Positions 1-64,000 of a DNA stretch of 64,000 bases are shown piece after piece (the first letter of the stretch is position 1; the number at the start of each line of letters is the position of its first letter). The notes beneath the pieces are model-generated. The model saw nothing but the letters and a program-made list of their open reading frames with translations, was not told where the DNA came from and made no database searches. The position numbers were made by a program, and so were the translations under genes. Origin of the DNA: Calditrichales bacterium MX18-03 (GTDB lineage: Bacteria; Bacillota; Clostridia; Lutisporales; Lutisporaceae); contig JAJGRE010000003.1 in assembly GCA_021083345.1 (NCBI GenBank), positions 186,001 through 250,000 on the forward strand, given 5' to 3'.

Positions 1-72
1 CACTACCATATAATTGCCTGTAGGCATGTGCGCATCCATGGTCAGGAAATTACCGTTTTTATAAAGAATCAA
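1..72 (-). CDS. Amidohydrolase-like protein, N-terminal fragment cut by the window edge
   Basis: Only the first 24 codons lie in the window. They read from a TTG codon whose complement is at 70-72. A strong AAGGAGG sits 9 bases upstream. The peptide contains KNGNFLTMDA, which resembles the opening beta-strand of metal-dependent amidohydrolases of the YtcJ/imidazolonepropionase type, where a K-N-G-x-[IL]-x-T-M-[DN] pattern is common. The gene lies 21 bases downstream of the RCC1-repeat gene on the same strand, so the two may be cotranscribed. No catalytic residues are visible. The family call rests on a short match and on the ribosome binding site. Confidence 0.5.
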   Translation of the reverse strand, partial: MILYKNGNFLTMDAHMPTGNYMVV

Positions 73-93
73 TCACTGCTGCCTCCTTATATC

Positions 94-2199
94 TTATTGT
101 ACCGCACCAGTCAGGCATTTAACCGGAACCTCCGAGCGGTACCCATTCTTCATTCCTGTTCCCAGCTGTCCTGAAGCGTTGGTTCCCCAAGCCCATACTG
201 TTCCGTCTCTTTTCAGCGCCAGGGAGAAATTCTCACCGGCAGCGATGCCGGTTATATCGCTCAGGTTCGGAATAGCAAAAGGATTGAAATGAATGCTGCG
301 TTCCTTTTCGCCCAGCTGGCAATAGGAGTTATCACCCCATCCCCATACGGTTCCGTTTGATTTAAGCGCCAATGAATGTCTGTAGCCCGCCGCTACTGCT
401 GTCACATCCGCAAGCCCTTCTATTGTCCTTGGTGTCTGTGTCTGGTCGATTTTTACGATACCAAGCTGACCGTAGGCATTATCGCCCCATACCCTTACTG
501 TTTTATCCCGGCCTGCAGCCACGACATGGTCGTAACCGCCGCTTACCATTGTAATGTCGTCAGTTCTGCTGATGATTCTCGGCGTCGAGACGACATTGTC
601 CGCATTCTCTGAGGGTTTGATGCCCAACTGTCCGCTGAAACTGCTCCCCCAGCCCCATACCTGCATGCTGCGTTTTACCGAAAGAGCGTATTCGGCACCT
701 GCACAAATCTGCATCATGCCGGAAATGCCTTCTATCCTCACCGGAACGTTGGTAATGTCCTCCTTGGCTTTTTTGGGGGTATAACCGCTGCTGCCGCAGG
801 CATAAACCAGCCCGGTCTTTGCCAAAGCAAGCGTAAAGCCGTTTCCTGCAGAGATTGCCACTATCTGCTTCAGCCCGTTTATTTTCACCGGCTGCTTTCT
901 TGTCTCATAGGTTCCGTCTCCCAATTCCCCGTTGCTATTGGTACCCCAACCCCAGACAGTACCGTCCTTTTTCAGAACCATCATATGTGAATGGCCCGCT
1001 GCCACATCAACAACATCCGTAAGTCCGAATGGCTGAATCGGCAGCCGCTTCTCAGTTTCGGTGCTGCTGTCCTGCTGACCGTGCCGATTGGCGCCCCATG
1101 TCCATAGTGTTCCGTCATCCTTTAATGCAGCTGCATAATCCCTGGAAGCAACCACTTTTTTCACATTCTGCAGCATCGTTACCTGAAGGGGTTTCCCGTA
1201 ACAGTAGGCGCCTCCATCTCCTAATTGTCCGTAGTAGTTATCCCCCAATGACCAGATTTCTCCTTCCTCAGTCAGCATGGCTACATGCTTTATGCCTGCG
1301 GCCAGCGCTTTAGCGCGATGCTGAAAGGCCAGCCTTTCCGGCTTTTCTGATCCGGCTTTCCATTGCCACACCTGTCCTTCCTGATCGATTGCGTAGATCT
1401 TCTCATCGGGACCTGCACAAAGTTGCTTTATCTCTTTCAAACTATTCAGTTTTGCTGCTCCGCTTGCGCTGATTTTCCAATACCAGACACTTCCGTCTGC
1501 TTTAATGGCATAAACAAAGCCGTGGGCTTCAGTAACGTGCTTTACCTGTGCCAGGTTTTTCATTTCGTAAGGTTTGTCGGAATCCCCTCTGAAAACCCAA
1601 AGTGTTCCATCCTTCTTGACTGCATAGGTGTTGAGCACCCCGCTGTACAACACCTCTACATCCGTAAACTGTTTGACCTGTGTAGGCACGACCTTTGTTT
1701 TTCCCATCTGCTGACCCTTATAAGCACCCCAGATCCATGCCGTATTGTCCACATCAACGGCAGCGCTGTCATTGAGTCCGGCAGTAACCGACTTAACAAC
1801 ATATAGATCATTGACGGTAACCGGTTTTAGAATTTTACTCTTTACGGTATCACTGTTGATCTGGTATTGGGCATTATTTCCCAGACCCCATACCATTCCG
1901 TGTCGGTCCAGCGCCAGTACGAAGCCATTTCCGGCTGTAACGGCCTGGATGTCTTCAAATCCCTTGATCCTGAGCGGACGAAAAGCATATTTGATATTTT
2001 CCGTACCTTCTCCCAGCTGTCCGTAGTTGTTTTCACCCCACCCCCACAAACTGCCGTCCTCTGATACCGCATAGGTATTGTTCATACAGGCAGCAATGTC
2101 TACAAATTTCCCGGTCTCATCCACACTGCCGGCAACTGGAATCAAGAGTATCCCCACAGCAAGAACAACAACAATCAGTAATGATAATATTCTTCGCAT
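94..2199 (-). CDS. Secreted RCC1-repeat (beta-propeller) protein
   Basis: This 701-aa protein starts with a typical signal peptide: two arginines, about 17 hydrophobic residues, then VAGS. The rest consists of RCC1-type repeats of about 50 residues, each with a W-G-x-N-x-x-G-Q-L-G core such as WGWGENNYGQLG, WSLGDNYYGQLG, WGWGTNSNGELG and WAWGTNASGQLG. At least eight repeats are clear, and several weaker ones in the middle keep the 'A-G-x-x-x-A-L-x-x-D-G-x-V-W' strand pattern, so two stacked seven-bladed propellers are possible. There is no sortase signal or other anchor. Bacterial RCC1 proteins are usually surface or secreted proteins of unknown ligand. The start is supported by GAGAGG upstream of ATG. 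The function is unknown. Confidence 0.85.
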   Translation of the reverse strand: MRRILSLLIVVVLAVGILLIPVAGSVDETGKFVDIAACMNNTYAVSEDGSLWGWGENNYGQLGEGTENIKYAFRPLRIKGFEDIQAVTAGNGFVLALDRHGMVWGLGNNAQYQINSDTVKSKILKPVTVNDLYVVKSVTAGLNDSAAVDVDNTAWIWGAYKGQQMGKTKVVPTQVKQFTDVEVLYSGVLNTYAVKKDGTLWVFRGDSDKPYEMKNLAQVKHVTEAHGFVYAIKADGSVWYWKISASGAAKLNSLKEIKQLCAGPDEKIYAIDQEGQVWQWKAGSEKPERLAFQHRAKALAAGIKHVAMLTEEGEIWSLGDNYYGQLGDGGAYCYGKPLQVTMLQNVKKVVASRDYAAALKDDGTLWTWGANRHGQQDSSTETEKRLPIQPFGLTDVVDVAAGHSHMMVLKKDGTVWGWGTNSNGELGDGTYETRKQPVKINGLKQIVAISAGNGFTLALAKTGLVYACGSSGYTPKKAKEDITNVPVRIEGISGMMQICAGAEYALSVKRSMQVWGWGSSFSGQLGIKPSENADNVVSTPRIISRTDDITMVSGGYDHVVAAGRDKTVRVWGDNAYGQLGIVKIDQTQTPRTIEGLADVTAVAAGYRHSLALKSNGTVWGWGDNSYCQLGEKERSIHFNPFAIPNLSDITGIAAGENFSLALKRDGTVWAWGTNASGQLGTGMKNGYRSEVPVKCLTGAVQ

Positions 2200-2370
2200 G
2201 CTACATACCTCTCTTCTATTTATTTATAACAGTTTTCGATTTTATCCTTTACTTGGTGTTTCTGTCTGGAGCCTTCAAACTACCTATTTATATTATAAAC
2301 AGTATTTATCACGCAGACAACGTTTCTGGAATACAATGGTTTATAAAGATTTTTTCCGGGGGGTATCGCA

Positions 2371-3138
2371 GTGGACAAGGTGGTGGAACTTATAGACGTT
2401 TCGATGAACTACCATACACCGGAGGGTGAGACCCAGGCAGTCAAAAACCTTTCATTATCAGTTGACAAGGGCGAATTTATCAGCATTGTAGGACCAAGCG
2501 GCTGCGGCAAATCCACAGTGCTGTCCCTTATATCCGGTATTCTGAAGCCCTCCTCAGGGGCAATCCAAATAAACGGAATGCCGGTGGACGGTCCATCGCA
2601 GAACGTGGGCTACATGTTGCAGCGGGATCATCTTTTCGATTGGCGGACCGTCCGCAGCAACGCCGTCATCGGCCTGGAAATACAGAAGAAGCTCAACAAT
2701 ACCTCCATCAAGTATGTGGAACGATTATTGGATGAGTATGGCTTAAGTGAGTTCAAGGACCATTATCCAAAGCAGCTTTCAGGCGGCATGCGTCAGAGGG
2801 CCGCCCTGATCCGTACACTTGCCGCCAATCCTGATATCCTGCTGCTGGATGAACCTTTTTCAGCATTGGATTATCAGACGAGGCTGGCTCTATCGGAAGA
2901 AATATGGCTGATTATCAAGAAAGAAGAAAAAACGGCGATTCTGGTAACCCACGATATAGCAGAAGCGGTTTCCATGTCGGACAGAGTGTTGGTACTGACA
3001 AAACGACCGGCAGAAATCAGGTCTGAACACCCTATCGTTCTGACCTGTGCGCTGCATACGCCTATCAGCTGCAGGGAAGCGCCCGAATTCAGGCATTACT
3101 TCAATACGATATGGAAGGAGCTGGATATCCATGTATAG
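2371..3138 (+). CDS. NitT/TauT-type ABC transporter ATP-binding protein
   Basis: This 255-aa ATPase has Walker A (GPSGCGKST, residues about 42-50), a Q-loop (MLQRDHLFDW), the ABC signature LSGGMRQRAALIRT, Walker B ILLLDEPFSALD and the switch histidine in LVTHDIAEAV. The Q-loop and the C-terminal LTKRPAEIRSE are typical of the SsuB/TauB/ThiZ subfamily, which imports sulfonates, nitrate, riboflavin or pyrimidine precursors. The start is GTG after a G-rich ribosome binding site. It overlaps the downstream permease by 8 bases. No solute-binding protein gene is adjacent, so the substrate cannot be inferred. Confidence 0.9.
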   Translation: MDKVVELIDVSMNYHTPEGETQAVKNLSLSVDKGEFISIVGPSGCGKSTVLSLISGILKPSSGAIQINGMPVDGPSQNVGYMLQRDHLFDWRTVRSNAVIGLEIQKKLNNTSIKYVERLLDEYGLSEFKDHYPKQLSGGMRQRAALIRTLAANPDILLLDEPFSALDYQTRLALSEEIWLIIKKEEKTAILVTHDIAEAVSMSDRVLVLTKRPAEIRSEHPIVLTCALHTPISCREAPEFRHYFNTIWKELDIHV

Positions 3139-3952
3139 CAAGGGTCCTGATACCGTAGTCATCATGTCTCCCGAGCATGCCGAGTATCTCAGGAAAGAGA
3201 AATTCACACAACACGCCATACGTGTCTCACGTATCCTGCTTCTGCTTCTGCTGTTTGCTTTATGGGAAGCTGCGGCGGCATTCAAATGGATCGATCCCTT
3301 TATTATGAGCCAGCCGTCACGCATACTGAGAACTATTCTGACGCTTTCCAAAGACGGCTCCATCTTTTTGCACACCGGTGTGACGGTCTATGAAACCGTT
3401 CTCGGTTTTATATCCGGAACGGTATTGGGTACGTTGATAGCCATCGTCTTATGGTGGTCGGATTTCACTGCAAGGGTTCTGGATCCCTATCTGGTTGTTT
3501 TGAATGCACTTCCGAAAACAGCCTTGGGTCCGGTCATACTGGTCTGGGCGGGGGGAACTACCGGCTCCATCATCATCATGGCATTGCTGATCTCCGTCGT
3601 GGTGACCATTCTGAATGTTTATCTGTCTTTCAGGACCTGCGATGAAGATAAGATAAAGCTGCTGAAAACCTTTGGCGCCACCAGGCTGCAAATACTCCGC
3701 AAGGTCATCCTTCCCTTCAGCATCCCCTCCATCATATCCGTCCTGAAGATTAATGTGGGGCTTTCGCTGGTTGGTGTTATTGTCGGGGAATTCCTTGTAT
3801 CCAGAGCCGGTCTGGGCTATCTGATCATCTATGGTGGTCAGGTGTTCAAAATGGATCTGGTGATGACCAGCGTCCTCATCTTGTCGGTTGTAGCAGCCTT
3901 CATGTATCTTTCCGTATCCTGGATTGAAAGAAAGCTGCTGAAAATGCGGTAG
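3131..3952 (+). CDS. NitT/TauT-type ABC transporter permease
   Basis: This 273-aa membrane protein starts at the ATG inside the end of the ATPase gene, with AAGGAG 10 bases upstream. It has about six hydrophobic helices. The first is LLLLLLFALWEAAA near residue 35. The BPD_transp_1 coupling loop follows, with the EAA-type motif (LKTFGATRLQILRKVILP, glycine conserved) that docks on the ATPase. It closely fits SsuC/TauC permeases (250-280 aa). Together with the preceding gene it would form the membrane and motor parts of an importer whose binding protein is missing from the locus. Confidence 0.9.
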   Translation: MYSKGPDTVVIMSPEHAEYLRKEKFTQHAIRVSRILLLLLLFALWEAAAAFKWIDPFIMSQPSRILRTILTLSKDGSIFLHTGVTVYETVLGFISGTVLGTLIAIVLWWSDFTARVLDPYLVVLNALPKTALGPVILVWAGGTTGSIIIMALLISVVVTILNVYLSFRTCDEDKIKLLKTFGATRLQILRKVILPFSIPSIISVLKINVGLSLVGVIVGEFLVSRAGLGYLIIYGGQVFKMDLVMTSVLILSVVAAFMYLSVSWIERKLLKMR

Positions 3953-3964
3953 CCAAGAATGTAC

Positions 3965-3998
3965 AACAGCCCTCAGATTGAAGAACCTGAAGGCTGTT
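3965..3998. terminator. Intrinsic terminator between convergent genes
   Basis: AACAGCCCTCAG pairs with CTGAAGGCTGTT across an 11-base loop, with one mismatch. The plus-strand copy runs into TTTTG. It lies between the permease (+) and ppaX (-) stop codons and may serve both. Confidence 0.6.
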
Positions 3999-4003
3999 TT
4001 GCT

Positions 4004-4645
4004 CTATTCCGCGCCTATGAAAGCCAGAAGCTGGTCCGCATTTTTTGCAATGTAGTCCGGTTCCAGGCCATTCCCTTGAAAGCCCTGGGCTGCGCTCCAT
4101 TCCACCAGCACGGACTTGACGCCTGCAGCATGGGCGCATTGTATATCGTAGATGCTGTCGCCCACCATCAATGCGGCGGCCGGGTCTGCATCCAGCAGCT
4201 CCAGTGCTTTCAGCAGCGGTGCCGGGTGCGGCTTGTGGTGCTCTGTGTCCTCCAGGGTAACGACCTCTTCAAAATACTTCAGCAGATCAAACAGCGCCAG
4301 GCCTCTGATCGCAGTCTTTTTTCGCTTGGATGTGACGACTGCCATTCTGCAGCCTGCAAGTTTCAGTCTCTCCAGAAGCTCGGGTATCCCTCTGCACAGC
4401 GTGACCCGGCTGTCATGGATCGACTCATTATATTCGATGTATGTCTTAAACATTTCATCCGCCTTTTCCTCAGACGCTCTTCTTAATGTCACAATTAACG
4501 GTTCACCGAAAAATTTCAATATGTCCTGCTCTTCTGCATCGATTTCCAAATGGCATTTGTACGTGTGCTTAAAAGATTCAATAATCAACCGGTTGGTATC
4601 GATCAGGGTTCCGTCCAAATCAAAAAGGATATACTTGTAGTTCAT
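4004..4645 (-). CDS. ppaX: Pyrophosphatase PpaX-like HAD hydrolase
   Basis: This 213-aa HAD-superfamily hydrolase has motif I FDLDGTLIDTN (nucleophile and acid/base aspartates near the N-terminus), motif II VVTSK, the motif III lysine in HHKPHPAP and motif IV MVGDSIYDIQCA, with a helical cap domain between. Length and motifs match PpaX, which hydrolyses pyrophosphate released when HPr(Ser-P) is dephosphorylated in Bacillus. Related phosphoglycolate phosphatases are hard to exclude without hprK or lgt as neighbours, and neither is here. ATG is preferred over an upstream TTG because AAAGGGG is 7 bases before it. Confidence 0.75.
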   Translation of the reverse strand: MNYKYILFDLDGTLIDTNRLIIESFKHTYKCHLEIDAEEQDILKFFGEPLIVTLRRASEEKADEMFKTYIEYNESIHDSRVTLCRGIPELLERLKLAGCRMAVVTSKRKKTAIRGLALFDLLKYFEEVVTLEDTEHHKPHPAPLLKALELLDADPAAALMVGDSIYDIQCAHAAGVKSVLVEWSAAQGFQGNGLEPDYIAKNADQLLAFIGAE

Positions 4646-4713
4646 CAATTTGCCCCTTTACTCCTGTATTGTTCATTTTCTCCTATTCTAGCACAGACCT
4701 TGCCCGAAAGTCA

Positions 4714-4742
4714 TGTTTTTTTGCTGAAGTTTCGTGTATAAT
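4714..4742 (+). promoter_or_regulatory. Possible promoter of the ftsW-pbp pair
   Basis: A perfect TATAAT lies at 4737-4742, 36 bases before the ftsW-like start. The matching -35 (TGTTTT with a 17-base spacer) is poor, so this is a tentative call. Confidence 0.35.
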
Positions 4743-4777
4743 AATGGATATATATTCTATTTTGGGCTGGTGGTTGA

Positions 4778-6112
4778 ATGTTCGAGGTTTTATCCTGGAG
4801 TTACCGGTTGGTGTACCTGTTTCTGGCTGCGGCCTTCTGTGCCTGCAGCTATTTGGTGTTTTTCAAGAATAAGCCGCTCTGCCAATACCTTCTGCCGGTC
4901 ATTAACATATTGCTGACCGGCTCTGCCTTTGCTTTGATCTCATATTATGAAAAGCCTGCCGACCTTAACGCGGTCTATACTGCTGCAGGCTTTACCACTC
5001 TTTACCTTATCAGCAGGCAGGCGGTGGCTTTATATATCAGTTCCGGCAAACTGCTGCTTTTTGACGCTGTTTTTCATCTGCAGGCAGTGGGTCTGATGAT
5101 CCTGTATCGCCTGAGTGCCGAAACCGGATTAAAGCAATTTACTTTTTCCGTGCTTGGCAATCTGGTTTTTTTTATCGCTTATTTCCTGCTGAAACGCTGT
5201 ACCATCCATGCAGGACACACCCGAGTCCTTGCCGTTTCCATCTTTGTACTGCTGATCCTGACACAGCTTTTCGGCGTCGAAATATTCGGTTCAAAGAACT
5301 GGATCAACTTCGGCAGCTTTTATTTCCAGCCTTCTGAGTTACTAAAGCTGGCTTTTGTTTTCTGGTGCGCCTGCATGTTGGAAAAACCGCTTGATGCGCG
5401 GTATTTTGCCGTTGTCTCGCTCCATATCGCAGCAATCCTTGCTTTCTTTGCGCTTCAAAGGGATCTGGGCTCTGCCTTTATATTTTTTACCGTCTACCTG
5501 GTTATGCTTTTTTCCAAGGACAAAAAGTTCGTCTTTACTGCCGTCTCAGGCTGCTGTGCTTCCCTTGGCGGTATTAGCAGCTATTTTGCCTTGGGTTACA
5601 TCCGATCTAGAGTATTGGCCTGGGTTGACCCCTGGAAGTATGTTTCAAACAAGTCGTATCAGATTACACAATCTCTTTTTGCTGTGGCGACTGGTGGACT
5701 GATCGGAACCGGACTGCTTTTGGGCGATCCAAAATATATACCTGCCGTCAGTACAGATTTTATATTCTCCGCATTGTGTGAAGAGACCGGTGTAGCAGGC
5801 GGCATATTGCTGCTGGCCGTATTCGGCTTGATTACCCTCATCGGCATGCATATCTGCCTCGAATGCCGGAGCAGCCTATATCAGTCTGTGGCGCTGGGGC
5901 TGACATCCATGACAGCCATACAGACGCTGATTATCGTTTGCGGCGTCCTGAACCTTATTCCCATTACCGGTGTAACCCTTCCCTTCGTCAGTTACGGCGG
6001 AAGCTCCATCCTCTCACAGTACGCCAATCTTGGCATCCTTTATTATATATGGACAAAGGCGAACTGGGGAGAACCGGAAAATCAAGGGGATTCAGTAAAG
6101 GTGAGTATATGA
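4778..6112 (+). CDS. FtsW/RodA/SpoVE-family peptidoglycan glycosyltransferase
   Basis: This 444-aa SEDS protein has about ten membrane helices. Diagnostic motifs include LFGVEIFGSKNWINFGSF, the FQPSELLKL motif, a large extracellular loop containing PWKYVSNKSYQITQSL and GTGLLLGDP, and the C-terminal LPFVSYGGSSILSQY. SEDS proteins polymerise glycan strands from lipid II and work with a cognate class B penicillin-binding protein. Its stop codon overlaps the start of the next gene, a PBP, by ATGA. The first ~80 residues add membrane helices ahead of the usual core, as in actinobacterial and clostridial FtsW/RodA paralogues paired with PbpA. Whether it acts in division, elongation or sporulation is not determinable here. 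Confidence 0.92.
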   Translation: MFEVLSWSYRLVYLFLAAAFCACSYLVFFKNKPLCQYLLPVINILLTGSAFALISYYEKPADLNAVYTAAGFTTLYLISRQAVALYISSGKLLLFDAVFHLQAVGLMILYRLSAETGLKQFTFSVLGNLVFFIAYFLLKRCTIHAGHTRVLAVSIFVLLILTQLFGVEIFGSKNWINFGSFYFQPSELLKLAFVFWCACMLEKPLDARYFAVVSLHIAAILAFFALQRDLGSAFIFFTVYLVMLFSKDKKFVFTAVSGCCASLGGISSYFALGYIRSRVLAWVDPWKYVSNKSYQITQSLFAVATGGLIGTGLLLGDPKYIPAVSTDFIFSALCEETGVAGGILLLAVFGLITLIGMHICLECRSSLYQSVALGLTSMTAIQTLIIVCGVLNLIPITGVTLPFVSYGGSSILSQYANLGILYYIWTKANWGEPENQGDSVKVSI

Positions 6113-7500
6113 TGAAAAGACTGAAATTCATAAAATATGCCTATCTGCTGCTATTTGGACTGGTGTGCCTGTATATGCTGTATTTCAGTTTTTTTCAGGC
6201 CAGAAATGTAGCGGCCAATTCTTATAACAGGCGGCTCCGTGATACCGATTCCAATGTGGTAAGAGGCAGCATCCTGGACCGGAGCGGTAATATATTGGCC
6301 AAAAGTACCCGTAGCAAGAGCAATGTGGTAACACGGAAGTATTCCTATGGAAGATACTTTTCCCATATCATCGGGTATTCCAGTCCCAAAGTGGGCTCCT
6401 CCGGCATTGAAGCCTTGTATAATAAAGAGCTGATGAGCGCCAAGGATGCCATTGAAGCGCTCAAGAGCAAGGTCAACGGATATTTTGTCACCGGCAACAG
6501 TGTCGCCTTAACCCTGGATAAAGACCTTCAGATCTATGCTGCCGATCAAATGGGCGGCAGACGAGGAGCCATAGTCGTCATTAAGCCCGATACCGGTGAA
6601 ATACTTGCCATGGTAAGCAAACCGGATTTCAGTCCTTCCGATATCAAGAATACCGATTATTGGGGGGAATTGATCAAAGATACGAGAAGTCCGCTTTTAA
6701 ACCGCGCTTCAGAGGGGCTTTACGCTCCCGGCTCTATTTTCAAGCTGGTGCTTGCGTCGTCTCTGCTCAAACAGAACAGGCTTGAGCAGACAATAGAATG
6801 TGAAGGCAAAGTCATTATTGACGGCTACGAGATACGGGACAGTGGCAATCAAAAGCATGGAGAAACCACCCTTGCCGAGGGGCTGAGGCACTCCTGCAAT
6901 TCTTATTTCATACGGCAGGGGTTGGCACTCGGTATGGACAGCATTTCTGATGAATCTCTCCGATTCAGATTCAACCGGCCATGGCCCTCAGATATGCGGA
7001 TTTCTGAAAGCGTATTCCCAAGGGAGTACGATGCAAAAAGCACTGCCCAGCAGTCTATAGGGCAAGGTGATGTACTGATTACGCCGTTTCATGCGGCACT
7101 TATCGCAGCATCCATTGCCAATAAGGGGATCATGATGCAGCCGTATACCGTCAGCAGCATTATGGACAGCAGCGGAAAAAAGCTTAAAGAGTTTAAACCG
7201 AATTCACTTGGTCAAATAATGGATGCAAGGACAGCCGGAAAGCTGGGGGAAATAATGGTGGAGGTCGTCCAATCAGGCACAGGCACCAGGGCTAAGATCC
7301 GGAATACAGCCGTGGCGGGAAAGACTGGAACCGCCGAAACCGGCGAGGGAAAATCCCATGCGTGGTTCGTAGGCTTTGCACCTGCGGAGAAGCCCAAAGT
7401 GGCAATCGCCGTGCTGGTGGAACACGGCGGCAGCGGCAGCAGTATCGCTGCTCCTGTTGCAGGCAGGGTACTGAAAAAAGCTTTAAGTGTCATTAAGTAA
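6109..7500 (+). CDS. Short class B penicillin-binding protein (PbpA-like transpeptidase)
   Basis: This 463-aa protein has one N-terminal membrane anchor (about residues 8-25), the pedestal motif RGSILDRSGNILA, and a transpeptidase domain. The active-site SxxK is in PGSIFKLVLAS, SxN is in RHSCNSYF and KTG is in VAGKTGTAETG. It is shorter than canonical FtsI/PBP2 (600-700 aa) and lacks PASTA repeats. Size and pairing fit the PbpA type. The start overlaps the SEDS gene (ATGA), so the two should be translationally coupled and probably form one polymerase-crosslinker unit. An upstream in-frame extension exists but lies inside the SEDS coding region. Confidence 0.92.
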   Translation: MMKRLKFIKYAYLLLFGLVCLYMLYFSFFQARNVAANSYNRRLRDTDSNVVRGSILDRSGNILAKSTRSKSNVVTRKYSYGRYFSHIIGYSSPKVGSSGIEALYNKELMSAKDAIEALKSKVNGYFVTGNSVALTLDKDLQIYAADQMGGRRGAIVVIKPDTGEILAMVSKPDFSPSDIKNTDYWGELIKDTRSPLLNRASEGLYAPGSIFKLVLASSLLKQNRLEQTIECEGKVIIDGYEIRDSGNQKHGETTLAEGLRHSCNSYFIRQGLALGMDSISDESLRFRFNRPWPSDMRISESVFPREYDAKSTAQQSIGQGDVLITPFHAALIAASIANKGIMMQPYTVSSIMDSSGKKLKEFKPNSLGQIMDARTAGKLGEIMVEVVQSGTGTRAKIRNTAVAGKTGTAETGEGKSHAWFVGFAPAEKPKVAIAVLVEHGGSGSSIAAPVAGRVLKKALSVIK

Positions 7501-7501
7501 A

Positions 7502-7527
7502 AAAGAAGGTGCCGCGGCACCTTCTTT
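7502..7527. terminator. Bidirectional terminator, pbp / mgtE
   Basis: A 12-base perfect inverted repeat, AAAGAAGGTGCC / GGCACCTTCTTT, separates the convergent genes. A/T tracts on both sides suit termination in both directions. Confidence 0.8.
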
Positions 7528-8861
7528 CATACATTAAGGAAAATCTCTGCAATTTTAAAGTAGGACAGCAGCGTCATGGCATCCACCATGGTGGAAATCA
7601 ACGGACTTGCCATAATCGCCGGGTCTAAATTGACGGACTTGGCTAAGAGCGGCAGTACGCCCCCGATAACCTTTGCCAGCATGACGGTAATGATCAGCGT
7701 TAGGCTGACAACTGCTGAAATCAGCAATGAGTTGCCACCTAGGAAGTAGACCCTGGCAAAGTTAACCGCCGCCAGGACAACGCCGACAAGAAAACTCACC
7801 CGCATTTCTCTCCATATAACCTGCATCAGATCGTGGATACCGACTTCACCCAATGCAATACCTCGGATTACCAATGTAGAGGATTGGGTTCCTGCGTTCC
7901 CGCCAGTCCCCATGAGCATTGGGATAAATACCGCCAGCCCCACGGCTTTTTGCAGGCTGGACTGAAAACCTTCGATAATGCTGCCTGTTATCGTTGCAGA
8001 AAGCATCAGAAACAGCAGCCAGAAGATTCTCTGCTTTGCCAGCGAGATGATGCTTGTCTTCAGGTATTCGTCTTCTGTCGGACCCAGACCATGCATCTTA
8101 TGAATATCTTCGGTCTGTTCCTCTTCAATGACGTCAATTACGTCGTCAATGGTGATGATCCCTACCAGCCTGTTTTCCTGATCGACAACGGGTATGGACA
8201 ACAGGTCGTACTTCTTTGTCAGATTTGCAACCTCTTCTTGGTCGTCAAGAGTCCTGACATAGATAAAGTCCGTCTCCATGATGTCTGAGACCTTCAGGCT
8301 GGGATCGGAAGTCACGATTTCCTTTAAGGATACGATCCCTTCCAGCTTGCGGTTGTTATCGATCACGTAGCAGGTATAGATGGTCTCCTTGTCGATTGCC
8401 GTTTTCCGGATATGCTGCAAAGCCTCGCTGATGGTGCTTTCCTTCTTCAGGTCCACGAATTCGATGGTCATCAGACTTCCGGCAGAATTTTCGGGATAAT
8501 TCAAAAACTGGTTGATCAACCGCCGTTCCGTTTCAGTAGAATATTTCAATATTTTCTTGACCACGGTGGAAGGCATTTCTTCCAGGAAGTCAATTTTATC
8601 GTCGAAATAGAGTTCCTCGAGGATTTCCTTCAGCTCATCCTCTTTGATCATTAGTGAAAAGTTTGTCTGCTGCTTGATGGACAGGTATGAAAATACCTCC
8701 ACTGCAACATCCTTGTGAAGCATTCTGAATATCAAAAGACTGTTTTTGGTATCAAGCTCCTCCAACAGTTCCGCAATATCTACAGGCTGAATATCCTCCA
8801 GCTCTTTTTTAACTGCGGCGTAGTTTTTGGTATCCAGATGGTCTCTGATGATGTTTTCCAT
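7527..8861 (-). CDS. mgtE: Magnesium transporter MgtE
   Basis: This 444-aa protein has the full MgtE layout. An N-terminal superhelical domain (residues about 1-130, with a NSAGSLMTIEFV junction) is followed by two CBS domains (about 135-255), a connecting helix and five membrane helices with the pore motif GTGGNAGTQSSTLVIRG. The cytosolic domains close the pore when Mg2+ is high. GGAGG lies 7 bases before the ATG. The gene is preceded by an M-box riboswitch with its own promoter and terminator, so expression should rise only when Mg2+ is low. Confidence 0.96.
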   Translation of the reverse strand: MENIIRDHLDTKNYAAVKKELEDIQPVDIAELLEELDTKNSLLIFRMLHKDVAVEVFSYLSIKQQTNFSLMIKEDELKEILEELYFDDKIDFLEEMPSTVVKKILKYSTETERRLINQFLNYPENSAGSLMTIEFVDLKKESTISEALQHIRKTAIDKETIYTCYVIDNNRKLEGIVSLKEIVTSDPSLKVSDIMETDFIYVRTLDDQEEVANLTKKYDLLSIPVVDQENRLVGIITIDDVIDVIEEEQTEDIHKMHGLGPTEDEYLKTSIISLAKQRIFWLLFLMLSATITGSIIEGFQSSLQKAVGLAVFIPMLMGTGGNAGTQSSTLVIRGIALGEVGIHDLMQVIWREMRVSFLVGVVLAAVNFARVYFLGGNSLLISAVVSLTLIITVMLAKVIGGVLPLLAKSVNLDPAIMASPLISTMVDAMTLLSYFKIAEIFLNV

Positions 8862-9024
8862 TTTCCATCCTCCTCACGCCGGGGAAAACATCTACCGGTG
8901 AAATAAACAGACATTTTCCCATAGTTTATCCGATTATTATGACAGCTACTATTGCCGCTACTAGGCCCTGAGTCCATTTATCCTCACCTCGCTCCAACCT
9001 GCAGAAACCTGCAAAAATAGTATA

Positions 9025-9055
9025 AAAACCTTTCACTACGCGTGAAAGGTTTTTT
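9025..9055 (-). terminator. Intrinsic terminator of the mgtE M-box
   Basis: In the mgtE leader, AAACCTTTCAC pairs with GTGAAAGGTTT across a 5-base loop and is followed by a U-run. It lies directly downstream of the M-box aptamer, where the expression platform is expected. Confidence 0.9.
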
Positions 9056-9080
9056 GAATGCAAAATCAAAAGTCCAACCA

Positions 9081-9240
9081 TCTTCACCCGTAGAGCTTTG
9101 GCACTATACAGCTTTGGATCACCTGCATCCAGCTGCATTAAGTAGAACCTTGCTTCGGTAATACCTGTTGACCCATTGGCATCTCTCGATGTTTCCGGGC
9201 AGCAGCATGTATCTGTATAGGAGCCTCACCTAACGAAGAT
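9081..9240 (-). promoter_or_regulatory. M-box (ykoK leader) magnesium riboswitch
   Basis: Read on the minus strand, the leader contains the highly conserved M-box core blocks in order: CTTCGTTAGGTGAGGCTCC, ATACAGATACATGCTGCTGCC, GCCAATGGGTCAACAGG, AATGCAGCTGGATGC, and the closing GCTCTACGGGTGAAG, which pairs with the first bases. Established M-box behaviour is that Mg2+-bound aptamer frees the downstream terminator and stops transcription. The target is mgtE, the usual M-box client. Confidence 0.96.
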
Positions 9241-9255
9241 TGACTTGTCATCCTT

Positions 9256-9284
9256 ATTATATTACGGCAAATCAACTATTTCAA
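9256..9284 (-). promoter_or_regulatory. SigA-type promoter of the M-box/mgtE transcript
   Basis: On the minus strand TTGAAA, a 17-base spacer and a perfect TATAAT are present. The predicted start falls about 8 bases before the M-box aptamer. Confidence 0.8.
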
Positions 9285-9423
9285 TACACAATGTATGATT
9301 TTCGTCAAAATTTGTTCATATTTTTTTAAATTTTTTCTAATTATTTATTTATCGCTGTCTTCTTGTCTGTCAGGCTGTTTTTATTTGTATATCTTGCATT
9401 TGCTCACTTTATTATTAAAAAAA

Positions 9424-10131
9424 TCAGAGCCTGACAGGCACCGGCAGATACAAAACCAGTTCTTTTTCCGTTACCTGGCAGGTGTATGCCAGGATTTCAA
9501 CACCGCTATTCGCAGCAGCCTCCAAGGCGGCGGCAAAGGCTTCATCGGTTCCGGCATTGGGTCTGAACTGTTCAACGCCATGCATCTGTATGACAAAAAG
9601 CAACGCCGCCCGGTAGCCCGCCTTCGCAGCCTGAATCAGCTCATTAATGTGCCTGGTCCCTCTTTCAGTAGGTGCATCGGGAAACATTGCCACATTGCCA
9701 TATTCCAGTGTTACACCCTTAACCTCCATGAAGCAGCAATCCGAACGGTTTGAACTGTCAGCCTTCCGTTTCATGAACAAATCAAACCGGCTGCTCCCGA
9801 ATGTATGCTCCCGCTTTATGAATTCATATCCGCAAAACCCGGCAAGCATCCCGTTTTTCAACGCTTCTTCCGCTACCCTGTTGGGTGCTTGGGAATCAAT
9901 GGATATCAGCCTTTCTCCCTTATATACCATAATGAGTTCATACTTTGTCTTTCTTTTTGGGTTATCCCTGATTTCCAGCAGCACCGTTGCACCGGGAATA
10001 AACAGCTCCCGGCAGCGTCCGGTGTTTGGAACATGGACAAGTACTTCCTCTTCCTCATGCAGGACGATGCCTTCAAATCGGTTCAATCTTTTAACAAAGC
10101 TGCCCCAAACCGTTTTGTCCGTTATTTTCAT
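9424..10131 (-). CDS. sfsA: SfsA family DNA/RNA nuclease-like protein
   Basis: This 235-aa protein contains the SfsA hallmarks: an N-terminal OB-like part with FVKRLNRFEG and VHVPNTGRC, then a nuclease-like domain with RFDL, FMEVKGVTLE, and FPDAPTERGTRH near residue 165. SfsA was first described as a sugar fermentation stimulation protein and carries a PD-(D/E)XK-like fold with DNA/RNA binding. The ATG is chosen over an upstream TTG because GAGG is 9 bases before it. It lies upstream of the mgtE leader as an independent unit. The 140 bases after it are AT-rich and contain a long-looped inverted repeat (CTGTCAGGCT/AGCCTGACAG) of unclear role. Confidence 0.9.
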   Translation of the reverse strand: MKITDKTVWGSFVKRLNRFEGIVLHEEEEVLVHVPNTGRCRELFIPGATVLLEIRDNPKRKTKYELIMVYKGERLISIDSQAPNRVAEEALKNGMLAGFCGYEFIKREHTFGSSRFDLFMKRKADSSNRSDCCFMEVKGVTLEYGNVAMFPDAPTERGTRHINELIQAAKAGYRAALLFVIQMHGVEQFRPNAGTDEAFAAALEAAANSGVEILAYTCQVTEKELVLYLPVPVRL

Positions 10132-10153
10132 TTCTTTCAACCTCAATTAAATG

Positions 10154-10183
10154 TTGTAGCAGGGATGTGATTTTGGTTATAAT
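10154..10183 (+). promoter_or_regulatory. Possible promoter of the DUF6762-like gene
   Basis: TTGTAG and a perfect TATAAT are separated by 18 bases, about 70 bases upstream of the start codon, in the divergent gap with sfsA. Confidence 0.5.
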
Positions 10184-10253
10184 AACATTAGTCATTACGC
10201 GTTTAACCTATTTTACAATACTAATTTGGTAAACACAAGGAGGGAGGGATCGG

Positions 10254-10682
10254 ATGGAAGCATACAATGTGCTGGTGCTGATGGAAAAAGATAAAAACAC
10301 CGGCTTTTTTACCGAAACCATCGACTCCTATACCATTCAGGAAGGTCTTGAATGGGTGGAGTCCATCTATCTGCTGGGTGAGGATGCTGGTCATTTCATT
10401 TATCTGGTGCTTACAACAGCAGATGTTGAAGATTGGCAGTACTACGGCATTTATGACCTTTATAATGAGGCTGCTTATGATGGCAGTCACGTTGAAGTAC
10501 TGGATGGCTCCGGTGATTATAATCCCAGATGGATCTTAAAGTTTCCGTACACCGAAGAACGGGCAGCTATGGAGGGAAAGATCAACAGCCTGATCGCACT
10601 GCATCGTGATGAGCTTCTCCGTATATTGCCGCTTGTAGAAGCGGATAAGGAAAAATACATGAGGGAAATGGAAGAAGAGTGA
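10254..10682 (+). CDS. Small acidic protein, DUF6762-like
   Basis: This 142-aa soluble protein has no signal peptide or membrane helix. It is acidic, with a patch of hydrophobic strands (VLVLMEKDKNTGFF, HFIYLVLTT), a central DLYNEAAYDG motif, NPRWILKFPYTEE, and a charged C-terminal helix. I associate the layout with the clostridial family DUF6762, from memory. No function is known to me. AAGGAGGGAGGG precedes the ATG, and a terminator follows directly, so the gene is monocistronic. Confidence 0.7.
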   Translation: MEAYNVLVLMEKDKNTGFFTETIDSYTIQEGLEWVESIYLLGEDAGHFIYLVLTTADVEDWQYYGIYDLYNEAAYDGSHVEVLDGSGDYNPRWILKFPYTEERAAMEGKINSLIALHRDELLRILPLVEADKEKYMREMEEE

Positions 10683-10706
10683 TTACAGCTGTAACCACTC
10701 TTCTTC
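10671..10706. terminator. Bidirectional terminator after the DUF6762-like gene
   Basis: GAAGAAGAGTG pairs with CACTCTTCTTC around a 14-base loop that itself contains TTACAGCTGTAA. It overlaps the stop codon of the upstream gene and faces the convergent TRAP permease gene. Confidence 0.7.
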
Positions 10707-10719
10707 TCTGTTTATTGCG

Positions 10720-12672
10720 TCAGCTTTTCGCTGCAGCCGGTCTCTTGTATTTAAACCACTGATAGATCATGCAAACTGAAATAACTGCGATACCGATCAT
10801 ATCGGTGAATGCACCGGGATCCACCAGTCCCAGTCCGCCGGCAAGAAAGGCAATTCTCAGAATGGCGTTTACCTTCCCGAATATATAGCCCTCCATGGCG
10901 ATACCGATTCCCAGCATTCCGATCAGCGATGTTATAACGATCTGAACGATTTCAATACCTGTTGTGTCAATCAGCAGCAGCGCAGGATTCAGAACACAGA
11001 TATACGGTATCAGGAAGGCCGCAATAGCCAACTTGCTTGCATTGATTCCCGTCTTGATGGGATCGCTCTTGGCGATGGCGGAGCCCGCAAAGGCAGCCAA
11101 AGCAACAGGCGGTGTAATATCGGCGATAATGCCGAAGTAGAATACAAACATATGGGCTGTCAGCACATCGACACCAAGCTTCAGCAATGCGGGTGCCGCT
11201 ATGGTAGAAGTTATGATGTAGTTTGCTGTTGTCGGCGCGCCCATACCCAGAATCAGTGAGGAAATCATTGTAAATACCAAAGTCAGCATCAGGTTTCCGC
11301 CAGCCAGGGAGACAAGTCCGTTGCCCATTTTGAGTCCCAGGCCTGTCAGGGTTACCGTTCCGACGATGATACCGGCACAGGCACAGGCTATCGCTACACC
11401 CAATGCACTTTTTGCACCCTGTTCCAGCGCTTCAAGGAAACTCTTGAACGTAATCTTTGAATCCTTGGTAAAGAAGCTGACCAGGATGGAGGAACCGATT
11501 CCGAAAAGCGCTGCCCTGATGGGCGTAAAGCCTGCTGTCAGCATGTAGACGATGACAACAATGGGGATAAACAGGAACCAACGCTCACCCAGCACCTTTT
11601 TGAGTTTTGGCAGTTTATCTGCATCTAAACCCTTCATGCCGGTCTTCCTTGCTTCCAGGTCTACCATGATCCAGATGCCGGTAAAATACAGCAAGGCCGG
11701 TATGACAGCAGCCAATGCAATTCTGCCGTACGGAAGGCCGATAAACTCCGCCATCAGGAAGGCTGCAGCACCCATAATGGGCGGCATCAGCTGTCCGCCT
11801 GTGGAAGCAGCTGCCTCAACGGCACCAGCGAACTCTGGCTTATACCCCAGACTCTTCATAAGTGGGATTGTAAAGCTGCCGGTGCCCACTGTATTGGCTA
11901 CAGAGCTTCCGGATATGGTCCCAGTCAGCGCACTGCTCAAAACAGCAACCTTAGCCGGTCCGCCGACAGCTTTACCGGCTATGGCATTGGCAAAGTCGAT
12001 AAAAAACTTGCCGATACCCGTTTTATCCAGGAAAGCACCGAACAGGATAAACAGGAATATAAAAGTGGAAGATACCCCTAACGGAACACCCAGGAGACCC
12101 TCGGTGGTATAATACATATGACTTACGATTCTCTCAATGGAATAACCCCTGTGGTTCAAGAATCCCGGCAGGTAGGCTCCAAACTTGCCATACAGCAGGA
12201 ATAAGCTTGCAATGGTCACAATAGGCATTCCCACCACTCTCCTGGCTGCTTCCAGAACCAATAAAACCGCCATGGATGCAACGATAATATCCACTGGGGT
12301 TTGGTCTCCTGCCCGCATAAGCAAGGAATGATAGTTAATGGTGATATATAATCCGGCAAAGGCTGCTACACCTGCCGTTGCGATATCAACCCAGTGCATC
12401 TTGTTTTTTGGCATCTTCTTATTGGCCGGATATAAAAGAAATACCAGAACAAAAGCGAAGGTCAGATGGATCGATCTTTGCAGTTGGGCCGCCAATACGC
12501 CGAATAAGGCCGTATACAGCTGGAATAGTGAGAACAGTATCGCAAGCATCGATACGATGCGAAGCTGCATGCCGGACAGCTTTCTAAAATTTGATTCCTT
12601 ATCGTATTTGGCAATGATTTCGTTCAGGTCGATCTCTTTTACCTGTTCCTTTAAGATTTTTTCTTCATTCAT
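10720..12672 (-). CDS. TRAP transporter fused permease (DctQM type, TAXI system)
   Basis: This 650-aa protein has about 16-18 membrane helices. A short N-terminal DctQ-like part (to about residue 180) is fused to a DctM large subunit with signature stretches GTISGSSVANTVGTGSF, AAASTGGQLMPPIMGAAAF, GMGAPTTANYI and ITPPVALAAFAGSAIA. Such 4TM/12TM fusions go with TAXI-type binding proteins, and one is encoded upstream. It would import an organic acid or amino acid with Na+ or H+. The second ATG is preferred because AGGAGGG lies at the right distance. It follows the DUF1850 gene by 51 bases. Confidence 0.95.
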   Translation of the reverse strand: MNEEKILKEQVKEIDLNEIIAKYDKESNFRKLSGMQLRIVSMLAILFSLFQLYTALFGVLAAQLQRSIHLTFAFVLVFLLYPANKKMPKNKMHWVDIATAGVAAFAGLYITINYHSLLMRAGDQTPVDIIVASMAVLLVLEAARRVVGMPIVTIASLFLLYGKFGAYLPGFLNHRGYSIERIVSHMYYTTEGLLGVPLGVSSTFIFLFILFGAFLDKTGIGKFFIDFANAIAGKAVGGPAKVAVLSSALTGTISGSSVANTVGTGSFTIPLMKSLGYKPEFAGAVEAAASTGGQLMPPIMGAAAFLMAEFIGLPYGRIALAAVIPALLYFTGIWIMVDLEARKTGMKGLDADKLPKLKKVLGERWFLFIPIVVIVYMLTAGFTPIRAALFGIGSSILVSFFTKDSKITFKSFLEALEQGAKSALGVAIACACAGIIVGTVTLTGLGLKMGNGLVSLAGGNLMLTLVFTMISSLILGMGAPTTANYIITSTIAAPALLKLGVDVLTAHMFVFYFGIIADITPPVALAAFAGSAIAKSDPIKTGINASKLAIAAFLIPYICVLNPALLLIDTTGIEIVQIVITSLIGMLGIGIAMEGYIFGKVNAILRIAFLAGGLGLVDPGAFTDMIGIAVISVCMIYQWFKYKRPAAAKS

Positions 12673-12723
12673 TGACATCCCTCCTCTTCATATACGCTTA
12701 TGCAGCCCCACAGCAATTTTTAT

Positions 12724-13227
12724 CTAGTGCAGTCCCTTCCATGTCAGAATCTGCAGAATGGATACCCTTTTAATCTCAAATACTGCTGGTCGCTGCGGCT
12801 CTATCAACAACGCTAGACGCATTTCCTTGTCTTTGTAATGAAAATAATGATCCGCATAAGTCCCGATAAAAACCGTAAAATGGTCCATTACCCTGTCCAT
12901 ATCATCAATCTGGACAAGACCGTCCTGACTGATGCTGATTTTTTCCCTGCCGCCGGGAGCCAATTCGGGCATTCCGGCGCCGTAGGAATAAAAGGTCGTT
13001 TTATAAGCAACAAATTTATGATGACTGATCCTGTAATACTCATTGACCGGTGTTCTGTTTACAGAATGCTTGAAACTTATGAAAAACAACGCCTCTGCAT
13101 CGACAGGCTCCATCCATGCAATGCGATTTGTCTTACCGTCCGTTATGGTGAAACGTATAAAAAACGGTATCTGCAGCAAAATAGCCGACAGTAAAATGAT
13201 ACATGCCGCCCAAGTCAGCTTTTTCAT
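12724..13227 (-). CDS. DUF1850 protein of TAXI-TRAP loci
   Basis: This 167-aa protein has one N-terminal membrane helix (about residues 4-25), probably a signal anchor, followed by an extracytoplasmic domain containing FFISFKHSVNRTPVNEYYRI and a YGAGMPEL motif. These features are typical of DUF1850, whose genes sit beside TAXI binding proteins and fused TRAP permeases. Its role is unknown. No ribosome binding site lies next to the ATG. Instead a perfect hairpin ends 7 bases before it, with GGGAGG on the far side of the hairpin. Confidence 0.88.
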   Translation of the reverse strand: MKKLTWAACIILLSAILLQIPFFIRFTITDGKTNRIAWMEPVDAEALFFISFKHSVNRTPVNEYYRISHHKFVAYKTTFYSYGAGMPELAPGGREKISISQDGLVQIDDMDRVMDHFTVFIGTYADHYFHYKDKEMRLALLIEPQRPAVFEIKRVSILQILTWKGLH

Positions 13228-13234
13228 ATAAAAA

Positions 13235-13269
13235 GCCGGGCCGGATAGATCCAGCCCGGCAATCCTCCC
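13235..13269 (-). promoter_or_regulatory. Hairpin between ribosome binding site and DUF1850 start (attenuator or structured RBS)
   Basis: On the minus strand GGGAGG (13264-13269) is followed by ATT, then an 11-bp stem (GCCGGGCTGGA / TCCGGCCCGGC, one G-U pair) with a TCTA loop, then TTTTTAT and the ATG of DUF1850. The stem plus U-run is a plausible intrinsic terminator. Folded, it also brings GGGAGG to an effective 10 bases from the ATG. Confidence 0.7.
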
Positions 13270-13271
13270 AA

Positions 13272-14228
13272 CTATTTTATAGCGCCTTTTTCCTTGTAGT
13301 ATTTCTCTGCGCCCGGATGGAACGGTACGGATACACCGGCTACTGCTGTTTCAATGCTCAGGAGCTTGCCTTTTGCATGAGCTGTTGCCAATTCTGCCTG
13401 GTTCTCGAAGAGTGCTTTGGTCAGATCATAAACGACCTTTTCCGGTACGTCTGCACCGACAGCCAGCTGTGCATTGACGGCAACCGTCTTGACATCTGTG
13501 TCCTGGCCTGCATAAGTTCCAGCAGGGATTGTGTATGCTGTAAGGAATGTATACTTGTCTGTAATAGCTTTTACCATATCATCGGAAAGGGATACGAACT
13601 TAAGCTTGGTGGAAGCGCCGATATCCTGTATGGAGGCATTGGGAATGCCTGATACAAAGAGGAAACCGTCGATGTGTTTATCCTTGAAAGAATCTGCGGA
13701 TTCAGCAAAGGATAGGTAGTTTGCGCCGAAATCGTTATAAGTCAAGCCTGCTATGTCAAGTATTTGTCTGGCGTTTGCTTCAACACCGCTGCCAGGAGCG
13801 CCGACTGAGAACTTCTTCCCTTTGACATCCTGCATGCTGTTGATGCCGCTGTCTTCGGAAGCGACGATCTGAATGACTTCAGGATACAGCGTTGCAATAA
13901 CCCTTACGTTTTCAACCTTGGCATCCTTGAAAGCTTCCTGACCGGTATAAGCATAGTCAATCATATCATTTTGAACAATTGCAAGCTCAACTTCCTTCTT
14001 GCCGAGAAGCTTCAGGTTCTCTACGGAAGCACCGGTGGACTGGGCTGTTACGTTCATGTTCTGGATCTTGGAGTTGAAAATCTGCGCCATAGCGCCGCCA
14101 AAGGGGTAATACGTTCCGGTTGTCCCGCCTGTAGCCATGATCAGGTTCACGTTTTTCGGAGCACATCCGACAAAGGCAACAGAACCAACCAACAAAACGA
14201 CCAATGCAAGTGCTAAATACTTTTTCAT
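13272..14228 (-). CDS. TAXI family TRAP transporter solute-binding lipoprotein
   Basis: This 318-aa protein has a lipoprotein signal peptide ending in VAFVGCAPK, so Cys20 would be lipidated, then the TAXI core: MATGGTTGTYYPFGGAMA, GASVENLKLL, FSVGAPGSGVEANAR and a C-terminal PFHPGAEKYYKEKG. TAXI proteins bind carboxylates; the structurally known Thermus member binds glutamate/glutamine. The start is set by AGGAGGG upstream of an internal ATG; the upstream extension overlaps the promoter. It is first in the transporter operon and is probably made in excess over the permease because of the hairpin that follows. Confidence 0.95.
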   Translation of the reverse strand: MKKYLALALVVLLVGSVAFVGCAPKNVNLIMATGGTTGTYYPFGGAMAQIFNSKIQNMNVTAQSTGASVENLKLLGKKEVELAIVQNDMIDYAYTGQEAFKDAKVENVRVIATLYPEVIQIVASEDSGINSMQDVKGKKFSVGAPGSGVEANARQILDIAGLTYNDFGANYLSFAESADSFKDKHIDGFLFVSGIPNASIQDIGASTKLKFVSLSDDMVKAITDKYTFLTAYTIPAGTYAGQDTDVKTVAVNAQLAVGADVPEKVVYDLTKALFENQAELATAHAKGKLLSIETAVAGVSVPFHPGAEKYYKEKGAIK

Positions 14229-14253
14229 ATAGTCCCTCCTACTGTTTTTTATC

Positions 14254-14262
14254 ATTATACCA
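14254..14262 (-). promoter_or_regulatory. Extended -10 promoter of the TAXI-TRAP operon
   Basis: On the minus strand TGGTATAAT is a perfect extended -10. The -35 region is weak. It lies 26 bases before the binding-protein start codon, inside the 147-base gap after the response regulator gene. Confidence 0.6.
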
Positions 14263-14375
14263 GTAGAATAACAAGGAATAACATAAAAATACACAAACTT
14301 ACACAGGGCTTTGAGAAAATTTAGAAAAGTGCATAGCCGCGGGTGTTTCATTGCAATTGTGTTAGTATTCGATTT

Positions 14376-15269
14376 CTACGCAAACTGCTCCAACATGACC
14401 ATTAAACGGCGAATGAAGGACTTGATGTTTACTTTTCCGCTGTAGTTTCCTTTCCCTCTGAGAAAGTCCATTTCTGTCTTGATATCTGCATAATCAAAAA
14501 GCGACGAGCTGTACAGACTGAATTTTTCATTGCTGAAATCTTCTATCCCCATGGCTGCTATATTTTTCATAGCCTTGCTGACCGTTCTCCGGATACGCAT
14601 TTCGATAGCCTTGACATCTCTGGTAAAGCTATGGCTCTCTGTATTGTACCTGCCCTGGAGTATTTTCAGGATATCATTCAGCTGCAGTTCCTCCAAGGAC
14701 TCTCCCAAGCGTTTGTCCTCGTGCAGCATCATGCAGATGGTTAGAATGTCCTTACTGCCCAGATCACCCAATATTCCCAAATCGACCATAATCTGGTTCA
14801 ATACCTTGCGGGCGGTATCGGCCTGACTGACGGCAGGCACCTGCTCCTCCCGTCCCAGTGCCCTGACCGTCGAATGAATGGCATCGAAGGTTTTCTTCAA
14901 GGAAAGATATTCCTTTACTTTTTTGATGACATTAACAACCTCAATGACGTTGATAGGCTTGCTGATAAAAAACTCAATCCCCAATTCATATGCCTTTGCA
15001 ATCATATCTTTGTCGCTGACCTGTGAAAGCATGATGAACATGCTGCCGCCATTCATAAGCTTCACACTCTTTATGAGGGAGATCCCATCCTGCTGCGGCA
15101 TCAATAAATCGATGATGACGATATCCGGCCTGTACTTCAGGACCATTTCCTCTCCGGAAACGCCGTTGTCAGCCTCTGCCAGAACCTCTCCCAGGCTGTA
15201 TTGCTCAATAATTCTGGTCAGCACGCTGCGGACCGACCGGTCATCATCAATGACGATAAAGCTAGCCAT
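14376..15269 (-). CDS. Response regulator with YcbB domain (GlnL-like)
   Basis: This 297-aa protein has an N-terminal receiver domain with the acidic triad IDDD, phosphoacceptor Asp54 in VIIDLLMPQQDG and Lys in FISKPI. A linker leads to a C-terminal all-helical YcbB-type DNA-binding domain (about residues 145-297: LGILGDLGSKDI, RRTVSKAMKNIA). In Bacillus subtilis GlnL (YcbB) controls a glutamine transporter/glutaminase operon. The start is the ATG after AAGGAGG, not the upstream TTG. It overlaps the histidine kinase gene by 8 bases and precedes the TAXI-TRAP genes, which it may regulate. Confidence 0.88.
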   Translation of the reverse strand: MASFIVIDDDRSVRSVLTRIIEQYSLGEVLAEADNGVSGEEMVLKYRPDIVIIDLLMPQQDGISLIKSVKLMNGGSMFIMLSQVSDKDMIAKAYELGIEFFISKPINVIEVVNVIKKVKEYLSLKKTFDAIHSTVRALGREEQVPAVSQADTARKVLNQIMVDLGILGDLGSKDILTICMMLHEDKRLGESLEELQLNDILKILQGRYNTESHSFTRDVKAIEMRIRRTVSKAMKNIAAMGIEDFSNEKFSLYSSSLFDYADIKTEMDFLRGKGNYSGKVNIKSFIRRLMVMLEQFA

Positions 15270-16566
15270 TTTCATCCTCCTTATAAACAATTGAGTCTGA
15301 GGGAAATTCCAGAATGAACTCTGTTGCTTCCGGGACGGTGTTGTTTAAAGCGATTCTGCCCTGGAGGTATTCGGAAAGTATTTTGATGTGGGTCAGGCCC
15401 AGCCCGGTTGATACCTGTCCTGTTTCCGGATTGTACTTGGTTGTGTAGCCCGGTTCGAATACAAGCTCGGTATCCTTCAGTTGAATGCCTTTCCCATTAT
15501 CCTGCACCTTGAAGAATATCCCTCCGTCTTTGACGCTGGACTTGACTTTAATGAAGGCTCCGCTCTCCCTGCTTGCTTCTATGGAATTCTGTATCAGATT
15601 GTTGAGTATGGAAATAAGGATCAGGTATTTATCTGTCTTGAAATCCTGCTCCAGCTCAAACGTCAAGCTGATATCCCTGCTTGTGGCTTCCAGATACCTG
15701 GTGAAAATATCGTTGATGATGTCAAAGATTTCCGAAAGCGCCATAGCCTCGTATTCATGCTTGGTGGGAAGCAGCTTTTCCATACTCATCACGACCCGGT
15801 TGTAATCCTTTTTGATTTCATGAATATCAATGGAAAGCGTCAGGCATTCCGATACGACCTGATCCGTAATATCTTTACCCAGTTCCTCCCTCTCCTTGAT
15901 CATGTGATAGATGGAATAGCTCTTGGCCATGGCATTCTCGATGTCCTGGCTGGATTTGCTCAGAAAGAATATCTCGGATTTCAGCTTAGCCGTCAGGACC
16001 AAAAGCTCCTGGTACCGCTTCTGATGCTCTTCCTTATTAATTGCCATATTATAATATTTAATAATCCAGAACATGGATAAAACGGCGACGCTTCTCAAAA
16101 ATGCAGTCAGCAGGAAAGTGGAGAATATGGCGTCAAACGGCTTTGCGCCGAACTGATTGCGGATGATCAGTTCGAAAAAATTCGAGAAAATGTCGGCAGA
16201 ACTGGCAATCAGTATGAAATAGACCGGCTTCTCCGTACTGCGCCTGAATTTCAGCTGATCCAGAATCAGTCCGTAGGATAAATAGTACATGAAAGCCGGG
16301 AAATGCTTGTAAAAAGCTGCATCCAGGCTCAGAAGGCCTGTCCCTGCATCAATGCCGGTCCGGATGATCAGGACGGAGAGCCCGCTGACCACCGATGCCA
16401 TGATAATGGGGACGGAATAAAAGTATAACAGCAGAAAAGTAAACATGACAACGCCAATGGTGATCCGAAAATCCGTACCAAAGGGGTAAAAATGTACCTG
16501 CCCCATAAAGGCAGTAAACAATGCGATGATCATGATCTCGTTTAGTGTCTTCTTCAATGAACCCAC
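15262..16566 (-). CDS. Sensor histidine kinase, YcbA/GlnK-like
   Basis: This 434-aa protein has about six N-terminal membrane helices (residues about 10-190), a short coiled region, a phosphoacceptor segment with SIDIHEIKKDYNRV, and a HATPase domain with N-box LNNLIQNSIEA, G1 VQDNGKGI and G2 STGLGLTHI. The layout matches YcbA (GlnK) of Bacillus, partner of YcbB. It probably senses a ligand at the membrane, by analogy glutamine or a related compound. The start is GTG with a weak ribosome binding site; a TTG three codons later is an alternative. Confidence 0.85.
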   Translation of the reverse strand: MGSLKKTLNEIMIIALFTAFMGQVHFYPFGTDFRITIGVVMFTFLLLYFYSVPIIMASVVSGLSVLIIRTGIDAGTGLLSLDAAFYKHFPAFMYYLSYGLILDQLKFRRSTEKPVYFILIASSADIFSNFFELIIRNQFGAKPFDAIFSTFLLTAFLRSVAVLSMFWIIKYYNMAINKEEHQKRYQELLVLTAKLKSEIFFLSKSSQDIENAMAKSYSIYHMIKEREELGKDITDQVVSECLTLSIDIHEIKKDYNRVVMSMEKLLPTKHEYEAMALSEIFDIINDIFTRYLEATSRDISLTFELEQDFKTDKYLILISILNNLIQNSIEASRESGAFIKVKSSVKDGGIFFKVQDNGKGIQLKDTELVFEPGYTTKYNPETGQVSTGLGLTHIKILSEYLQGRIALNNTVPEATEFILEFPSDSIVYKEDENG

Positions 16567-16783
16567 TCCGCCGCAGCATATTAGAAATTATTGCTTTTCC
16601 TAGCATTTAATGCATGATTTATAATAATTATAGCATAATACGAATAAGGAACTTAAGGCTGTGCCTCAATTATATGTAAAAAAAAGCGAAATGTAAACAA
16701 GAGGGCATATAAAATCATATGATGTACTAGGAAGACAGGGCATCCTCTTCATGCTGCACTGTAACACTGCCCTATTTGCAAAT

Positions 16784-16812
16784 TTGTCTTTATTTTTTGG
16801 ACAAATTATAAT
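16784..16812 (+). promoter_or_regulatory. Promoter of the NlpC/P60 gene
   Basis: TTGTCT and a perfect TATAAT are separated by exactly 17 bases. A dyad, ATTTGTC / GACAAAT, lies across the -35 and spacer. The rest of the 312-base gap upstream (16567-16780) is AT-rich, with no gene seen. Confidence 0.65.
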
Positions 16813-16818
16813 ATAATT

Positions 16819-16846
16819 ATTACAGTATGATTACAGAATGATTACA
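16819..16846 (-). promoter_or_regulatory. Triple WalR (YycF)-like box
   Basis: On the minus strand TGTAAT occurs three times, each separated by 5 bases (plus-strand ATTACA at 16819, 16830 and 16841), giving an 11-base period. This fits the published WalR half-site pattern TGTWAH-N5-TGTWAH. WalR controls cell-wall hydrolase genes, as here. The site overlaps the predicted transcription start, a position more typical of repression than activation. Confidence 0.6.
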
Positions 16847-16881
16847 AATTGATGTAATTAATCTGGGAGGTAGCACCTTTG

Positions 16882-17838
16882 ATGAAAAAGGCAATCCGAT
16901 CCTTGGTCACGATGTTTTGCATTTTAACTGTCATGCTCCTATTGACGGGACCTGTTTATGCCGATTTGGGCGATACCACCCTGAAAAAAGGCATGAGACA
17001 TCCCGATGTGGTCATGCTTCAGGAAAAATTAAGCATCCTCAATCACTTTGACGGTGATGAATATACCGATTATTTCGGTTCGGAAACCGAAACCGCACTG
17101 AAGGCATTCCAGAGTGCCGTGGGTATAAAGCCTGACGGTGTGGCGGGAAAGGCAACCTTCAAACTGCTGACAATGAAAATCAAGCAATTTGAAATGCGTC
17201 CCGATAACTTCATTCCTCTGAAAGAAGGCGACAGCGGCGAGCGAGTTCAAGATTTCCAGACCAAGCTGGAGGCGCTCAAGCTGTACTCAGGCCCAATCAA
17301 CGGGCACTATGATGCGGCAACCAAGGAAGCAGTCGCAGCTTTCCAGAAAAACGCAGCATTGGAACCAACAGGAATCATTGACTTTGCTGCAATGATGAAG
17401 CTGAATGAGGAAGCCGGAAAGGTTATAGCCGACAGAGCCAGTGCCGGTCGCAGGGCCATCAATGCAAAGGTTGTGGACTTCGCAAAGAACTTCCTGGGTG
17501 CGCCGTATGTATGGGGTGCTTCCAATGGTAAAGCCTTTGATTGTTCCGGCTTTGTCATGTATATACTGAAGAAGTTCAATGTGAACCTGGACCACAGCGC
17601 CTCCGGACAATTCAAAAAAGGTGAAAAAATAGAAAAAGCAGATTTGCAGCCTGGAGACCTGGTGTTCTTCACCACCTACAAGAAGGGTGCCAGCCATGTT
17701 GGCATATACATAGGGAACAGCAAATTCATACATGCCAGTTCAGGCGTTGATCAAGTAACCATCACAGACCTGAACACCAATTACTATAAACGCAGGTATC
17801 TGGGAGCCAGACGCTACGATTTGGCAGAAAGCAACTAG
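16882..17838 (+). CDS. Secreted peptidoglycan hydrolase: two PG-binding domains plus NlpC/P60
   Basis: This 318-aa protein has a signal peptide ending in GPVYA. Two PG_binding_1 domains follow (about residues 30-95, with KKGMRHPDVVMLQEKL, and about 110-170, with KEGDSGERVQDFQTKL), then a C-terminal NlpC/P60 domain with catalytic Cys in FDCSGFVMY, His in SHVGIYIG and a third polar residue in IHASS. The enzyme should cut the D-Glu-meso-DAP bond in stem peptides. A TTG codon directly before the ATG is a possible alternative start. It stands alone behind a good promoter and WalR-like boxes and ends in a strong terminator. Confidence 0.95.
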   Translation: MKKAIRSLVTMFCILTVMLLLTGPVYADLGDTTLKKGMRHPDVVMLQEKLSILNHFDGDEYTDYFGSETETALKAFQSAVGIKPDGVAGKATFKLLTMKIKQFEMRPDNFIPLKEGDSGERVQDFQTKLEALKLYSGPINGHYDAATKEAVAAFQKNAALEPTGIIDFAAMMKLNEEAGKVIADRASAGRRAINAKVVDFAKNFLGAPYVWGASNGKAFDCSGFVMYILKKFNVNLDHSASGQFKKGEKIEKADLQPGDLVFFTTYKKGASHVGIYIGNSKFIHASSGVDQVTITDLNTNYYKRRYLGARRYDLAESN

Positions 17839-17847
17839 AGATGAATA

Positions 17848-17874
17848 AAGGATGGCAGCACAGCTGCCATCCTT
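17848..17874. terminator. Bidirectional terminator
   Basis: AAGGATGGCAGC and GCTGCCATCCTT form a perfect 12-bp stem with an ACA loop between convergent genes. Confidence 0.8.
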
Positions 17875-17892
17875 ATCTATTGGCCGTATAAG

Positions 17893-18606
17893 CTATTTTA
17901 TAAAAAGCTCGATTTCGCAATCGCAGCTGGGGCATACACCGATGATCTTGTCGTCTATATTGAAAAGCTCGAAGGTCTCATTGCATTTGCTGCATTTTGC
18001 AACGCATTTTTTCATATAGATCAACGTTCCGATATATTTTACCTTGGAACTCTTATACCGTTCAACCATTCTATCATAGGTTTTGCTTTCATTCTTGTCA
18101 TATAGCAGCTCATTCCGCAAAGTGACGAATTTAATATTCTCTCCTTGCAGGGCTTTCCTCTTCCCTTCCAGCTCCTTGATCTCCCCAGCAATCTCGAAGA
18201 TCCGGTCCTGGTTGTAATTGATCTTGTGGCTAAGCTCCGTCAGGATGTCGATGTTCTTATGATAGTTGAAATACATACGGTACGCGGTCATGTAGTTTTC
18301 CTGGTAATTGAATTCATTGTGGCAGAAACGGCACTCGTCCACATCCGGTATATCGAAGGTCTCGACATAAGTATTACCTAAGCTGTCGCAGAAGGGACAA
18401 ATAATGATAAAAATGGAGTCCAGGTAATTCTCCTTCTCCAGTTCGGTAAACAGCCTGCTCTGTTCATCCTGAGACAGGCCCAGCTGCTTTATGGAGTTTT
18501 CATATAGTACGTCATTTTCCTCATAGGTGGACAGCATCTCAATGAACTTATCCGCCTTGGCCTGAGGTATCAGCTTTTGTTGCTTCAAATACTCAATCAG
18601 ATTCAT
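17893..18606 (-). CDS. Unknown protein with two zinc-ribbon-like CxxC modules
   Basis: This 237-aa protein is not recognised. It has a helical N-terminus (about residues 1-65), a four-cysteine module ICPFC-x22-CRFCHNE, then a helical or coiled stretch rich in E/K/R (about 115-175), and a second four-cysteine module at the C-terminus (CSKC-x15-CPSCDCE). The paired CxxC sets suggest two structural zinc sites flanking a coiled coil. No signal peptide or membrane helix is present. AAAGGGG precedes the ATG. The neighbouring 142-aa gene upstream is in the same direction and also unknown, so they may act together. Confidence 0.7.
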   Translation of the reverse strand: MNLIEYLKQQKLIPQAKADKFIEMLSTYEENDVLYENSIKQLGLSQDEQSRLFTELEKENYLDSIFIIICPFCDSLGNTYVETFDIPDVDECRFCHNEFNYQENYMTAYRMYFNYHKNIDILTELSHKINYNQDRIFEIAGEIKELEGKRKALQGENIKFVTLRNELLYDKNESKTYDRMVERYKSSKVKYIGTLIYMKKCVAKCSKCNETFELFNIDDKIIGVCPSCDCEIELFIK

Positions 18607-18673
18607 GTTAATTCCCCTTTCTCTATGCTTATCGGCGTTCTTTATTCATCATCTTTTTGTTATTTATTTTATT

Positions 18674-19102
18674 CTATAGATATTTTGAATCTCCTCTAAT
18701 ATCGGAGCTGATTTTAAAATAAATGCAGCTGTCATAATAGATTCCTGAAAAAAACGCTTCCTCATAGGTTTGCAAGTCTGCCTTGCCCACATTGCTTTCA
18801 GCTGCCTCACAGCTCAGCAGGCTCAGTATTCTCTTGCACCGGTCATCCAGGACGATCTTATGTGGTACCTTTAATAAGAACCGCTTCACTCTGCTGCCAG
18901 TTACCTGTATGGAAACCGGTATAGCAGGGTTTGTCAGATAATTCATGATCCTTCTGTTCTGGTCTGCCCCGCCAAGAAGCTGCAATACATGCATCAACAT
19001 CTGTCCCAATGCGAAATAATAAACTTTCTTATTTTCAAAATGACTGGCTGTTTTATTTTCCAGCACCCTTCCAAAGGCATCCGCCAGTTCCCACGATTCC
19101 AT
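18674..19102 (-). CDS. Unknown 142-aa soluble protein
   Basis: No family is recognised. The protein is mixed helical, with YYFALGQMLMHVLQLLGGADQNRR near the N-terminus and a CKRILSLLSCE segment. It has no signal peptide, membrane helix or obvious catalytic motif. The start is the internal ATG with AGGGGAAG upstream; the longer frame has no ribosome binding site. It lies about 68 bases upstream of the zinc-ribbon-like protein gene on the same strand. Confidence 0.6.
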   Translation of the reverse strand: MESWELADAFGRVLENKTASHFENKKVYYFALGQMLMHVLQLLGGADQNRRIMNYLTNPAIPVSIQVTGSRVKRFLLKVPHKIVLDDRCKRILSLLSCEAAESNVGKADLQTYEEAFFSGIYYDSCIYFKISSDIRGDSKYL

Positions 19103-19208
19103 TTGTCTTCCCCTTGTCTGTGGCATTTTATAATCTCACAGATATTTTACAACATAGACAGCTTTCTATCAACCATTTTGTCATGGCAGCTTTCAAGCCC
19201 ACAAAGCA

Positions 19209-19242
19209 CAAGGGATTGACCCTGAACCGGGTTAATCCCTTG
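19209..19242. terminator. Strong inverted repeat downstream of the LysM-GH18 gene
   Basis: Two 14-base arms (CAAGGGATTGACCC / GGGTTAATCCCTTG, one G-U pair) enclose a 6-base loop. There is no clear U-run on either strand, so this may be a processing or stability element rather than a classic terminator. Confidence 0.45.
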
Positions 19243-19256
19243 CATATACCACGTGT

Positions 19257-20540
19257 TTAACTCAATACTTTTCTTACATCGAAAAGGTTCCTCAGCACCA
19301 GCCAGTTCTGCGGGAAGAACCGCCCAATGGTCCAGTAACTGCCGCCGCCCAGCCTATATTCATGTATCAGTCTTAACTTCGCTTCGATACTTCTTGCATC
19401 GTCAAACCAAACTACATGCTGTTTTCCATTGTCGTCATAATAGTTGAAAAACGGTGCCTGGGATTTGGCATCGTATTGAATGGCAGCGCCTTCACGCCTA
19501 GCCAGATCCACCGCTCCGGTGTTCGAAAGCGTTGCAGCCCTTGAGCCGGGTACATAGGGTAAGGTCCAGTCATAGCCGTAATTGGGAATCCCCATCAGGA
19601 TCTTCTCTCTTGGTATAGCTGTTACAGCATAATTCAGCACTTTTCTGACCTCATTGATGGGTGACACCGCCAAGGGCGGGCCGAAGGTGTAGCCCCATTC
19701 GTAGGTCATCAGGATGACATGGTCTGTCAGTGCTCCATGTACAGGATAATCATGAGCTTCATACAGAAGACCTTTTTGTTCTGCTGATGTTTTGGGTGCC
19801 AATGCTGTTGTGACGGTATAGCCCAACGGCCTCAGCCTTTGGACTGCTTTTCTCAGGAAATTGTTGTATTTCTCCCGGTCCTCCGGATAGATGTATTCAA
19901 AATCGATGTCCAATCCGTAATAGTTCTTTCTTCTCATAATGTTCAGGACATTGTTGAGCAGCGTTTCCTGAAGCTGGTCGCTGTTCAGAATGGTTCTAGC
20001 TAGGTTGCTGCTGAAGCTGCCGCCTTCCTCAATGTTTGAAATAACCAACAGCGGTGCCACTCTCGCTGCTCTGGCGGCCTGTATCAAGGCTTCGTCATTG
20101 ACCGGCTTGAGGCTGCCGTCCGGTCTGACCTCATAGCTGAAAACACTGAGATAGGTCAGGTAAGGCAGAGTCTTTCTCAGAACCTCCTGCGTAACCGTCG
20201 GGAATGCATAGCCGTTCACTTCGATGGTACCCAGTTTCCTGGTCCTGGACGGGATATTGACGACTTGCCCGGGACTGATCAGTGCGGCATTGGTTATCTG
20301 CGGATTGGCATTCAGCAAGTCGTTGGTGGTGACACCATAAAGCCTGGCAATGGTGTAAAGAGATTGTCCCGGAAGAATCGTATGCCTTCTGACGCCTTCC
20401 TCGATGACAATGGTCTGACCTACGACCAGACTGTTGGGATTTGTCAACTCATTGTCAGAAATGACCTTTGAAGGTGAAACCCCGTACAGCCTGGATATGG
20501 AATAGATGGATTCACCCGGCTTTACTACATGAATAATCAA
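19257..20540 (-). CDS. LysM-GH18 spore cortex/germination protein, YaaH/SleL-like
   Basis: This 427-aa protein matches the length of Bacillus YaaH. Two LysM domains (residues about 1-47 and 50-97: HVVKPGESIYSISRLYGV, HTILPGQSLYTIARLYGV) precede a glycoside hydrolase 18 domain (about 105-427) with catalytic GLDIDFEYI. SleL/YaaH enzymes act as N-acetylglucosaminidases on spore cortex fragments. There is no signal peptide, as usual for this family. The start is a TTG with AAAGGGTG upstream, chosen because the protein then begins with the M-I-I-H-V-V-K-P-G-E opening seen in YaaH. Confidence 0.88.
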   Translation of the reverse strand: MIIHVVKPGESIYSISRLYGVSPSKVISDNELTNPNSLVVGQTIVIEEGVRRHTILPGQSLYTIARLYGVTTNDLLNANPQITNAALISPGQVVNIPSRTRKLGTIEVNGYAFPTVTQEVLRKTLPYLTYLSVFSYEVRPDGSLKPVNDEALIQAARAARVAPLLVISNIEEGGSFSSNLARTILNSDQLQETLLNNVLNIMRRKNYYGLDIDFEYIYPEDREKYNNFLRKAVQRLRPLGYTVTTALAPKTSAEQKGLLYEAHDYPVHGALTDHVILMTYEWGYTFGPPLAVSPINEVRKVLNYAVTAIPREKILMGIPNYGYDWTLPYVPGSRAATLSNTGAVDLARREGAAIQYDAKSQAPFFNYYDDNGKQHVVWFDDARSIEAKLRLIHEYRLGGGSYWTIGRFFPQNWLVLRNLFDVRKVLS

Positions 20541-20595
20541 AAGCAACACACCCTTTAACTGGAATTGGCAAAATAGTTCATTACAGTATATGCCG

Positions 20596-21468
20596 TTAAA
20601 GGTGAATGTGTTCCTCATTCCTGCTTTTTCTGTCAAATCTCCGGCTTAATGCCGTATACAGGACGGGCATCACGATGGTCATCCAAATCACCAGCACGAA
20701 GTACCGAACAAAGTGGCTCATTGGCACATCAGGCAGGACATGCTTTAATGCCATACGGATGGCAAGCAGCGTCGTCAGGCCCAAGGCTAGCTTGATCACT
20801 TGAAGCTCCCAGCGCGCCTCAACCCTGAACCGGATATAACGCGGCTCGATGATGTATCCCAGATAAAGCCCCAATAGACCCCCTGCCACCTTATAATAGT
20901 CCTGGTTGTTTGAAAACAGCCACATGCCGGTCAGTACCGGTATAATAAACAGGAGATAAATCGCTTTACCTTTTATTCCGGCCACCCTATCCAGATAATT
21001 CCAGATAATAACCCAGCCCCAGCCCACAGCAATGCCGCCCAATATATCGACCGGCCTGTGTACGCCCAGATACAGCCTTGAAAAGCCTACCAGCAAGATT
21101 ATGGCTGCACCAGTGACGTAGAGCCTTTGCTTTCTGAAATGGAGCATGATAAGGGTCCAGAAGGAGGCAGTGCTCTGGGTATGCCCGCTGGGAAAGGAAA
21201 AACCACCTGCCGTATGAAGCCGGAGTGACCGGATCCCTTCTTCTCCTATGACCCTGGGTACTCGGAAAATATCCTTCAGCGCCTGGTTCACTGCTGCACT
21301 GGTCAGGCAGATGAAACCCAGGCGGTAACCCCATTCCTTGCTGACGCACCAGTATACCACCGCGGTAGCAAGCATAAAAAAATTATCTTCTCCCAGCATG
21401 GTGATTCCTTGAAACAACATATCAAAAAAGGGATTGGAAATGGATTGGATCAGCTTGATGATTTCCAT
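20596..21468 (-). CDS. PAP2-family membrane phosphatase
   Basis: This 290-aa integral membrane protein has about seven helices and the three acid-phosphatase motifs: KDIFRVPR (KX6RP-like), FSFPSGHTQS (PSGH) and SRLYLGVHRPVDILGG (SRX5HX3D, with catalytic His and Asp). Candidates are undecaprenyl pyrophosphate recycling or a lipid phosphate phosphatase. The start is the ATG after GGAGG; the longer frame begins with TTG inside the ribosome binding site. It is downstream of the MFS gene on the same strand. Confidence 0.88.
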   Translation of the reverse strand: MEIIKLIQSISNPFFDMLFQGITMLGEDNFFMLATAVVYWCVSKEWGYRLGFICLTSAAVNQALKDIFRVPRVIGEEGIRSLRLHTAGGFSFPSGHTQSTASFWTLIMLHFRKQRLYVTGAAIILLVGFSRLYLGVHRPVDILGGIAVGWGWVIIWNYLDRVAGIKGKAIYLLFIIPVLTGMWLFSNNQDYYKVAGGLLGLYLGYIIEPRYIRFRVEARWELQVIKLALGLTTLLAIRMALKHVLPDVPMSHFVRYFVLVIWMTIVMPVLYTALSRRFDRKSRNEEHIHL

Positions 21469-21486
21469 TTTTTCCTCCAAAGCATC

Positions 21487-22761
21487 TTAAATGGATTTTC
21501 CGATTTGTTTGTTTATCCCTCTGCTGCAGCGGTCCCGCCAGGTAAAGGCCAGACTGCCTGAAAACCTTGCTGCCGCGCATAATGCCAATGCAATGTAGAT
21601 ATTGGTGCCGGCAAGGGCCAGATCCCCTATCAAAGGTGCAACGAACAAAGTCACATTGGTCATAGTGGCATGTACGGCCACATAAGCCAGCCGATTGTGT
21701 TCCGGAGCCGCCTCCAGCAAGGAGCTGAGAATGCTGGTCAGGGTACCGGAAGTAAAAAAGCCCATAATGATACCGGCAACCGTCAGAATATACAGATTTG
21801 GGGATAATGCAAACAGAATGGGTGTAATTGCCATGCCGGTAGTAGCCAGTGCGATGGCAAAGCAGTTGCCCTTTCTGCTGATCAGCCTTTCCCAGAAGCC
21901 GGAGCTGACAAACATGGCGATTCCGGAGGTGACGCCGCCAATTGTAAGCCATGCCTCATCCGCGCCCAGATATTTGATCTGGTAGATCCCGAAAAGGGGC
22001 CACCCCATCTGCCAGCCAAAGTGGAAAAGGAAGGAGCATGCCAGAAAACGCATAAAGACCTTGTTCCTGAAGACTTCCGGCAGTGCAGCACGGATGTCGA
22101 TCCTGGGGCTTTGCCCTGACTTCTCCTCCTTTATCTTACGGAAAGTGATGATCTCCAGAATGCCCAATGCAAAGGCTGCAACATAAAAGAGCTGATACAC
22201 CTGAATAGCCTGTCCTTGCGTCGTGCCGAAGCCTTTCATCAGCTGCCCCAATACCAGCAGGGTAATGAAATTTATCAGTGCTGAGTATTTGTTTTTGGCC
22301 GAAATGGCAAATGCTCTGTCCTTTTCTGCGAAAGCATCGGCAGAAAAGCTTTGCAGGGCAGTTGTGGATACCGCCTCTGGAAAGTTCATCAATGCGGCCA
22401 GCAGGACAAAGACAATGGGGCGGTAAGCTTCGGGCAAAAATGGGACCAAAGCGAAGCTCAGTATGAAAAGCCTGCTCATCAGAAAAAACAGCGAGGTGGT
22501 TCGTCTCCTGTCCGCAGAGCGGCTTACCCATATAATGCCGGGAATAATGGCAAATACCGCAACCAAACCAGGCAGGGAATTAAACAGAGAAACATGGGAC
22601 TCGGTGCCCTCCAGCCGGAATATGAATTTCTGTGCAAAAGGCTTGTAAAGGTTGGTGACTATGGTAAAAAGAATGCCGTTCAAAACATAGTAATATATAT
22701 TGCTTTCATACAGCTTGCTGCCGCTGCTTCTTTTTTTCCTGCTCCAAAACAAATGGCGCAT
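21487..22761 (-). CDS. Major facilitator superfamily transporter
   Basis: This 424-aa protein has about 12 hydrophobic helices and an MFS loop between helices 2 and 3 (WVSRSADRRRTTSLF). A charged N-terminal tail (WSRKKRSSGSK) lies on the cytosolic side. It is downstream of, and likely cotranscribed with, a MarR regulator, a common arrangement for drug or metabolite efflux. The substrate is unknown. Confidence 0.82.
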   Translation of the reverse strand: MRHLFWSRKKRSSGSKLYESNIYYYVLNGILFTIVTNLYKPFAQKFIFRLEGTESHVSLFNSLPGLVAVFAIIPGIIWVSRSADRRRTTSLFFLMSRLFILSFALVPFLPEAYRPIVFVLLAALMNFPEAVSTTALQSFSADAFAEKDRAFAISAKNKYSALINFITLLVLGQLMKGFGTTQGQAIQVYQLFYVAAFALGILEIITFRKIKEEKSGQSPRIDIRAALPEVFRNKVFMRFLACSFLFHFGWQMGWPLFGIYQIKYLGADEAWLTIGGVTSGIAMFVSSGFWERLISRKGNCFAIALATTGMAITPILFALSPNLYILTVAGIIMGFFTSGTLTSILSSLLEAAPEHNRLAYVAVHATMTNVTLFVAPLIGDLALAGTNIYIALALCAAARFSGSLAFTWRDRCSRGINKQIGKSI

Positions 22762-22796
22762 GATCTATACCCCCATCATTGATCGGTATAACCGCA

Positions 22797-23237
22797 TCAG
22801 AATTCATTCTTTGTCTGGTTCATCCGTTCCAGGTATGCGATGAAGTTGATTCTCTCCGCTTCATTCATATCTGCTGTCAGAGCTTCCAAATAGCTGCAGC
22901 GACGTGCGATGACCTCTTCCAGCAGCTTCAACCCGGTTTCCTGAACTGTCAGCTTTACTGTCCGTCTGTCCTTATCATCCCTCACCCGGTTCACCAGGTT
23001 GTTGTTTACCATCCGGTCCACCAAATCCGTAATCGTGCTGGGTGCCAGGAACAACCTGCTGCTTAGCTCTGTGACAGTCATTTCCCCTTCATAGATCAGG
23101 AATTGCAGCGCATCAAACTGGGGCGGCGTAATATTGAAGTCCTGCAGGATTTCTCTGCCCTTTTTTTTGATGGAAAAGCAGACCCCCCTCAGGAGCAGTT
23201 CCATTTGCTCAATTGTTCCGCTGGTGTTAGGATTCAA
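22797..23237 (-). CDS. MarR family transcriptional regulator
   Basis: This 146-aa winged-helix protein has helix-turn-helix TVTELSSRLFLAPSTITDLVDRMV and wing LVNRVRDDKDRRTVKLT, both characteristic of MarR. It should form a dimer that binds the promoter of its own operon and respond to a small ligand. The start is uncertain: TTG at 23237 has GAGG 9 bases upstream, while GTG at 23252 (151 aa) has only a weak site. It lies 35 bases before the MFS gene. Confidence 0.88.
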   Translation of the reverse strand: MNPNTSGTIEQMELLLRGVCFSIKKKGREILQDFNITPPQFDALQFLIYEGEMTVTELSSRLFLAPSTITDLVDRMVNNNLVNRVRDDKDRRTVKLTVQETGLKLLEEVIARRCSYLEALTADMNEAERINFIAYLERMNQTKNEF

Positions 23238-23380
23238 ACCACATCGCCTCACTTATCTTTTCAGTCTCGAATATTTCGTGTCTCTAAGCATTATTTTAGT
23301 ACGGTATGGTTGTAATGTCAATATTGATAAAAAAAGACCGATGCTTTATTTGCATCGGCGTAATTGGGAGATAAATTAAA

Positions 23381-24541
23381 CTACAGCACCCTGACCCGCA
23401 GCATTGCGTCTATGCCCTTAAGCTTCTCTAAAATATTTTCAGGCACCTGGCTGTCGGTATCGATGATGGTATATGCCACTTTATCCCTGCTTTTGTTGAT
23501 CATATCATGGATATTGATATTCTCATTTGCCAGGATGGTTGAAATCTGGCCTACCATGTTGGGTATATTCAAATGAGCCAAGGTAATGCGGTAGCTGGAA
23601 GCTCTGGGTAAATCGCAGTTTGGAAAATTGACTGAATTCCGGATATTGCCGTCCTCAAGAAAATCAGTCAGATGCTTGACTGCCATCAAAGCACAGTTTT
23701 CCTCCGATTCGGGTGTAGATGCGCCGATATGCGGGAAGGAAATCACATTGTCAAAGCAGAGCAGTGCCCTTTCCGGGAAATCCGTCGCATAGCTGGCCAC
23801 AGTTCCGTCCTGCAGCGCTTCAATCAGGTCAGTGGTATTCACCAGTTCCCCTCTTGAAAAGTTCAGCAACCTGACACCTTTTTTTACCAGCTGGAATTTG
23901 CTTTGATTAAACAAACCCTTTGTGCTCTGTGTAAGCGGTATGTGCAATGTTATGTAATCGGCACTTTCCAGCAGAGAATTGAGGCTCAGCGCTTTCCTGA
24001 CATTCCGTGAAAGCCCCCATGCCGAATCCACCGATATGAAGGGATCATAGCCTTCAACCTCCATACCCAGCGCATGAGCTGCATTGGCTACCATGACACC
24101 GATGGCACCCAAGCCGATGACCCCCAGCCGCTTGCCTTTGATTTCCGGCCCCACAAAGCCGGACTTGCCTTTTTCAACCAATTCTGCCAGATTCTCTGCA
24201 TCCTTTTGCGCCTTCGTCCAGTGAACGCTTTCCAGCAGCTTTCTGGATGACAGGAACAGCGCTGCCACGGTTAATTCCTTGACGGCATTGGCATTGGCAC
24301 CTGGTGTGTTGAATACCACGATTCCCTTTTCCGTGCAACTGTCTACAGGAATGTTGTTGACACCGGCTCCTGCCCGGGCTGCGCACAGCAAGGACGCCGG
24401 CAGCGCCATGTCGTGCATGTTGAAACTGCGGAGCAGCAAGGCATCCGGATTTTCAGCCTCTTCAGACACTCTGTATCTGTCTGTCCTGAAGAGCGACAGA
24501 CCTTTCTTGGAAATCTTGTTTAAAACCTTGATGTAGTACAC
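23381..24541 (-). CDS. serA: D-3-phosphoglycerate dehydrogenase, short ACT form
   Basis: This 386-aa protein has the 2-hydroxyacid dehydrogenase catalytic Arg in LLRSF/GAGVNNIP, the Rossmann motif LGVIGLGAIGVMVANAA, catalytic Glu in the ATDFPE region and His in FPHIGASTPES, then a C-terminal ACT domain (about residues 315-386) for serine feedback. Length and layout match the clostridial SerA of about 385-390 aa. The start is GTG with AAGGGGGAG 6 bases before it. No serC or serB is adjacent; instead it follows GAPDH and the PPDK-like gene on the same strand. Confidence 0.9.
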   Translation of the reverse strand: MYYIKVLNKISKKGLSLFRTDRYRVSEEAENPDALLLRSFNMHDMALPASLLCAARAGAGVNNIPVDSCTEKGIVVFNTPGANANAVKELTVAALFLSSRKLLESVHWTKAQKDAENLAELVEKGKSGFVGPEIKGKRLGVIGLGAIGVMVANAAHALGMEVEGYDPFISVDSAWGLSRNVRKALSLNSLLESADYITLHIPLTQSTKGLFNQSKFQLVKKGVRLLNFSRGELVNTTDLIEALQDGTVASYATDFPERALLCFDNVISFPHIGASTPESEENCALMAVKHLTDFLEDGNIRNSVNFPNCDLPRASSYRITLAHLNIPNMVGQISTILANENINIHDMINKSRDKVAYTIIDTDSQVPENILEKLKGIDAMLRVRVL

Positions 24542-24733
24542 CTCTGTCTCCCCCTTGATCTATATGAAGTTTAAATAGGTTACATTGAATATATAGCCAC
24601 TATTCTATAATAACCGGTCAAGGATGTATACAGCATTCAGTCATTTCAGTGAATTGCTGGTAGCTATTAAAAAAAAAGGAGAACTATCTGTAGACAATTC
24701 AGATGATTGTATGTATTGTAAACACAAAAATAT

Positions 24734-24761
24734 CAGGGTGCATCATAAACACTGCACCCTG
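24734..24761 (-). terminator. Terminator of the GAPDH gene
   Basis: On the minus strand CAGGGTGCA and TGCACCCTG form a 9-bp stem with a 10-base loop, followed by ATATTTTTG, 12 bases after the GAPDH stop. The remaining ~190 bases before serA hold no gene, only AT-rich promoter-like sequence. Confidence 0.75.
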
Positions 24762-24772
24762 AGTAGAAAGCA

Positions 24773-26026
24773 CTATATCATGTTCTTATCTACATACACT
24801 GTCAGCTTACCCAGACAGTTGACATAACAGCCATATTCATTGTCATACCAGCCGAAGACTTTGGCATGGGTTACCGGCAGGTGGATATCCTGCGCATTTT
24901 CTATGCCGTACTCTCTTAAGGTTTCGGAGTACAACGGAAGAAAACCTGTTCTGGTATGGGTCTCGTGCCCTTCTATTACAACGGCCGACTGGCAGCCCAT
25001 CAGATCCGATGAGACATTCTGCCGTTCACTGAATATCAGCAGGTCCTTCTGGGCTCCCTGTGCCGCCTGCTTGTAAATATTGTTGATAAAATCCCGGTTG
25101 ATAACCGGATCTCCTGTTTCATTCAACTCAGTGCGGAAAGTAATGTTCAAGGCGATCATAGAGACAGTGCTGGTAGGTACCCTTACGGAATCCGCCATGA
25201 ATCCCACTTTCTTGATCTCAGGCAGGATCTCCTCCAAGGCGATGGCTGCCCCGGTGGTGGTTGGAATGATATTGTTGAAAACCGAGCGGTTTCGCCTCAA
25301 ATCGTTGGTTCCTGCCGACGGGACGGTATCCAGTATATTCTGGTTGTTGGTGGCGGAATGGACGGTGGACATAGATGCCGTAATGATTTTGGATGTCTCT
25401 TCCGTCTCCAGCAGCGGCTTGATCATGTGAGCCAAGCCGGTAGTGGTGCAGCTGGCCGCGGAAAGGATATGGTGTCTGGCCGGATCGTAGTTCATATGGT
25501 TGACACCGTAGACAAAAAGACCGCTGTCTTCCGGCATTCGCTGGGATGAGTCCTTAATTTTGAAAGGCGCACTGACGATAACCTTTTCTGCACCGGCCTC
25601 CAGATGTCCCCGCAAACTCCCCTTGGCGTGGTCGGCAGGCGCCGCCGGATCTAGGAAGGTCCCGGTGCAATCCACTACCAACCGGACACCCTCTTGTGCC
25701 CAATCGATGCTTTTGGGATTCCGTTGGTTTCGGAGGATTTTTACCGGCATCCCATTGATAGCGAGCAAACACTCTGCTTCGTTCAGCACTGAGATGTCGC
25801 AAGCCCTTCCTGTAAAACCATACAGAAAATGGTTAAGGGTGCCATAGGTGGAGTCGGTTGTAAGGTACTGGATGATATCGTCAATTTTTCTCCCCACCTC
25901 ACGGCCGGCATTCAGAACAAAGCCGTCAAAATGGCGTATATTGAGGTGATACCAGAGCGTCAGCTTTCCGATTCTGCCCAGTCCATTGATACCCAGAAGA
26001 TTCTTGTTTTTCAAAGGGACATTCAT
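24773..26026 (-). CDS. Divergent, long glyceraldehyde-3-phosphate dehydrogenase
   Basis: The protein is 417 aa, against about 335 for usual GapA. It keeps the NAD-binding GINGLGRIGK, the active-site Cys193 in SAASCTTTGLAH, the catalytic His223 in STVHSATNNQ, and the C-terminal FGWYDNEYGCYVNCLGKL. The usual SCTTNCLAP is altered after the nucleophile, and the N-terminal half has insertions (about residues 40-75). It is probably a phosphorylating GAPDH-like enzyme, but substrate or cofactor could differ. AAGGAGTGG precedes the ATG. The gene is 29 bases after the PPDK-like gene, suggesting one operon. Confidence 0.85.
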   Translation of the reverse strand: MNVPLKNKNLLGINGLGRIGKLTLWYHLNIRHFDGFVLNAGREVGRKIDDIIQYLTTDSTYGTLNHFLYGFTGRACDISVLNEAECLLAINGMPVKILRNQRNPKSIDWAQEGVRLVVDCTGTFLDPAAPADHAKGSLRGHLEAGAEKVIVSAPFKIKDSSQRMPEDSGLFVYGVNHMNYDPARHHILSAASCTTTGLAHMIKPLLETEETSKIITASMSTVHSATNNQNILDTVPSAGTNDLRRNRSVFNNIIPTTTGAAIALEEILPEIKKVGFMADSVRVPTSTVSMIALNITFRTELNETGDPVINRDFINNIYKQAAQGAQKDLLIFSERQNVSSDLMGCQSAVVIEGHETHTRTGFLPLYSETLREYGIENAQDIHLPVTHAKVFGWYDNEYGCYVNCLGKLTVYVDKNMI

Positions 26027-26055
26027 ATTACCACTCCTTATGATGAATTTAAAAC

Positions 26056-29000
26056 TTAAACATATTGGATTTCATAACTGCCTGCATAGACATTCCCCAG
26101 GTTGCCGTCTATGGACAAGCAGTCACCCGAGCGGAAGACGAAACCGTTGATGCTGCAGGTTTTCTCTGTTTCATTGACCAGCAGCCCCTTGCAGTTGACC
26201 ACGCATACCTTGCCCAGGCTTCCTGCAGTGACAGCTGCATGGGAGGTGGCCCCACCCTTTCCGGTAATGAGTCCGTCACAGGTGAAGATCATGGGAATAT
26301 CGTCCGGTACGGTATCCGGCCTTACCAATATATGCTTCTCATCCGGATTCCGGCTGATGGATTCCTTCAGATCGCCCATGTCGAAGGTCAAGATGCCGCT
26401 GATAACGCCGCTGCCGATGCCGATACCCCTTCCTACCAGGTTCATCTGCTCCGGAGCCAGAGCAAAGGTCGTAATCTTCTTCTGCTTTTTGATTTTCTGG
26501 TTGCGCGTCTGCAGGATATAGAGATCCTTGGGGTCCTCGGACTCAAAAGTGAACTCGATCTCCTGATGGGCGAAGCCGTAAGCTTCAATCAGCTGCTGCG
26601 CCAGATCCTTCAAAGCGCTATAGATGCCCGGGAAGGCGGATTGCAGGGAGGTCTTGCAGTCACTGTAAAATTCCTTGCGCTGACTTTCCGAAACCGGCAG
26701 CGTATGCACCAGTCCGGAAACGATATCCTCTCCCTGACTGCACAGCGTGAAGTCTCCGTAAAGGTTGATCCCCGACTTTTCCTGACTGGGATCATGGGTA
26801 AAGACCACGCCGGTCCCCGAGCTGCCCGATATATTCCCCAAGGCCATTTTCTGAACGATGACGGCGGTTCCCCATTCATCGGCAATCTGCAGGTGCTCCC
26901 GGTAGTATTTTGCCCTGTGGGAGGACCATGAGTCGATGACGCTGACGATGGCTTCCTTCAACTGCTTGAAGGGGTCCTTTTCAATATGTATGCCGTAGTC
27001 GTTCAGAACGGCTTTATATGCAAAAGCAATGGTTTTCATTTGTTCCGGCGTAAAGTGAATCTTTTGCTCCACCCCGAATTTATTCTTGTGTTCCAGGATG
27101 ATGCTGTCGAAGATATCCCGGTCCACATTGTAAGCCATACCCCAGCTCTGAATGAAGCGGCGGTAGCAGTCCCATGAGGTCCATGCATAACCAGGCTTGC
27201 GGCTGAATGCTTCAGCAATGTCGTCATTCATGCCTACATTGAGGAAAGTCCGCATGGCGCCCGGCATGGAGATGGCCGTGCCGGACCGGACGGAAAAAAG
27301 CAGCGGGTTCCTGGGGTTGCCGAACTGCTGGCGGCTCATTTTCTCCAGTCCCCAGATATGGTTCAGGATGAATTGGTCCAGCTCCTGGTCCATATAGGCA
27401 TGCTCAACAATGGTGTCCTTATGCCTGAACAGCTCCGTTGTCAGCACAAATCCGGGCGGTATGGGAAAATCATATGCAATCAGCTTCTTCAGAAAGTAAG
27501 CCTTTGCCCCCAGGAATACAGGGTTATCCATTACAACCGTCTCTTCATACAAGGGGCTGACGATGAGATCCGGATCGTAGGTCATCATATTCTTGATCAG
27601 ATCGCTGGAATAGTTATCCACCATGCTTCTCAGGGTGCTGATGATATTGGTGATGAAGTTATCCAGATCCTGAATCAGGAAGGCCGATGTCAGGATCTCC
27701 CTGTAAAACTTCTCTGACTCCTTGTGCAGGAATTGCTTCATCTCAGCTTCAGGCAGGTCACCATTCAGCCCCGACAGCTGCGGGACAATAATGCGGAGAG
27801 GCTGCTCATAGATATAGATGAAGTATTCGTTGATGATTTCCTTGATGTTCTGGGCCATGAACTGAAAGATGTTGATATACTGGTCCAGTGAGAAGCTGGG
27901 AGAGGTAAGGCTGTATTTGAACATCTGGAAGTTGGAGTTAAAGCCCTGATTGTTGATGCCGTCCAGCTCCAGGCCTTCCTTGAAGAACTCCAGGACATCC
28001 AGTATATGTCTAAAGGTTTTTGCTGTTACATATTCCAGGTTGATAGCCTCAACCAGTTTGTTCATCAGTCTGGCGGCGATTTTTTCCAGTCGGAACATCA
28101 AGCCCAACGCCTCAAACTTGGGCTCAATATACTGTCCGTACATGGAGGGAATCCCGATGGCGATATGCCGCTTGTAATAAATATTCTCCCGAGCTTCGCT
28201 CTGGTTGGGATCCAGAATGATCTTCTTCAGATCCTCCATGAAGTTGTAAACCTGCCTCAGCGCTTCTTTTGACTCGTTTTTTTCCAGATGGCCCTGCAGG
28301 CTTTGGATGTCTTTATTGCTGAAAAAACGGTAGCCTTTCAGCATGGTGATGATATTCTCCGATTCCAGGGAGTACTTCTCCAGCAGCAGGGTGTACAGCT
28401 GGATCATATAGTGCAGCCGCTTCTTGTCTCTTCCGCTGCCACAGTTTATCTGCGAGATGGCCTGCTCCACCACCTTGTCGTCCATATCAAAAAGTGCATC
28501 TGGTTCAATTTCTTTCCGGGCGCAAAGCTCTGTCAGGATCTCATGCACATCCTTATACCATTCGCTGTCAAGCTCGATGGATTCTAATACATCAGCCGGC
28601 AGAAGGGGTTTCAGCGGCTCTAAATTGCCGTCGTACCAGAACCGGATGATCCGCCGGGTCAGATCGATATGCGTATTGTTGCTCTCTGTATGCACCTGCT
28701 TCCGCAGGAAATGCAGCAGCCGGTCCTTACGCCTTGAAAGCTCGTCAACGGCTGTGGTCACTTCCCTGAGCCTGCCCTCTGCGCCGATTTCTCTGAAGTA
28801 GACCGGGAAAGCCCGTGTCAGCTGCTTCATTTGCTTATAAACAGGTGCAATATTGGAATTCAGCAGCTTTGTAACATCCCTCTGAAACAGGTCGGTATCG
28901 GAAATAAAGATCCCGCCCAGCTTCAGATTGACGATCAAGGCCGACAGCAGTTCTTTCATCTCATCGGGTGCGTGGCCTACCAGCTCCAGCCAAACTCTTA

Positions 29001-30144
29001 TGTTCTTCACATGGTTGGTATTGACCTGCATCTGCCAGTCATCGGTGATCACGACTTCCCCCGGATGAGCAAAGCCCAGCCGGATCAGCTCACCGATATA
29101 GAAGGATATGATCTTCTGATCCCCGGTATCGATGACTTCCTTGCCCAATGTCAGAATGCAGTCTAAAACCGTACCCAGATGCTGCGTTTTCAGCTCCTCA
29201 AATAGCGAGATGATATTTCTCAGAAAGGAAGTGATCTCGTTTTCGTCCAATTCCTTCAGCACGTTCCGCAGCAGTCTGTTCATATCATATAACAGATGGT
29301 TCTTCAATTGTGCCATCCCTGGCAAATGCAGCAGGTAGAAGATGAAATATATCTTTTCCAGGGAGGTTTCAAACTTGTCAATAAACCGCCTGAAGTAGTT
29401 GGCAATGTCATTAAAGAAAAGAACTTCGGAAAGCTGCTCCCAGTTATCAGCATCCCGTATCTGCTGCCTGAGATGGCCATAAAAGGGCTTCCCGACCATT
29501 TCAAGCTTTTTGTCCGTCCCGGGCTGGAATAGTTCCTTTCTTTCCTCCAGCCAAGCTTCAACACCGGAGGTTTCTTCCCAGTAATCCACGCACTTTTCCA
29601 GTAATGTCCGGGTAATGCTGAACACCGGGCGGGCATACTCCGGCATCAATGCTATTTTATTGAGATACGTCTTGAAATAGCCGGAATTGCGGATATACAG
29701 GATCTCGTGACGCGCCATATCGGACTTGATCATGTCCATACATTCAGAAATGATGCCATCTGGGAAATTACCCTGCTTTGCCAGGCGATCCATGAATTTG
29801 ATGTGTGTGGTGATCAGCTGTTCCTTGATGTTTTCCTTGAGGTTTTCCTCCATCAAGCGCTTAAAGATATTCACCAGCACCATCAGTGCCCTACGGGATT
29901 CAGGCACGGAATTATAAAACCAGAGGTCTGTCAGGCTAATATTGTGCAAGCTGTCCAGAACATACTGGTAATTGATGTAATGGTGGTTCAGCTCGTTGAT
30001 GAATTCTTCTGTCCTTTTATGGATTCCCCAATAGGACTTGGAGAGCGCCGTAAACCATTGATGCTCTTCGGGTATGGTAATCTCCTTGTCTCTGGTTTCA
30101 GCCAGGTTGACTTCCAAAGCCAAAGACGAAAAGCTTTTCTCCAT
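26056..30144 (-). CDS. Giant PPDK-like protein: unknown N-terminal region, ATP-grasp and phosphohistidine domains, no PEP barrel
   Basis: This 1362-aa protein has two parts. Residues 1 to about 870 are helical, charged and not recognised. From about 871 it follows pyruvate phosphate dikinase: the nucleotide-binding part (FLGAKAYFLKKLIAYDFPIP, SVRSGTAISMPGAM, SGTGVVFTHDPS, EIEFTFE to about 1220), then the swivelling domain with phosphoacceptor His1302 in GKGGATSHAAV. The protein ends 60 residues later, so the C-terminal PEP/pyruvate TIM barrel is absent. It could phosphorylate another acceptor, as rifampin phosphotransferase or glucan dikinases do. GAGGGGATAG precedes the ATG. GAPDH follows. 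Confidence 0.85.
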   Translation of the reverse strand: MEKSFSSLALEVNLAETRDKEITIPEEHQWFTALSKSYWGIHKRTEEFINELNHHYINYQYVLDSLHNISLTDLWFYNSVPESRRALMVLVNIFKRLMEENLKENIKEQLITTHIKFMDRLAKQGNFPDGIISECMDMIKSDMARHEILYIRNSGYFKTYLNKIALMPEYARPVFSITRTLLEKCVDYWEETSGVEAWLEERKELFQPGTDKKLEMVGKPFYGHLRQQIRDADNWEQLSEVLFFNDIANYFRRFIDKFETSLEKIYFIFYLLHLPGMAQLKNHLLYDMNRLLRNVLKELDENEITSFLRNIISLFEELKTQHLGTVLDCILTLGKEVIDTGDQKIISFYIGELIRLGFAHPGEVVITDDWQMQVNTNHVKNIRVWLELVGHAPDEMKELLSALIVNLKLGGIFISDTDLFQRDVTKLLNSNIAPVYKQMKQLTRAFPVYFREIGAEGRLREVTTAVDELSRRKDRLLHFLRKQVHTESNNTHIDLTRRIIRFWYDGNLEPLKPLLPADVLESIELDSEWYKDVHEILTELCARKEIEPDALFDMDDKVVEQAISQINCGSGRDKKRLHYMIQLYTLLLEKYSLESENIITMLKGYRFFSNKDIQSLQGHLEKNESKEALRQVYNFMEDLKKIILDPNQSEARENIYYKRHIAIGIPSMYGQYIEPKFEALGLMFRLEKIAARLMNKLVEAINLEYVTAKTFRHILDVLEFFKEGLELDGINNQGFNSNFQMFKYSLTSPSFSLDQYINIFQFMAQNIKEIINEYFIYIYEQPLRIIVPQLSGLNGDLPEAEMKQFLHKESEKFYREILTSAFLIQDLDNFITNIISTLRSMVDNYSSDLIKNMMTYDPDLIVSPLYEETVVMDNPVFLGAKAYFLKKLIAYDFPIPPGFVLTTELFRHKDTIVEHAYMDQELDQFILNHIWGLEKMSRQQFGNPRNPLLFSVRSGTAISMPGAMRTFLNVGMNDDIAEAFSRKPGYAWTSWDCYRRFIQSWGMAYNVDRDIFDSIILEHKNKFGVEQKIHFTPEQMKTIAFAYKAVLNDYGIHIEKDPFKQLKEAIVSVIDSWSSHRAKYYREHLQIADEWGTAVIVQKMALGNISGSSGTGVVFTHDPSQEKSGINLYGDFTLCSQGEDIVSGLVHTLPVSESQRKEFYSDCKTSLQSAFPGIYSALKDLAQQLIEAYGFAHQEIEFTFESEDPKDLYILQTRNQKIKKQKKITTFALAPEQMNLVGRGIGIGSGVISGILTFDMGDLKESISRNPDEKHILVRPDTVPDDIPMIFTCDGLITGKGGATSHAAVTAGSLGKVCVVNCKGLLVNETEKTCSINGFVFRSGDCLSIDGNLGNVYAGSYEIQYV

Positions 30145-30198
30145 GAAACTATCCCCTCACTTCAAGCAAAAAAATAACCGTATAAATGGCTCTACTCT

Positions 30199-30207
30199 AT
30201 TATACCA
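30199..30207 (-). promoter_or_regulatory. Extended -10 promoter of the PPDK-like/GAPDH genes
   Basis: TGGTATAAT on the minus strand lies about 55 bases before the ATG. No good -35 is seen. The 225-base gap to grdB holds only this and the grdB terminator. Confidence 0.5.
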
Positions 30208-30312
30208 TGTTCTATGCAAAGATTGTATAAAAAACAGGTAAAAAATATATCACATTCGCCATATGTGCATCACAATTAGTAAAAATATTGCTTATTATCA
30301 TAATATTGAAAA

Positions 30313-30355
30313 AAGGACTGTGCAAAAACAGCTTCTGCGTTTCAGCACAATCCTT
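30313..30355 (-). terminator. Terminator of the grd genes
   Basis: AAGGATTGTGC pairs with GCACAGTCCTT across a 21-base loop and is followed by a U-run on the minus strand, 16 bases after the grdB stop. Confidence 0.75.
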
Positions 30356-30370
30356 CAGGCTCAGTCTTGT

Positions 30371-31681
30371 CTACTCAAAGACCGTTTGTTCCTTAACTTC
30401 GGTACACAAGGCGTTCAGAGCCTTTTCTACAATCCTTCTTCTTTTTTCCTTCTCTTGAACTGCTTCCAATTTTGGATCGCCCAGCGGATAGGGAATGGAT
30501 ACAGTGGGTACGATCCGGTTGGCTCCCACGGACATCGATATGGGTAAAATGGTGCATAGATGGGCAATGGGGATGCCATACCTTTCAATTTCTTTAACAA
30601 CCGTTGCACCGCAACGGGTACAAGTCCCTCACGTCGATACCAGCAGCACGGCATCCACCTTTTCCTGCTGAAGCATGGCACCAATTTCCTTACCGAATTG
30701 CACTGCATTGGCTACCGATGTCCCTGTTCCTGTTGTGGCATAATAGTACTCATGGACTTTGCCGATCCGACCGGATCGCTCCATTTCTCTCAGAACATCC
30801 AATGGCACGACACGGTTGGGGTCCAGGTTGGCGTAAACCGGGTCATAGCCCCCGTGTATCGTCTCATAAGACGATGCGTCCAAGGTGTCAAGCCCCGCCA
30901 GGGAATAGCGTCCGAACTTTGTCGCGCTGGCCGACTCGATGCGGTCCGGGTTTCCCTTTGGAACGATTCCGCCGCTGCTGACCAGAGCGATGGTGGCACT
31001 TGCCAGATTCTGCACCGGTGGAGCCGGATCGACCCGATCAAAATCTGCCATGGGCATTTCGGTTTCAAAGGCTTCTCCCCTCAGTCTGGCCAGCAGCATT
31101 TCCACAGCCCTGGCCGATCCGTTCTTTTCAGAAAATACGGTTTTGCGAATCCCCTTGGGTATGTAGCCTTCCTCCTCCGGTGTTCCTATAGGAAGCTGCC
31201 TCAAGAGCTTTGGTGCAAAGCCTGCCATTTTAGACAGTACTGATTTCATCCCCGCAGCCGAGTCCCCTGTTTCAATGATATAAATATCCTTTTTGCATGC
31301 ATCAACGCCGGGGTTCTCCCGGTACATACCTGTAACGGCCGGAATACCAAGTAATGCCGCTGCTTCCCTGCACAGCTCGGCACAGGCCATGCCATAGCGT
31401 CCTGCGTTAAATGCCGGACCTGCCACCAGCAGCTCCGCACCTGTCTGCTTCAGCATCTCCAGGATCCGCTTCAATGCCTCCGGCTTATTTTCATTGAAAT
31501 AATTGTCGCCGCAAACCACAGTCCCTACGACGCTGCCCCAGTCCCTGGCCATACCGTCGAAAACCGCAGCCGGGCCTACTGCTTCCTCCCGAAGGATCGG
31601 CTCCATGCCTGCCTTGTCCTCCCCGCCTGCCTGACCGAAGAACTGATTCAGATAATAAATAATCCGAACGGGTGTATCCAT
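30371..31681 (-). CDS. grdB: Selenoprotein B of glycine/sarcosine/betaine reductase, with in-frame UGA (selenocysteine)
   Basis: Translation runs 350 codons to a TGA (complement at 30629-30631) and continues in the same frame for 85 codons to TAG. With selenocysteine at residue 351 the product is 436 aa, the family's normal size. The sequence around it is VST-U-GTCTRCGA, the expected redox motif of GrdB/GrdF/GrdH. Upstream features include NQFFGQAGGEDKAG and DGSxSExTIHGGYDPVYANxDPNR-like segments. With the GrdE-type partner it forms the substrate-specific component that releases ammonia or an amine and passes a carboxymethyl group to selenoprotein A. The start is the second ATG after GAGGAGGG. 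Which substrate it uses cannot be told from sequence reading alone. Confidence 0.93.
30601..30617 (-). promoter_or_regulatory. SECIS-like stem-loop after the grdB UGA
   Basis: A perfect 7-bp stem, CCGTTGC / GCAACGG, with a GGT apical loop begins 11 bases after the UGA, inside the coding region. Position and G/U-bearing apical loop suit a bacterial SECIS for SelB. Confidence 0.65.
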
Positions 31682-31700
31682 TTCCATCCCTCCTCTCTGA

Positions 31701-32990
31701 TCAATATAGTTTGGTTGTGACATTGAAATATCCGATTTCCGAGGTGGAGCCGATGATGGCGTTCAACTCGCACCGGATGGTGCCGTCTGCTAAAAGGCTT
31801 TCATCATACCCCCCCGATAGGTTCGCAATGGCTTTGTCGTTGCCCAACACCCGGTCAGCCGGCTCCAAACTGATCAGATGGCTGACATTTCCCGTAGAGA
31901 CCACTGCCTTCGCTTCCGGAGTGGTATCGGCCAGGGGCTGTGAGCTGCCGTCCCGCCCGGCGCACTCGTCAGTAATCAGGACTGCCTTGATGCCTTGCTC
32001 CTCCAGCTTCCGACAGATCATAAGAAGGTCGGTATCGGTATTCCCATAGCCTTCTTCCGTCACAATAGCGCCTTCTGCACCGATGAGCAAGGCTAAATTA
32101 ACGGCATGATTTGCCGACCGTATTTTCCCTTCCAGTGTGACCAGCTCCGGTGTCAAGATGACACCAAGGAAATTAAGTTCTTTTCCGTGCTTGTTGTATA
32201 ATTCCCTGATGACTGAGTTATTGAGATGCTGGTAAGTGGTGATTTTATCACAGGCAGCCACGCAATTGCCGCTAACCACAGCGCCGTCCAATATCTCATT
32301 GGGATGGAACAGCGTGGGCAGCATCTGCTTTGCATCAATGCCGTAGACATAAGTGTCATGCAGCAGCCCTTGGGATATGAGCATCTCAATGTAAACCACC
32401 TTTGGCAGCTCGGGATATTTCCTGACGCATTCCGCTATGCTGCCCCATTCAAACACTTCCAATTCGTCCGGCTCACAGTCCTTTGCAAGCGCTCCTACCC
32501 ATGCGCTTGCTTTAAGACCGGCCAATCTGACTACCTCTTCATGTTCATGGGGCGTCAGACCCTGAACGGGCTTGATGTCAACAACCAGGTTGAGTGTTCT
32601 GGAAAAGGGCGTATATCGGGCCCCTTCACCCCACATATCGATGATACCCTCCTGAATGCCTACGATATCGCCGATGGTAACCACAGCCATACCGCTGAGC
32701 GCATGCGTCCTCCCGCTGCCAGCCTTGGCTATCTTATGCGTCACCCCAGGGAAGCCTCCGCCTTCTCCCTTCACTTTTACTCTGGGTTCAATGACGTCTT
32801 TGACGGGAATGATCCGCGTTCGTTCCCCCGGCTTGGCAATTTCCAATCCCACGGCAGCGATCCTACGGTCTTCCATCAGTTTTTCGATCAGGGCAGCCTT
32901 ATCGAGGGTCACTGTGCCGTCTTTATCAAGCTTGCTGTCAGGACCGAACTGCAGTTCTTTGATCCAAATTTTACCCAATTCCCACTTCAT
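31701..32990 (-). CDS. grdE: Glycine/sarcosine/betaine reductase component B proprotein (GrdE-like)
   Basis: This 429-aa proprotein is cleaved in this family at an internal cysteine to give two subunits, the C-terminal one starting with a pyruvoyl group. The cysteine is visible at about residue 243 in VSGNCVAACDKITTYQH. Other landmarks are RTHALSGMAVVTIGDI and VTEEGYGNTDTDLLM. The pyruvoyl group binds the amino substrate as a Schiff base, and the GrdB-like selenoprotein finishes the cleavage. The start is the ATG after GGAGGTG, not the upstream GTG. It overlaps grdX by 20 bases and precedes grdB by 19. Confidence 0.92.
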   Translation of the reverse strand: MKWELGKIWIKELQFGPDSKLDKDGTVTLDKAALIEKLMEDRRIAAVGLEIAKPGERTRIIPVKDVIEPRVKVKGEGGGFPGVTHKIAKAGSGRTHALSGMAVVTIGDIVGIQEGIIDMWGEGARYTPFSRTLNLVVDIKPVQGLTPHEHEEVVRLAGLKASAWVGALAKDCEPDELEVFEWGSIAECVRKYPELPKVVYIEMLISQGLLHDTYVYGIDAKQMLPTLFHPNEILDGAVVSGNCVAACDKITTYQHLNNSVIRELYNKHGKELNFLGVILTPELVTLEGKIRSANHAVNLALLIGAEGAIVTEEGYGNTDTDLLMICRKLEEQGIKAVLITDECAGRDGSSQPLADTTPEAKAVVSTGNVSHLISLEPADRVLGNDKAIANLSGGYDESLLADGTIRCELNAIIGSTSEIGYFNVTTKLY

Positions 32991-33360
32991 GTGCTTCACC
33001 TCCGCTAATTAAAGAATCATATGCCTTTAAGAGCTCCAGGTCAAGGTACTGATAGTCTCCGTCATGCCGGCAGTCCGTCCCCCTTTCCTCCAAATGCTTC
33101 CGGTGAAGCCGGATGCTGTTCTCCATGACCTCCACCTGAAATGCATCCGGATTTCCATATCCGGCTTTCATGAGTATGGACCGATAAGGCGAATAAAACA
33201 GTTTCAGGCTGGCAGGCAAGGGGTGGCTGATGAGCCCGTAACCCCGGTGGAGGAGGTCCCTCGCTTCTGTCAGAACCGAATCAACCGTTCCTGTTACAAA
33301 GCGTATATTCTTGTGCTGTTTTGCAACCAGGTTGTTATTGGTTACGATAAGGTAATTCAA
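32971..33360 (-). CDS. grdX: GrdX family protein
   Basis: This 129-aa small protein begins with an N-Y-L-I-V-T-N-N-N-L-V strand and contains a GYGLISHPLPASLKLFYSPYRS segment, typical of GrdX, encoded at the head of glycine reductase operons. Its function is not established. The start is a TTG, 8 bases after a run of G residues; no ATG near the N-terminus fits the family. Gene order grdX-grdE-grdB, without grdA, grdC, grdD or thioredoxin genes, suggests an accessory or second copy of component B. A TATAAT at 33413-33418 (complement) is a possible promoter. Confidence 0.85.
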   Translation of the reverse strand: MNYLIVTNNNLVAKQHKNIRFVTGTVDSVLTEARDLLHRGYGLISHPLPASLKLFYSPYRSILMKAGYGNPDAFQVEVMENSIRLHRKHLEERGTDCRHDGDYQYLDLELLKAYDSLISGGEAHEVGIG

Positions 33361-33470
33361 ACGGCATCCCCCCCATTTTGATATAATGTCCCGGCCATAC
33401 AAACTGCAATATATTATACTTCAATTTCAAACAGGGATATTCCTCCAGAAACGTTGAAATCTTCAAAAAA

Positions 33471-33506
33471 AACTTTAATCCCGCGGCATGCCACGGGATC
33501 AAAGTT
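33471..33506 (-). terminator. Terminator of the bcd-etf operon
   Basis: A long stem (AACTTTGATCCCG / CGCGGGATTAAAGTT with a CATG-containing tip) is followed by eight U residues on the minus strand, just after etfA. Confidence 0.85.
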
Positions 33507-33514
33507 TCCATCCG

Positions 33515-34711
33515 CTATTCTTCAGCCTTAAGCGCCTTTATTTCTTCCACCATCATGGGTACAACCTTGTGCAAGTCGCCAACGATTCCATAATCGGCTA
33601 CATCAAAAATCGGCGCTTCCGGGTTTTTATTGACGGCTATGATGCACTCGCTGGTCTGCATGCCGGCCAGGTGCTGAATGGCACCGGAAATACCGCATGC
33701 GATATAGATTTTAGGCCTCACGGTTTTGCCCGTCTGACCCACCTGATGGTCATGGGAGATCCAGCCGCTGTCCACTGCCGCACGGGAGGAACCGACAACC
33801 CCGCCTAGCTCTGCCGCCAGCTGCGACAGCATTTCAAAGCCTTCCGGACCGCCCAGTCCCCTTCCGCCCGATACAATGATTTCAGCGTCCACCAAATTGA
33901 CTGCCTGTTTGGCTGATTTGACGATCTCCATTACCCTGACGCGCAGATCCGCTTCGGACAGGTTGACTTCCACCTTTTCGATCCTGCCGCTGCGCCACAT
34001 GTCCGGCACCAGCTTTTTCATGACGCCCGGCCTGACTGTAGCCATCTGCGGCCGGTGCTTCGGTGTGATGATGGTGGCCATGATATTTCCTCCGAAAGCC
34101 GGTCTTGTCTGCAGCAGGATCTTCTGCTCATCATCGATTTCCAATTTGGTGCAGTCCGCTGTCAGACCGGTATCCAGCCTGGCAGCTATCCTCGGCCCCA
34201 GATCCCTTCCGATATTGGTGGCACCGATTAGGATGATCTCCGGTTTCTTTTCATTGACCAGTTCAACGACTGCTTTCGTGTAGCCGTCAGTGGTATATAG
34301 CTTCAGCTGTGGATGCTCTGCATAGACCACCTGGTCCGCACCATAATGAATCAACTCATTGCACAAGGAATCCACCTGATAACCCAACAGCAGCGCGGAG
34401 AGCTCCACGCCCAGCCTGTCGGCCAGCTTTCTGCCTTCACCCAGCAGTTCCAGCGCTGTGCTCATCAGCTTACCATTCCGCTGCTCGGCAAATACCCAGA
34501 CGCCTTTGTATCCAGACAGGTCCCTGGCTTTCTTTTCTATCTTGTCCACTTCGATTGCTTTGAATTTGCAGGAGGTTTCACAGGCACCGCAGCCGGTACA
34601 GCTATCATTCAAAACAGCTTTGCCTTCTTTGATTTCAATTGCATTGAAAGGACAGGATTTTAAGCACAGCTTACATCCGATGCATTTTTCCTTTAAGATT
34701 CTGACGCCCAT
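33515..34711 (-). CDS. etfA: Electron transfer flavoprotein alpha subunit with N-terminal 2[4Fe-4S] ferredoxin domain
   Basis: This 398-aa protein carries two CxxCxxCxxxC clusters ([12 protein letters not shown] and [11 protein letters not shown], residues about 11-53) ahead of a standard EtfA. The FAD-binding C-terminus has [24 protein letters not shown] and [12 protein letters not shown], with [10 protein letters not shown]. Fused ferredoxin domains occur in some anaerobe EtfA proteins linked to electron bifurcation or confurcation. It lies 11 bases after etfB. Confidence 0.95.
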
Positions 34712-34722
34712 TTTTTTCCTCC

Positions 34723-35511
34723 CTATATGATATTCTTATCTTTTAATCTGCTGAAAAGGTCCTTGACGGTTTCTTTGCTGCAGCCGTCCAGCAGCATGCC
34801 CTTTCCTTTGGGGGCAGGAGTAAAGGTTCTTTTTACATTTGTAGGAGAACCGTTCAGGCCGATGATATCCGGGTCGATATCCAGATCCTTGGCGCTCATT
34901 AATTCAACGGTTTTCTCCCGGTAAGCCTCAAAAACTCCTTTTACCCCCGGATACCTGGGTACGTTCAATTCCTTGATGGCTGTCAGCAGGCAAGGCATCT
35001 TGACGCTTAGTGCTTCATAACCGTCCTCCAGAGCTCTGTGAGCCAGGACCATATCCTCCTGAATCTCCAGATGCTTCACATAGGTTATCTGCGGCAGATC
35101 CAGTTTTTCCGCCACTTGGGGTCCTACCTGCGCCGTATCTCCATCAATGGCCTGTCTTCCGCAGAAGATGATGTCATAATGCCCCAGCTTCCGGATGGCG
35201 GCTGTTAATGTATTGGACGTAGCCCAGGTGTCTGCACCGGCAAAGGCTCTGTCTGATATCAGGACTGCTCTGTCGGCACCCATTGCCAAAGCCTCACGGA
35301 GTGCGACGTCGGCCTGGGGCGGCCCCATCGTAATGACCGTTATTTCAACATCCTTGTACCGGTCCTTGAGTCGCAGGGCTTCCTCCAATGCGTTCCTGTC
35401 ATCATGGTTGATGATGCTTGGAACACCGTCACGAATCAGCGTGCCTGTCTTGGGGTCCAGTTTGACCTCGTTGGTATCCGGTACCTGTTTGATACATACG
35501 AATATTTTCAT
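34723..35511 (-). CDS. etfB: Electron transfer flavoprotein beta subunit
   Basis: This 262-aa protein has the EtfB opening [16 protein letters not shown] and the AMP/FAD-binding [20 protein letters not shown] and [18 protein letters not shown] region. In bifurcating Etf the beta subunit binds the second FAD, which splits NADH electrons between ferredoxin and the acyl-CoA dehydrogenase; the DTAQVGP stretch agrees with FAD rather than AMP binding but does not prove it. AGGAGGT precedes the ATG. Confidence 0.95.
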
Positions 35512-35535
35512 TTCATTACCTCCTTCTTTTCCGTT

Positions 35536-36675
35536 CTACTTGAAAAGCTTTGCTGCAATAACCATCTTCTGTACCTGTGAAGTGCCTTCATATATTTCAG
35601 TTATCTTGGCATCCCGCATCATTCTTTCTATGGGGTAGTCCCTGGTATAGCCATAACCGCCATGAATCTGCACCGCACTTGTAGTTACTTCCATGGCCGT
35701 TTCTGCAGCAAAGAGCTTTGCCATGGCAGCCTCCGTCGCAAAGGAAAGTCCCCTTTCCTTCCTGTAAGCGGCGTTATATACCAGGTGCCGTGCCGCCTCA
35801 ATCTTGGTGGCCATTTCCGCAGCCATCCACTGCAAGCCTTGGAAGGCAGCTAAAGGCTTGTTGAATTGCTTTCTCTCCTTCATGTACCGGACAGACTCGT
35901 CCAAGGCGCCTTGGGCAATCCCCAGCGCTTGAGCGGCAATTCCGATACGCCCGCCGTCAAGGGTCTGCATGGCAACCGAGAAGCCCTTGCCTTCCTCTCC
36001 CAGCAGATTCTCCTTTGGTACGATGCAGTTTTCAAAAATCAGCTCGGTGGTGCTGGAGCCCCTTATGCCCATCTTATTCTCTTTCTTTCCAATACTGAAG
36101 CCGGCAAAATCCTTTTCGACGATAAATGCGGAAATGCCTTTGTTGCCTTTTGCCTTGTCCGTCATGGCCAAGACAATATACACATCCGCCTCACCGCCGT
36201 TGGTGATAAACACCTTGGTGCCGTCCAGTATATAATAGTCCCCTTCTTTTCTGGCTACGGTCTGCTGCGAAGCGGAATCCGTACCTGCATTAGGCTCGGT
36301 CAGACCGAATGCACCCAACCTCTCACCCTTTGCAAGGGGTATCAGGTATTTCTCTTTCTGAACATCGTTTCCGAACTGATAGATGGGATTGCAGCCCAGC
36401 GATGTATGAGCCGACAGGATAACGCCTGTAGTGGCGCATACTCTTGAAAGCTCTTCCACCGCTATGGCATAAGACAGCATATCGCCACCGGCACCGCCGT
36501 ATTTTTTCGAAAAAGGGATCCCCATCATGTCGTAACGCGCCATTTTCTCCACTGTTTCTCTCGGAAAGCGCTCTGTCTCATCAATCTCAGCAGCAAGCGG
36601 CTTTACTTCATTTTCACTGAAATCCCGCATCAGCTTTCTGACCATTTCCTGTTCCTTCGTCAGGGCGAAATTCAT
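35536..36675 (-). CDS. bcd: Acyl-CoA (butyryl-CoA-type) dehydrogenase
   Basis: This 379-aa flavoprotein has the acyl-CoA dehydrogenase signatures GAFGLTEPNAGTDS and QIHGGYGYTRDYPIERMMRDAKITEIYEGTSQ, with the catalytic Glu in the IYEGT segment. Length and closeness to clostridial Bcd, plus the bcd-etfB-etfA order, support reduction of a short-chain enoyl-CoA coupled to ferredoxin reduction. No crotonase, thiolase or hbd genes are nearby, so the substrate may not be crotonyl-CoA. Acrylyl- or other enoyl-CoA is possible. Confidence 0.9.
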   Translation of the reverse strand: MNFALTKEQEMVRKLMRDFSENEVKPLAAEIDETERFPRETVEKMARYDMMGIPFSKKYGGAGGDMLSYAIAVEELSRVCATTGVILSAHTSLGCNPIYQFGNDVQKEKYLIPLAKGERLGAFGLTEPNAGTDSASQQTVARKEGDYYILDGTKVFITNGGEADVYIVLAMTDKAKGNKGISAFIVEKDFAGFSIGKKENKMGIRGSSTTELIFENCIVPKENLLGEEGKGFSVAMQTLDGGRIGIAAQALGIAQGALDESVRYMKERKQFNKPLAAFQGLQWMAAEMATKIEAARHLVYNAAYRKERGLSFATEAAMAKLFAAETAMEVTTSAVQIHGGYGYTRDYPIERMMRDAKITEIYEGTSQVQKMVIAAKLFK

Positions 36676-36746
36676 ATCAATTCCTCCTCAAATAGTTGTT
36701 TCAGTCATTCCATTCAATCACCTTTGTAAATGTGCCCACAGGCTGT

Positions 36747-36766
36747 TTGTTGCGCCGTTGCAACAA
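36747..36766. promoter_or_regulatory. Palindromic operator-like site upstream of bcd
   Basis: TTGTTGC-N6-GCAACAA is a perfect dyad about 75 bases before bcd. A second GCAACAA with a partial partner (ATTGC) follows at 36772-36787. The binding protein is unknown. Confidence 0.45.
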
Positions 36767-36815
36767 ATATTGCCGTTTCGCAACAATTAGGCATGAAAAC
36801 CTGCGACATTACCCA

Positions 36816-36833
36816 TTGTTAATATTTTAGCAA
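36816..36833. promoter_or_regulatory. Rex-like redox operator upstream of bcd
   Basis: TTGTTAA-TATT-TTAGCAA differs by one base from the clostridial Rex pattern TTGTTAANNNNTTAACAA. Rex senses NADH/NAD+ and classically represses bcd-etf and fermentation genes. Confidence 0.55.
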
Positions 36834-36951
36834 CTATCGTGCCAAACCATCTGGTGGCTCTGTACAAGTGGTCTAAACGGTCTATTGCGACAAACAGTGC
36901 GTCTAAAATAGCAAGAATAGCCGAAAAATCGGCATTTATATCATATTTTAT

Positions 36952-36967
36952 TTGCAAACGTTTACAC
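36952..36967. promoter_or_regulatory. cre-like catabolite control site
   Basis: TTGCAAACGTTTACAC matches 15 of 16 positions of WTGNNARCGNWWWCAW. It lies between the divergent bcd and Hsp20-like genes, about 280 bases from bcd and 180 from the other. The rest of this 470-base gap holds no supportable gene. Confidence 0.45.
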
Positions 36968-37145
36968 AAACAAAAGGCTATGAATTTGCATCAAGCCTGC
37001 TAGATAGCCAATTTTTTAACAATGTCGCAGATAAAATAGTGTGCAAAAATAATGGCGGCAAATTTTGAGCAGTGCATAGCACGCCTGGCACCTTTCCTCA
37101 GCTGTATCATAGTATGTACTAGGATCGAGGCTAAAGGAGTGGACG

Positions 37146-37607
37146 ATGGAAATGCAGCAGCTCAGCAACTATATTTTAAGGACTTTTTGGGGTATGCCGG
37201 GAAATAATTTAACCACAGGTAATGACTTTTATCAGCTTCTCCTGCAATTGCTGTTCAAGTCCATCATATATCCGCGCCTGTCAGCCTTTGCGTATGAGCA
37301 CAACGAAAGTAGCCATCTCTATTCTCAAGAAGCAATGCCGTATCAACATCAAAGTGATGCTGAGGCCGTCGTTTATGAAATCGACAATCAAATCAAGATT
37401 CAGCTGGACATTCCTGCAAGCATCAACCCGCAGCGTTTACACGTTTCTTATAACGGCAACCGGCTTATCATCCATAATTGGTCCGACGGAGGAGATAAAA
37501 TCATACAATTGGAAGGTGAACCGGCTATCGAATTGGGGACCGTAACACTTCAGGGTCGCCTGCTGGAGATCGTCATCCCTAGACAAGCCGAAAGCACAGC
37601 AAAATAA
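37146..37607 (+). CDS. Hsp20/alpha-crystallin-like small protein
   Basis: This 153-aa protein has an unrelated N-terminal helix-rich part (residues 1-65) followed by an apparent alpha-crystallin-like beta domain (about 72-150). Features are KIQLDIPASINPQRLHVSYNGNRLIIH and the terminal GRLLEIVIPRQ, which resembles the G-x-L-x-I-x-x-P of small heat shock proteins. Spore-coat CotP-like proteins have the same layout. AAAGGAG is 6 bases before the ATG. It is divergent from bcd and monocistronic. Confidence 0.7.
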   Translation: MEMQQLSNYILRTFWGMPGNNLTTGNDFYQLLLQLLFKSIIYPRLSAFAYEHNESSHLYSQEAMPYQHQSDAEAVVYEIDNQIKIQLDIPASINPQRLHVSYNGNRLIIHNWSDGGDKIIQLEGEPAIELGTVTLQGRLLEIVIPRQAESTAK

Positions 37608-37654
37608 AAGCCGGCATCCCATGGCTTATTGCCATAGAATACCAGCCCATTTAC

Positions 37655-38386
37655 TTAATTCCTTGATCCTGTCTTCTTTTGAGCGATAACGGTCAGTGTT
37701 CCGTTATTCAAGAGCCGCAGCACTTTGAAGCCATTCAGCTCCAGAAAGAGGTTCAACTCCTCCTCCGTAAATGCCCGCAGCATGGTTTTATCCCTTATGA
37801 CCCTGGTGTCCTTGCCCTTTTCTTCTATGTAGTAGGTGGCAATCCGCTTCCAGGTCCACCCGCTATTCATATTCATGGAATTCTTATTGACCCGCATATA
37901 CTTCCTGCCATTGCATTCCGCCCGCTGGATATAATCCTTCCGGAAGTTCAGAAACACATCCTTGGCATTGAAGCTGTCAAAAATCAGAAGACCTTTAGTT
38001 TTGAGGGCATTGTATATACATTTCAGCGCGTTGTTGACTTCTTTGTTTTTGGTCATGTAAGTGAAGCTTCTGCCTGATATGATGACGGCATCCACAGGCT
38101 TCTTCATGGTGAATTCCCTCATATCCCCCTGCATGAAATCGATTCCCGGATTCAATTCATATGCGATGGAAAGCCGTTCCGGGGATTTGTCCAGGCCGAT
38201 ATAACGGTAGCCCTCCTTTACAAAATACTGCGCCAGACTGCCGCTGCCGCAGCCTAGCTCCAAGATGGAGCTGCAGCCATGATCCTTCAGGATGTCATGA
38301 TACATCCTGAATTCTTTTTCAAAATTTGTGATGCTTTGATACATTTCATGATTGACTCTGGCTAATTCCAGGTGTAAGGCACTCAT
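37655..38386 (-). CDS. Class I SAM-dependent methyltransferase under T-box control
   Basis: This 243-aa protein has the SAM-binding motif I ILELGCGSGSLAQYF, the acidic end of strand 2 (IGLDKSPERL), motif II/III (FMQGDMREF, DAVIISGRSFTY) and a C-terminal substrate part with a TLTVIAQKK ending. The methyl acceptor is unknown. AAGGAG is 9 bases before the ATG. The gene stands alone behind two tandem T-box leaders and a consensus promoter, so its expression should respond to an uncharged tRNA (predicted proline). That ties the product to amino-acid limitation. Confidence 0.9.
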   Translation of the reverse strand: MSALHLELARVNHEMYQSITNFEKEFRMYHDILKDHGCSSILELGCGSGSLAQYFVKEGYRYIGLDKSPERLSIAYELNPGIDFMQGDMREFTMKKPVDAVIISGRSFTYMTKNKEVNNALKCIYNALKTKGLLIFDSFNAKDVFLNFRKDYIQRAECNGRKYMRVNKNSMNMNSGWTWKRIATYYIEEKGKDTRVIRDKTMLRAFTEEELNLFLELNGFKVLRLLNNGTLTVIAQKKTGSRN

Positions 38387-38426
38387 CCTTCTTCACTCCT
38401 TGTCAAAAATATCAATATTACAAAAT

Positions 38427-38665
38427 AAAAGGACCTCCGTCTCCTCCATAAAAGGGACGAAGGTCATTCGCGGTGCCACCCAATTTCCGGCACATGGTCG
38501 TGCCGGCGCTCAAATGCCTTTAACGCAGGCGTACGGTCTGACTTTTCACCAGACAGCTTCAAGGGCGGGTTCAAGGAAAATCCTCTCGAAAAACCTTTCA
38601 GCCTATGGGTTCTTCTCTCTGACAGAATCTTTCCCTTTACTGTTCCTCTTCATCACCATAGAAAT
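38427..38665 (-). promoter_or_regulatory. Proximal T-box leader (predicted proline, CCC specifier)
   Basis: Read on the minus strand, the leader has GATGAAGAG and AGTA in the 5' half of stem I, GAA-CCC-G in the specifier position (CCC complement at 38567-38569) and CTTGAAGC closing it. The T-box GGGTGGCACCGCG and a terminator stem (GACCTTCGTC / GACGGAGGTC) with TTTTATTTT follow. The acceptor-pairing bases are UGGC, calling for G at tRNA position 73. The terminator ends about 40 bases before the methyltransferase ATG. Confidence 0.92.
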
Positions 38666-38668
38666 ATA

Positions 38669-38921
38669 AAAACCCTCGTCTCCTCTATAAAAGGGACGAA
38701 GGTCATTCGCGGTACCACCCATCTTTCAGCACATCACCATGCTGACGCTCAAATGCCTTTAACGCGGGCTTACGGTCTGACTTTTCATCAGACGGCTTCA
38801 AGGGCGGGTTCAAGGAAAATCCTCTCGAAAAACCTTTCAGCCAATTGGGTTCTTCTCTCTGGCAGAATCTTTCCCTTTACTGTTCCTCTTCATCACCTTG
38901 GATATAAACGTACATTAATTA
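38669..38921 (-). promoter_or_regulatory. Distal T-box leader (predicted proline, CCC specifier)
   Basis: This is a near-copy of the proximal leader, with the same stem I blocks and the same GAA-CCC-G specifier region (complement at 38806-38808). Its T-box is GGGTGGTACCGCG, so acceptor pairing is UGGU and fits A at position 73, as in bacterial tRNA-Pro. Its own terminator (38669-38704 complement) ends in a U-run directly before the proximal leader. Confidence 0.92.
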
Positions 38922-38927
38922 ACATAT

Positions 38928-38956
38928 ATTATATAATGTTAATTCGCCTCTGTCAA
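38928..38956 (-). promoter_or_regulatory. Perfect-consensus SigA promoter of the tandem T-box transcript
   Basis: On the minus strand TTGACA, exactly 17 bases, then TATAAT. Both boxes are fully consensus. The predicted start is close to 38921, immediately before the distal leader. Confidence 0.9.
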
Positions 38957-39055
38957 GCAAATTCACTTATCCGCAGGCCAGCCGGAAGGGCGCATTGTTT
39001 TTCCCCTCCGGAAATGCTAGTATTGAAATAGACCTTATAATGGCAGGAGATTCAA

Positions 39056-40162
39056 ATGAACAATATAACCGTTATTAAAAAACTGCCCTTTCTGCTTCTG
39101 ATACCGCTTGGGGTTCTCTTGGTCCATTTTGCCTCTGTAAACCCGGAATCCGTAGAGAAGCTGTATTCCGAGGGCATCTACAGGCATATGGGAAGCTTGC
39201 TTAGTACATTCACCGGCTTTTTTCCTTTTTCAGTTGCTGAGGCCTTGGTCATCCTAACGCCGGTCCTCATCCTGTTTTACCTGTCCCGAAGCATTTATAC
39301 TGCGCTTACGCACCCCGGCGGCAGCGCGCTGCAGATCCTCAACAGCTTTACCAATGTCCTGATTGCAGTAAGCGTTGGCTATTTTCTTTTTGTCATTCTG
39401 TGGGGCTTGAATTATTATCGCCTTCCTTATCCAAAAATAACAGACCTGGATGTACGGCCGGCTTCATTGGAAGAGTTGGAAGCCGTATGCATCTCCGCCA
39501 TCGAAAAAGCCAACTTGCTTCGGAGCAGGGTCAATGAAGACCGCAGCGGCGTCATGGAAGTTAAGGAAGCCGGGCGGCAGCTCTTCCTACGTGCGAAAAA
39601 AGGCTATCAGGCTGCTGCCCGTATCGTGCCTCAGCTGGAAGGGCGCTATGGTACTCCGAAGGGGGTCATGCTATCCATCGGTTTGACATACTCCGGCATC
39701 GCAGGCATTTACTTCCCCTTCACCGGAGAAGCCAATGTCAATACCATGGTGCCGGATTGCCTGCTGCCCAGTACCGCCTGCCATGAAATGGCGCACCAGC
39801 GGGGCTTCGCCCGGGAGGATGAAGCCAATTATATCGCCTATTGGACGTGCAGCTTGCATCCTGATCCTGATTTTCAATATTCCGGAACGCTTCTGGCAAT
39901 GATACATGCCACAAAAGCGTTGCGAGACAATGATCCCGACCGGTATGCCAGAATAAGCAAGCTATACAGTCAGGGTGTTCTCAGGGATCTCAAGGCACAC
40001 AATGCTTTCTGGCAGCGTTATGAGGGACCGGTGGAAAGAACCTCCAACAAAATAAACAACGCTTACCTGAAGGCCAACAAGCAGAAGGACGGCGTACAAA
40101 GCTACGGCAGAATGGTGGACCTTTTGATTGCCGAATACCGCAAAGCCCATAGAAGCAAATAA
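39056..40162 (+). CDS. DUF3810 membrane protein with zinc-protease-like HExxH
   Basis: This 368-aa protein has about three membrane helices in the first 130 residues (LLLIPLGVLLVHF, VAEALVILTPVLILFYL, VLIAVSVGYFLFVILWGL). A soluble part follows with the DUF3810 marks LGLTYSGIAGIYFPFTGEANVN-like segment and CHEMAHQRGFAREDEANYIAY. The HEMAH plus downstream Glu is a gluzincin-style metal site, so a membrane-bound peptidase is plausible but unproven. GCAGGAGA precedes the ATG. It is monocistronic and divergent from the T-box transcript. Confidence 0.88.
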   Translation: MNNITVIKKLPFLLLIPLGVLLVHFASVNPESVEKLYSEGIYRHMGSLLSTFTGFFPFSVAEALVILTPVLILFYLSRSIYTALTHPGGSALQILNSFTNVLIAVSVGYFLFVILWGLNYYRLPYPKITDLDVRPASLEELEAVCISAIEKANLLRSRVNEDRSGVMEVKEAGRQLFLRAKKGYQAAARIVPQLEGRYGTPKGVMLSIGLTYSGIAGIYFPFTGEANVNTMVPDCLLPSTACHEMAHQRGFAREDEANYIAYWTCSLHPDPDFQYSGTLLAMIHATKALRDNDPDRYARISKLYSQGVLRDLKAHNAFWQRYEGPVERTSNKINNAYLKANKQKDGVQSYGRMVDLLIAEYRKAHRSK

Positions 40163-40199
40163 CAGACGGCACGTTCGTACCCGTCTGTTATTTGCTTCT
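40151..40199. terminator. 19-bp inverted repeat spanning both stop codons of convergent genes
   Basis: AGAAGCAAATAACAGACGG and its exact complement flank an 11-base loop. The left arm includes the last codons and TAA of the DUF3810 gene. The right arm reaches the TAG of the opposite small gene. It is likely a bidirectional terminator. Confidence 0.75.
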
Positions 40200-40455
40200 A
40201 CCGAAGCTGTGATACATAATCCACAATTTTCTGTTTCTGGCTTGTGGTGAGCTGTGTCAGGTCCGCGTCAGATGCCAGTTTCAATTCATTCCGGATGAAA
40301 TCAGCCAGCTTTTTATAATTCTCGGTCTGTATGCCGCCATACATGTCGAACAACGCTTCTTTAAAGGTATTAAAGTTTTCGTGGTTGTACTTATCGGTTT
40401 CATAAAGGATGTCCTCCAGCTCGCTGATGCCCATGTTGGTTATTTCCAGTCCCAT
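40198..40455 (-). CDS. Small unknown 85-aa protein
   Basis: No family is recognised. The protein is acidic and helical, with an ELEDILYETDKYNHEN segment, FNTFKEALFDMYGGI and a C-terminal helix LTTSQKQKIVDYVSQL. It has no signal or membrane segment. The start is the ATG with GGGAG 8 bases upstream; a GTG three codons earlier has no usable site. It is separated from rarD by that gene's terminator, so it may have its own promoter in the 60-base gap. Confidence 0.65.
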   Translation of the reverse strand: MGLEITNMGISELEDILYETDKYNHENFNTFKEALFDMYGGIQTENYKKLADFIRNELKLASDADLTQLTTSQKQKIVDYVSQLR

Positions 40456-40517
40456 TCCTTTCACTCCCTTCTATTGTCATTCATCAGTATTGTTCCCGCG
40501 AAAGGCATAAAAAAACA

Positions 40518-40536
40518 GGTCCGTACAAAACGGACC
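40518..40536 (-). terminator. Terminator of rarD
   Basis: GGTCCGT and ACGGACC form a 7-bp stem with a short loop, and the minus strand continues into a run of T residues (complement of 40508-40515). Confidence 0.75.
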
Positions 40537-40558
40537 CGTCTTCAATATGTGTTTATTC

Positions 40559-41482
40559 TTACGCTTTTTCAGTTGCCGGTTTTCCCTTTTTCACCAGCCC
40601 CGTATTCGATATGGAATAGAGCAGCAGCGCAATCCAGATGAAGCCGAAACTGATCAGATGCGCAGCAGAAAAAGGCTCTTTATAAATCAGTACACCCAAT
40701 ACCAGCTGGATGGTGGGGGAAATATACTGTAAAAATCCGATGGTAGACAACCGGACTCTCTTGGCTCCCATGCCGAACCACAGTAACGGCAAGGCCGTAA
40801 TGACCCCTGACAGCAGCAGCAAAACCAATGTACTCCAGGAAGCAACCATTAACGCACTGTTTCCTCTGAAGCAGCCATAAAGAATGTAAACAAGTGTCAG
40901 CGGTGTGAGTACCATGGTTTCTAACGCAAGCCCCACTGTCGATTCCACATTGATCAGCTTCTTGAACAGGCCGTATAGTGCGAAGCTGACAGCCAATGAA
41001 ACGGCAATCCATGGAAAACGCCCGTATTGCACCGTCATATAGGCAACTCCCACGGCAGCAAATGCCAATGCAACATATTGCAGTCGGTTAAGCCGTTCCT
41101 TCAGTACGGTCATACCCAAAGTGGTGACAATCAGAGGATTGATATAATAGCCCATACTGGCTTCAACAAGGTGATCTGCATTGACCGACCATATGTAAAT
41201 ACCCCAGTTTGCTGTTATAAAAGCAGCGCTGAGCAGTACCATTTTGGTGCTTTTCCTGTCCTTCAGCACATCTCTCAGCTTGCTCAGCTCACCACGCCAT
41301 GCCAGCAAGCCTGTCACAAATACAAAGGACCACAGGATGCGGTGTGCAAGGATCTGATCAGAGGGCACCGATCTCAAGAGTTTCCAGTAAAGCGGCAGAA
41401 ACCCCCATAGCGTAAAAGCCAGAGCACCGTATAAGACGCCGATGGCATTGCTGCTCAGCACCTTATTTGATTGATTGTCCAT
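40559..41482 (-). CDS. rarD: RarD-type EamA family transporter
   Basis: This 307-aa protein has about ten membrane helices in two EamA halves. The opening GVLYGALAFTLWGFLPLYWKLL and HRILWSFVF, plus LNRLQYVALAFAAVGV and FLQYISPTIQLVLGVLIYKEPF, are typical of RarD. Its substrate is not established; drug/metabolite export is the superfamily role. It begins 2 bases after the pepD stop, so the two are probably cotranscribed. Confidence 0.9.
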   Translation of the reverse strand: MDNQSNKVLSSNAIGVLYGALAFTLWGFLPLYWKLLRSVPSDQILAHRILWSFVFVTGLLAWRGELSKLRDVLKDRKSTKMVLLSAAFITANWGIYIWSVNADHLVEASMGYYINPLIVTTLGMTVLKERLNRLQYVALAFAAVGVAYMTVQYGRFPWIAVSLAVSFALYGLFKKLINVESTVGLALETMVLTPLTLVYILYGCFRGNSALMVASWSTLVLLLLSGVITALPLLWFGMGAKRVRLSTIGFLQYISPTIQLVLGVLIYKEPFSAAHLISFGFIWIALLLYSISNTGLVKKGKPATEKA

Positions 41483-41484
41483 AA

Positions 41485-42945
41485 CTATAGCTCCTTCATT
41501 TTCTTTAGGGTTTCCAGTAAGAATTCCCAGGTTCTTTCTGCAGAAGAAATGCTGAAATGCTCTTCCGGCGTATGAACATCATACAGGTTCGGTCCCAGCG
41601 ATATGGCATCCAGTCCCTGCATCTTTTCCATGAACACGCCGCACTCCAACCCTGCATGGATGGCTATTATCTCCGCCTTCTTGCCGTACATTTCCTCATA
41701 TACCCTGGAAAAGAGTGTCCTTAGCCGGGAGTTCGGGTCATAGGCCCATCCAGGATATTCCGATTCTATGACAACACTACCGCTCAGAACGGATGCCGTC
41801 ACTGCCACCTGATCATAAATGGCGGCTTTCAGGCTGAACACCGAGCTTCTGATTTCGTTGTAAATCCATACCTCATCCGCTTTTGTTGAGACAACACCCA
41901 TATTGGTGGAGCTCTCGACCAGGTCCCTGATATCCATACTCATGCTTTGGATGCCATTGGGCAGCATGACCAGCGCGGAAATGATCCTATTCATCGTATT
42001 ACCGGAGAATACCCGCGGCACCGCTTTTGCTGCCGGTTCCAAACTGATTTGAACGCCTCCGTCCGACGCTCTCAGCTCATTGGCAAAAACACTGTTCCAC
42101 TCAGCCAGTTTCTCCTGCAATCCGGATGTGCTGTTTTGATCAAGAAGCACCAGTGCTTCACATTCTCTCGGAATAGCATTGGATTTCATTCCCCCATTGA
42201 TTTCAGCTAGCTGCAGTTTGAATTCCCCGCACAATCCGTTTAGCAGCCTCCCCATCAGCCGGTTGGCATTGCCCCTGCCCTTATCGATCTCCATGCCGGA
42301 GTGGCCGCCCTTCAATCCGCTGATCCTGAGAAAATAGGCTGCTTTCCCCTCCGGTGCAGCTTCCCAAAGAACGGGAAGCACAACCTTCGCTTTGCGACCG
42401 CCTGCGCTGCTGACCAGCAGCTTTCCCTCTTCTTCCGAATCCAGGTTGATCAGCATCCTGCCTTGCAGCGGGCTTGCCTCCAAATTAATGGCACCACTCA
42501 TGGAGGTTTCTTCATCCGTGGTCATCAGAACTTCCAGAGCCGGATGGGGTATCTCCTTTGCAGCAAGCAGCGCCAGCGCATATGCTATGGCAATACCGTT
42601 ATCTGCGCCCAAAGTGGTATCATGGGCGTACATCATATCTCCTACAATTTTCAGTCGAATGGGGTCTTTTTCAAAATCATGCTGCGTACCCCTGTTTTTC
42701 TCGCATACCATGTCCAGGTGTCCCTGCAGGATGACGGTGGGTGCCTTTTCATATCCTTCTGTTGCAGACTTTTTGATGATCACGTTCAAGGCCTGATCCC
42801 TGTAGGCCTCCAACTGATGCTTCTCGGCAAAAGCCATCATATAGTCGCTGATTGCCTTTTCGTTGCATGAGCCTCTGGGAATCGCAGAAATCTCCTCAAA
42901 ATACCGGAATACCTCCTGATGCCTAACCCCTTCCAATACACTCAT
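41485..42945 (-). CDS. pepD: Cytosol non-specific dipeptidase (aminoacyl-histidine dipeptidase)
   Basis: This 486-aa M20 metallopeptidase carries the zinc-binding set: GHLDMVCEK (His and catalytic Asp), GADNGIAIAY, TDEETSMSGA (catalytic Glu) and HAGLECGVF (C-terminal ligand). The PepD/PepV-type lid domain has SGLKGGHSGMEIDKGRGNAN. It hydrolyses a wide range of dipeptides in the cytosol. GGAGAAC precedes the ATG. It is followed without a gap by rarD. Confidence 0.95.
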   Translation of the reverse strand: MSVLEGVRHQEVFRYFEEISAIPRGSCNEKAISDYMMAFAEKHQLEAYRDQALNVIIKKSATEGYEKAPTVILQGHLDMVCEKNRGTQHDFEKDPIRLKIVGDMMYAHDTTLGADNGIAIAYALALLAAKEIPHPALEVLMTTDEETSMSGAINLEASPLQGRMLINLDSEEEGKLLVSSAGGRKAKVVLPVLWEAAPEGKAAYFLRISGLKGGHSGMEIDKGRGNANRLMGRLLNGLCGEFKLQLAEINGGMKSNAIPRECEALVLLDQNSTSGLQEKLAEWNSVFANELRASDGGVQISLEPAAKAVPRVFSGNTMNRIISALVMLPNGIQSMSMDIRDLVESSTNMGVVSTKADEVWIYNEIRSSVFSLKAAIYDQVAVTASVLSGSVVIESEYPGWAYDPNSRLRTLFSRVYEEMYGKKAEIIAIHAGLECGVFMEKMQGLDAISLGPNLYDVHTPEEHFSISSAERTWEFLLETLKKMKEL

Positions 42946-43057
42946 ATGCGTTCTCCTTTCACGTCATTCGATCAGCATAATATCTCAATCATTTCTATTA
43001 TAAATGATTTAAGGACAAACGCAAAGCGCCAGCTGAAGAACTTTTTACCATACCGGA

Positions 43058-44191
43058 TCAATTAGGCTTCATCACCACTTTGATGCAGTTGTCTTTCTTC
43101 TCGTCAAATATTTCATAGGCGTGCTCTCCCTGATCCAGGGACAGTCTGTGGGTGATGATATCAGTGGCGTCAAAGCTGCCTTTCCTGATCAAGTCCAGTA
43201 TACGGGGAATATAGGTGTGGGCCGGGCATTGCCCCATCTTCAGGGTAATATTCCTGGCGAAGAAGTCCCCCAAGGGAAAGGCATTGTATCTGGCACCGTA
43301 AACGCCGACCATGGATACCGTCCCGCCTTTCCGCACCGCCTGGGTCGACATTTCAATGGCTGACTTGGAGCCGCCCTGGAGCTTCAAAGCACTTTCAACC
43401 ATTTCAATAACGGTCATTTTCCCGTCCATCCCGACACAGTCGATGACCACATCCGCTCCGCCGTGGGTAATTTCCTTTATGTATTCGCCGGTATTGTCAG
43501 AGTCGTTGAAGTTATAGACCTCTACGTTGTTGTAGGTTCTGGCATGAGCCAGACGGTAACCGATGTAATCTACGGCAATGATACGTTTTGCACCCATATA
43601 CGCCGCCCATTTTTGCGTCAGCAAGCCTACCGGTCCGCAGCCCAGAACCACCACGGTGTCGCCTTGTTTTACACTGCCTTGCTCAACACCCCAGTAGGAA
43701 GTCGGCAGGATATCCGATAAAAAAAGCACCTGTTCATCGGTTAGTTCCTCCGGTACAACAACCGGTCCAACATTGGCGTAGGGTACCTTCAGATACTGCG
43801 CCTGCCCTCCCGGATAGCCGCCGTAAGTATTACTGTAGCCCAGTATGGCGCCTACTTCTCCATTGGGGTTTGAATTGTCACACTGGCTCCACAAGTCGTG
43901 TTCACAGTACCAGCAATGCCCGCACGAGACAGGAAAGGGCACGATGACCCGGTCGCCTTTCTTGACCTTTGTTACTGCCTTACCCGTTTCTTCCACAATT
44001 CCCATCGTCTCATGACCCAGGATGAAGCCTTTGGGCATGTTGGGCACCATCCCGTGAATCAGATGCAGGTCCGAACCGCAAATGGCAGTAGATGTAACCT
44101 TGACGATCATGTCGTCGTCCCGGTCTATAACCGGATCATCCACTTTCTTCACTTTAACATCCTTAACGCCTTGATAGGTAATGGCTTTCAT
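43058..44191 (-). CDS. Zinc-dependent alcohol dehydrogenase (formaldehyde-dehydrogenase-like MDR)
   Basis: This 377-aa medium-chain dehydrogenase binds catalytic zinc through Cys38 in AICGSDLH and His in GHETMGIVEE. Structural zinc is bound by the four-cysteine lobe CGHCWYCEHDLWSQC. The coenzyme fold is VVVLGCGPVGLL. The long insertion with GGYPGGQAQYLKVPYA marks the glutathione-independent formaldehyde dehydrogenase-like subgroup, whose substrates in Firmicutes are mostly unknown. AGGAGGTG precedes the ATG. The gene is single. Confidence 0.9.
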   Translation of the reverse strand: MKAITYQGVKDVKVKKVDDPVIDRDDDMIVKVTSTAICGSDLHLIHGMVPNMPKGFILGHETMGIVEETGKAVTKVKKGDRVIVPFPVSCGHCWYCEHDLWSQCDNSNPNGEVGAILGYSNTYGGYPGGQAQYLKVPYANVGPVVVPEELTDEQVLFLSDILPTSYWGVEQGSVKQGDTVVVLGCGPVGLLTQKWAAYMGAKRIIAVDYIGYRLAHARTYNNVEVYNFNDSDNTGEYIKEITHGGADVVIDCVGMDGKMTVIEMVESALKLQGGSKSAIEMSTQAVRKGGTVSMVGVYGARYNAFPLGDFFARNITLKMGQCPAHTYIPRILDLIRKGSFDATDIITHRLSLDQGEHAYEIFDEKKDNCIKVVMKPN

Positions 44192-44260
44192 ACTTTAAAG
44201 CACCTCCTAAATAAATCATTCAGGCTTAGTATTACCCTCACTGCCATGGGTATTCTGCTT

Positions 44261-45439
44261 TCAGTCTTCAATCTTTCCGTATATGCCGCCGCCTCCCGCC
44301 TCAATACCCAGTTTTCCTTCCCTTGCCAGAATGATATTACGGGCAATGTCATTCTTCACCACCGACGCAAGGGCTTCATAATCCGCTTCATGCAGGATCT
44401 TCATCTCGCTGCCGAACCGTTCAATCATCCGGTCAATGGTCTTAGGCCCTACCTTTGGAAGAAACTCCAGTGGGATTTGGTAGTAATACGGTGCTCTACC
44501 GGTCATTTCAGGCGCCTGTCTGTCTTTTATGGTCTCGATCCGATCCTTCACGCCCATTACCACAGGATGGCTATCCGATACCGTACAGCGCTTGACCGGC
44601 GGCTCACCTTCAAGTCTTCTGTCGCATGTCAGGCAGAAGGTGCGGTGATATTTGCCCAGCAGCGGATTCAAGCCGTAGTTGGCTGCCACCCGTCTGCCTT
44701 CCACCCCTCTTAACGCACTCAGCACCTCCTTGTAGTTCGGTTCTGCCATCTCGAAGATGTTGTATTCTCTTCCCATCTTTATCAAGGAATGGGCATCTGA
44801 ATTACTGATAAAACTTTTCTTGTCCAGCTCACGGATCTGGCTGGCCATCATGGCATCGGCACTAAGTCCCAGCTCCACAGCCGGGATTCTCTCGAAGGCT
44901 TCTTCAGAGAATAACTGGTGCAGGGAATCGCAGCAGCTGCCATAGAAGCTCTTGTGGGGAGAAAAGACATGAGCAGGTATGAGCACGCCGCCGCATTGAT
45001 CAACAATATCAAAAAGCTGCTGACCGGTCAACCTGCTCAGCATGCTGTTCCTGTAAGGGTTTTTGATATGCTTTGACATTTCACTTGCGAAGCCTTTTAT
45101 GGCTTCCAACGTGGGAAAAAAGCATAATGAATGAGCGCTGCAGCCTTTCTTCTCATGGGTCTCAATCTCGGCACCCAAGAGCAGTGTCTGGCTTCCCCTG
45201 TATTCCATCCCGCCATCTTTCTTTTCCATGATTTCACCTGTCTCCAGTAGTGCTTCAATGTCTTCCAGCACATAAGGCGAAATACAGTCCACCACACCGA
45301 TGACCTGTATCCCCTTTCGGTAATAAGCCTCATAGGCGATATTCCTGAAGGTCAGGTTATTGGCGGTGGCTTTTTTTACCTCCTCCCCACCTGAGGACCT
45401 TCCGATATGGACATGCAAATCGACAAAAAATTGCTGCAT
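44261..45439 (-). CDS. Endonuclease Q-like PHP-domain DNA repair enzyme
   Basis: This 392-aa protein has an N-terminal PHP domain (DLHVHIGRSS, GVVDC, GAEIETHE, IPAHVFSP, SNSDAHSL) with the metal-binding His/Asp/Glu pattern. A cysteine pair (FCLTCDRRLEG) and a C-terminal helix-hairpin-helix-like part (FLPKVGPKTIDRMIERFG) follow. This matches EndoQ of Thermococcales and some Bacilli, which nicks DNA 5' of deaminated bases. A terminator separates it from cbiO, so it is not part of the cobalamin operon. Confidence 0.85.
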   Translation of the reverse strand: MQQFFVDLHVHIGRSSGGEEVKKATANNLTFRNIAYEAYYRKGIQVIGVVDCISPYVLEDIEALLETGEIMEKKDGGMEYRGSQTLLLGAEIETHEKKGCSAHSLCFFPTLEAIKGFASEMSKHIKNPYRNSMLSRLTGQQLFDIVDQCGGVLIPAHVFSPHKSFYGSCCDSLHQLFSEEAFERIPAVELGLSADAMMASQIRELDKKSFISNSDAHSLIKMGREYNIFEMAEPNYKEVLSALRGVEGRRVAANYGLNPLLGKYHRTFCLTCDRRLEGEPPVKRCTVSDSHPVVMGVKDRIETIKDRQAPEMTGRAPYYYQIPLEFLPKVGPKTIDRMIERFGSEMKILHEADYEALASVVKNDIARNIILAREGKLGIEAGGGGIYGKIED

Positions 45440-45459
45440 TCTATCCCGCCTTTATAAAC

Positions 45460-45500
45460 AAAATGGTTTGAGAAATCACTTATAAATTTCCCAAACCATG
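45460..45500 (-). terminator. Terminator at the end of the cobalamin operon
   Basis: ATGGTTTGGGAAAT pairs with ATTTCTCAAACCAT (one mismatch) around a 9-base loop, followed by TTTTGTTTAT on the minus strand, just after the cbiO stop. Confidence 0.75.
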
Positions 45501-45514
45501 GTTTCTCCATTCTT

Positions 45515-46366
45515 TTATCGGTTGTGCTCCCGCCAATCCTTCAGCACCTTTCTGGCCTCCGATATGGTTGCCGCAGAGTCACTGAAGTCAAAGTCATCAT
45601 TTTTCTGCAGTATTTCCATCAGATGGGCAATGCGCGGCAGCCGCAAGTGAATCCTGCGCAAGGTTTCCGCTTCAGTAAACACCTCTTTCGGCGTGCCTTG
45701 CAGCAGCAGTTCGCCTTTTTCCATCACGTAAACATCATCACAATACAGCGGAACGATATCAATGTCATGGGTTGATATGACCACCGACAGCCCCAACTGC
45801 GTCTGTGCTTCCTTCAGCAGCTTCATGATCTCCGCCACACCCATGGGATCCAGTCCCGCTGTGGGCTCATCCAGCACAAGCACCTCCGGCTCCATGGCAA
45901 GGACTCCTGCCACCGCCGCCCTTTTTTTCTGCCCGAAGCTGAGGCAATGGGTTGGCTTATCCTTCAAGTGTGAAATCCCTGTTCTCTCCATAGCCTCATG
46001 CACCCGTCTGCGGGTTTCCGTCTCGCTGAGCTTCAGGTTCATCACACCGAAGGAGACATCCTGAAAAACACTGGCAGAAAACAGCTGGCTGTCCGGATCC
46101 TGAAAAACCAGCCCCACTTTTCGCCGAAGCGCCATCAGCCCGTTGCGCGAGTATTCAACAGGCGTTCCGTCACACAGCACCTGTCCTGCGGAAGGCCTGA
46201 GGATACCGTTGAAGTTCAAAAAAAGGGTGGACTTGCCGGCACCGTTGCCGCCCAGTATGGCCGTGTTTTTTCCCCGCCTGATCCCAAGGCTGACACCCTT
46301 CAGGGCTTGGGTCCCATCGGCATATTTGTAATGGAGATCCCGGACCTCCAGTATATTCTCATTCAT
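45515..46366 (-). CDS. cbiO: Cobalt ECF transporter ATPase CbiO
   Basis: This 283-aa ABC ATPase has Walker A GGNGAGKST, Q-loop VFQDPDSQLFS, signature LSFGQKKRAAVAGVLAM, Walker B VLVLDEPTAGLDP and the switch His in ISTHDIDI. The DPDSQLF Q-loop is typical of ECF-type ATPases. It powers cobalt uptake with CbiM, CbiN and CbiQ encoded upstream. The start is the internal ATG after AGGAGG. It is the last gene of the riboswitch-controlled operon. Confidence 0.95.
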   Translation of the reverse strand: MNENILEVRDLHYKYADGTQALKGVSLGIRRGKNTAILGGNGAGKSTLFLNFNGILRPSAGQVLCDGTPVEYSRNGLMALRRKVGLVFQDPDSQLFSASVFQDVSFGVMNLKLSETETRRRVHEAMERTGISHLKDKPTHCLSFGQKKRAAVAGVLAMEPEVLVLDEPTAGLDPMGVAEIMKLLKEAQTQLGLSVVISTHDIDIVPLYCDDVYVMEKGELLLQGTPKEVFTEAETLRRIHLRLPRIAHLMEILQKNDDFDFSDSAATISEARKVLKDWREHNR

Positions 46367-46421
46367 GAGAAGCCTCCTAATAAAAAGTACGCATTCTTTC
46401 ATATACTTGAGTTGAGTAAAG

Positions 46422-47192
46422 CTATTTCAGATAAATCGATGCCAGAATCAGAACGGTATTGACAGCCGCAGCAGCGGCGCAACCGGTCAGGCTGCTGTCG
46501 TAGGGCTCCTCCAGTACGTTCAGTTCCCCGTCATACCCTCTGGACTCAAGGGCTGTATATAGTTCATCCGACCGTTTGTAGGTTCTTATAAAAAGCGACG
46601 AGGCCAGCATGCCGAGAGCGTGGTAGCCGGTCGAGAGCCTGGTGTAACCCAGACGGGCATTCTGAGCCGTGATAATTGTGTTGGATGTCTCCAATAAAAC
46701 AAAAATAAACCGATAAACCAGCCCCATCAATTCCACCAGCAGCTTTGGTGCCTTCAGCTTTCTAAGTGCTGCCAATACATCCACCATAGGGGTATTCAGT
46801 GATAAAAAGTACAGACAGGATACGGCTCCCAACGCCTTCAAAAAAAGCCCTGCTGCCTCATGAAGCCCATGACGGGTAACACCTATCCATTTACCCGAAA
46901 GAGGTATTGAGATCAGGAGAAGTTCCGGCAGCTCTGATACGTTGACCGCAATTGTTATGACACTTAGAAGCAGGAACGACATTGGCACCGTGAATAATCT
47001 GAGAAAAGTTCTTAACGGGACTCCACCTCTACAGACCGTTGTAAAGCCCATGATAAAAATGACCGCAACGGACACGATGACATAATCTGCCCAGATGCAT
47101 GTCCCTAATGTTACTAAGGCAAAAGCAAGCTTTTGCCTTGGTTCCATCTTTTTCAGTTTTGACATATAGGCGACGCTGTCTATAGAAATCAT
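46422..47192 (-). CDS. cbiQ: Cobalt ECF transporter T component CbiQ
   Basis: This 256-aa protein has about five membrane helices and the two cytosolic coupling motifs of ECF T components: a QNARLGYTR segment and a SDELYTALESRGYDG motif (A-x-x-x-R-G). It links the CbiO ATPases to the metal-binding CbiMN. Its ATG overlaps the cbiN stop by 4 bases. Confidence 0.93.
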   Translation of the reverse strand: MISIDSVAYMSKLKKMEPRQKLAFALVTLGTCIWADYVIVSVAVIFIMGFTTVCRGGVPLRTFLRLFTVPMSFLLLSVITIAVNVSELPELLLISIPLSGKWIGVTRHGLHEAAGLFLKALGAVSCLYFLSLNTPMVDVLAALRKLKAPKLLVELMGLVYRFIFVLLETSNTIITAQNARLGYTRLSTGYHALGMLASSLFIRTYKRSDELYTALESRGYDGELNVLEEPYDSSLTGCAAAAAVNTVLILASIYLK

Positions 47193-47515
47193 TTTCCTTC
47201 TCCGTCCCTTTTTGCCTTCCGGCCTCTGAAATAACCTAATCCATATCCGATGATGCCCGCACCGAGTGCTGCCTGGGAAGAAAACAGCAAGCTTTCGATT
47301 TCTCCGCTAGGCGGTTCGTATAAGGATGAAAACCATGGTACATAATCCGGGTTGATTTCGGTAATCGCTTCCTCCGCTTCGCCGTCAGCGCCTCCGAATT
47401 CAGCATCCTTTGCAATGAACAACGGTACAACTACCAAAGCAATGACCAGAAGGATCAGCAGCAGGTTGATCATTTTGCTGTTTTTTTCAGCTGCATCAAC
47501 TGCTTTATTTGACAT
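47189..47515 (-). CDS. cbiN: Cobalt transport protein CbiN
   Basis: This 108-aa protein has two membrane helices flanking an outer loop with the CbiN marks [20 protein letters not shown] and [34 protein letters not shown]-type sequence. CbiN helps CbiM load the metal. It overlaps the cbiM end by 11 bases and cbiQ by 4. Confidence 0.93.
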
Positions 47516-48266
47516 GGTTCATACCTCCTTCGGGAAAAAACTTCAATAGCTTCAGCTCATCCTTGCCGTAAGCCGCTATAGCGTTGAAAATAAGGACGGT
47601 CAATATGCCTTCGCTGACAGCCAATGGGATTTGCGTAACGGCAAATATGCCCATAAATTTTGCCATAGAAGCAGCAAAGCCGCCTATCTCCGCAGGGAAT
47701 GCAAGAGCTAGTTGCACCGAAGTCGTCATATAGGTTAGAAGATCTCCCAAAGCTGCGCCTAAGAATATTGCCATAGATTGAGATCCTCTCATCTTTCTAA
47801 CCAACACGAAAACACCATATGCCACCAACGGTCCCACTACAGCCATGGAAAAGGTATTGGCTCCTAGTGTGGTCAAGCCGCCATGAGCGAGAAGTAGGGA
47901 CTGGAACAAGAGTACGATAAGGCCTAATACGCTCATGACGGTAGGTCCGAACAGGATGGCACCGAAGCCGACGCCTGTCGGGTGTGAGCAGCTTCCGGTA
48001 ACGGAAGGCAGCTTCAGGGCAGACAGGACGAAAGCAAAAGCTCCTGCCATGGCCAAAAGGATTTTCAAGCGGGGATTCTCTGCAATGATTCTCTTGATCG
48101 ACTTCAACCCAATGACCACAAAGGGCAGGGTTAATAAGCCCCAAACCAGGCACCACATGGGGGGCAGAAAACCCTCCATGATGTGCATGGCATCCGCTTT
48201 CAACGGGATCAGCAGCACCAGCACGGAGATGCATAAGAATAGCTGTACGCGCTTTGACAAATCCAT
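47505..48266 (-). CDS. cbiM: Cobalt ECF transporter S component CbiM
   Basis: This 253-aa protein has a cleavable N-terminal signal (about 26 residues ending KADA), then [13 protein letters not shown]. In CbiM and NikM the new N-terminal Met-His ligates the metal, so cleavage after Ala26 matters for function. Further landmarks are [28 protein letters not shown] and [18 protein letters not shown]. The ATG shares its A with the hemB stop TGA and has AGGGGTG upstream. Confidence 0.95.
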
Positions 48267-49249
48267 CACACCCCTGTCTGCTTGAGCCAACTGGCTGCAT
48301 CCTTTGCAAAATAAGTAATGATGATATCCGCACCGGCTCTTTTGATACCGGTCAATATCTCAAGTACCACTTGCTTTTCGTTGATCCAGCCGGCTTGGGC
48401 TGCCGCCTTCACCATGGAATACTCGCCGCTGACATTATAAGCTGCCATCGGAACATTAAAATGGTCTTTCGCTGCCTTGAGTATATCCAGATATGCCAGA
48501 GCAGGCTTTACCATCAATATATCCGCACCTTCCTCCAGATCCAGCTCCATTTCCCGCAGCGCCTCCATGCCGTTGGCACCGTCCATCTGATAGCTTTTCC
48601 TATCGCCGAACTGTGGTGCCGAATGGGCAGCCTCCCGGAAGGGTCCGTAAAATCCGGAGGCAAACTTGGCACTATAGGCCATGATAGGTATGTCATAATA
48701 ACCCGCTGCATCCAGTTTTCCCCGGATGCCTTTGACCCTGCCATCCATCATGTCGGAGGGCGCCACCATATCTGCCCCCGCCATGACATGAGAAAGCGCA
48801 ACTTGAGCCAGTACTTCAACGGTTTCGTCATTCTCTATTTTGCCTTGGCGTATAATGCCGCAGTGCCCATGGTCAGTATATTGGCACAGGCAAATATCCG
48901 TGATGACGCACATTCCAGGCGCCAACCGCTTGACTTCCTTTATCGCCTGCTGTACGATGCCATTCTCCTCATGAGCGCTGCTGCCTCTGTCATCTTTATA
49001 TTCCGGCAGACCAAAAAGTATGACCGCCTTGATGCCCAGCTGACAAAGCTCTGCTATTTCCGGCTTCAGCCGGTCTATGGAAAGGTGGTATACCCCCGGC
49101 ATGGCGCTGATTTCTTCTTTGATGTCCCTGCCAGGAACAACAAACAAGGGGTAAACGAAATCATCTGTATGGATTCGGGTCTCCCTCACCAGGTCCCGCA
49201 GAGCGGACATATTTCTCAGCCGCCTGGGTCGTTTGGTTAGCTTAAGCAT
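48266..49249 (-). CDS. hemB: Delta-aminolevulinic acid dehydratase (porphobilinogen synthase)
   Basis: This 327-aa protein makes porphobilinogen from two aminolevulinates. It has the zinc-site cysteines in [14 protein letters not shown], one Schiff-base lysine in [15 protein letters not shown] and the other in [13 protein letters not shown]. Presence of the three-cysteine set suggests a zinc-dependent form. It overlaps cobA-hemD by 8 bases. Confidence 0.97.
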
Positions 49250-50705
49250 TTTTTGACCTCCAGTCTGTTAGTGTCTGAAGCATGCCTTCCATGCTGGCAT
49301 TAGCCGCGGATGCAACATTCTCAAAGCCCAGCCTGGCGGCTTCCTCCAGGGTAGGCAGTCCGATGCACAGTACATACTTGTTGTTGAACCGGTCTATTGG
49401 GTTTGTTTTAAGAAAGCCTCTCACACAGGAGGGACTTGTAAACAACAGCGCATCAACAGCTTCGGGTACAGGCTCTTCACAGCCTTCAAGGGTTTCATAC
49501 ACCTCCAGCCTCTCGGTCTCATACCCTTTCAAAGCGTCAAGCAGCGCATCTCCTCCAAGATTTCCCCCGACAATAAAAAGTCTGCTTTTCTCCGGTATGG
49601 CATCACGGATGTGATTTGCCAGTTCTGCAGCGCTGTAGATTTCAGGTATGATACAATCAAAAAGTCCGTGCTGTTCAAGTACTTCCTTGACGGAAGGGCC
49701 GACGCTGAACAGTCTCCCTTTTAGGTTCCTCAGATCGATACGGTTGTCGGCAAGTGCTTTCATAAAGCCTTTCACACCATATACACTGGAAAACACATAA
49801 CCGTCGAAGCCTTGCAGCTTTTCCCCGTCCAGTCCGATACCGTCTTTAAGCTTGATTGAAATGCAGGGACGTTCCAATACGGTAGCACCGGCTTCTCTCA
49901 GCATGTCTGTCAACACGCCTGCACTATTCTTTGGCCTTGTATTAACCACACGGATGCCGTATAGGGGCTTCAGCCTCTTGTTATCCAGCGCCTCATGCAA
50001 TTGCACCGTATCACCGATGACAATGATGGCTGGGGACCTGACCGAGGCGTGACTACAAACTTCAACGATGGTTTCCAGTGTCCCGAAGACCTCCCTTTGA
50101 TCCTCTCTAGTCCCGTTCATAATAACGGCTGCCGGGCAACTACCGGGTTTTCCTTGCTCCATTAATGATCCGGCAATCAATTCAAGGTTTTCCACACCCA
50201 TCAGGAATACCAGGGTTCCCTTCAGTCTGGCCAAGGCTTCCCATTCTATATTACTGACCTCAGAGTGTTCATGACCGGTAATGACATGAAAAGAAGTTGC
50301 CATACCCCGGAAGGTAACCGGTATATTGGCATACATCGGCACCGATACGGCAGACGTAATTCCGGGAATGATTTCATAATCGATGCCGTTGTCTTTCAGT
50401 ACCAGGGCTTCTTCCCCGCCCCTCCCGAAAACAAAGGGGTCTCCGCCTTTAAGCCTGGCTACTCTGCAGCCTTCCTTTGCCTTCTTCACCAGAAGTGCAT
50501 TGATTTCATCCTGTGACAGCGTGTGCTGTCCTGTGGTTTTGCCTACATAAATCCGCTCTGCCGACGGATTGTAGTCCAGCAGTCTGGGATTGACCAGCCG
50601 GTCATAGACCAAGACCTGGCATTTTTCAACGGCTTTGATGGCTCTAATGGTAATCAGCTCGGGATCACCGGGTCCCATTCCGATCAAATATACTTTACCT
50701 GGCAT
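49242..50705 (-). CDS. cobA-hemD: CobA-HemD fusion: uroporphyrinogen-III methyltransferase / synthase
   Basis: This 487-aa bifunctional protein has an N-terminal SUMT domain (residues 1 to about 245: VYLIGMGPGDPELIT, RLKGGDPFVFGRGGEEA, PGITSAVSVP) that methylates uroporphyrinogen III to precorrin-2. A C-terminal uroporphyrinogen-III synthase domain (from about 255: GIRVVNTRPKNSAG, VFSSVYGVKGFM, FTSPSCVRGFL) closes the ring. The fusion is common in Clostridia and channels flux to cobalamin and siroheme. The start is taken at the second ATG (GAGGTG upstream); the first, 4 codons earlier, is possible. Confidence 0.95.
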   Translation of the reverse strand: MPGKVYLIGMGPGDPELITIRAIKAVEKCQVLVYDRLVNPRLLDYNPSAERIYVGKTTGQHTLSQDEINALLVKKAKEGCRVARLKGGDPFVFGRGGEEALVLKDNGIDYEIIPGITSAVSVPMYANIPVTFRGMATSFHVITGHEHSEVSNIEWEALARLKGTLVFLMGVENLELIAGSLMEQGKPGSCPAAVIMNGTREDQREVFGTLETIVEVCSHASVRSPAIIVIGDTVQLHEALDNKRLKPLYGIRVVNTRPKNSAGVLTDMLREAGATVLERPCISIKLKDGIGLDGEKLQGFDGYVFSSVYGVKGFMKALADNRIDLRNLKGRLFSVGPSVKEVLEQHGLFDCIIPEIYSAAELANHIRDAIPEKSRLFIVGGNLGGDALLDALKGYETERLEVYETLEGCEEPVPEAVDALLFTSPSCVRGFLKTNPIDRFNNKYVLCIGLPTLEEAARLGFENVASAANASMEGMLQTLTDWRSKNA

Positions 50706-51630
50706 TTTGCACCTCATCTGCCTTTAAGGGCTTGCTGCCCATTTTCTCAAGGATTCTTTCCGCCAGCGCATTTCCAAGCGCCTCAGCACCTTCTGCGGTA
50801 CCTTCTCCTGTTTCCCAGTAAACAGAAGTGCTGTCGGGATCACCCAGCATGCCCCATAGCTTGATCCGATTCTCTTCTACCATACAATAAGCACCGACAG
50901 GTATTTTGCAGTTTCCGTTCAATTTCCTCAAAAAAGCCCTCTCGCACAAGGCTGCTATACGTGAATCGGCCGCATCACAGGCCTCCAGAAACCCTATGAT
51001 CTCCTGTCGCGCCTTTGTGGTTTCTACCGCAATGATTCCCTGGCCTACGGAGGGTATGAAGCGGTCTGTTGGCAGCCATTCCGTGATCTGATCCACCAGC
51101 CCCAGCCGGATGAGACCGGCAGCTGCCAGCATAATGGCATCGTATTGGCCTTCCGAGAGCTTGCGTAGTCTGGTGTTTACATTCCCTCGGAGCGGCTCAA
51201 TCCTCAGATCGGGCCTTGTTTCCCGCAGTTGGTAAGCCCTTCTCAGGCTGCTTGTGCCCACTACGGCACCAAGCGGCAGCCCGCTAAGGTTTCCGCCGTT
51301 ACGGGATACCAGTACATCCGAAGGATTTTCACGCTCATAAAAGGCCGCCAGTACAAGGTCTTCATGAATTAATGCAGGCATATCTTTCAGGCTGTGGACT
51401 GCCATATCGATCTGACCGGCCAGCAGCGCTTCTTCGATCTCCTTGATAAAAACACCCTTCCCCCCGATCTGGTCCAAAGAAACATTCTGGAACTTGTCTC
51501 CGGTGGTATTGATTTCGACGATTTCAAATTCCAGGCCGGGATGACAGGCCTTCAGCCTGTTGACGATGATATCCGTTTGTGCCAGCGCCAGCTTGCTGCC
51601 CCTGGTCCCAACCCTAATCAACTGATTCAT
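50695..51630 (-). CDS. hemC: Porphobilinogen deaminase (hydroxymethylbilane synthase)
   Basis: This 311-aa protein opens with RVGTRGSKLALAQTD and has the catalytic Asp region HSLKDMPA and LGTSSLRRAYQL-like arginine segment. The cofactor-binding cysteine is in LNGNCKIPVGAY. It polymerises four porphobilinogens. The start is the ATG with GGAGGAAA upstream. It overlaps sirC by 17 bases and cobA-hemD by 11. Confidence 0.97.
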   Translation of the reverse strand: MNQLIRVGTRGSKLALAQTDIIVNRLKACHPGLEFEIVEINTTGDKFQNVSLDQIGGKGVFIKEIEEALLAGQIDMAVHSLKDMPALIHEDLVLAAFYERENPSDVLVSRNGGNLSGLPLGAVVGTSSLRRAYQLRETRPDLRIEPLRGNVNTRLRKLSEGQYDAIMLAAAGLIRLGLVDQITEWLPTDRFIPSVGQGIIAVETTKARQEIIGFLEACDAADSRIAALCERAFLRKLNGNCKIPVGAYCMVEENRIKLWGMLGDPDSTSVYWETGEGTAEGAEALGNALAERILEKMGSKPLKADEVQNAR

Positions 51631-52288
51631 TGCATTTCCTCCCATGGCACAGCGCATCCAATTGCTCCGCTGCACACTTTATTGCTTGATCGGTATCTTT
51701 TTGTGCCAGTTCAATCATTTCTGCGCTGAAAAGGCTTTTCATAAAATCCTGCCTGACCCCTGGTTCCGGTATCCTTTTATGGCATTCGAGCCTCAGGTGC
51801 CTGGTTGCCTCTATATAATCCTGGAGCCAATCACCGATGCAGCCTTCCAGAAAGCCGGCTATGTATCTTGATGCCGCGGGGTTTTCATCACAGCTTACCG
51901 CCATGGTGATATCTCCTTTGCGCCTGACAGACGGGGTTATGAACTTGTAAAGGCTTTGCTTTTCCAAGTTCATAACAGCATTCGCCATACAGACCGGAAT
52001 ATGTCTTGCAGCTGCATCTTCTGCGATTCTGAGGTTTATTTCACCATTATCGGTACAAGCGAAGCAGAGCGTGACAAGGCCAAGATACTGCCCACTATAG
52101 GTGTCCTGCACCCACTCAATGGTTCCATTACCGTGACTTTGGGCTAGTTCATTGCATAATGCAGGACTTACCACCTTGACCTTGGCGCCGCACCGGACCA
52201 GTTCTTTGATTTTTCTTGCCGCAACCTGGCCTCCGCCAACAACGAGACAGGTGTGGTCTTTTATATCCAGCATGATAGGATAAAACAT
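51614..52288 (-). CDS. sirC: Precorrin-2 dehydrogenase (SirC/Met8-like)
   Basis: This 224-aa protein opens with FYPIMLDIKDHTCLVVGGG, an NAD-binding Rossmann motif, followed by GGGQVAARKIKELVRCGAKV and SVRRKGDITMAVSCDENPA. It oxidises precorrin-2 to sirohydrochlorin, the substrate for the cobaltochelatase CbiX in this operon. A ferrochelatase activity for siroheme is possible. The ATG is 9 bases after AGGAG. Confidence 0.9.
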   Translation of the reverse strand: MFYPIMLDIKDHTCLVVGGGQVAARKIKELVRCGAKVKVVSPALCNELAQSHGNGTIEWVQDTYSGQYLGLVTLCFACTDNGEINLRIAEDAAARHIPVCMANAVMNLEKQSLYKFITPSVRRKGDITMAVSCDENPAASRYIAGFLEGCIGDWLQDYIEATRHLRLECHKRIPEPGVRQDFMKSLFSAEMIELAQKDTDQAIKCAAEQLDALCHGRKCNESVD

Positions 52289-52304
52289 CTGCTTTTTCTC
52301 CTGT

Positions 52305-53591
52305 TTACAGCTGCTTAAGTGCATTTTCAGCAGCTTCTATCGTTCTTTGTATATCCTCTTCCGTATGGGCATAAGAGATAAACAATGCCTCGTACTGGGA
52401 TGGCGACATATAGATGCCTTGTTCCAGCATGGCAGTGAAGAACTTCACATACTTGGCCGTATCACTCTTGATTGCCGTCTCAAAGCTGGTTACCGGCTCG
52501 CCGGTAAAGAACGCCGTCAGCATGGAGCCGACCCGGTTTACGGTAAGCGGTATGCCATACTTAGCGGCACCCTTCTTGAGGCCTTCCTCCAGTATGCCTG
52601 CAAGCTTATCCAAATGAGCATAGATCTCAGGCCGGTCCCGCAAGATTTTCAATGTGCTGATTCCCGCGGACATGGCCAATGGATTGCCCGAAAGTGTTCC
52701 GGCCTGATAGACCGGTCCTGCCGGAGATATCTTCTGCATGATTTCCTTTTTGCCGCCATAAGCACCGACTGGCAGACCGCCTCCAATGATTTTGCCGAAG
52801 CAGGTGATATCAGGATCAACCCCATATAGGCTTTGAGCCCCATGATACGAGACCCTGAAGCCGGTCATGACTTCATCGATAATCAAGAGGGCACCATAAG
52901 CCTTTGTAATCTCCCTTAGCCCATCCATGAAGGCTTGGCTGGCTGGTACGACGCCCATATTCCCCGCCACCGGCTCGATGATGACACCGGCTATATCGCT
53001 ACCATAAGCCGAAAACATTGCCCGGACGCTTTCCAAATCGTTATACTCCGCCGTCAATGTATTCCTGCTGACATCCACAGTTACGCCGGGGCTGTCGGGA
53101 ACACCGTGGGTCAGTGCGCCGGAACCGGCTTTGACCAGGAGGCTGTCGGAATGGCCGTGGTAATTGCCTGAGAATTTCAGGATCATGCTGCGGCCGGTAT
53201 AGCCTCTCGCCAGACGGAGCGCACTCATGGTGGCCTCTGTCCCCGAGTTGACCATCCTCACCATTTCCACCGATTTTACCGCGTTACAGACCAATTTTGC
53301 CATTTCAAGCTCATTGGCTGTAGGCGCACCATAGGTAGTTCCTTTATACAGCGCATCCTGGATGCTCTTTATTACCTCTTCATGCCCATGTCCCAGAATC
53401 AGCGGGCCCCAGGAGCCGATATAGTCGATGAATTCATTGCCGTCCTCGTCAAAAACCCGGCTTCCTTTTGCCGATTTGATGAAGGGCGGCGTCACATTGG
53501 TGCCCCTGAAGGCCCTGACCGGACTGTTGACGCCTCCGGGAATATACTTCTTGCTTTCTTCAAACAGGCTTATGGATTTTTCGCGTTTCAT
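52305..53591 (-). CDS. hemL: Glutamate-1-semialdehyde 2,1-aminomutase
   Basis: This 428-aa PLP enzyme has [13 protein letters not shown] at the start, a [18 protein letters not shown] phosphate-binding region, [12 protein letters not shown] and the PLP lysine in [17 protein letters not shown]. It converts glutamate semialdehyde from HemA into aminolevulinate (C5 pathway). It lies 27 bases after hemA. Confidence 0.97.
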
Positions 53592-53618
53592 ATGCCTTCC
53601 TCCTATTCTTGGCGCTTA

Positions 53619-54863
53619 TTACTGCAGCAGCTCTTGCAGCATGCGTGCATATTGGGTGCCCTCGTTCTGCGGCATTTCCTTTATCTTCAATACCATCTTT
53701 TTCAGCATTCTTCCCGTCAGCTGCAGCGCATAATCCTTTGCTTCGGCGCGCATCAGCCTTTCACCGTATTCCAGCTTATATAGCAGTGCCTCCGCATGCT
53801 CCGTAGCCTGATCATCAACAAAGCTGTCCACCTTGGACAGAAGCTCCCGGATATACAGATCCTCAAGCCATTGCATCAGCTTTTCCACGCCCCCATCCAC
53901 CATTTTTTCGGCTTCACTGACAAGCTTCTGCCTTTTTTCAAAACTATACTCACTGATGTATGTAAAATGATCTATATCATAAAGCGTCACATTTTCCAAT
54001 TCTCCGATTGCCGCCTCGATATCCCTTGGTACGGCCATATCTATCAGCAGTATCTGCTTATTGCGGTTATGCTGCCGGAACGCCTCAAGCTTCAGTACCG
54101 TATGCGGAGCGCCTGTTGCACTGAAAACCGCATCCACCTCTCCCAGAAAATCGTACCTCTCGTCGAATGCAACAAGCTGTACAGCTGGAAATTCTTCCAG
54201 CATCAGGGACGACCTGTCAAGGCTCCTGTTGGCCAGGTAGATTTGGCCGATGCCCTTGCTGTACAGATGCTTCATGGCAATCCGGGATATTTCACCGATA
54301 CCGATGAGGAGTACTTTTTTGTTCTCCAGGCCTTGCAGCTGTTTTTCTGCCAGATCCACGGCTATGGAAGCAATGGAGGTTTTGTTCTGGGACATGCAGG
54401 TATGGGTCTTTATCTCTTTGGCGCAGGTTATGGCATCCCGGAAGACCCGGTTCAGCACACTGTCAGCCGCCTTCAGTTCTATTGCTCTGGTCTGAGCATC
54501 CTTGACCTGGTTCAGGATCTGATCCTCGCCTATGACCATAGATTCCAGCCCTGCAGCGACATTGAAAAGGTGCCTGATTGCCCGCTCATTGTCATAAACA
54601 AAGAACTTCTCCGCTTCGTCAACAGTCAGATTGAAATCCGCATTAAACTGTTTGCGTATACAGTCAACGCCGCCTGCCTCGCTGTCGTAATGAAAATACA
54701 ACTCGGTTCTGTTGCAGGTGGAAAGGATGATGCAGCCCAGAATACCGCTGCTGGTCAAAAACCGGGCATAGTTCTCCCGGTAGCGGCTTTCGGTAAAAGC
54801 CACCTTTCCCCGGAGCTCCAGGTCCCCTTTATGATAATCCAAACCGATACATGCAATACCCAT
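53619..54863 (-). CDS. hemA: Glutamyl-tRNA reductase
   Basis: This 414-aa protein has the catalytic Cys in ILSTCNRTELYFH, the tRNA/substrate segment GLESMVIGEDQILNQVKDA, the NADPH fold VLLIGIGEISRIAMKHL and a C-terminal dimerisation helix. It starts tetrapyrrole synthesis from Glu-tRNA. It abuts the cbiJ stop with no gap, placing the first committed step under the cobalamin riboswitch. Confidence 0.96.
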   Translation of the reverse strand: MGIACIGLDYHKGDLELRGKVAFTESRYRENYARFLTSSGILGCIILSTCNRTELYFHYDSEAGGVDCIRKQFNADFNLTVDEAEKFFVYDNERAIRHLFNVAAGLESMVIGEDQILNQVKDAQTRAIELKAADSVLNRVFRDAITCAKEIKTHTCMSQNKTSIASIAVDLAEKQLQGLENKKVLLIGIGEISRIAMKHLYSKGIGQIYLANRSLDRSSLMLEEFPAVQLVAFDERYDFLGEVDAVFSATGAPHTVLKLEAFRQHNRNKQILLIDMAVPRDIEAAIGELENVTLYDIDHFTYISEYSFEKRQKLVSEAEKMVDGGVEKLMQWLEDLYIRELLSKVDSFVDDQATEHAEALLYKLEYGERLMRAEAKDYALQLTGRMLKKMVLKIKEMPQNEGTQYARMLQELLQ

Positions 54864-55625
54864 CTATGTCCTCCGTTTACCAACTTCTTGCAAAAGCTCA
54901 CTGATAGAACCATACCTGTTGGGGTACTCTATTGCAGGCCGCCGGATCATAATCGCTTTGATCCCGAGCCGCCGGGCAGCCTTTATTTTTTCCTCAGTAC
55001 CGCCCTGGGCTCCGCTGTCCTTGCATATCATGACCGCCGCCTGACATTCCTTCATCATTAAATAATTCATTTCCTCTGAAAAGGGACCCTTCATGGCTAT
55101 GATCTGCTCCGCCTTAAGTCCCAGCCGCTCTATTTCCAAGATGGACTCCGAGACCGGGAGTATTCGGACCCGGACCCTTGACTGGTCGCTGATGCAGGAT
55201 AGGATCTTGCCGGCATGCCGGCTCCCGGTGGTGATGAATACCGTACCGGTCTCGCGTTCCGCTGCTTCACCGGCGTCCTCATAAGTATCACATAAGCGGA
55301 TGTGCTGCCCGTCTGCTTCTGAAGCAGGCCGTTCATAGCGTATGTATGCCACCCCTGTCAACCCGCAGGCTTTTATGGCATTCTCAGATACATCTCCTGC
55401 AAAAGGGTGCGTCGCATCAATCAGTGTGTGTATTCCCCGGTCCCTTAAGAGTGCTGTTAATGCATTCAGATCCTTTCTTCCCCAAATGATTTCACCACGG
55501 AATTCCTTATCCGTTGCCTGAAAGCCATACTCCGTTGCCGTACTGACGATTATCTTGTCTGTCAGTTCATAAAGTGCCTTTGCTATGGCAGTTGCGTCGC
55601 TGGTGCCGCCCAAAATCAGTATCAT
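54864..55625 (-). CDS. cbiJ: Cobalt-precorrin-6A reductase CbiJ
   Basis: This 253-aa protein opens with ILILGGTSDATAIAKAL and has IDATHPFAGDVSENA, RYERPASEAD and the C-terminal KDSGAQGGTEEKIKAARRLGI, all characteristic of CbiJ/CobK, which reduces cobalt-precorrin-6A with NAD(P)H. The ATG overlaps the cbiH stop by 4 bases; upstream ATG-like extension lies inside cbiH. Confidence 0.94.
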   Translation of the reverse strand: MILILGGTSDATAIAKALYELTDKIIVSTATEYGFQATDKEFRGEIIWGRKDLNALTALLRDRGIHTLIDATHPFAGDVSENAIKACGLTGVAYIRYERPASEADGQHIRLCDTYEDAGEAAERETGTVFITTGSRHAGKILSCISDQSRVRVRILPVSESILEIERLGLKAEQIIAMKGPFSEEMNYLMMKECQAAVMICKDSGAQGGTEEKIKAARRLGIKAIMIRRPAIEYPNRYGSISELLQEVGKRRT

Positions 55626-56362
55626 AGTGCATAGCCCCTTGCTGTCACAATTTTTCCGCCGCATAACCTGCTTTTGCTGTTTCCGATGATGACGGTGCAG
55701 AACATATCCACCGACGTATCATCCAGCATCTCCAATGTTGTCGTCCTGACCTGCTGACCTTCACGGTATGCATTTCTGACGACACCCACCGGCGTATCGC
55801 CGCCTCTGTATTGCTCAATCAGTTGAAGCGCTTCCTTCAGATAGTCCGGTCTTGCCTGGCTTCTGGGATTATAGAAGGCGATGGTGAAATCCCCTTCGGC
55901 TGCCATTCTGATCCGGTGCCTGATCTTTTCCCAATCAATCATATAATCACTGAGGCTGATGGTGCAAAAGTCCTCTACGATCGGTGCGCCAAGCAGTGCC
56001 GAACAGGATACGGCGGAAGTGATGCCGGGAATGACTTCCACTGCCACCTCTTCCTGCAGCTTTTCCAGCTCCACCAGCTCCAGAATCAAGCCTGCCATAC
56101 CATATAATCCAGCATCTCCGCTGCATACCATGCCGACAGTTCTGCCTTCCCGCGCCTGCCGGATTGCTTCCCGGCAGCGGTCCTTTTCCTGTCCCATACC
56201 GTTCCGGATCAAGGTCTTGCCGCTGCAAAAAGGCTCAATCTGGTCGATATATACCGAATACCCTACCAGTACATCGCAGCCTTCGATGCATCGCCTGGCT
56301 CTGATGGTCATATTGTCTTCGCCGCCCGGACCCAGTCCGATGGCATATAGCTTACCTTTCAT
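55622..56362 (-). CDS. cbiH: Cobalt-precorrin-3B C17-methyltransferase CbiH
   Basis: This 246-aa tetrapyrrole methyltransferase has LYAIGLGPGGEDNMTIRA, VGMVCSGDAGLYGMAG and PGITSAVSCSALLGAPI, and ends with NSKSRLCGGKIVTARGY, typical of CobJ/CbiH. It methylates C17 and drives ring contraction. It overlaps cbiG by 11 bases. Confidence 0.95.
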   Translation of the reverse strand: MKGKLYAIGLGPGGEDNMTIRARRCIEGCDVLVGYSVYIDQIEPFCSGKTLIRNGMGQEKDRCREAIRQAREGRTVGMVCSGDAGLYGMAGLILELVELEKLQEEVAVEVIPGITSAVSCSALLGAPIVEDFCTISLSDYMIDWEKIRHRIRMAAEGDFTIAFYNPRSQARPDYLKEALQLIEQYRGGDTPVGVVRNAYREGQQVRTTTLEMLDDTSVDMFCTVIIGNSKSRLCGGKIVTARGYAL

Positions 56363-57416
56363 ACAAATCCTCCAACTTTACCTTTTCCATATAGACACTG
56401 AGCGTCATCCCTTCATGGGCTGTCTTGGGCACAAGCTTCTCCCCGCCGCCCGATGCAATACAGGCAGCCGGCTCGCAGACACTGCCCACGCCTATGGTCT
56501 GACGAACAAAATCCGATCCCTGAAAATCCTTTTCTATTTCAGCAATCGCCTGGCGGCCAATTATCTTCATATCCGCTTTCAAGTGAATACTGAGATCAGT
56601 AATCGCTTTTTCTTTTTCCTTAACGTCCACAGTTGCGACTGTTTTAACCGCCCCCAGAGACAGGTTATGCGCTTGAAATACTGCTTTGACAAATTCAAGC
56701 AGCAGCCTGCTGTCAACGCCTTTCCTGCAGCCTACACCGATTACGAGGTTTCGGACAATGAGACTTACTGCGGGCATATCCTGCGGCAGCCCTTCCAATT
56801 CCCTGGTATAGCCTACATGAATCAGGCCATCCGTTATTCTAGTTCCCAAGGCTTTCCGGTCACAGGGCAAAATGTGCTTGATCAGTGGGGCTTCAATACC
56901 TTCGTCACAAACCAGGCCTACTGTTCCGCCGTTAACCATGACGGCTGTCACTGCTTTCGCAGCTTCAAAATCTTCAAGAACAAGGTTCAGCTTTTGTGCC
57001 AGCGTATCAACCGCGTCAATCCCCTGGATATCGGAAGCAGTGGTAATGACAGCACAGCCTCCTGTTATACCCGCTATTTCATTGGCAAGGCGGTTGGCCC
57101 CTCCGATATGGCCAGAAACCAGACTGATGGCGAACCTGCCTGCTTCGTCGGTTACAACCACCGCAGGATCCGTCTGCTTTGACCGGAGCCAGGGTGCAAT
57201 ACTTCTGACAGCAATGCCGCATGCCATGATCAGGACGATTTCCCTGTACTCGGAAAAAAGCCTGCCGGCCAAGTCCTTAACGCTTGTGTTGAAAGGCATG
57301 AAGGTGCTTTCGGTGCAGTATTTTTCCAGTACATAGATATCGCAGGACAGCGCGCTATTCAATTTGCCTGCCAGTTGTGCCCCTCTCCTGGTCACTGCAA
57401 CGACAGCTTTTTTCAT
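56352..57416 (-). CDS. cbiG: Cobalt-precorrin-5A hydrolase CbiG
   Basis: This 354-aa protein has an N-terminal part with IVLIMACGIAVRSIAPWLRSK, a central LVSGHIGGANRLANEIA and a C-terminal CbiG/CobE domain VIGVGCRKGVDSRLLLE. The enzyme opens the delta-lactone and releases acetaldehyde in the anaerobic route, so it is a marker of the cobalt-early pathway. It overlaps cbiF by 4 bases. Confidence 0.95.
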   Translation of the reverse strand: MKKAVVAVTRRGAQLAGKLNSALSCDIYVLEKYCTESTFMPFNTSVKDLAGRLFSEYREIVLIMACGIAVRSIAPWLRSKQTDPAVVVTDEAGRFAISLVSGHIGGANRLANEIAGITGGCAVITTASDIQGIDAVDTLAQKLNLVLEDFEAAKAVTAVMVNGGTVGLVCDEGIEAPLIKHILPCDRKALGTRITDGLIHVGYTRELEGLPQDMPAVSLIVRNLVIGVGCRKGVDSRLLLEFVKAVFQAHNLSLGAVKTVATVDVKEKEKAITDLSIHLKADMKIIGRQAIAEIEKDFQGSDFVRQTIGVGSVCEPAACIASGGGEKLVPKTAHEGMTLSVYMEKVKLEDLYER

Positions 57417-58165
57417 TCCTTAGCACTCCTGTACATATGGCTGAAACCGGCATCGTAGAGCTTTGACAGCTCATACGCTGAATTCAGAAAATCACCGACA
57501 AGGATTTGGGCAAACCGCTCTATTTTTTCTTCACGCACTTTTTCTGCGATATCCTTGAGTGTTCCTCTTACAATCTTTTCATCCGGCCAGGTGGCTTTAT
57601 AAACGACTGCGATAGGTGTATCGTCGCTATAACCGGCTTTCAGCCTTTCCACCACTTTCTCCAGGGCTTGCACCGACAGGAAAATGGCCATAGAAGCTTT
57701 GTGCTTGGCCAGTTCTTCCAGCTTGCCGCCTTCCGAAGTTCCTGTCCTGCCCTCAAGCCTGGTGATGATGAGGGTCTGTGAAACGCCGGGGAGTGTGAAC
57801 TCTGCCTTTACTCTTGAAGCTGCTGCCAGGAAAGAACTGACCCCCGGTATGATCTCATACTGTATTCCCAGCTTGTCAAGGGCATCCATCTGTTCCTTGA
57901 TGGTTCCATAGAGAGAGGGGTCTCCCGTATGAAGCCTGACCACCGTCTTTCCGCTGGCTGCCCCTTCCTGCATGACTGTCAACACTTCGTTGAGGTCCAT
58001 TCCTGCACTGTCATAAACCTTCACCTCCGGCCCGCAATAGGCCATCAGCTCCGCATTGACCAGCGAGCCGGCATAAATGACCACATCCGCTTCCTGGAGC
58101 CTTTTCATCCCTTTGACCGTGATCAGTTCCACATCCCCTGGTCCTGCACCTATAAAATATACCAT
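57413..58165 (-). CDS. cbiF: Cobalt-precorrin-4 C11-methyltransferase CbiF
   Basis: This 250-aa protein begins VYFIGAGPGDVELITVKG and has VVRLHTGDPSLYGTIKEQMDAL and PGVSSFLAAASRVKAEFTLPGVSQT, typical of CobM/CbiF. The start is the ATG overlapping the cbiL stop by one base, after GGAGGAAAAGG. The longer in-frame extension is inside cbiL. Confidence 0.96.
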   Translation of the reverse strand: MVYFIGAGPGDVELITVKGMKRLQEADVVIYAGSLVNAELMAYCGPEVKVYDSAGMDLNEVLTVMQEGAASGKTVVRLHTGDPSLYGTIKEQMDALDKLGIQYEIIPGVSSFLAAASRVKAEFTLPGVSQTLIITRLEGRTGTSEGGKLEELAKHKASMAIFLSVQALEKVVERLKAGYSDDTPIAVVYKATWPDEKIVRGTLKDIAEKVREEKIERFAQILVGDFLNSAYELSKLYDAGFSHMYRSAKE

Positions 58166-58863
58166 TATTCCTTTTCCTCCCTTGTGAGTATGACGGATAA
58201 ATACTGCTTCTCTTTTTTCAAACCTTCCGCCACATCCTTCTCTATGCTGCAATCGGGAAAGCCGCACCGCTTGACCAGCACACTGGATTGCAGCAGATTT
58301 TTACTTTCAAGCAGCTCAACCACTTTATCCCCGTGGCGGTAAACCTTCATAAACACAGACCCACCGCTGGCCGATACTGCCTGCTGGATTTTTTCCATGG
58401 GCGCGGTGGCTGGTATGACGGAGAGAATCTCATCCCCTTCCACCAGCTGCCGGTTGGTCCTGGCCGCCGATGCACAGAAGGAGGTGATGCCCGGTATGGT
58501 TTCCACGTCAATATCCGGGTCCAGGTTTTTGACAATATAACCGTAGGTACTATATACAGAAGGGTCGCCCAGGGTGATGAAAGCCGTATTCTTTCCCTTT
58601 CTCACACAGGCGCTTGCCAGTTCTGCAGCCTTCCTGCCTGCTGCATTGATCATCCCGGCATCCGTAACCATGGGAAACTCGAAGCAAACCAGCTCCACCC
58701 CGCTGCCGATATAGTCCTTTGCTATTTCATAAGCGATACTGCCCCCTTGGGCTTTTGCCTCCGGCAGCAGCAGCACATCGATTTCCGATAAGATCCGGAC
58801 CGCCTTGAGGGTCAGAAGCTCCTTATCCCCAGGTCCCACCCCGATCCCGTAAAACTTAGCCAA
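58165..58863 (-). CDS. cbiL: Cobalt-precorrin-2 C20-methyltransferase CbiL
   Basis: This 232-aa protein opens with FYGIGVGPGDKELLTLKAVR and has AFITLGDPSVYSTYGYIVK and PGITSFCASAARTNRQLVEG, all matching CobI/CbiL. The start is a TTG, 7 bases after GGAGG. A 41-base gap separates it from cbiT, the largest space between corrin genes here. Confidence 0.95.
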   Translation of the reverse strand: MAKFYGIGVGPGDKELLTLKAVRILSEIDVLLLPEAKAQGGSIAYEIAKDYIGSGVELVCFEFPMVTDAGMINAAGRKAAELASACVRKGKNTAFITLGDPSVYSTYGYIVKNLDPDIDVETIPGITSFCASAARTNRQLVEGDEILSVIPATAPMEKIQQAVSASGGSVFMKVYRHGDKVVELLESKNLLQSSVLVKRCGFPDCSIEKDVAEGLKKEKQYLSVILTREEKE

Positions 58864-58904
58864 AATACGACCTCCAATAACTTAAATAGTAGCGTTGCAG
58901 TACT

Positions 58905-59483
58905 TTACCTGCAAGCACTGATGATATAGATAGGATTCAACGCCTTCATCATCCACCCCGAAACCTTCTCACCCCGTGCAATACCCACCTGGATACATTC
59001 AATATCCTTGAATCCGCAGGCTTCCAATGCAGTCAGTGCATGAAACGTGCTTTCCAGAAGGATCGTATTGATGACAATAATACCCTCCACTGTCAAATGT
59101 TCCTGTGCATAGCTGATGATTGAAGTAAGATCTTTTCCGCCGCCGCCCACGAAGATTCTGTCAAAGATCTCATCCGGAAGATCCTGCGGGGCTTTCCCAC
59201 AGAATACCGCTGTATTCTTCAGTCCGAAAGCCTCCACATTCAGGCTAGTCAGCCGAAACGCTTCTTCGTTGGAATCCATTGCAATCACCTTGCCCTTTGG
59301 GCATTGCAGTGCAGCTTCCACCGTTATGCTTCCAGTTCCACAGCCGATATCCAATAGTCTGCTGTCTTCGTTGATTCTCAGCTTTGCGATGGAAAGCACC
59401 CTGATTTCCATTTTGGTAATGGGTACTTCACCTCTGACAAAGCAGCTCTCGGGTATTCCCGGTGTTCTATGCTCCCAGTTCAT
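58905..59483 (-). CDS. cbiT: Cobalt-precorrin-7 C15-methyltransferase (decarboxylating) CbiT
   Basis: This 192-aa Rossmann-fold methyltransferase has the conserved GIPESCFVRGEVPITKMEIR entry sequence and the SAM motif LLDIGCGTGSITVEAAL, with FVGGGGKDL later. It methylates C15 and decarboxylates the C12 acetate. The ATG at 59483 overlaps the cbiE end; a TTG three codons earlier is possible. Confidence 0.95.
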   Translation of the reverse strand: MNWEHRTPGIPESCFVRGEVPITKMEIRVLSIAKLRINEDSRLLDIGCGTGSITVEAALQCPKGKVIAMDSNEEAFRLTSLNVEAFGLKNTAVFCGKAPQDLPDEIFDRIFVGGGGKDLTSIISYAQEHLTVEGIIVINTILLESTFHALTALEACGFKDIECIQVGIARGEKVSGWMMKALNPIYIISACR

Positions 59484-60099
59484 TCTTTTCAATCACCACC
59501 ACACACAGATTACTGAAGCTCTGACTGATGATCTCCGAAGGTTTACCGGTTATGATCCGTTCCTCCGGATATGACAGATTTTCTCCCACGGTCATCGTTA
59601 TATTTTCATAGCCGTCCTCGATCAGGTCTTCCGCGATCTTCGCCGGTGTGTTGGTCCTATCTGTCAGGACAAACACCTGCTTCTCCTCTGCCAATACCTT
59701 TGCCAACGCCGCATGCCTTCCATGCAAGCTCAAAAGCTTGCAGTCTTTCCATGACTTTTTCAATCTGCTGAAAAGGTACTGGAAAGAGCTGATTCCCGGC
59801 GTGACCTCCAGTGCGTCCTCTCCGAAACGGCCGGCCAGAAGATCCAGCAGACTGTAAAACCCTGGATCGCCCGTCACAACGGCACATAGCTTTTTTGCAG
59901 CCTTGTTCTCCTCGATGTAACGGATCAAGTCTCCGGTATCGGACCCAAAGACATAACATTCTTTTCCCAGATGCCGGAAAGTATCGAGATTCCTCTTTCC
60001 GCCCATCAGCACATCGCAGGCTTCCATTGCCTTGACCGCTGCAGCGGTAACATACTCAGGCGCTCCGGGGCCGATACCCACTATTGCGATTTTATTCAC
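59467..60099 (-). CDS. cbiE: Cobalt-precorrin-7 C5-methyltransferase CbiE
   Basis: This 210-aa protein begins NKIAIVGIGPGAPEYVTAAAV and has VTGDPGFYSLLDLLAGRFG and PGISSFQYLFSRLKKSW, as in CbiE, separate from CbiT here rather than fused as in CobL. The start is GTG, 8 bases after GGAGGG. The long upstream extension in frame lies inside cbiD. Confidence 0.95.
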   Translation of the reverse strand: MNKIAIVGIGPGAPEYVTAAAVKAMEACDVLMGGKRNLDTFRHLGKECYVFGSDTGDLIRYIEENKAAKKLCAVVTGDPGFYSLLDLLAGRFGEDALEVTPGISSFQYLFSRLKKSWKDCKLLSLHGRHAALAKVLAEEKQVFVLTDRTNTPAKIAEDLIEDGYENITMTVGENLSYPEERIITGKPSEIISQSFSNLCVVVIEKNELGA

Positions 60100-61213
60100 G
60101 GTCAAAACCCTCCAATACTGTTTCTGCCGCTCCCCCGCATGCAAGCTGCGCTGCCATTGAAAAAAGCACCACGCCCACTGCAAAAGCATCAAATACGTAG
60201 CCCTTGCACCTATCGGCGCATTTATCCGCAATGAGTTGGTAGATAGCCTGAAAGCCCAATCTGTCGATCACCGTGACGGCTTCTTCCGTTGTCCGGCACG
60301 ACATGACTTCTGCCAAGCCTTCTTGCGGCATACCCATCACACCCAGGTGGGCAGTCAATATTTCCATACGGGTGTCGCTGATCCGGCTGTGGGTATAGAA
60401 GATTCCCCCTGCAGGCTTCACCAACTTACCCAAATGACCTGCAATCAGCACGTTAGAAAAGCCCATCTCTGCACACTTCTCCAGAGCAAAGCCCAAATAG
60501 TTGCTGACCTTCACAATCTGCTCCGCCTTGATATGCAGCCGGTTCCTGCAGAAATCCTCTCCATAATTCCCCGGGACCAGCGCAATGTGCATAAACCCGG
60601 CTTCCTTCCTGCATGCAAGCTCTATGGCGATAGTATCCTTTATGGCATCCTCGGACATGGGCTCTACGATGCCGCTGGTTCCCAGGATCGAAAGCCCGCC
60701 CACAATACCCAGCTTTGGGTTGTAGGTCTTTAGCGCCAGCCTTTCACCATCAGGTATGGAAAGCTCTATTTCTACCCCGCTGCCCTCAGGCAATACAGCT
60801 CCGACTTCCTTATGTATCATTTGCATCGGAATTGGATTAATGGCTGGATTCCCCGGTTTAACCGACAACCCCGGTTTGGTAACCATACCGACGCCGATTC
60901 CCGTCTTTACGGAGATACCGGGCTCTTCTGACCTTTTCGCTAAAGCATAAAGACGGATGCCGTCTGTAATGTCCGGATCATCTCCAGCATCCTTGACGAT
61001 AAAGCAACCTGCTGCCGTTTCGGTGACATTCGGTTCATGGACATCCAGCTTCAGGCGCCAGCCCTTCGGCGTATCAATCTCCACTTGTTCAACCGTTTTA
61101 GCGGAGTACAGCATCAAGACTGCAGCCTTTGAGGCTGCTGCAGCACAAGAGCCTGTGGTATAGCCTGTTTTCAGTTTTTTCCCGCTTTTATAGACATACC
61201 GGTAATTATCCAA
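60092..61213 (-). CDS. cbiD: Cobalt-precorrin-5B C1-methyltransferase CbiD
   Basis: This 373-aa protein has LKTGYTTGSCAAAASKAA near the N-terminus, DAGDDPDITDG, GGLSILGTSGIVEPMS and VLIAGHLGKLVKPAGGIFYTHS, all diagnostic of CbiD. It replaces CobF in the anaerobic route. The start is TTG; GGGAGG lies about 12 bases upstream within the cbiC end. Confidence 0.96.
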   Translation of the reverse strand: MDNYRYVYKSGKKLKTGYTTGSCAAAASKAAVLMLYSAKTVEQVEIDTPKGWRLKLDVHEPNVTETAAGCFIVKDAGDDPDITDGIRLYALAKRSEEPGISVKTGIGVGMVTKPGLSVKPGNPAINPIPMQMIHKEVGAVLPEGSGVEIELSIPDGERLALKTYNPKLGIVGGLSILGTSGIVEPMSEDAIKDTIAIELACRKEAGFMHIALVPGNYGEDFCRNRLHIKAEQIVKVSNYLGFALEKCAEMGFSNVLIAGHLGKLVKPAGGIFYTHSRISDTRMEILTAHLGVMGMPQEGLAEVMSCRTTEEAVTVIDRLGFQAIYQLIADKCADRCKGYVFDAFAVGVVLFSMAAQLACGGAAETVLEGFDRE

Positions 61214-61841
61214 GTCTTGCTTTTGCCTCCCTTAAAACGGCATTGACGATGGCAACACCAATTGTGCTGCCGCCTTTTCTACCTCTTGAAATGATGGACG
61301 GGATATCGGTCTGCCACAGCGCATCCTTGGACTCAGCCGCCCCCACGAATCCAACCGGAACCCCCACTACAGCTGCCACATCCAGTTCACCCGCCTGACA
61401 TAGCTCCATGATTCTAAACAAGGCTGTAGGCGCATTTCCTATAACGAATACCTTTTTGTCGGTCAGCAATGCCGCCTTGTCCACTGCAGCGATGGAACGG
61501 GTGATCCCTTTTTCTTTAGCCATTTTATATGCTTCTTCACTGTCAACAAAGCACTCGATCTTTATACCCAAGTCATTTGCCAGTTTCTTGCTGATCCCCG
61601 ACTTGATCATGTTTGTGTCGCTAATGATGGTGCAACCGTCAGTAAAAGCCGCCAAAAGCGTTTCCTCAACCCCGGGCTTGAATTCCAGCAGTTCGGCATA
61701 GTCAAAATCTGCTGTGGTATGAATGACCCGCTTGATGATCCTTCCCCTGAAATCGGCTCTGTTCCTGTTCCCCAGCGCTTCGCCGATGATCTCAAAGCTT
61801 CTTTCTTCGATGGCTTCCGGGTTCTTGATGTATTCAAACAT
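61206..61841 (-). CDS. cbiC: Cobalt-precorrin-8 methylmutase CbiC
   Basis: This 211-aa protein has IKNPEAIEERSFEII, RVIHTTADFDYAE with the catalytic His, ISDTNMIKSGISK and GVPVGFVGAAESK, matching CbiC/CobH. It moves the methyl from C11 to C12 to give cobyrinate. It lies 1 base after the cbiX stop. Confidence 0.96.
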   Translation of the reverse strand: MFEYIKNPEAIEERSFEIIGEALGNRNRADFRGRIIKRVIHTTADFDYAELLEFKPGVEETLLAAFTDGCTIISDTNMIKSGISKKLANDLGIKIECFVDSEEAYKMAKEKGITRSIAAVDKAALLTDKKVFVIGNAPTALFRIMELCQAGELDVAAVVGVPVGFVGAAESKDALWQTDIPSIISRGRKGGSTIGVAIVNAVLREAKARLG

Positions 61842-61842
61842 A

Positions 61843-62199
61843 TTAAAGCTCCTTAATATCTTTTATAATCAGCTTTGCAAATTCTTCCTTGATTCCGACG
61901 GGCTGCAGCAGTCTGAATGTGATCTCCCCGTGCTGCTCCGAAGCCTTTTCAATCATTTCCGGAATATCCTCCTTCAAGTGAATGCCGGTGAAAAGGAATA
62001 CCGGATAAACCGTTATATCATTGATGCCTGCTGCCGCAAGCTTGTTTACCGTTTCAAAAAAACCCGGCTGGGCCAGCTCCATAAATGCACCCTCCACCAT
62101 GTTCCCTGAGCTTTTTCTGACAGCTTCCACCAAACCCATAAACTGCGCCTGGGCTTCCCGGCTTCTGCTGCCGTGCCCGATCATAATAATTCCCTTCAT
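61843..62199 (-). CDS. cbiX: Short sirohydrochlorin cobaltochelatase CbiX
   Basis: This 118-aa protein is the small, homodimeric CbiX form. It has IIMIGHGSRSREAQAQF with a catalytic His and YPVFLFTGIHLKEDIPEMI with the second. It inserts Co2+ into sirohydrochlorin, confirming the cobalt-early pathway. No histidine-rich tail is present. Confidence 0.93.
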   Translation of the reverse strand: MKGIIMIGHGSRSREAQAQFMGLVEAVRKSSGNMVEGAFMELAQPGFFETVNKLAAAGINDITVYPVFLFTGIHLKEDIPEMIEKASEQHGEITFRLLQPVGIKEEFAKLIIKDIKEL

Positions 62200-62210
62200 G
62201 CTACATCTCC

Positions 62211-63605
62211 TTATCCTTCGTTGTTATATATTTCACCTTGGTATTGCTTGCATGCTTCTGCAAAGCGGGAAGCAAACTGCATGTTTGCAGGAAAGTATAG
62301 ATGCGGGTACATACCGAAGACATTTTCCCGCGTCATGCCGCACTGCCAGCCCTCAAGCTTGCCATCCCGCTGCTTTTCGATACTGACACAGCAGGGTTCC
62401 TGTTCCCGGTGCAAAAGGGATTTATGAAACTCGTGCACCCTCACCCGTTCACCGCTCTTAAGAAAAGGTGTGTCCTGAAGTGCTGTAGCTTCTGCATACC
62501 CGAAATTCTGCAGCTTGTTCGTCATATAGGCTCTGCCTTCAAAGATTCCCACCATCCGGTATTCCTCTCCTGTTTCTGCTTCCACAGACCGGTTGAGGTA
62601 CATAAAGCCGCCGCATTCAGCAAAAACAGGCATACCGCCCAAAGCTTTATTCTTTATCTCCTGCCTGATGCCGGCGTTTGCCTCCAGCTCCTCTGCAAAC
62701 ACCTCCGGGTATCCCCCACCGATATAGAGGCCGCAGCAGTTGTCCGGCAGCTTGCTGTCTTCCAGCGGGCTGAAAAAACGGAGGTTCGCACCCATCCGTC
62801 TCAGGATCTGCAAGTTCTCATGATAATAAAAGTTGAAAGCCTTGTCTTTAGCCACCGCAATGCAGGGGGACCCTGAAACTTCAGTTCCCTTTTCCAGCCG
62901 TGCGCCTTCCAGTTCATGTGTATCTTCAGCGATCCGGATAAGTGCTTCCAGGTCAATATGCGCTTCGATAAGGTCTGTCAGCTTGCCGACAAGCAATGGC
63001 AGTTCTTCTGTCTCGCTGCTCTGAACCAGTCCCAAGTGCCTGCTCTTCAATTCAATATCCTTCTGATCCGGCAAATAGCCAATTACCTTTACACCGGTAT
63101 TCATTTCAATTGCCTGCTTCACAGTCCGGTAATGGTTCACTGATGACGGTTTGTTGACAATGACCGCCCGGATGTCGACATCCTTAAAGGTCTTCATCCC
63201 GTATACCATGGCTGCTGCGCTGCAAGACATGCCCTTGGCCTGAATGACCAGCACCACCGGGGAGTCCAGAAGCCGCGAAACGCCTGCGGTACTGCCAGCC
63301 AGAGGATCGCTTCCCATACCGTCGTATAAGCCCATGACACCTTCTATCACCGAAATGTCCGCATCATCGGAATAAGTTCTTACCATATCCTTTATATAGC
63401 CCGCATCCAACATCCAGCTGTCCAGGTTTATACCCGGCCGGTCTGTTACAGCGGCATGAAAGGCGGGGTCGATATAATCCGGTCCGACTTTATAAGGCTG
63501 TACGCGGTAACCTCTTTTCTTCAACGCCGCCATCAGCCCCATGGATACGGTGGTTTTGCCATGTCCGCTTCCCGGTGCTGCTACAACGATTCTCGGTGTT
63601 TTCAT
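62211..63605 (-). CDS. cbiA: Cobyrinate a,c-diamide synthase CbiA
   Basis: This 464-aa protein has an N-terminal P-loop-like dethiobiotin-synthetase fold (VVAAPGSGHGKTTVSMGLM, VGPDYIDPAFH, VIEGVMGLYDGMGSD) and a C-terminal glutamine amidotransferase domain (YIGGGYPEVFAEELEAN, AECGGFMYL with the catalytic Cys). It amidates the a and c carboxyls. The ATG follows GGAGGGCAGCAGC. It is the first gene after the riboswitch. Confidence 0.96.
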   Translation of the reverse strand: MKTPRIVVAAPGSGHGKTTVSMGLMAALKKRGYRVQPYKVGPDYIDPAFHAAVTDRPGINLDSWMLDAGYIKDMVRTYSDDADISVIEGVMGLYDGMGSDPLAGSTAGVSRLLDSPVVLVIQAKGMSCSAAAMVYGMKTFKDVDIRAVIVNKPSSVNHYRTVKQAIEMNTGVKVIGYLPDQKDIELKSRHLGLVQSSETEELPLLVGKLTDLIEAHIDLEALIRIAEDTHELEGARLEKGTEVSGSPCIAVAKDKAFNFYYHENLQILRRMGANLRFFSPLEDSKLPDNCCGLYIGGGYPEVFAEELEANAGIRQEIKNKALGGMPVFAECGGFMYLNRSVEAETGEEYRMVGIFEGRAYMTNKLQNFGYAEATALQDTPFLKSGERVRVHEFHKSLLHREQEPCCVSIEKQRDGKLEGWQCGMTRENVFGMYPHLYFPANMQFASRFAEACKQYQGEIYNNEG

Positions 63606-63631
63606 GCTGCTGCCCTCCTGTTCTGGAAAAT

Positions 63632-63681
63632 AAAAAACCCACGCTCTCGGTAAGGCACGATGTGCCACCTCGGGTGTGGGT
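63632..63681 (-). terminator. Terminator of the cobalamin riboswitch
   Basis: On the minus strand ACCCACAC and GCGTGGGT close a stem that encloses an inner GGCAC / GTGCC hairpin; six U residues follow. It lies about 60 bases downstream of the aptamer and 27 bases before the cbiA start, the usual place for the expression platform. Confidence 0.8.
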
Positions 63682-63738
63682 AAATATCTCTCTTGCATCA
63701 ATATTCCATCCCCTCCTCCCGAAGGTAGAAAAACTATC

Positions 63739-63953
63739 ATACAAGGCAGGTTTCCTGGCTCGTGGATCATCTTACTCTCCAGCCTTCTCACCGAATTAAG
63801 TCATGTAGAGCAAACTACATCGCTTAATTTGACAATGGCACACTTGGATTTCATTCCCACTTACAGTAGCGGGGGCTGCAGCGGTCTTTCACCGCTTTCC
63901 CTATTATCCTCTTCGTTTGCTGGGCAAACGACTCTTGAGGCACCTTACATGGT
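63739..63953 (-). promoter_or_regulatory. Cobalamin (AdoCbl-type) riboswitch
   Basis: Read on the minus strand, conserved blocks appear in order: AAGGTGCC, AATAGGGAAAGCGGTGAAA, CCGCTGCAGCCCCCGCTACTG, TAAGTGGG and the B12 box GAGCCAGGAAACCTGCC. A terminator follows before cbiA. Cobalamin binding should lower expression of the whole operon. A TATAAT (complement 63994-63999) at the window edge may be its -10. Confidence 0.94.
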
Positions 63954-64000
63954 ATTATTCAATTGTGGTCTTTGCCTTCCGGCATATATATCCATTATAT

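Follow-up and report, generated by a model that had tools for sequence, protein, structure and literature searches.

A tandem proline T-box leader in front of a methyltransferase gene in a Lutisporaceae genome: a probable exchange of client gene

In the genome of Calditrichales bacterium MX18-03 (Lutisporaceae), two proline-type T-box leaders stand in tandem before a gene for a class I methyltransferase. We analysed this element within a 64,000-nucleotide stretch of contig JAJGRE010000003.1, referred to here as the window, with positions counted from its first letter. The element itself is a sound and ordinary proline-type tandem T-box, and the unusual point is its client gene. We consider it probable that the proline leader was inherited in place and duplicated, and that the gene behind it was exchanged for the methyltransferase. 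Read 5' to 3' on the minus strand, the unit comprises a promoter, the leaders T1 and T2, the methyltransferase gene and an intrinsic terminator, as listed below together with a convergent neighbour.

38928 to 38956, minus strand: SigA-type promoter TTGACA-N17-TATAAT (12/12 consensus matches)
38689 to 38902, minus strand: promoter-proximal T-box leader T1 (RF00230, 104.9 bits, E 4e-22)
38806 to 38808, minus strand: T1 specifier CCC (Pro), between GAA and G, read from the sequence in the register of proS, rocD and the other clearly read leaders
38714 to 38717, minus strand: T1 acceptor-pairing UGGU, read from the sequence, fitting tRNA-Pro A73
38668 to 38704, minus strand: T1 intrinsic terminator (-21.7 kcal/mol, z -3.3), with U run
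38450 to 38662, minus strand: gene-proximal T-box leader T2 (RF00230, 110.9 bits, E 1e-23)
38567 to 38569, minus strand: T2 specifier CCC (Pro), between GAA and G, read from the sequence and calibrated against the genome's other leaders
38475 to 38478, minus strand: T2 acceptor-pairing UGGC, read from the sequence, with C opposite tRNA-Pro A73
38426 to 38465, minus strand: T2 intrinsic terminator (-23.1 kcal/mol, z -3.3)
37655 to 38386, minus strand: class I SAM-dependent methyltransferase, 243 aa (PF13649, E 4e-15), at the position of the G006 cyclodeaminase
37608 to 37648, minus strand: unit-closing intrinsic terminator, 18-pair stem with T-rich tail
37146 to 37607, plus strand: convergent small open reading frame, 153 aa, family-less

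The first-pass annotation described two T-boxes in series, each with its own terminator, behind a perfect SigA promoter, and proposed an Infernal search with the Rfam model. That search bears the description out, as both leaders are full-length matches (model positions 1-219) above the RF00230 gathering score of 93. The antiterminator 3' strand forms part of each leader terminator, and both fold strongly, with energies well below those of shuffled sequence; the T2 terminator has a perfect stem, but a C interrupts its U run. The word "near-identical" applied to the two leaders stands for ~90% identity over the T-box core and 86% once the flanks are counted. As had also been stated, the methyltransferase is the sole gene between T2 and the unit-closing terminator, and with one gene downstream, a terminator of its own and a convergent ORF beyond, the unit is predicted to be monocistronic. 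The convergent ORF has no Pfam or NCBIfam match and is missing too at the syntenic place in G006, a genome from another genus of the same family. Elsewhere the window holds two further minus-strand riboswitches, an M-box magnesium riboswitch (9076-9244) and a cobalamin riboswitch (63728-63962). It also holds sarcosine/glycine reductase genes (30591-33402; GrdX, alpha subunit and selenoprotein B), where the selenoprotein B frame ends at 30629 beside a SECIS_4 element at 30628-30591, which points to selenocysteine UGA read-through.

The genome contains 26 T-boxes in total, and comparison of these with the genes behind them, leaving out argS, gave a rule for the specifier: the codon follows GAA or GAAx and stands before a purine, usually before RCC. 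Calibrating examples are leuS (GAA-CUC-ACC), serS (GAA-UCC-AUCC), ileS (GAAG-AUC-ACC), thrS (GAAG-ACC-ACC) and glyQ (GAAG-GGC-ACU). The proS leader reads GAA-CCC-GCCC, the same as T1 and T2, and GAA-CCC-G recurs in both members of the T-box pair of rocD-proC, which makes proline from ornithine, as well as in leaders that precede ornithine cyclodeaminase and a sodium:neurotransmitter symporter in relatives. Proline specificity of T1 and T2 follows from the specifier they share with the proS and rocD-proC leaders, and a tRNA-Pro(GGG) that fits CCC is encoded in the genome. The reading that both leaders sense proline, which agrees with the specifier originally assigned, is thus well supported by sequence comparison. 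Two observations on other leaders arose here. The two T-boxes that control the rocD-proC operon (L094, 8383-11087) share 92% identity, and the first reads UGGUAUC, not UGGUACC. In the trpE leader (L022) a second GGGTGGC motif stands ~90 bases before the actual T-box sequence and may mark another T-box or a broken one.

The case for an exchange of client comes from the chromosomal block that G006 shares with the window. Its order is etfA, acyl-CoA dehydrogenase, a TIGR00300 gene, a proline T-box, DUF3810, a small protein, rarD, dipeptidase, ADH and a PHP protein, and the window has the same genes in the same order apart from the methyltransferase spot and the small convergent ORF (identities: etfA 83%, acyl-CoA dehydrogenase 83%, DUF3810 53%, rarD 58%, dipeptidase 64%, ADH 87%, PHP protein 69%). 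Exactly where the window has T1-T2 and the methyltransferase, the proline T-box of G006 drives the TIGR00300 gene (434 bits; cut-off 411), which encodes the NPN-dependent (nickel-pincer nucleotide) ornithine cyclodeaminase that converts ornithine to proline. No TIGR00300 gene was found in the MX18-03 genome. A cyclodeaminase remnant near the methyltransferase was also considered and rejected, as the window gave no significant match. Proline T-boxes precede the cyclodeaminase in G016, G017 and G020 too, with different neighbours in G016 and G020, and G020 has a further proline T-box before a sodium:neurotransmitter symporter. Judged by these arrangements, a proline T-box before the cyclodeaminase is widespread in the family.

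Given this widespread pairing, it is simplest to suppose that the leader remained in place while its client was exchanged, and we infer the direction of the swap to be from cyclodeaminase to methyltransferase. In a tree of T-boxes the methyltransferase leaders and the cyclodeaminase leader of G006 are not grouped together but stand in an unresolved fan at 70-71% identity, so that orthology of the leaders rests on position, in synteny with one genome (G006). Within the tree, T1 and T2 are mutually closest (support 97/99), as are the two rocD T-boxes (support 100/100), and this clustering indicates that each tandem arose from its own duplication. In the proposed history, the ancestral leader would have belonged to the cyclodeaminase, which was then lost from the locus; a sporadically distributed class I methyltransferase would have come to sit directly behind it, and duplication of the leader would have placed two T-boxes in series. 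The organism can draw on an alternative source of proline, the T-box-controlled rocD-proC.

The methyltransferase has the glycine-rich SAM motif, as ELGCGSG, and matches PF13649 (Methyltransf_25) at 56.8 bits against a cut-off of 27. Broad families alone were matched; NCBIfam matches fall far under their curated cut-offs, and as a glycine/sarcosine N-methyltransferase (NF051855) it scores 48.5 bits against a curated cut-off of 350. An AlphaFold model built from three sequences, with a mean pLDDT of 66 and a lid region below 50, places it closest to the sugar N,N-dimethyltransferases DesVI/TylM1 (the top matches), CalS10, a bacillithiol methyltransferase and glycine sarcosine N-methyltransferase. 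This low-confidence model suggests a small-molecule substrate and gives no grounds for the tRNA or ribosome modification that had been suggested for the enzyme, although similarity of fold is no proof of function.

Close relatives of the methyltransferase are few. The 21 other family genomes lack it, and they are all that was sampled of the order. Of 391 genomes of the class, one (G150) has a close relative (51%), and a sample of 398 genomes from the phylum added none. The G150 gene, the only close relative available to the proposed search of orthologues for T-box leaders, has none; it lies between unrelated genes, with no proline genes nearby. Repeats of 'gacacggggacggttcttg', direct and inverted, precede this orthologue (L078, 1355-1450) and are possibly a mobile repeat. 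A scan of genome contigs returned one 35% relative (L077), with its T-box ~2.6 kb past the match. Searches of plasmids, phages and viral contigs gave nothing or distant class I methyltransferases (partial matches of at most 39%). Such a patchy occurrence suggests horizontal transfer. Foreign composition as a sign of recent import was rejected, as the gene's GC3 of 61.9 is near that of most neighbours (55.8-62.7).

An alternative is that the methyltransferase belongs to the proline regulon by function. Selection would then have kept it there to methylate proline itself, an osmolyte derived from it or some other metabolite that matters in proline shortage, and the intact leader, promoter and ORF, the pairing preserved in stem III of T2 and the presence of small-molecule methyltransferases, including glycine sarcosine N-methyltransferase, among the nearest folds are all in keeping with this. 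We nevertheless regard it as unlikely. The only close orthologue has neither a T-box nor proline genes beside it, the top folds are sugar N,N-dimethyltransferases and hence indicate no substrate, and a leader formerly belonging to the cyclodeaminase is the simpler history. Clients of the proline regulon make, move or charge proline, and no such role was found for this enzyme; nor was any proline link seen in its sequence, its fold or the neighbourhood of its G150 relative. The enzyme presumably has no proline role. The first-pass annotation had speculated that the methyltransferase client suggests a methylation step tied to proline shortage, an idea undercut by the syntenic leader in G006, which drives a cyclodeaminase absent from this genome.

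A leader that has changed its client would still be expected to work as a T-box. T1 and T2 would each recognise tRNA-Pro at two points, by the CCC specifier and at its acceptor end. With uncharged tRNA-Pro both antiterminators would form and the methyltransferase would be transcribed, and with charged tRNA-Pro the terminator of T1 or T2 would form and transcription would stop. The established T-box mechanism, applied to this anatomy, predicts that the methyltransferase is on when tRNA-Pro is uncharged; uncharged tRNA-Pro should thus still switch the gene on, presumably through two working switches. According to the published reading of tandem T-boxes, two in series need two uncharged tRNAs (PMC12452182). 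The serial layout here should likewise demand two binding events, which fits the tighter, AND-like response first proposed for it.

The differences between the two leaders bear on whether both are still functional. T1 and T2 differ in 20/214 aligned columns, and 7 of these 20 differences fall among the 94 paired positions. Stem III has two pairs altered on both sides and one altered on one side, stem II has one altered on one side, and all four still pair; in stem I one loose predicted pair is broken in T1. Though the numbers are small, the pattern favours both leaders being maintained in working form. A decaying T2 in a relic leader, with the methyltransferase at a low constant level or silent, would be in line with the loss of the original client and with the mismatch and C-interrupted U run of T2. 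However, T2 scores higher than T1 against Rfam, combines paired changes in stem III with a perfect terminator stem, and lies behind a promoter of full consensus, and we think it improbable that the leader is a relic.

The acceptor-pairing bases of T1 and T2 were compared with base 73 of the tRNA genes. All three tRNA-Pro genes (CGG, GGG and UGG) have A73, in a tRNA survey that found 58 genes and is not quite complete, as tRNA-Ile is missing. UGGU of T1 therefore suits tRNA-Pro and UGGC of T2 meets it with a C:A mismatch, as had been supposed from the usual tRNA-Pro. In all other T-boxes of the genome read for both positions, with the tRNA-Ile base assumed, the N in UGGN fits base 73 of the tRNA, except in the pheS leader (L008, T-box 1501-1715), which has UGGC although tRNA-Phe has A73; the pheS T-boxes of the relatives G006 and G016 have U at this place. 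UGGC also occurs in the proline leaders of the cyclodeaminase in G016 and G017 (L082, L083), and all three Pro tRNAs found in G016 end in A73, with no Pro tRNA found in G017. The mismatch is thus no peculiarity of T2. In the family, three distinct types of leader have C facing A73, two of these types stand before genes that fit the amino acid, and this recurrence gives no indication of another ligand or of decay. The mismatch may weaken the T2 response. The fuller proposal, in which the methyltransferase was recruited into a proline-starvation response and the U and C acceptor-pairing bases set the threshold of the two T-boxes, seems to us unlikely. Far less probable still is that T2 responds to a different, G73-bearing tRNA and the tandem combines two signals: G73 would suit UGGC, but the CCC specifier is kept, no CCC-reading tRNA with G73 is among the tRNA genes found, the G016 and G017 proline leaders carry UGGC with A73 on the Pro tRNAs of G016, and the genome's own pheS leader combines UGGC with A73. 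TBDB allows Watson-Crick or wobble pairs at UGGN-N73 (PMC7778990), and the recurring C opposite A73 in this family bears on how strict that requirement should be in T-box prediction.

Set beside known systems, the element is familiar in its parts. It resembles the T-boxes of proline biosynthesis in the family (TIGR00300, rocD-proC) in its GAA-CCC-G, T-box sequence and terminator, and the rocD-proC leader also in being a tandem, but its client is a methyltransferase with no role in proline metabolism found. Like the tandem T-boxes of Bacillota that precede the trp operon, thrS and branched-chain operons (PMC12452182), it has two complete T-boxes with their own terminators before one gene; unlike them it is proline-specific, and its UGGN differs between copies (U and C). 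Like DesVI/TylM1 and glycine sarcosine N-methyltransferase, the methyltransferase has the class I fold along its full length (Z ~18-20), whereas identity to them is 18-23%, and no sugar cluster was seen among the neighbouring genes examined. T-box specificity often serves to annotate the gene behind it, and about 8% of T-boxes have clients whose function is unknown or shows no apparent link to amino acid metabolism (Wels et al. 2008, PMC2494555), so that an odd client is not in itself new. The synteny suggests that this locus is a warning in that respect: the leader predicts the conditions of expression and not the function of the gene. Its client, like those of the 8%, lacks an evident link to the sensed amino acid, but here, unlike there, a syntenic relative shows the probable former client, and it is this capture by synteny that makes the locus useful.
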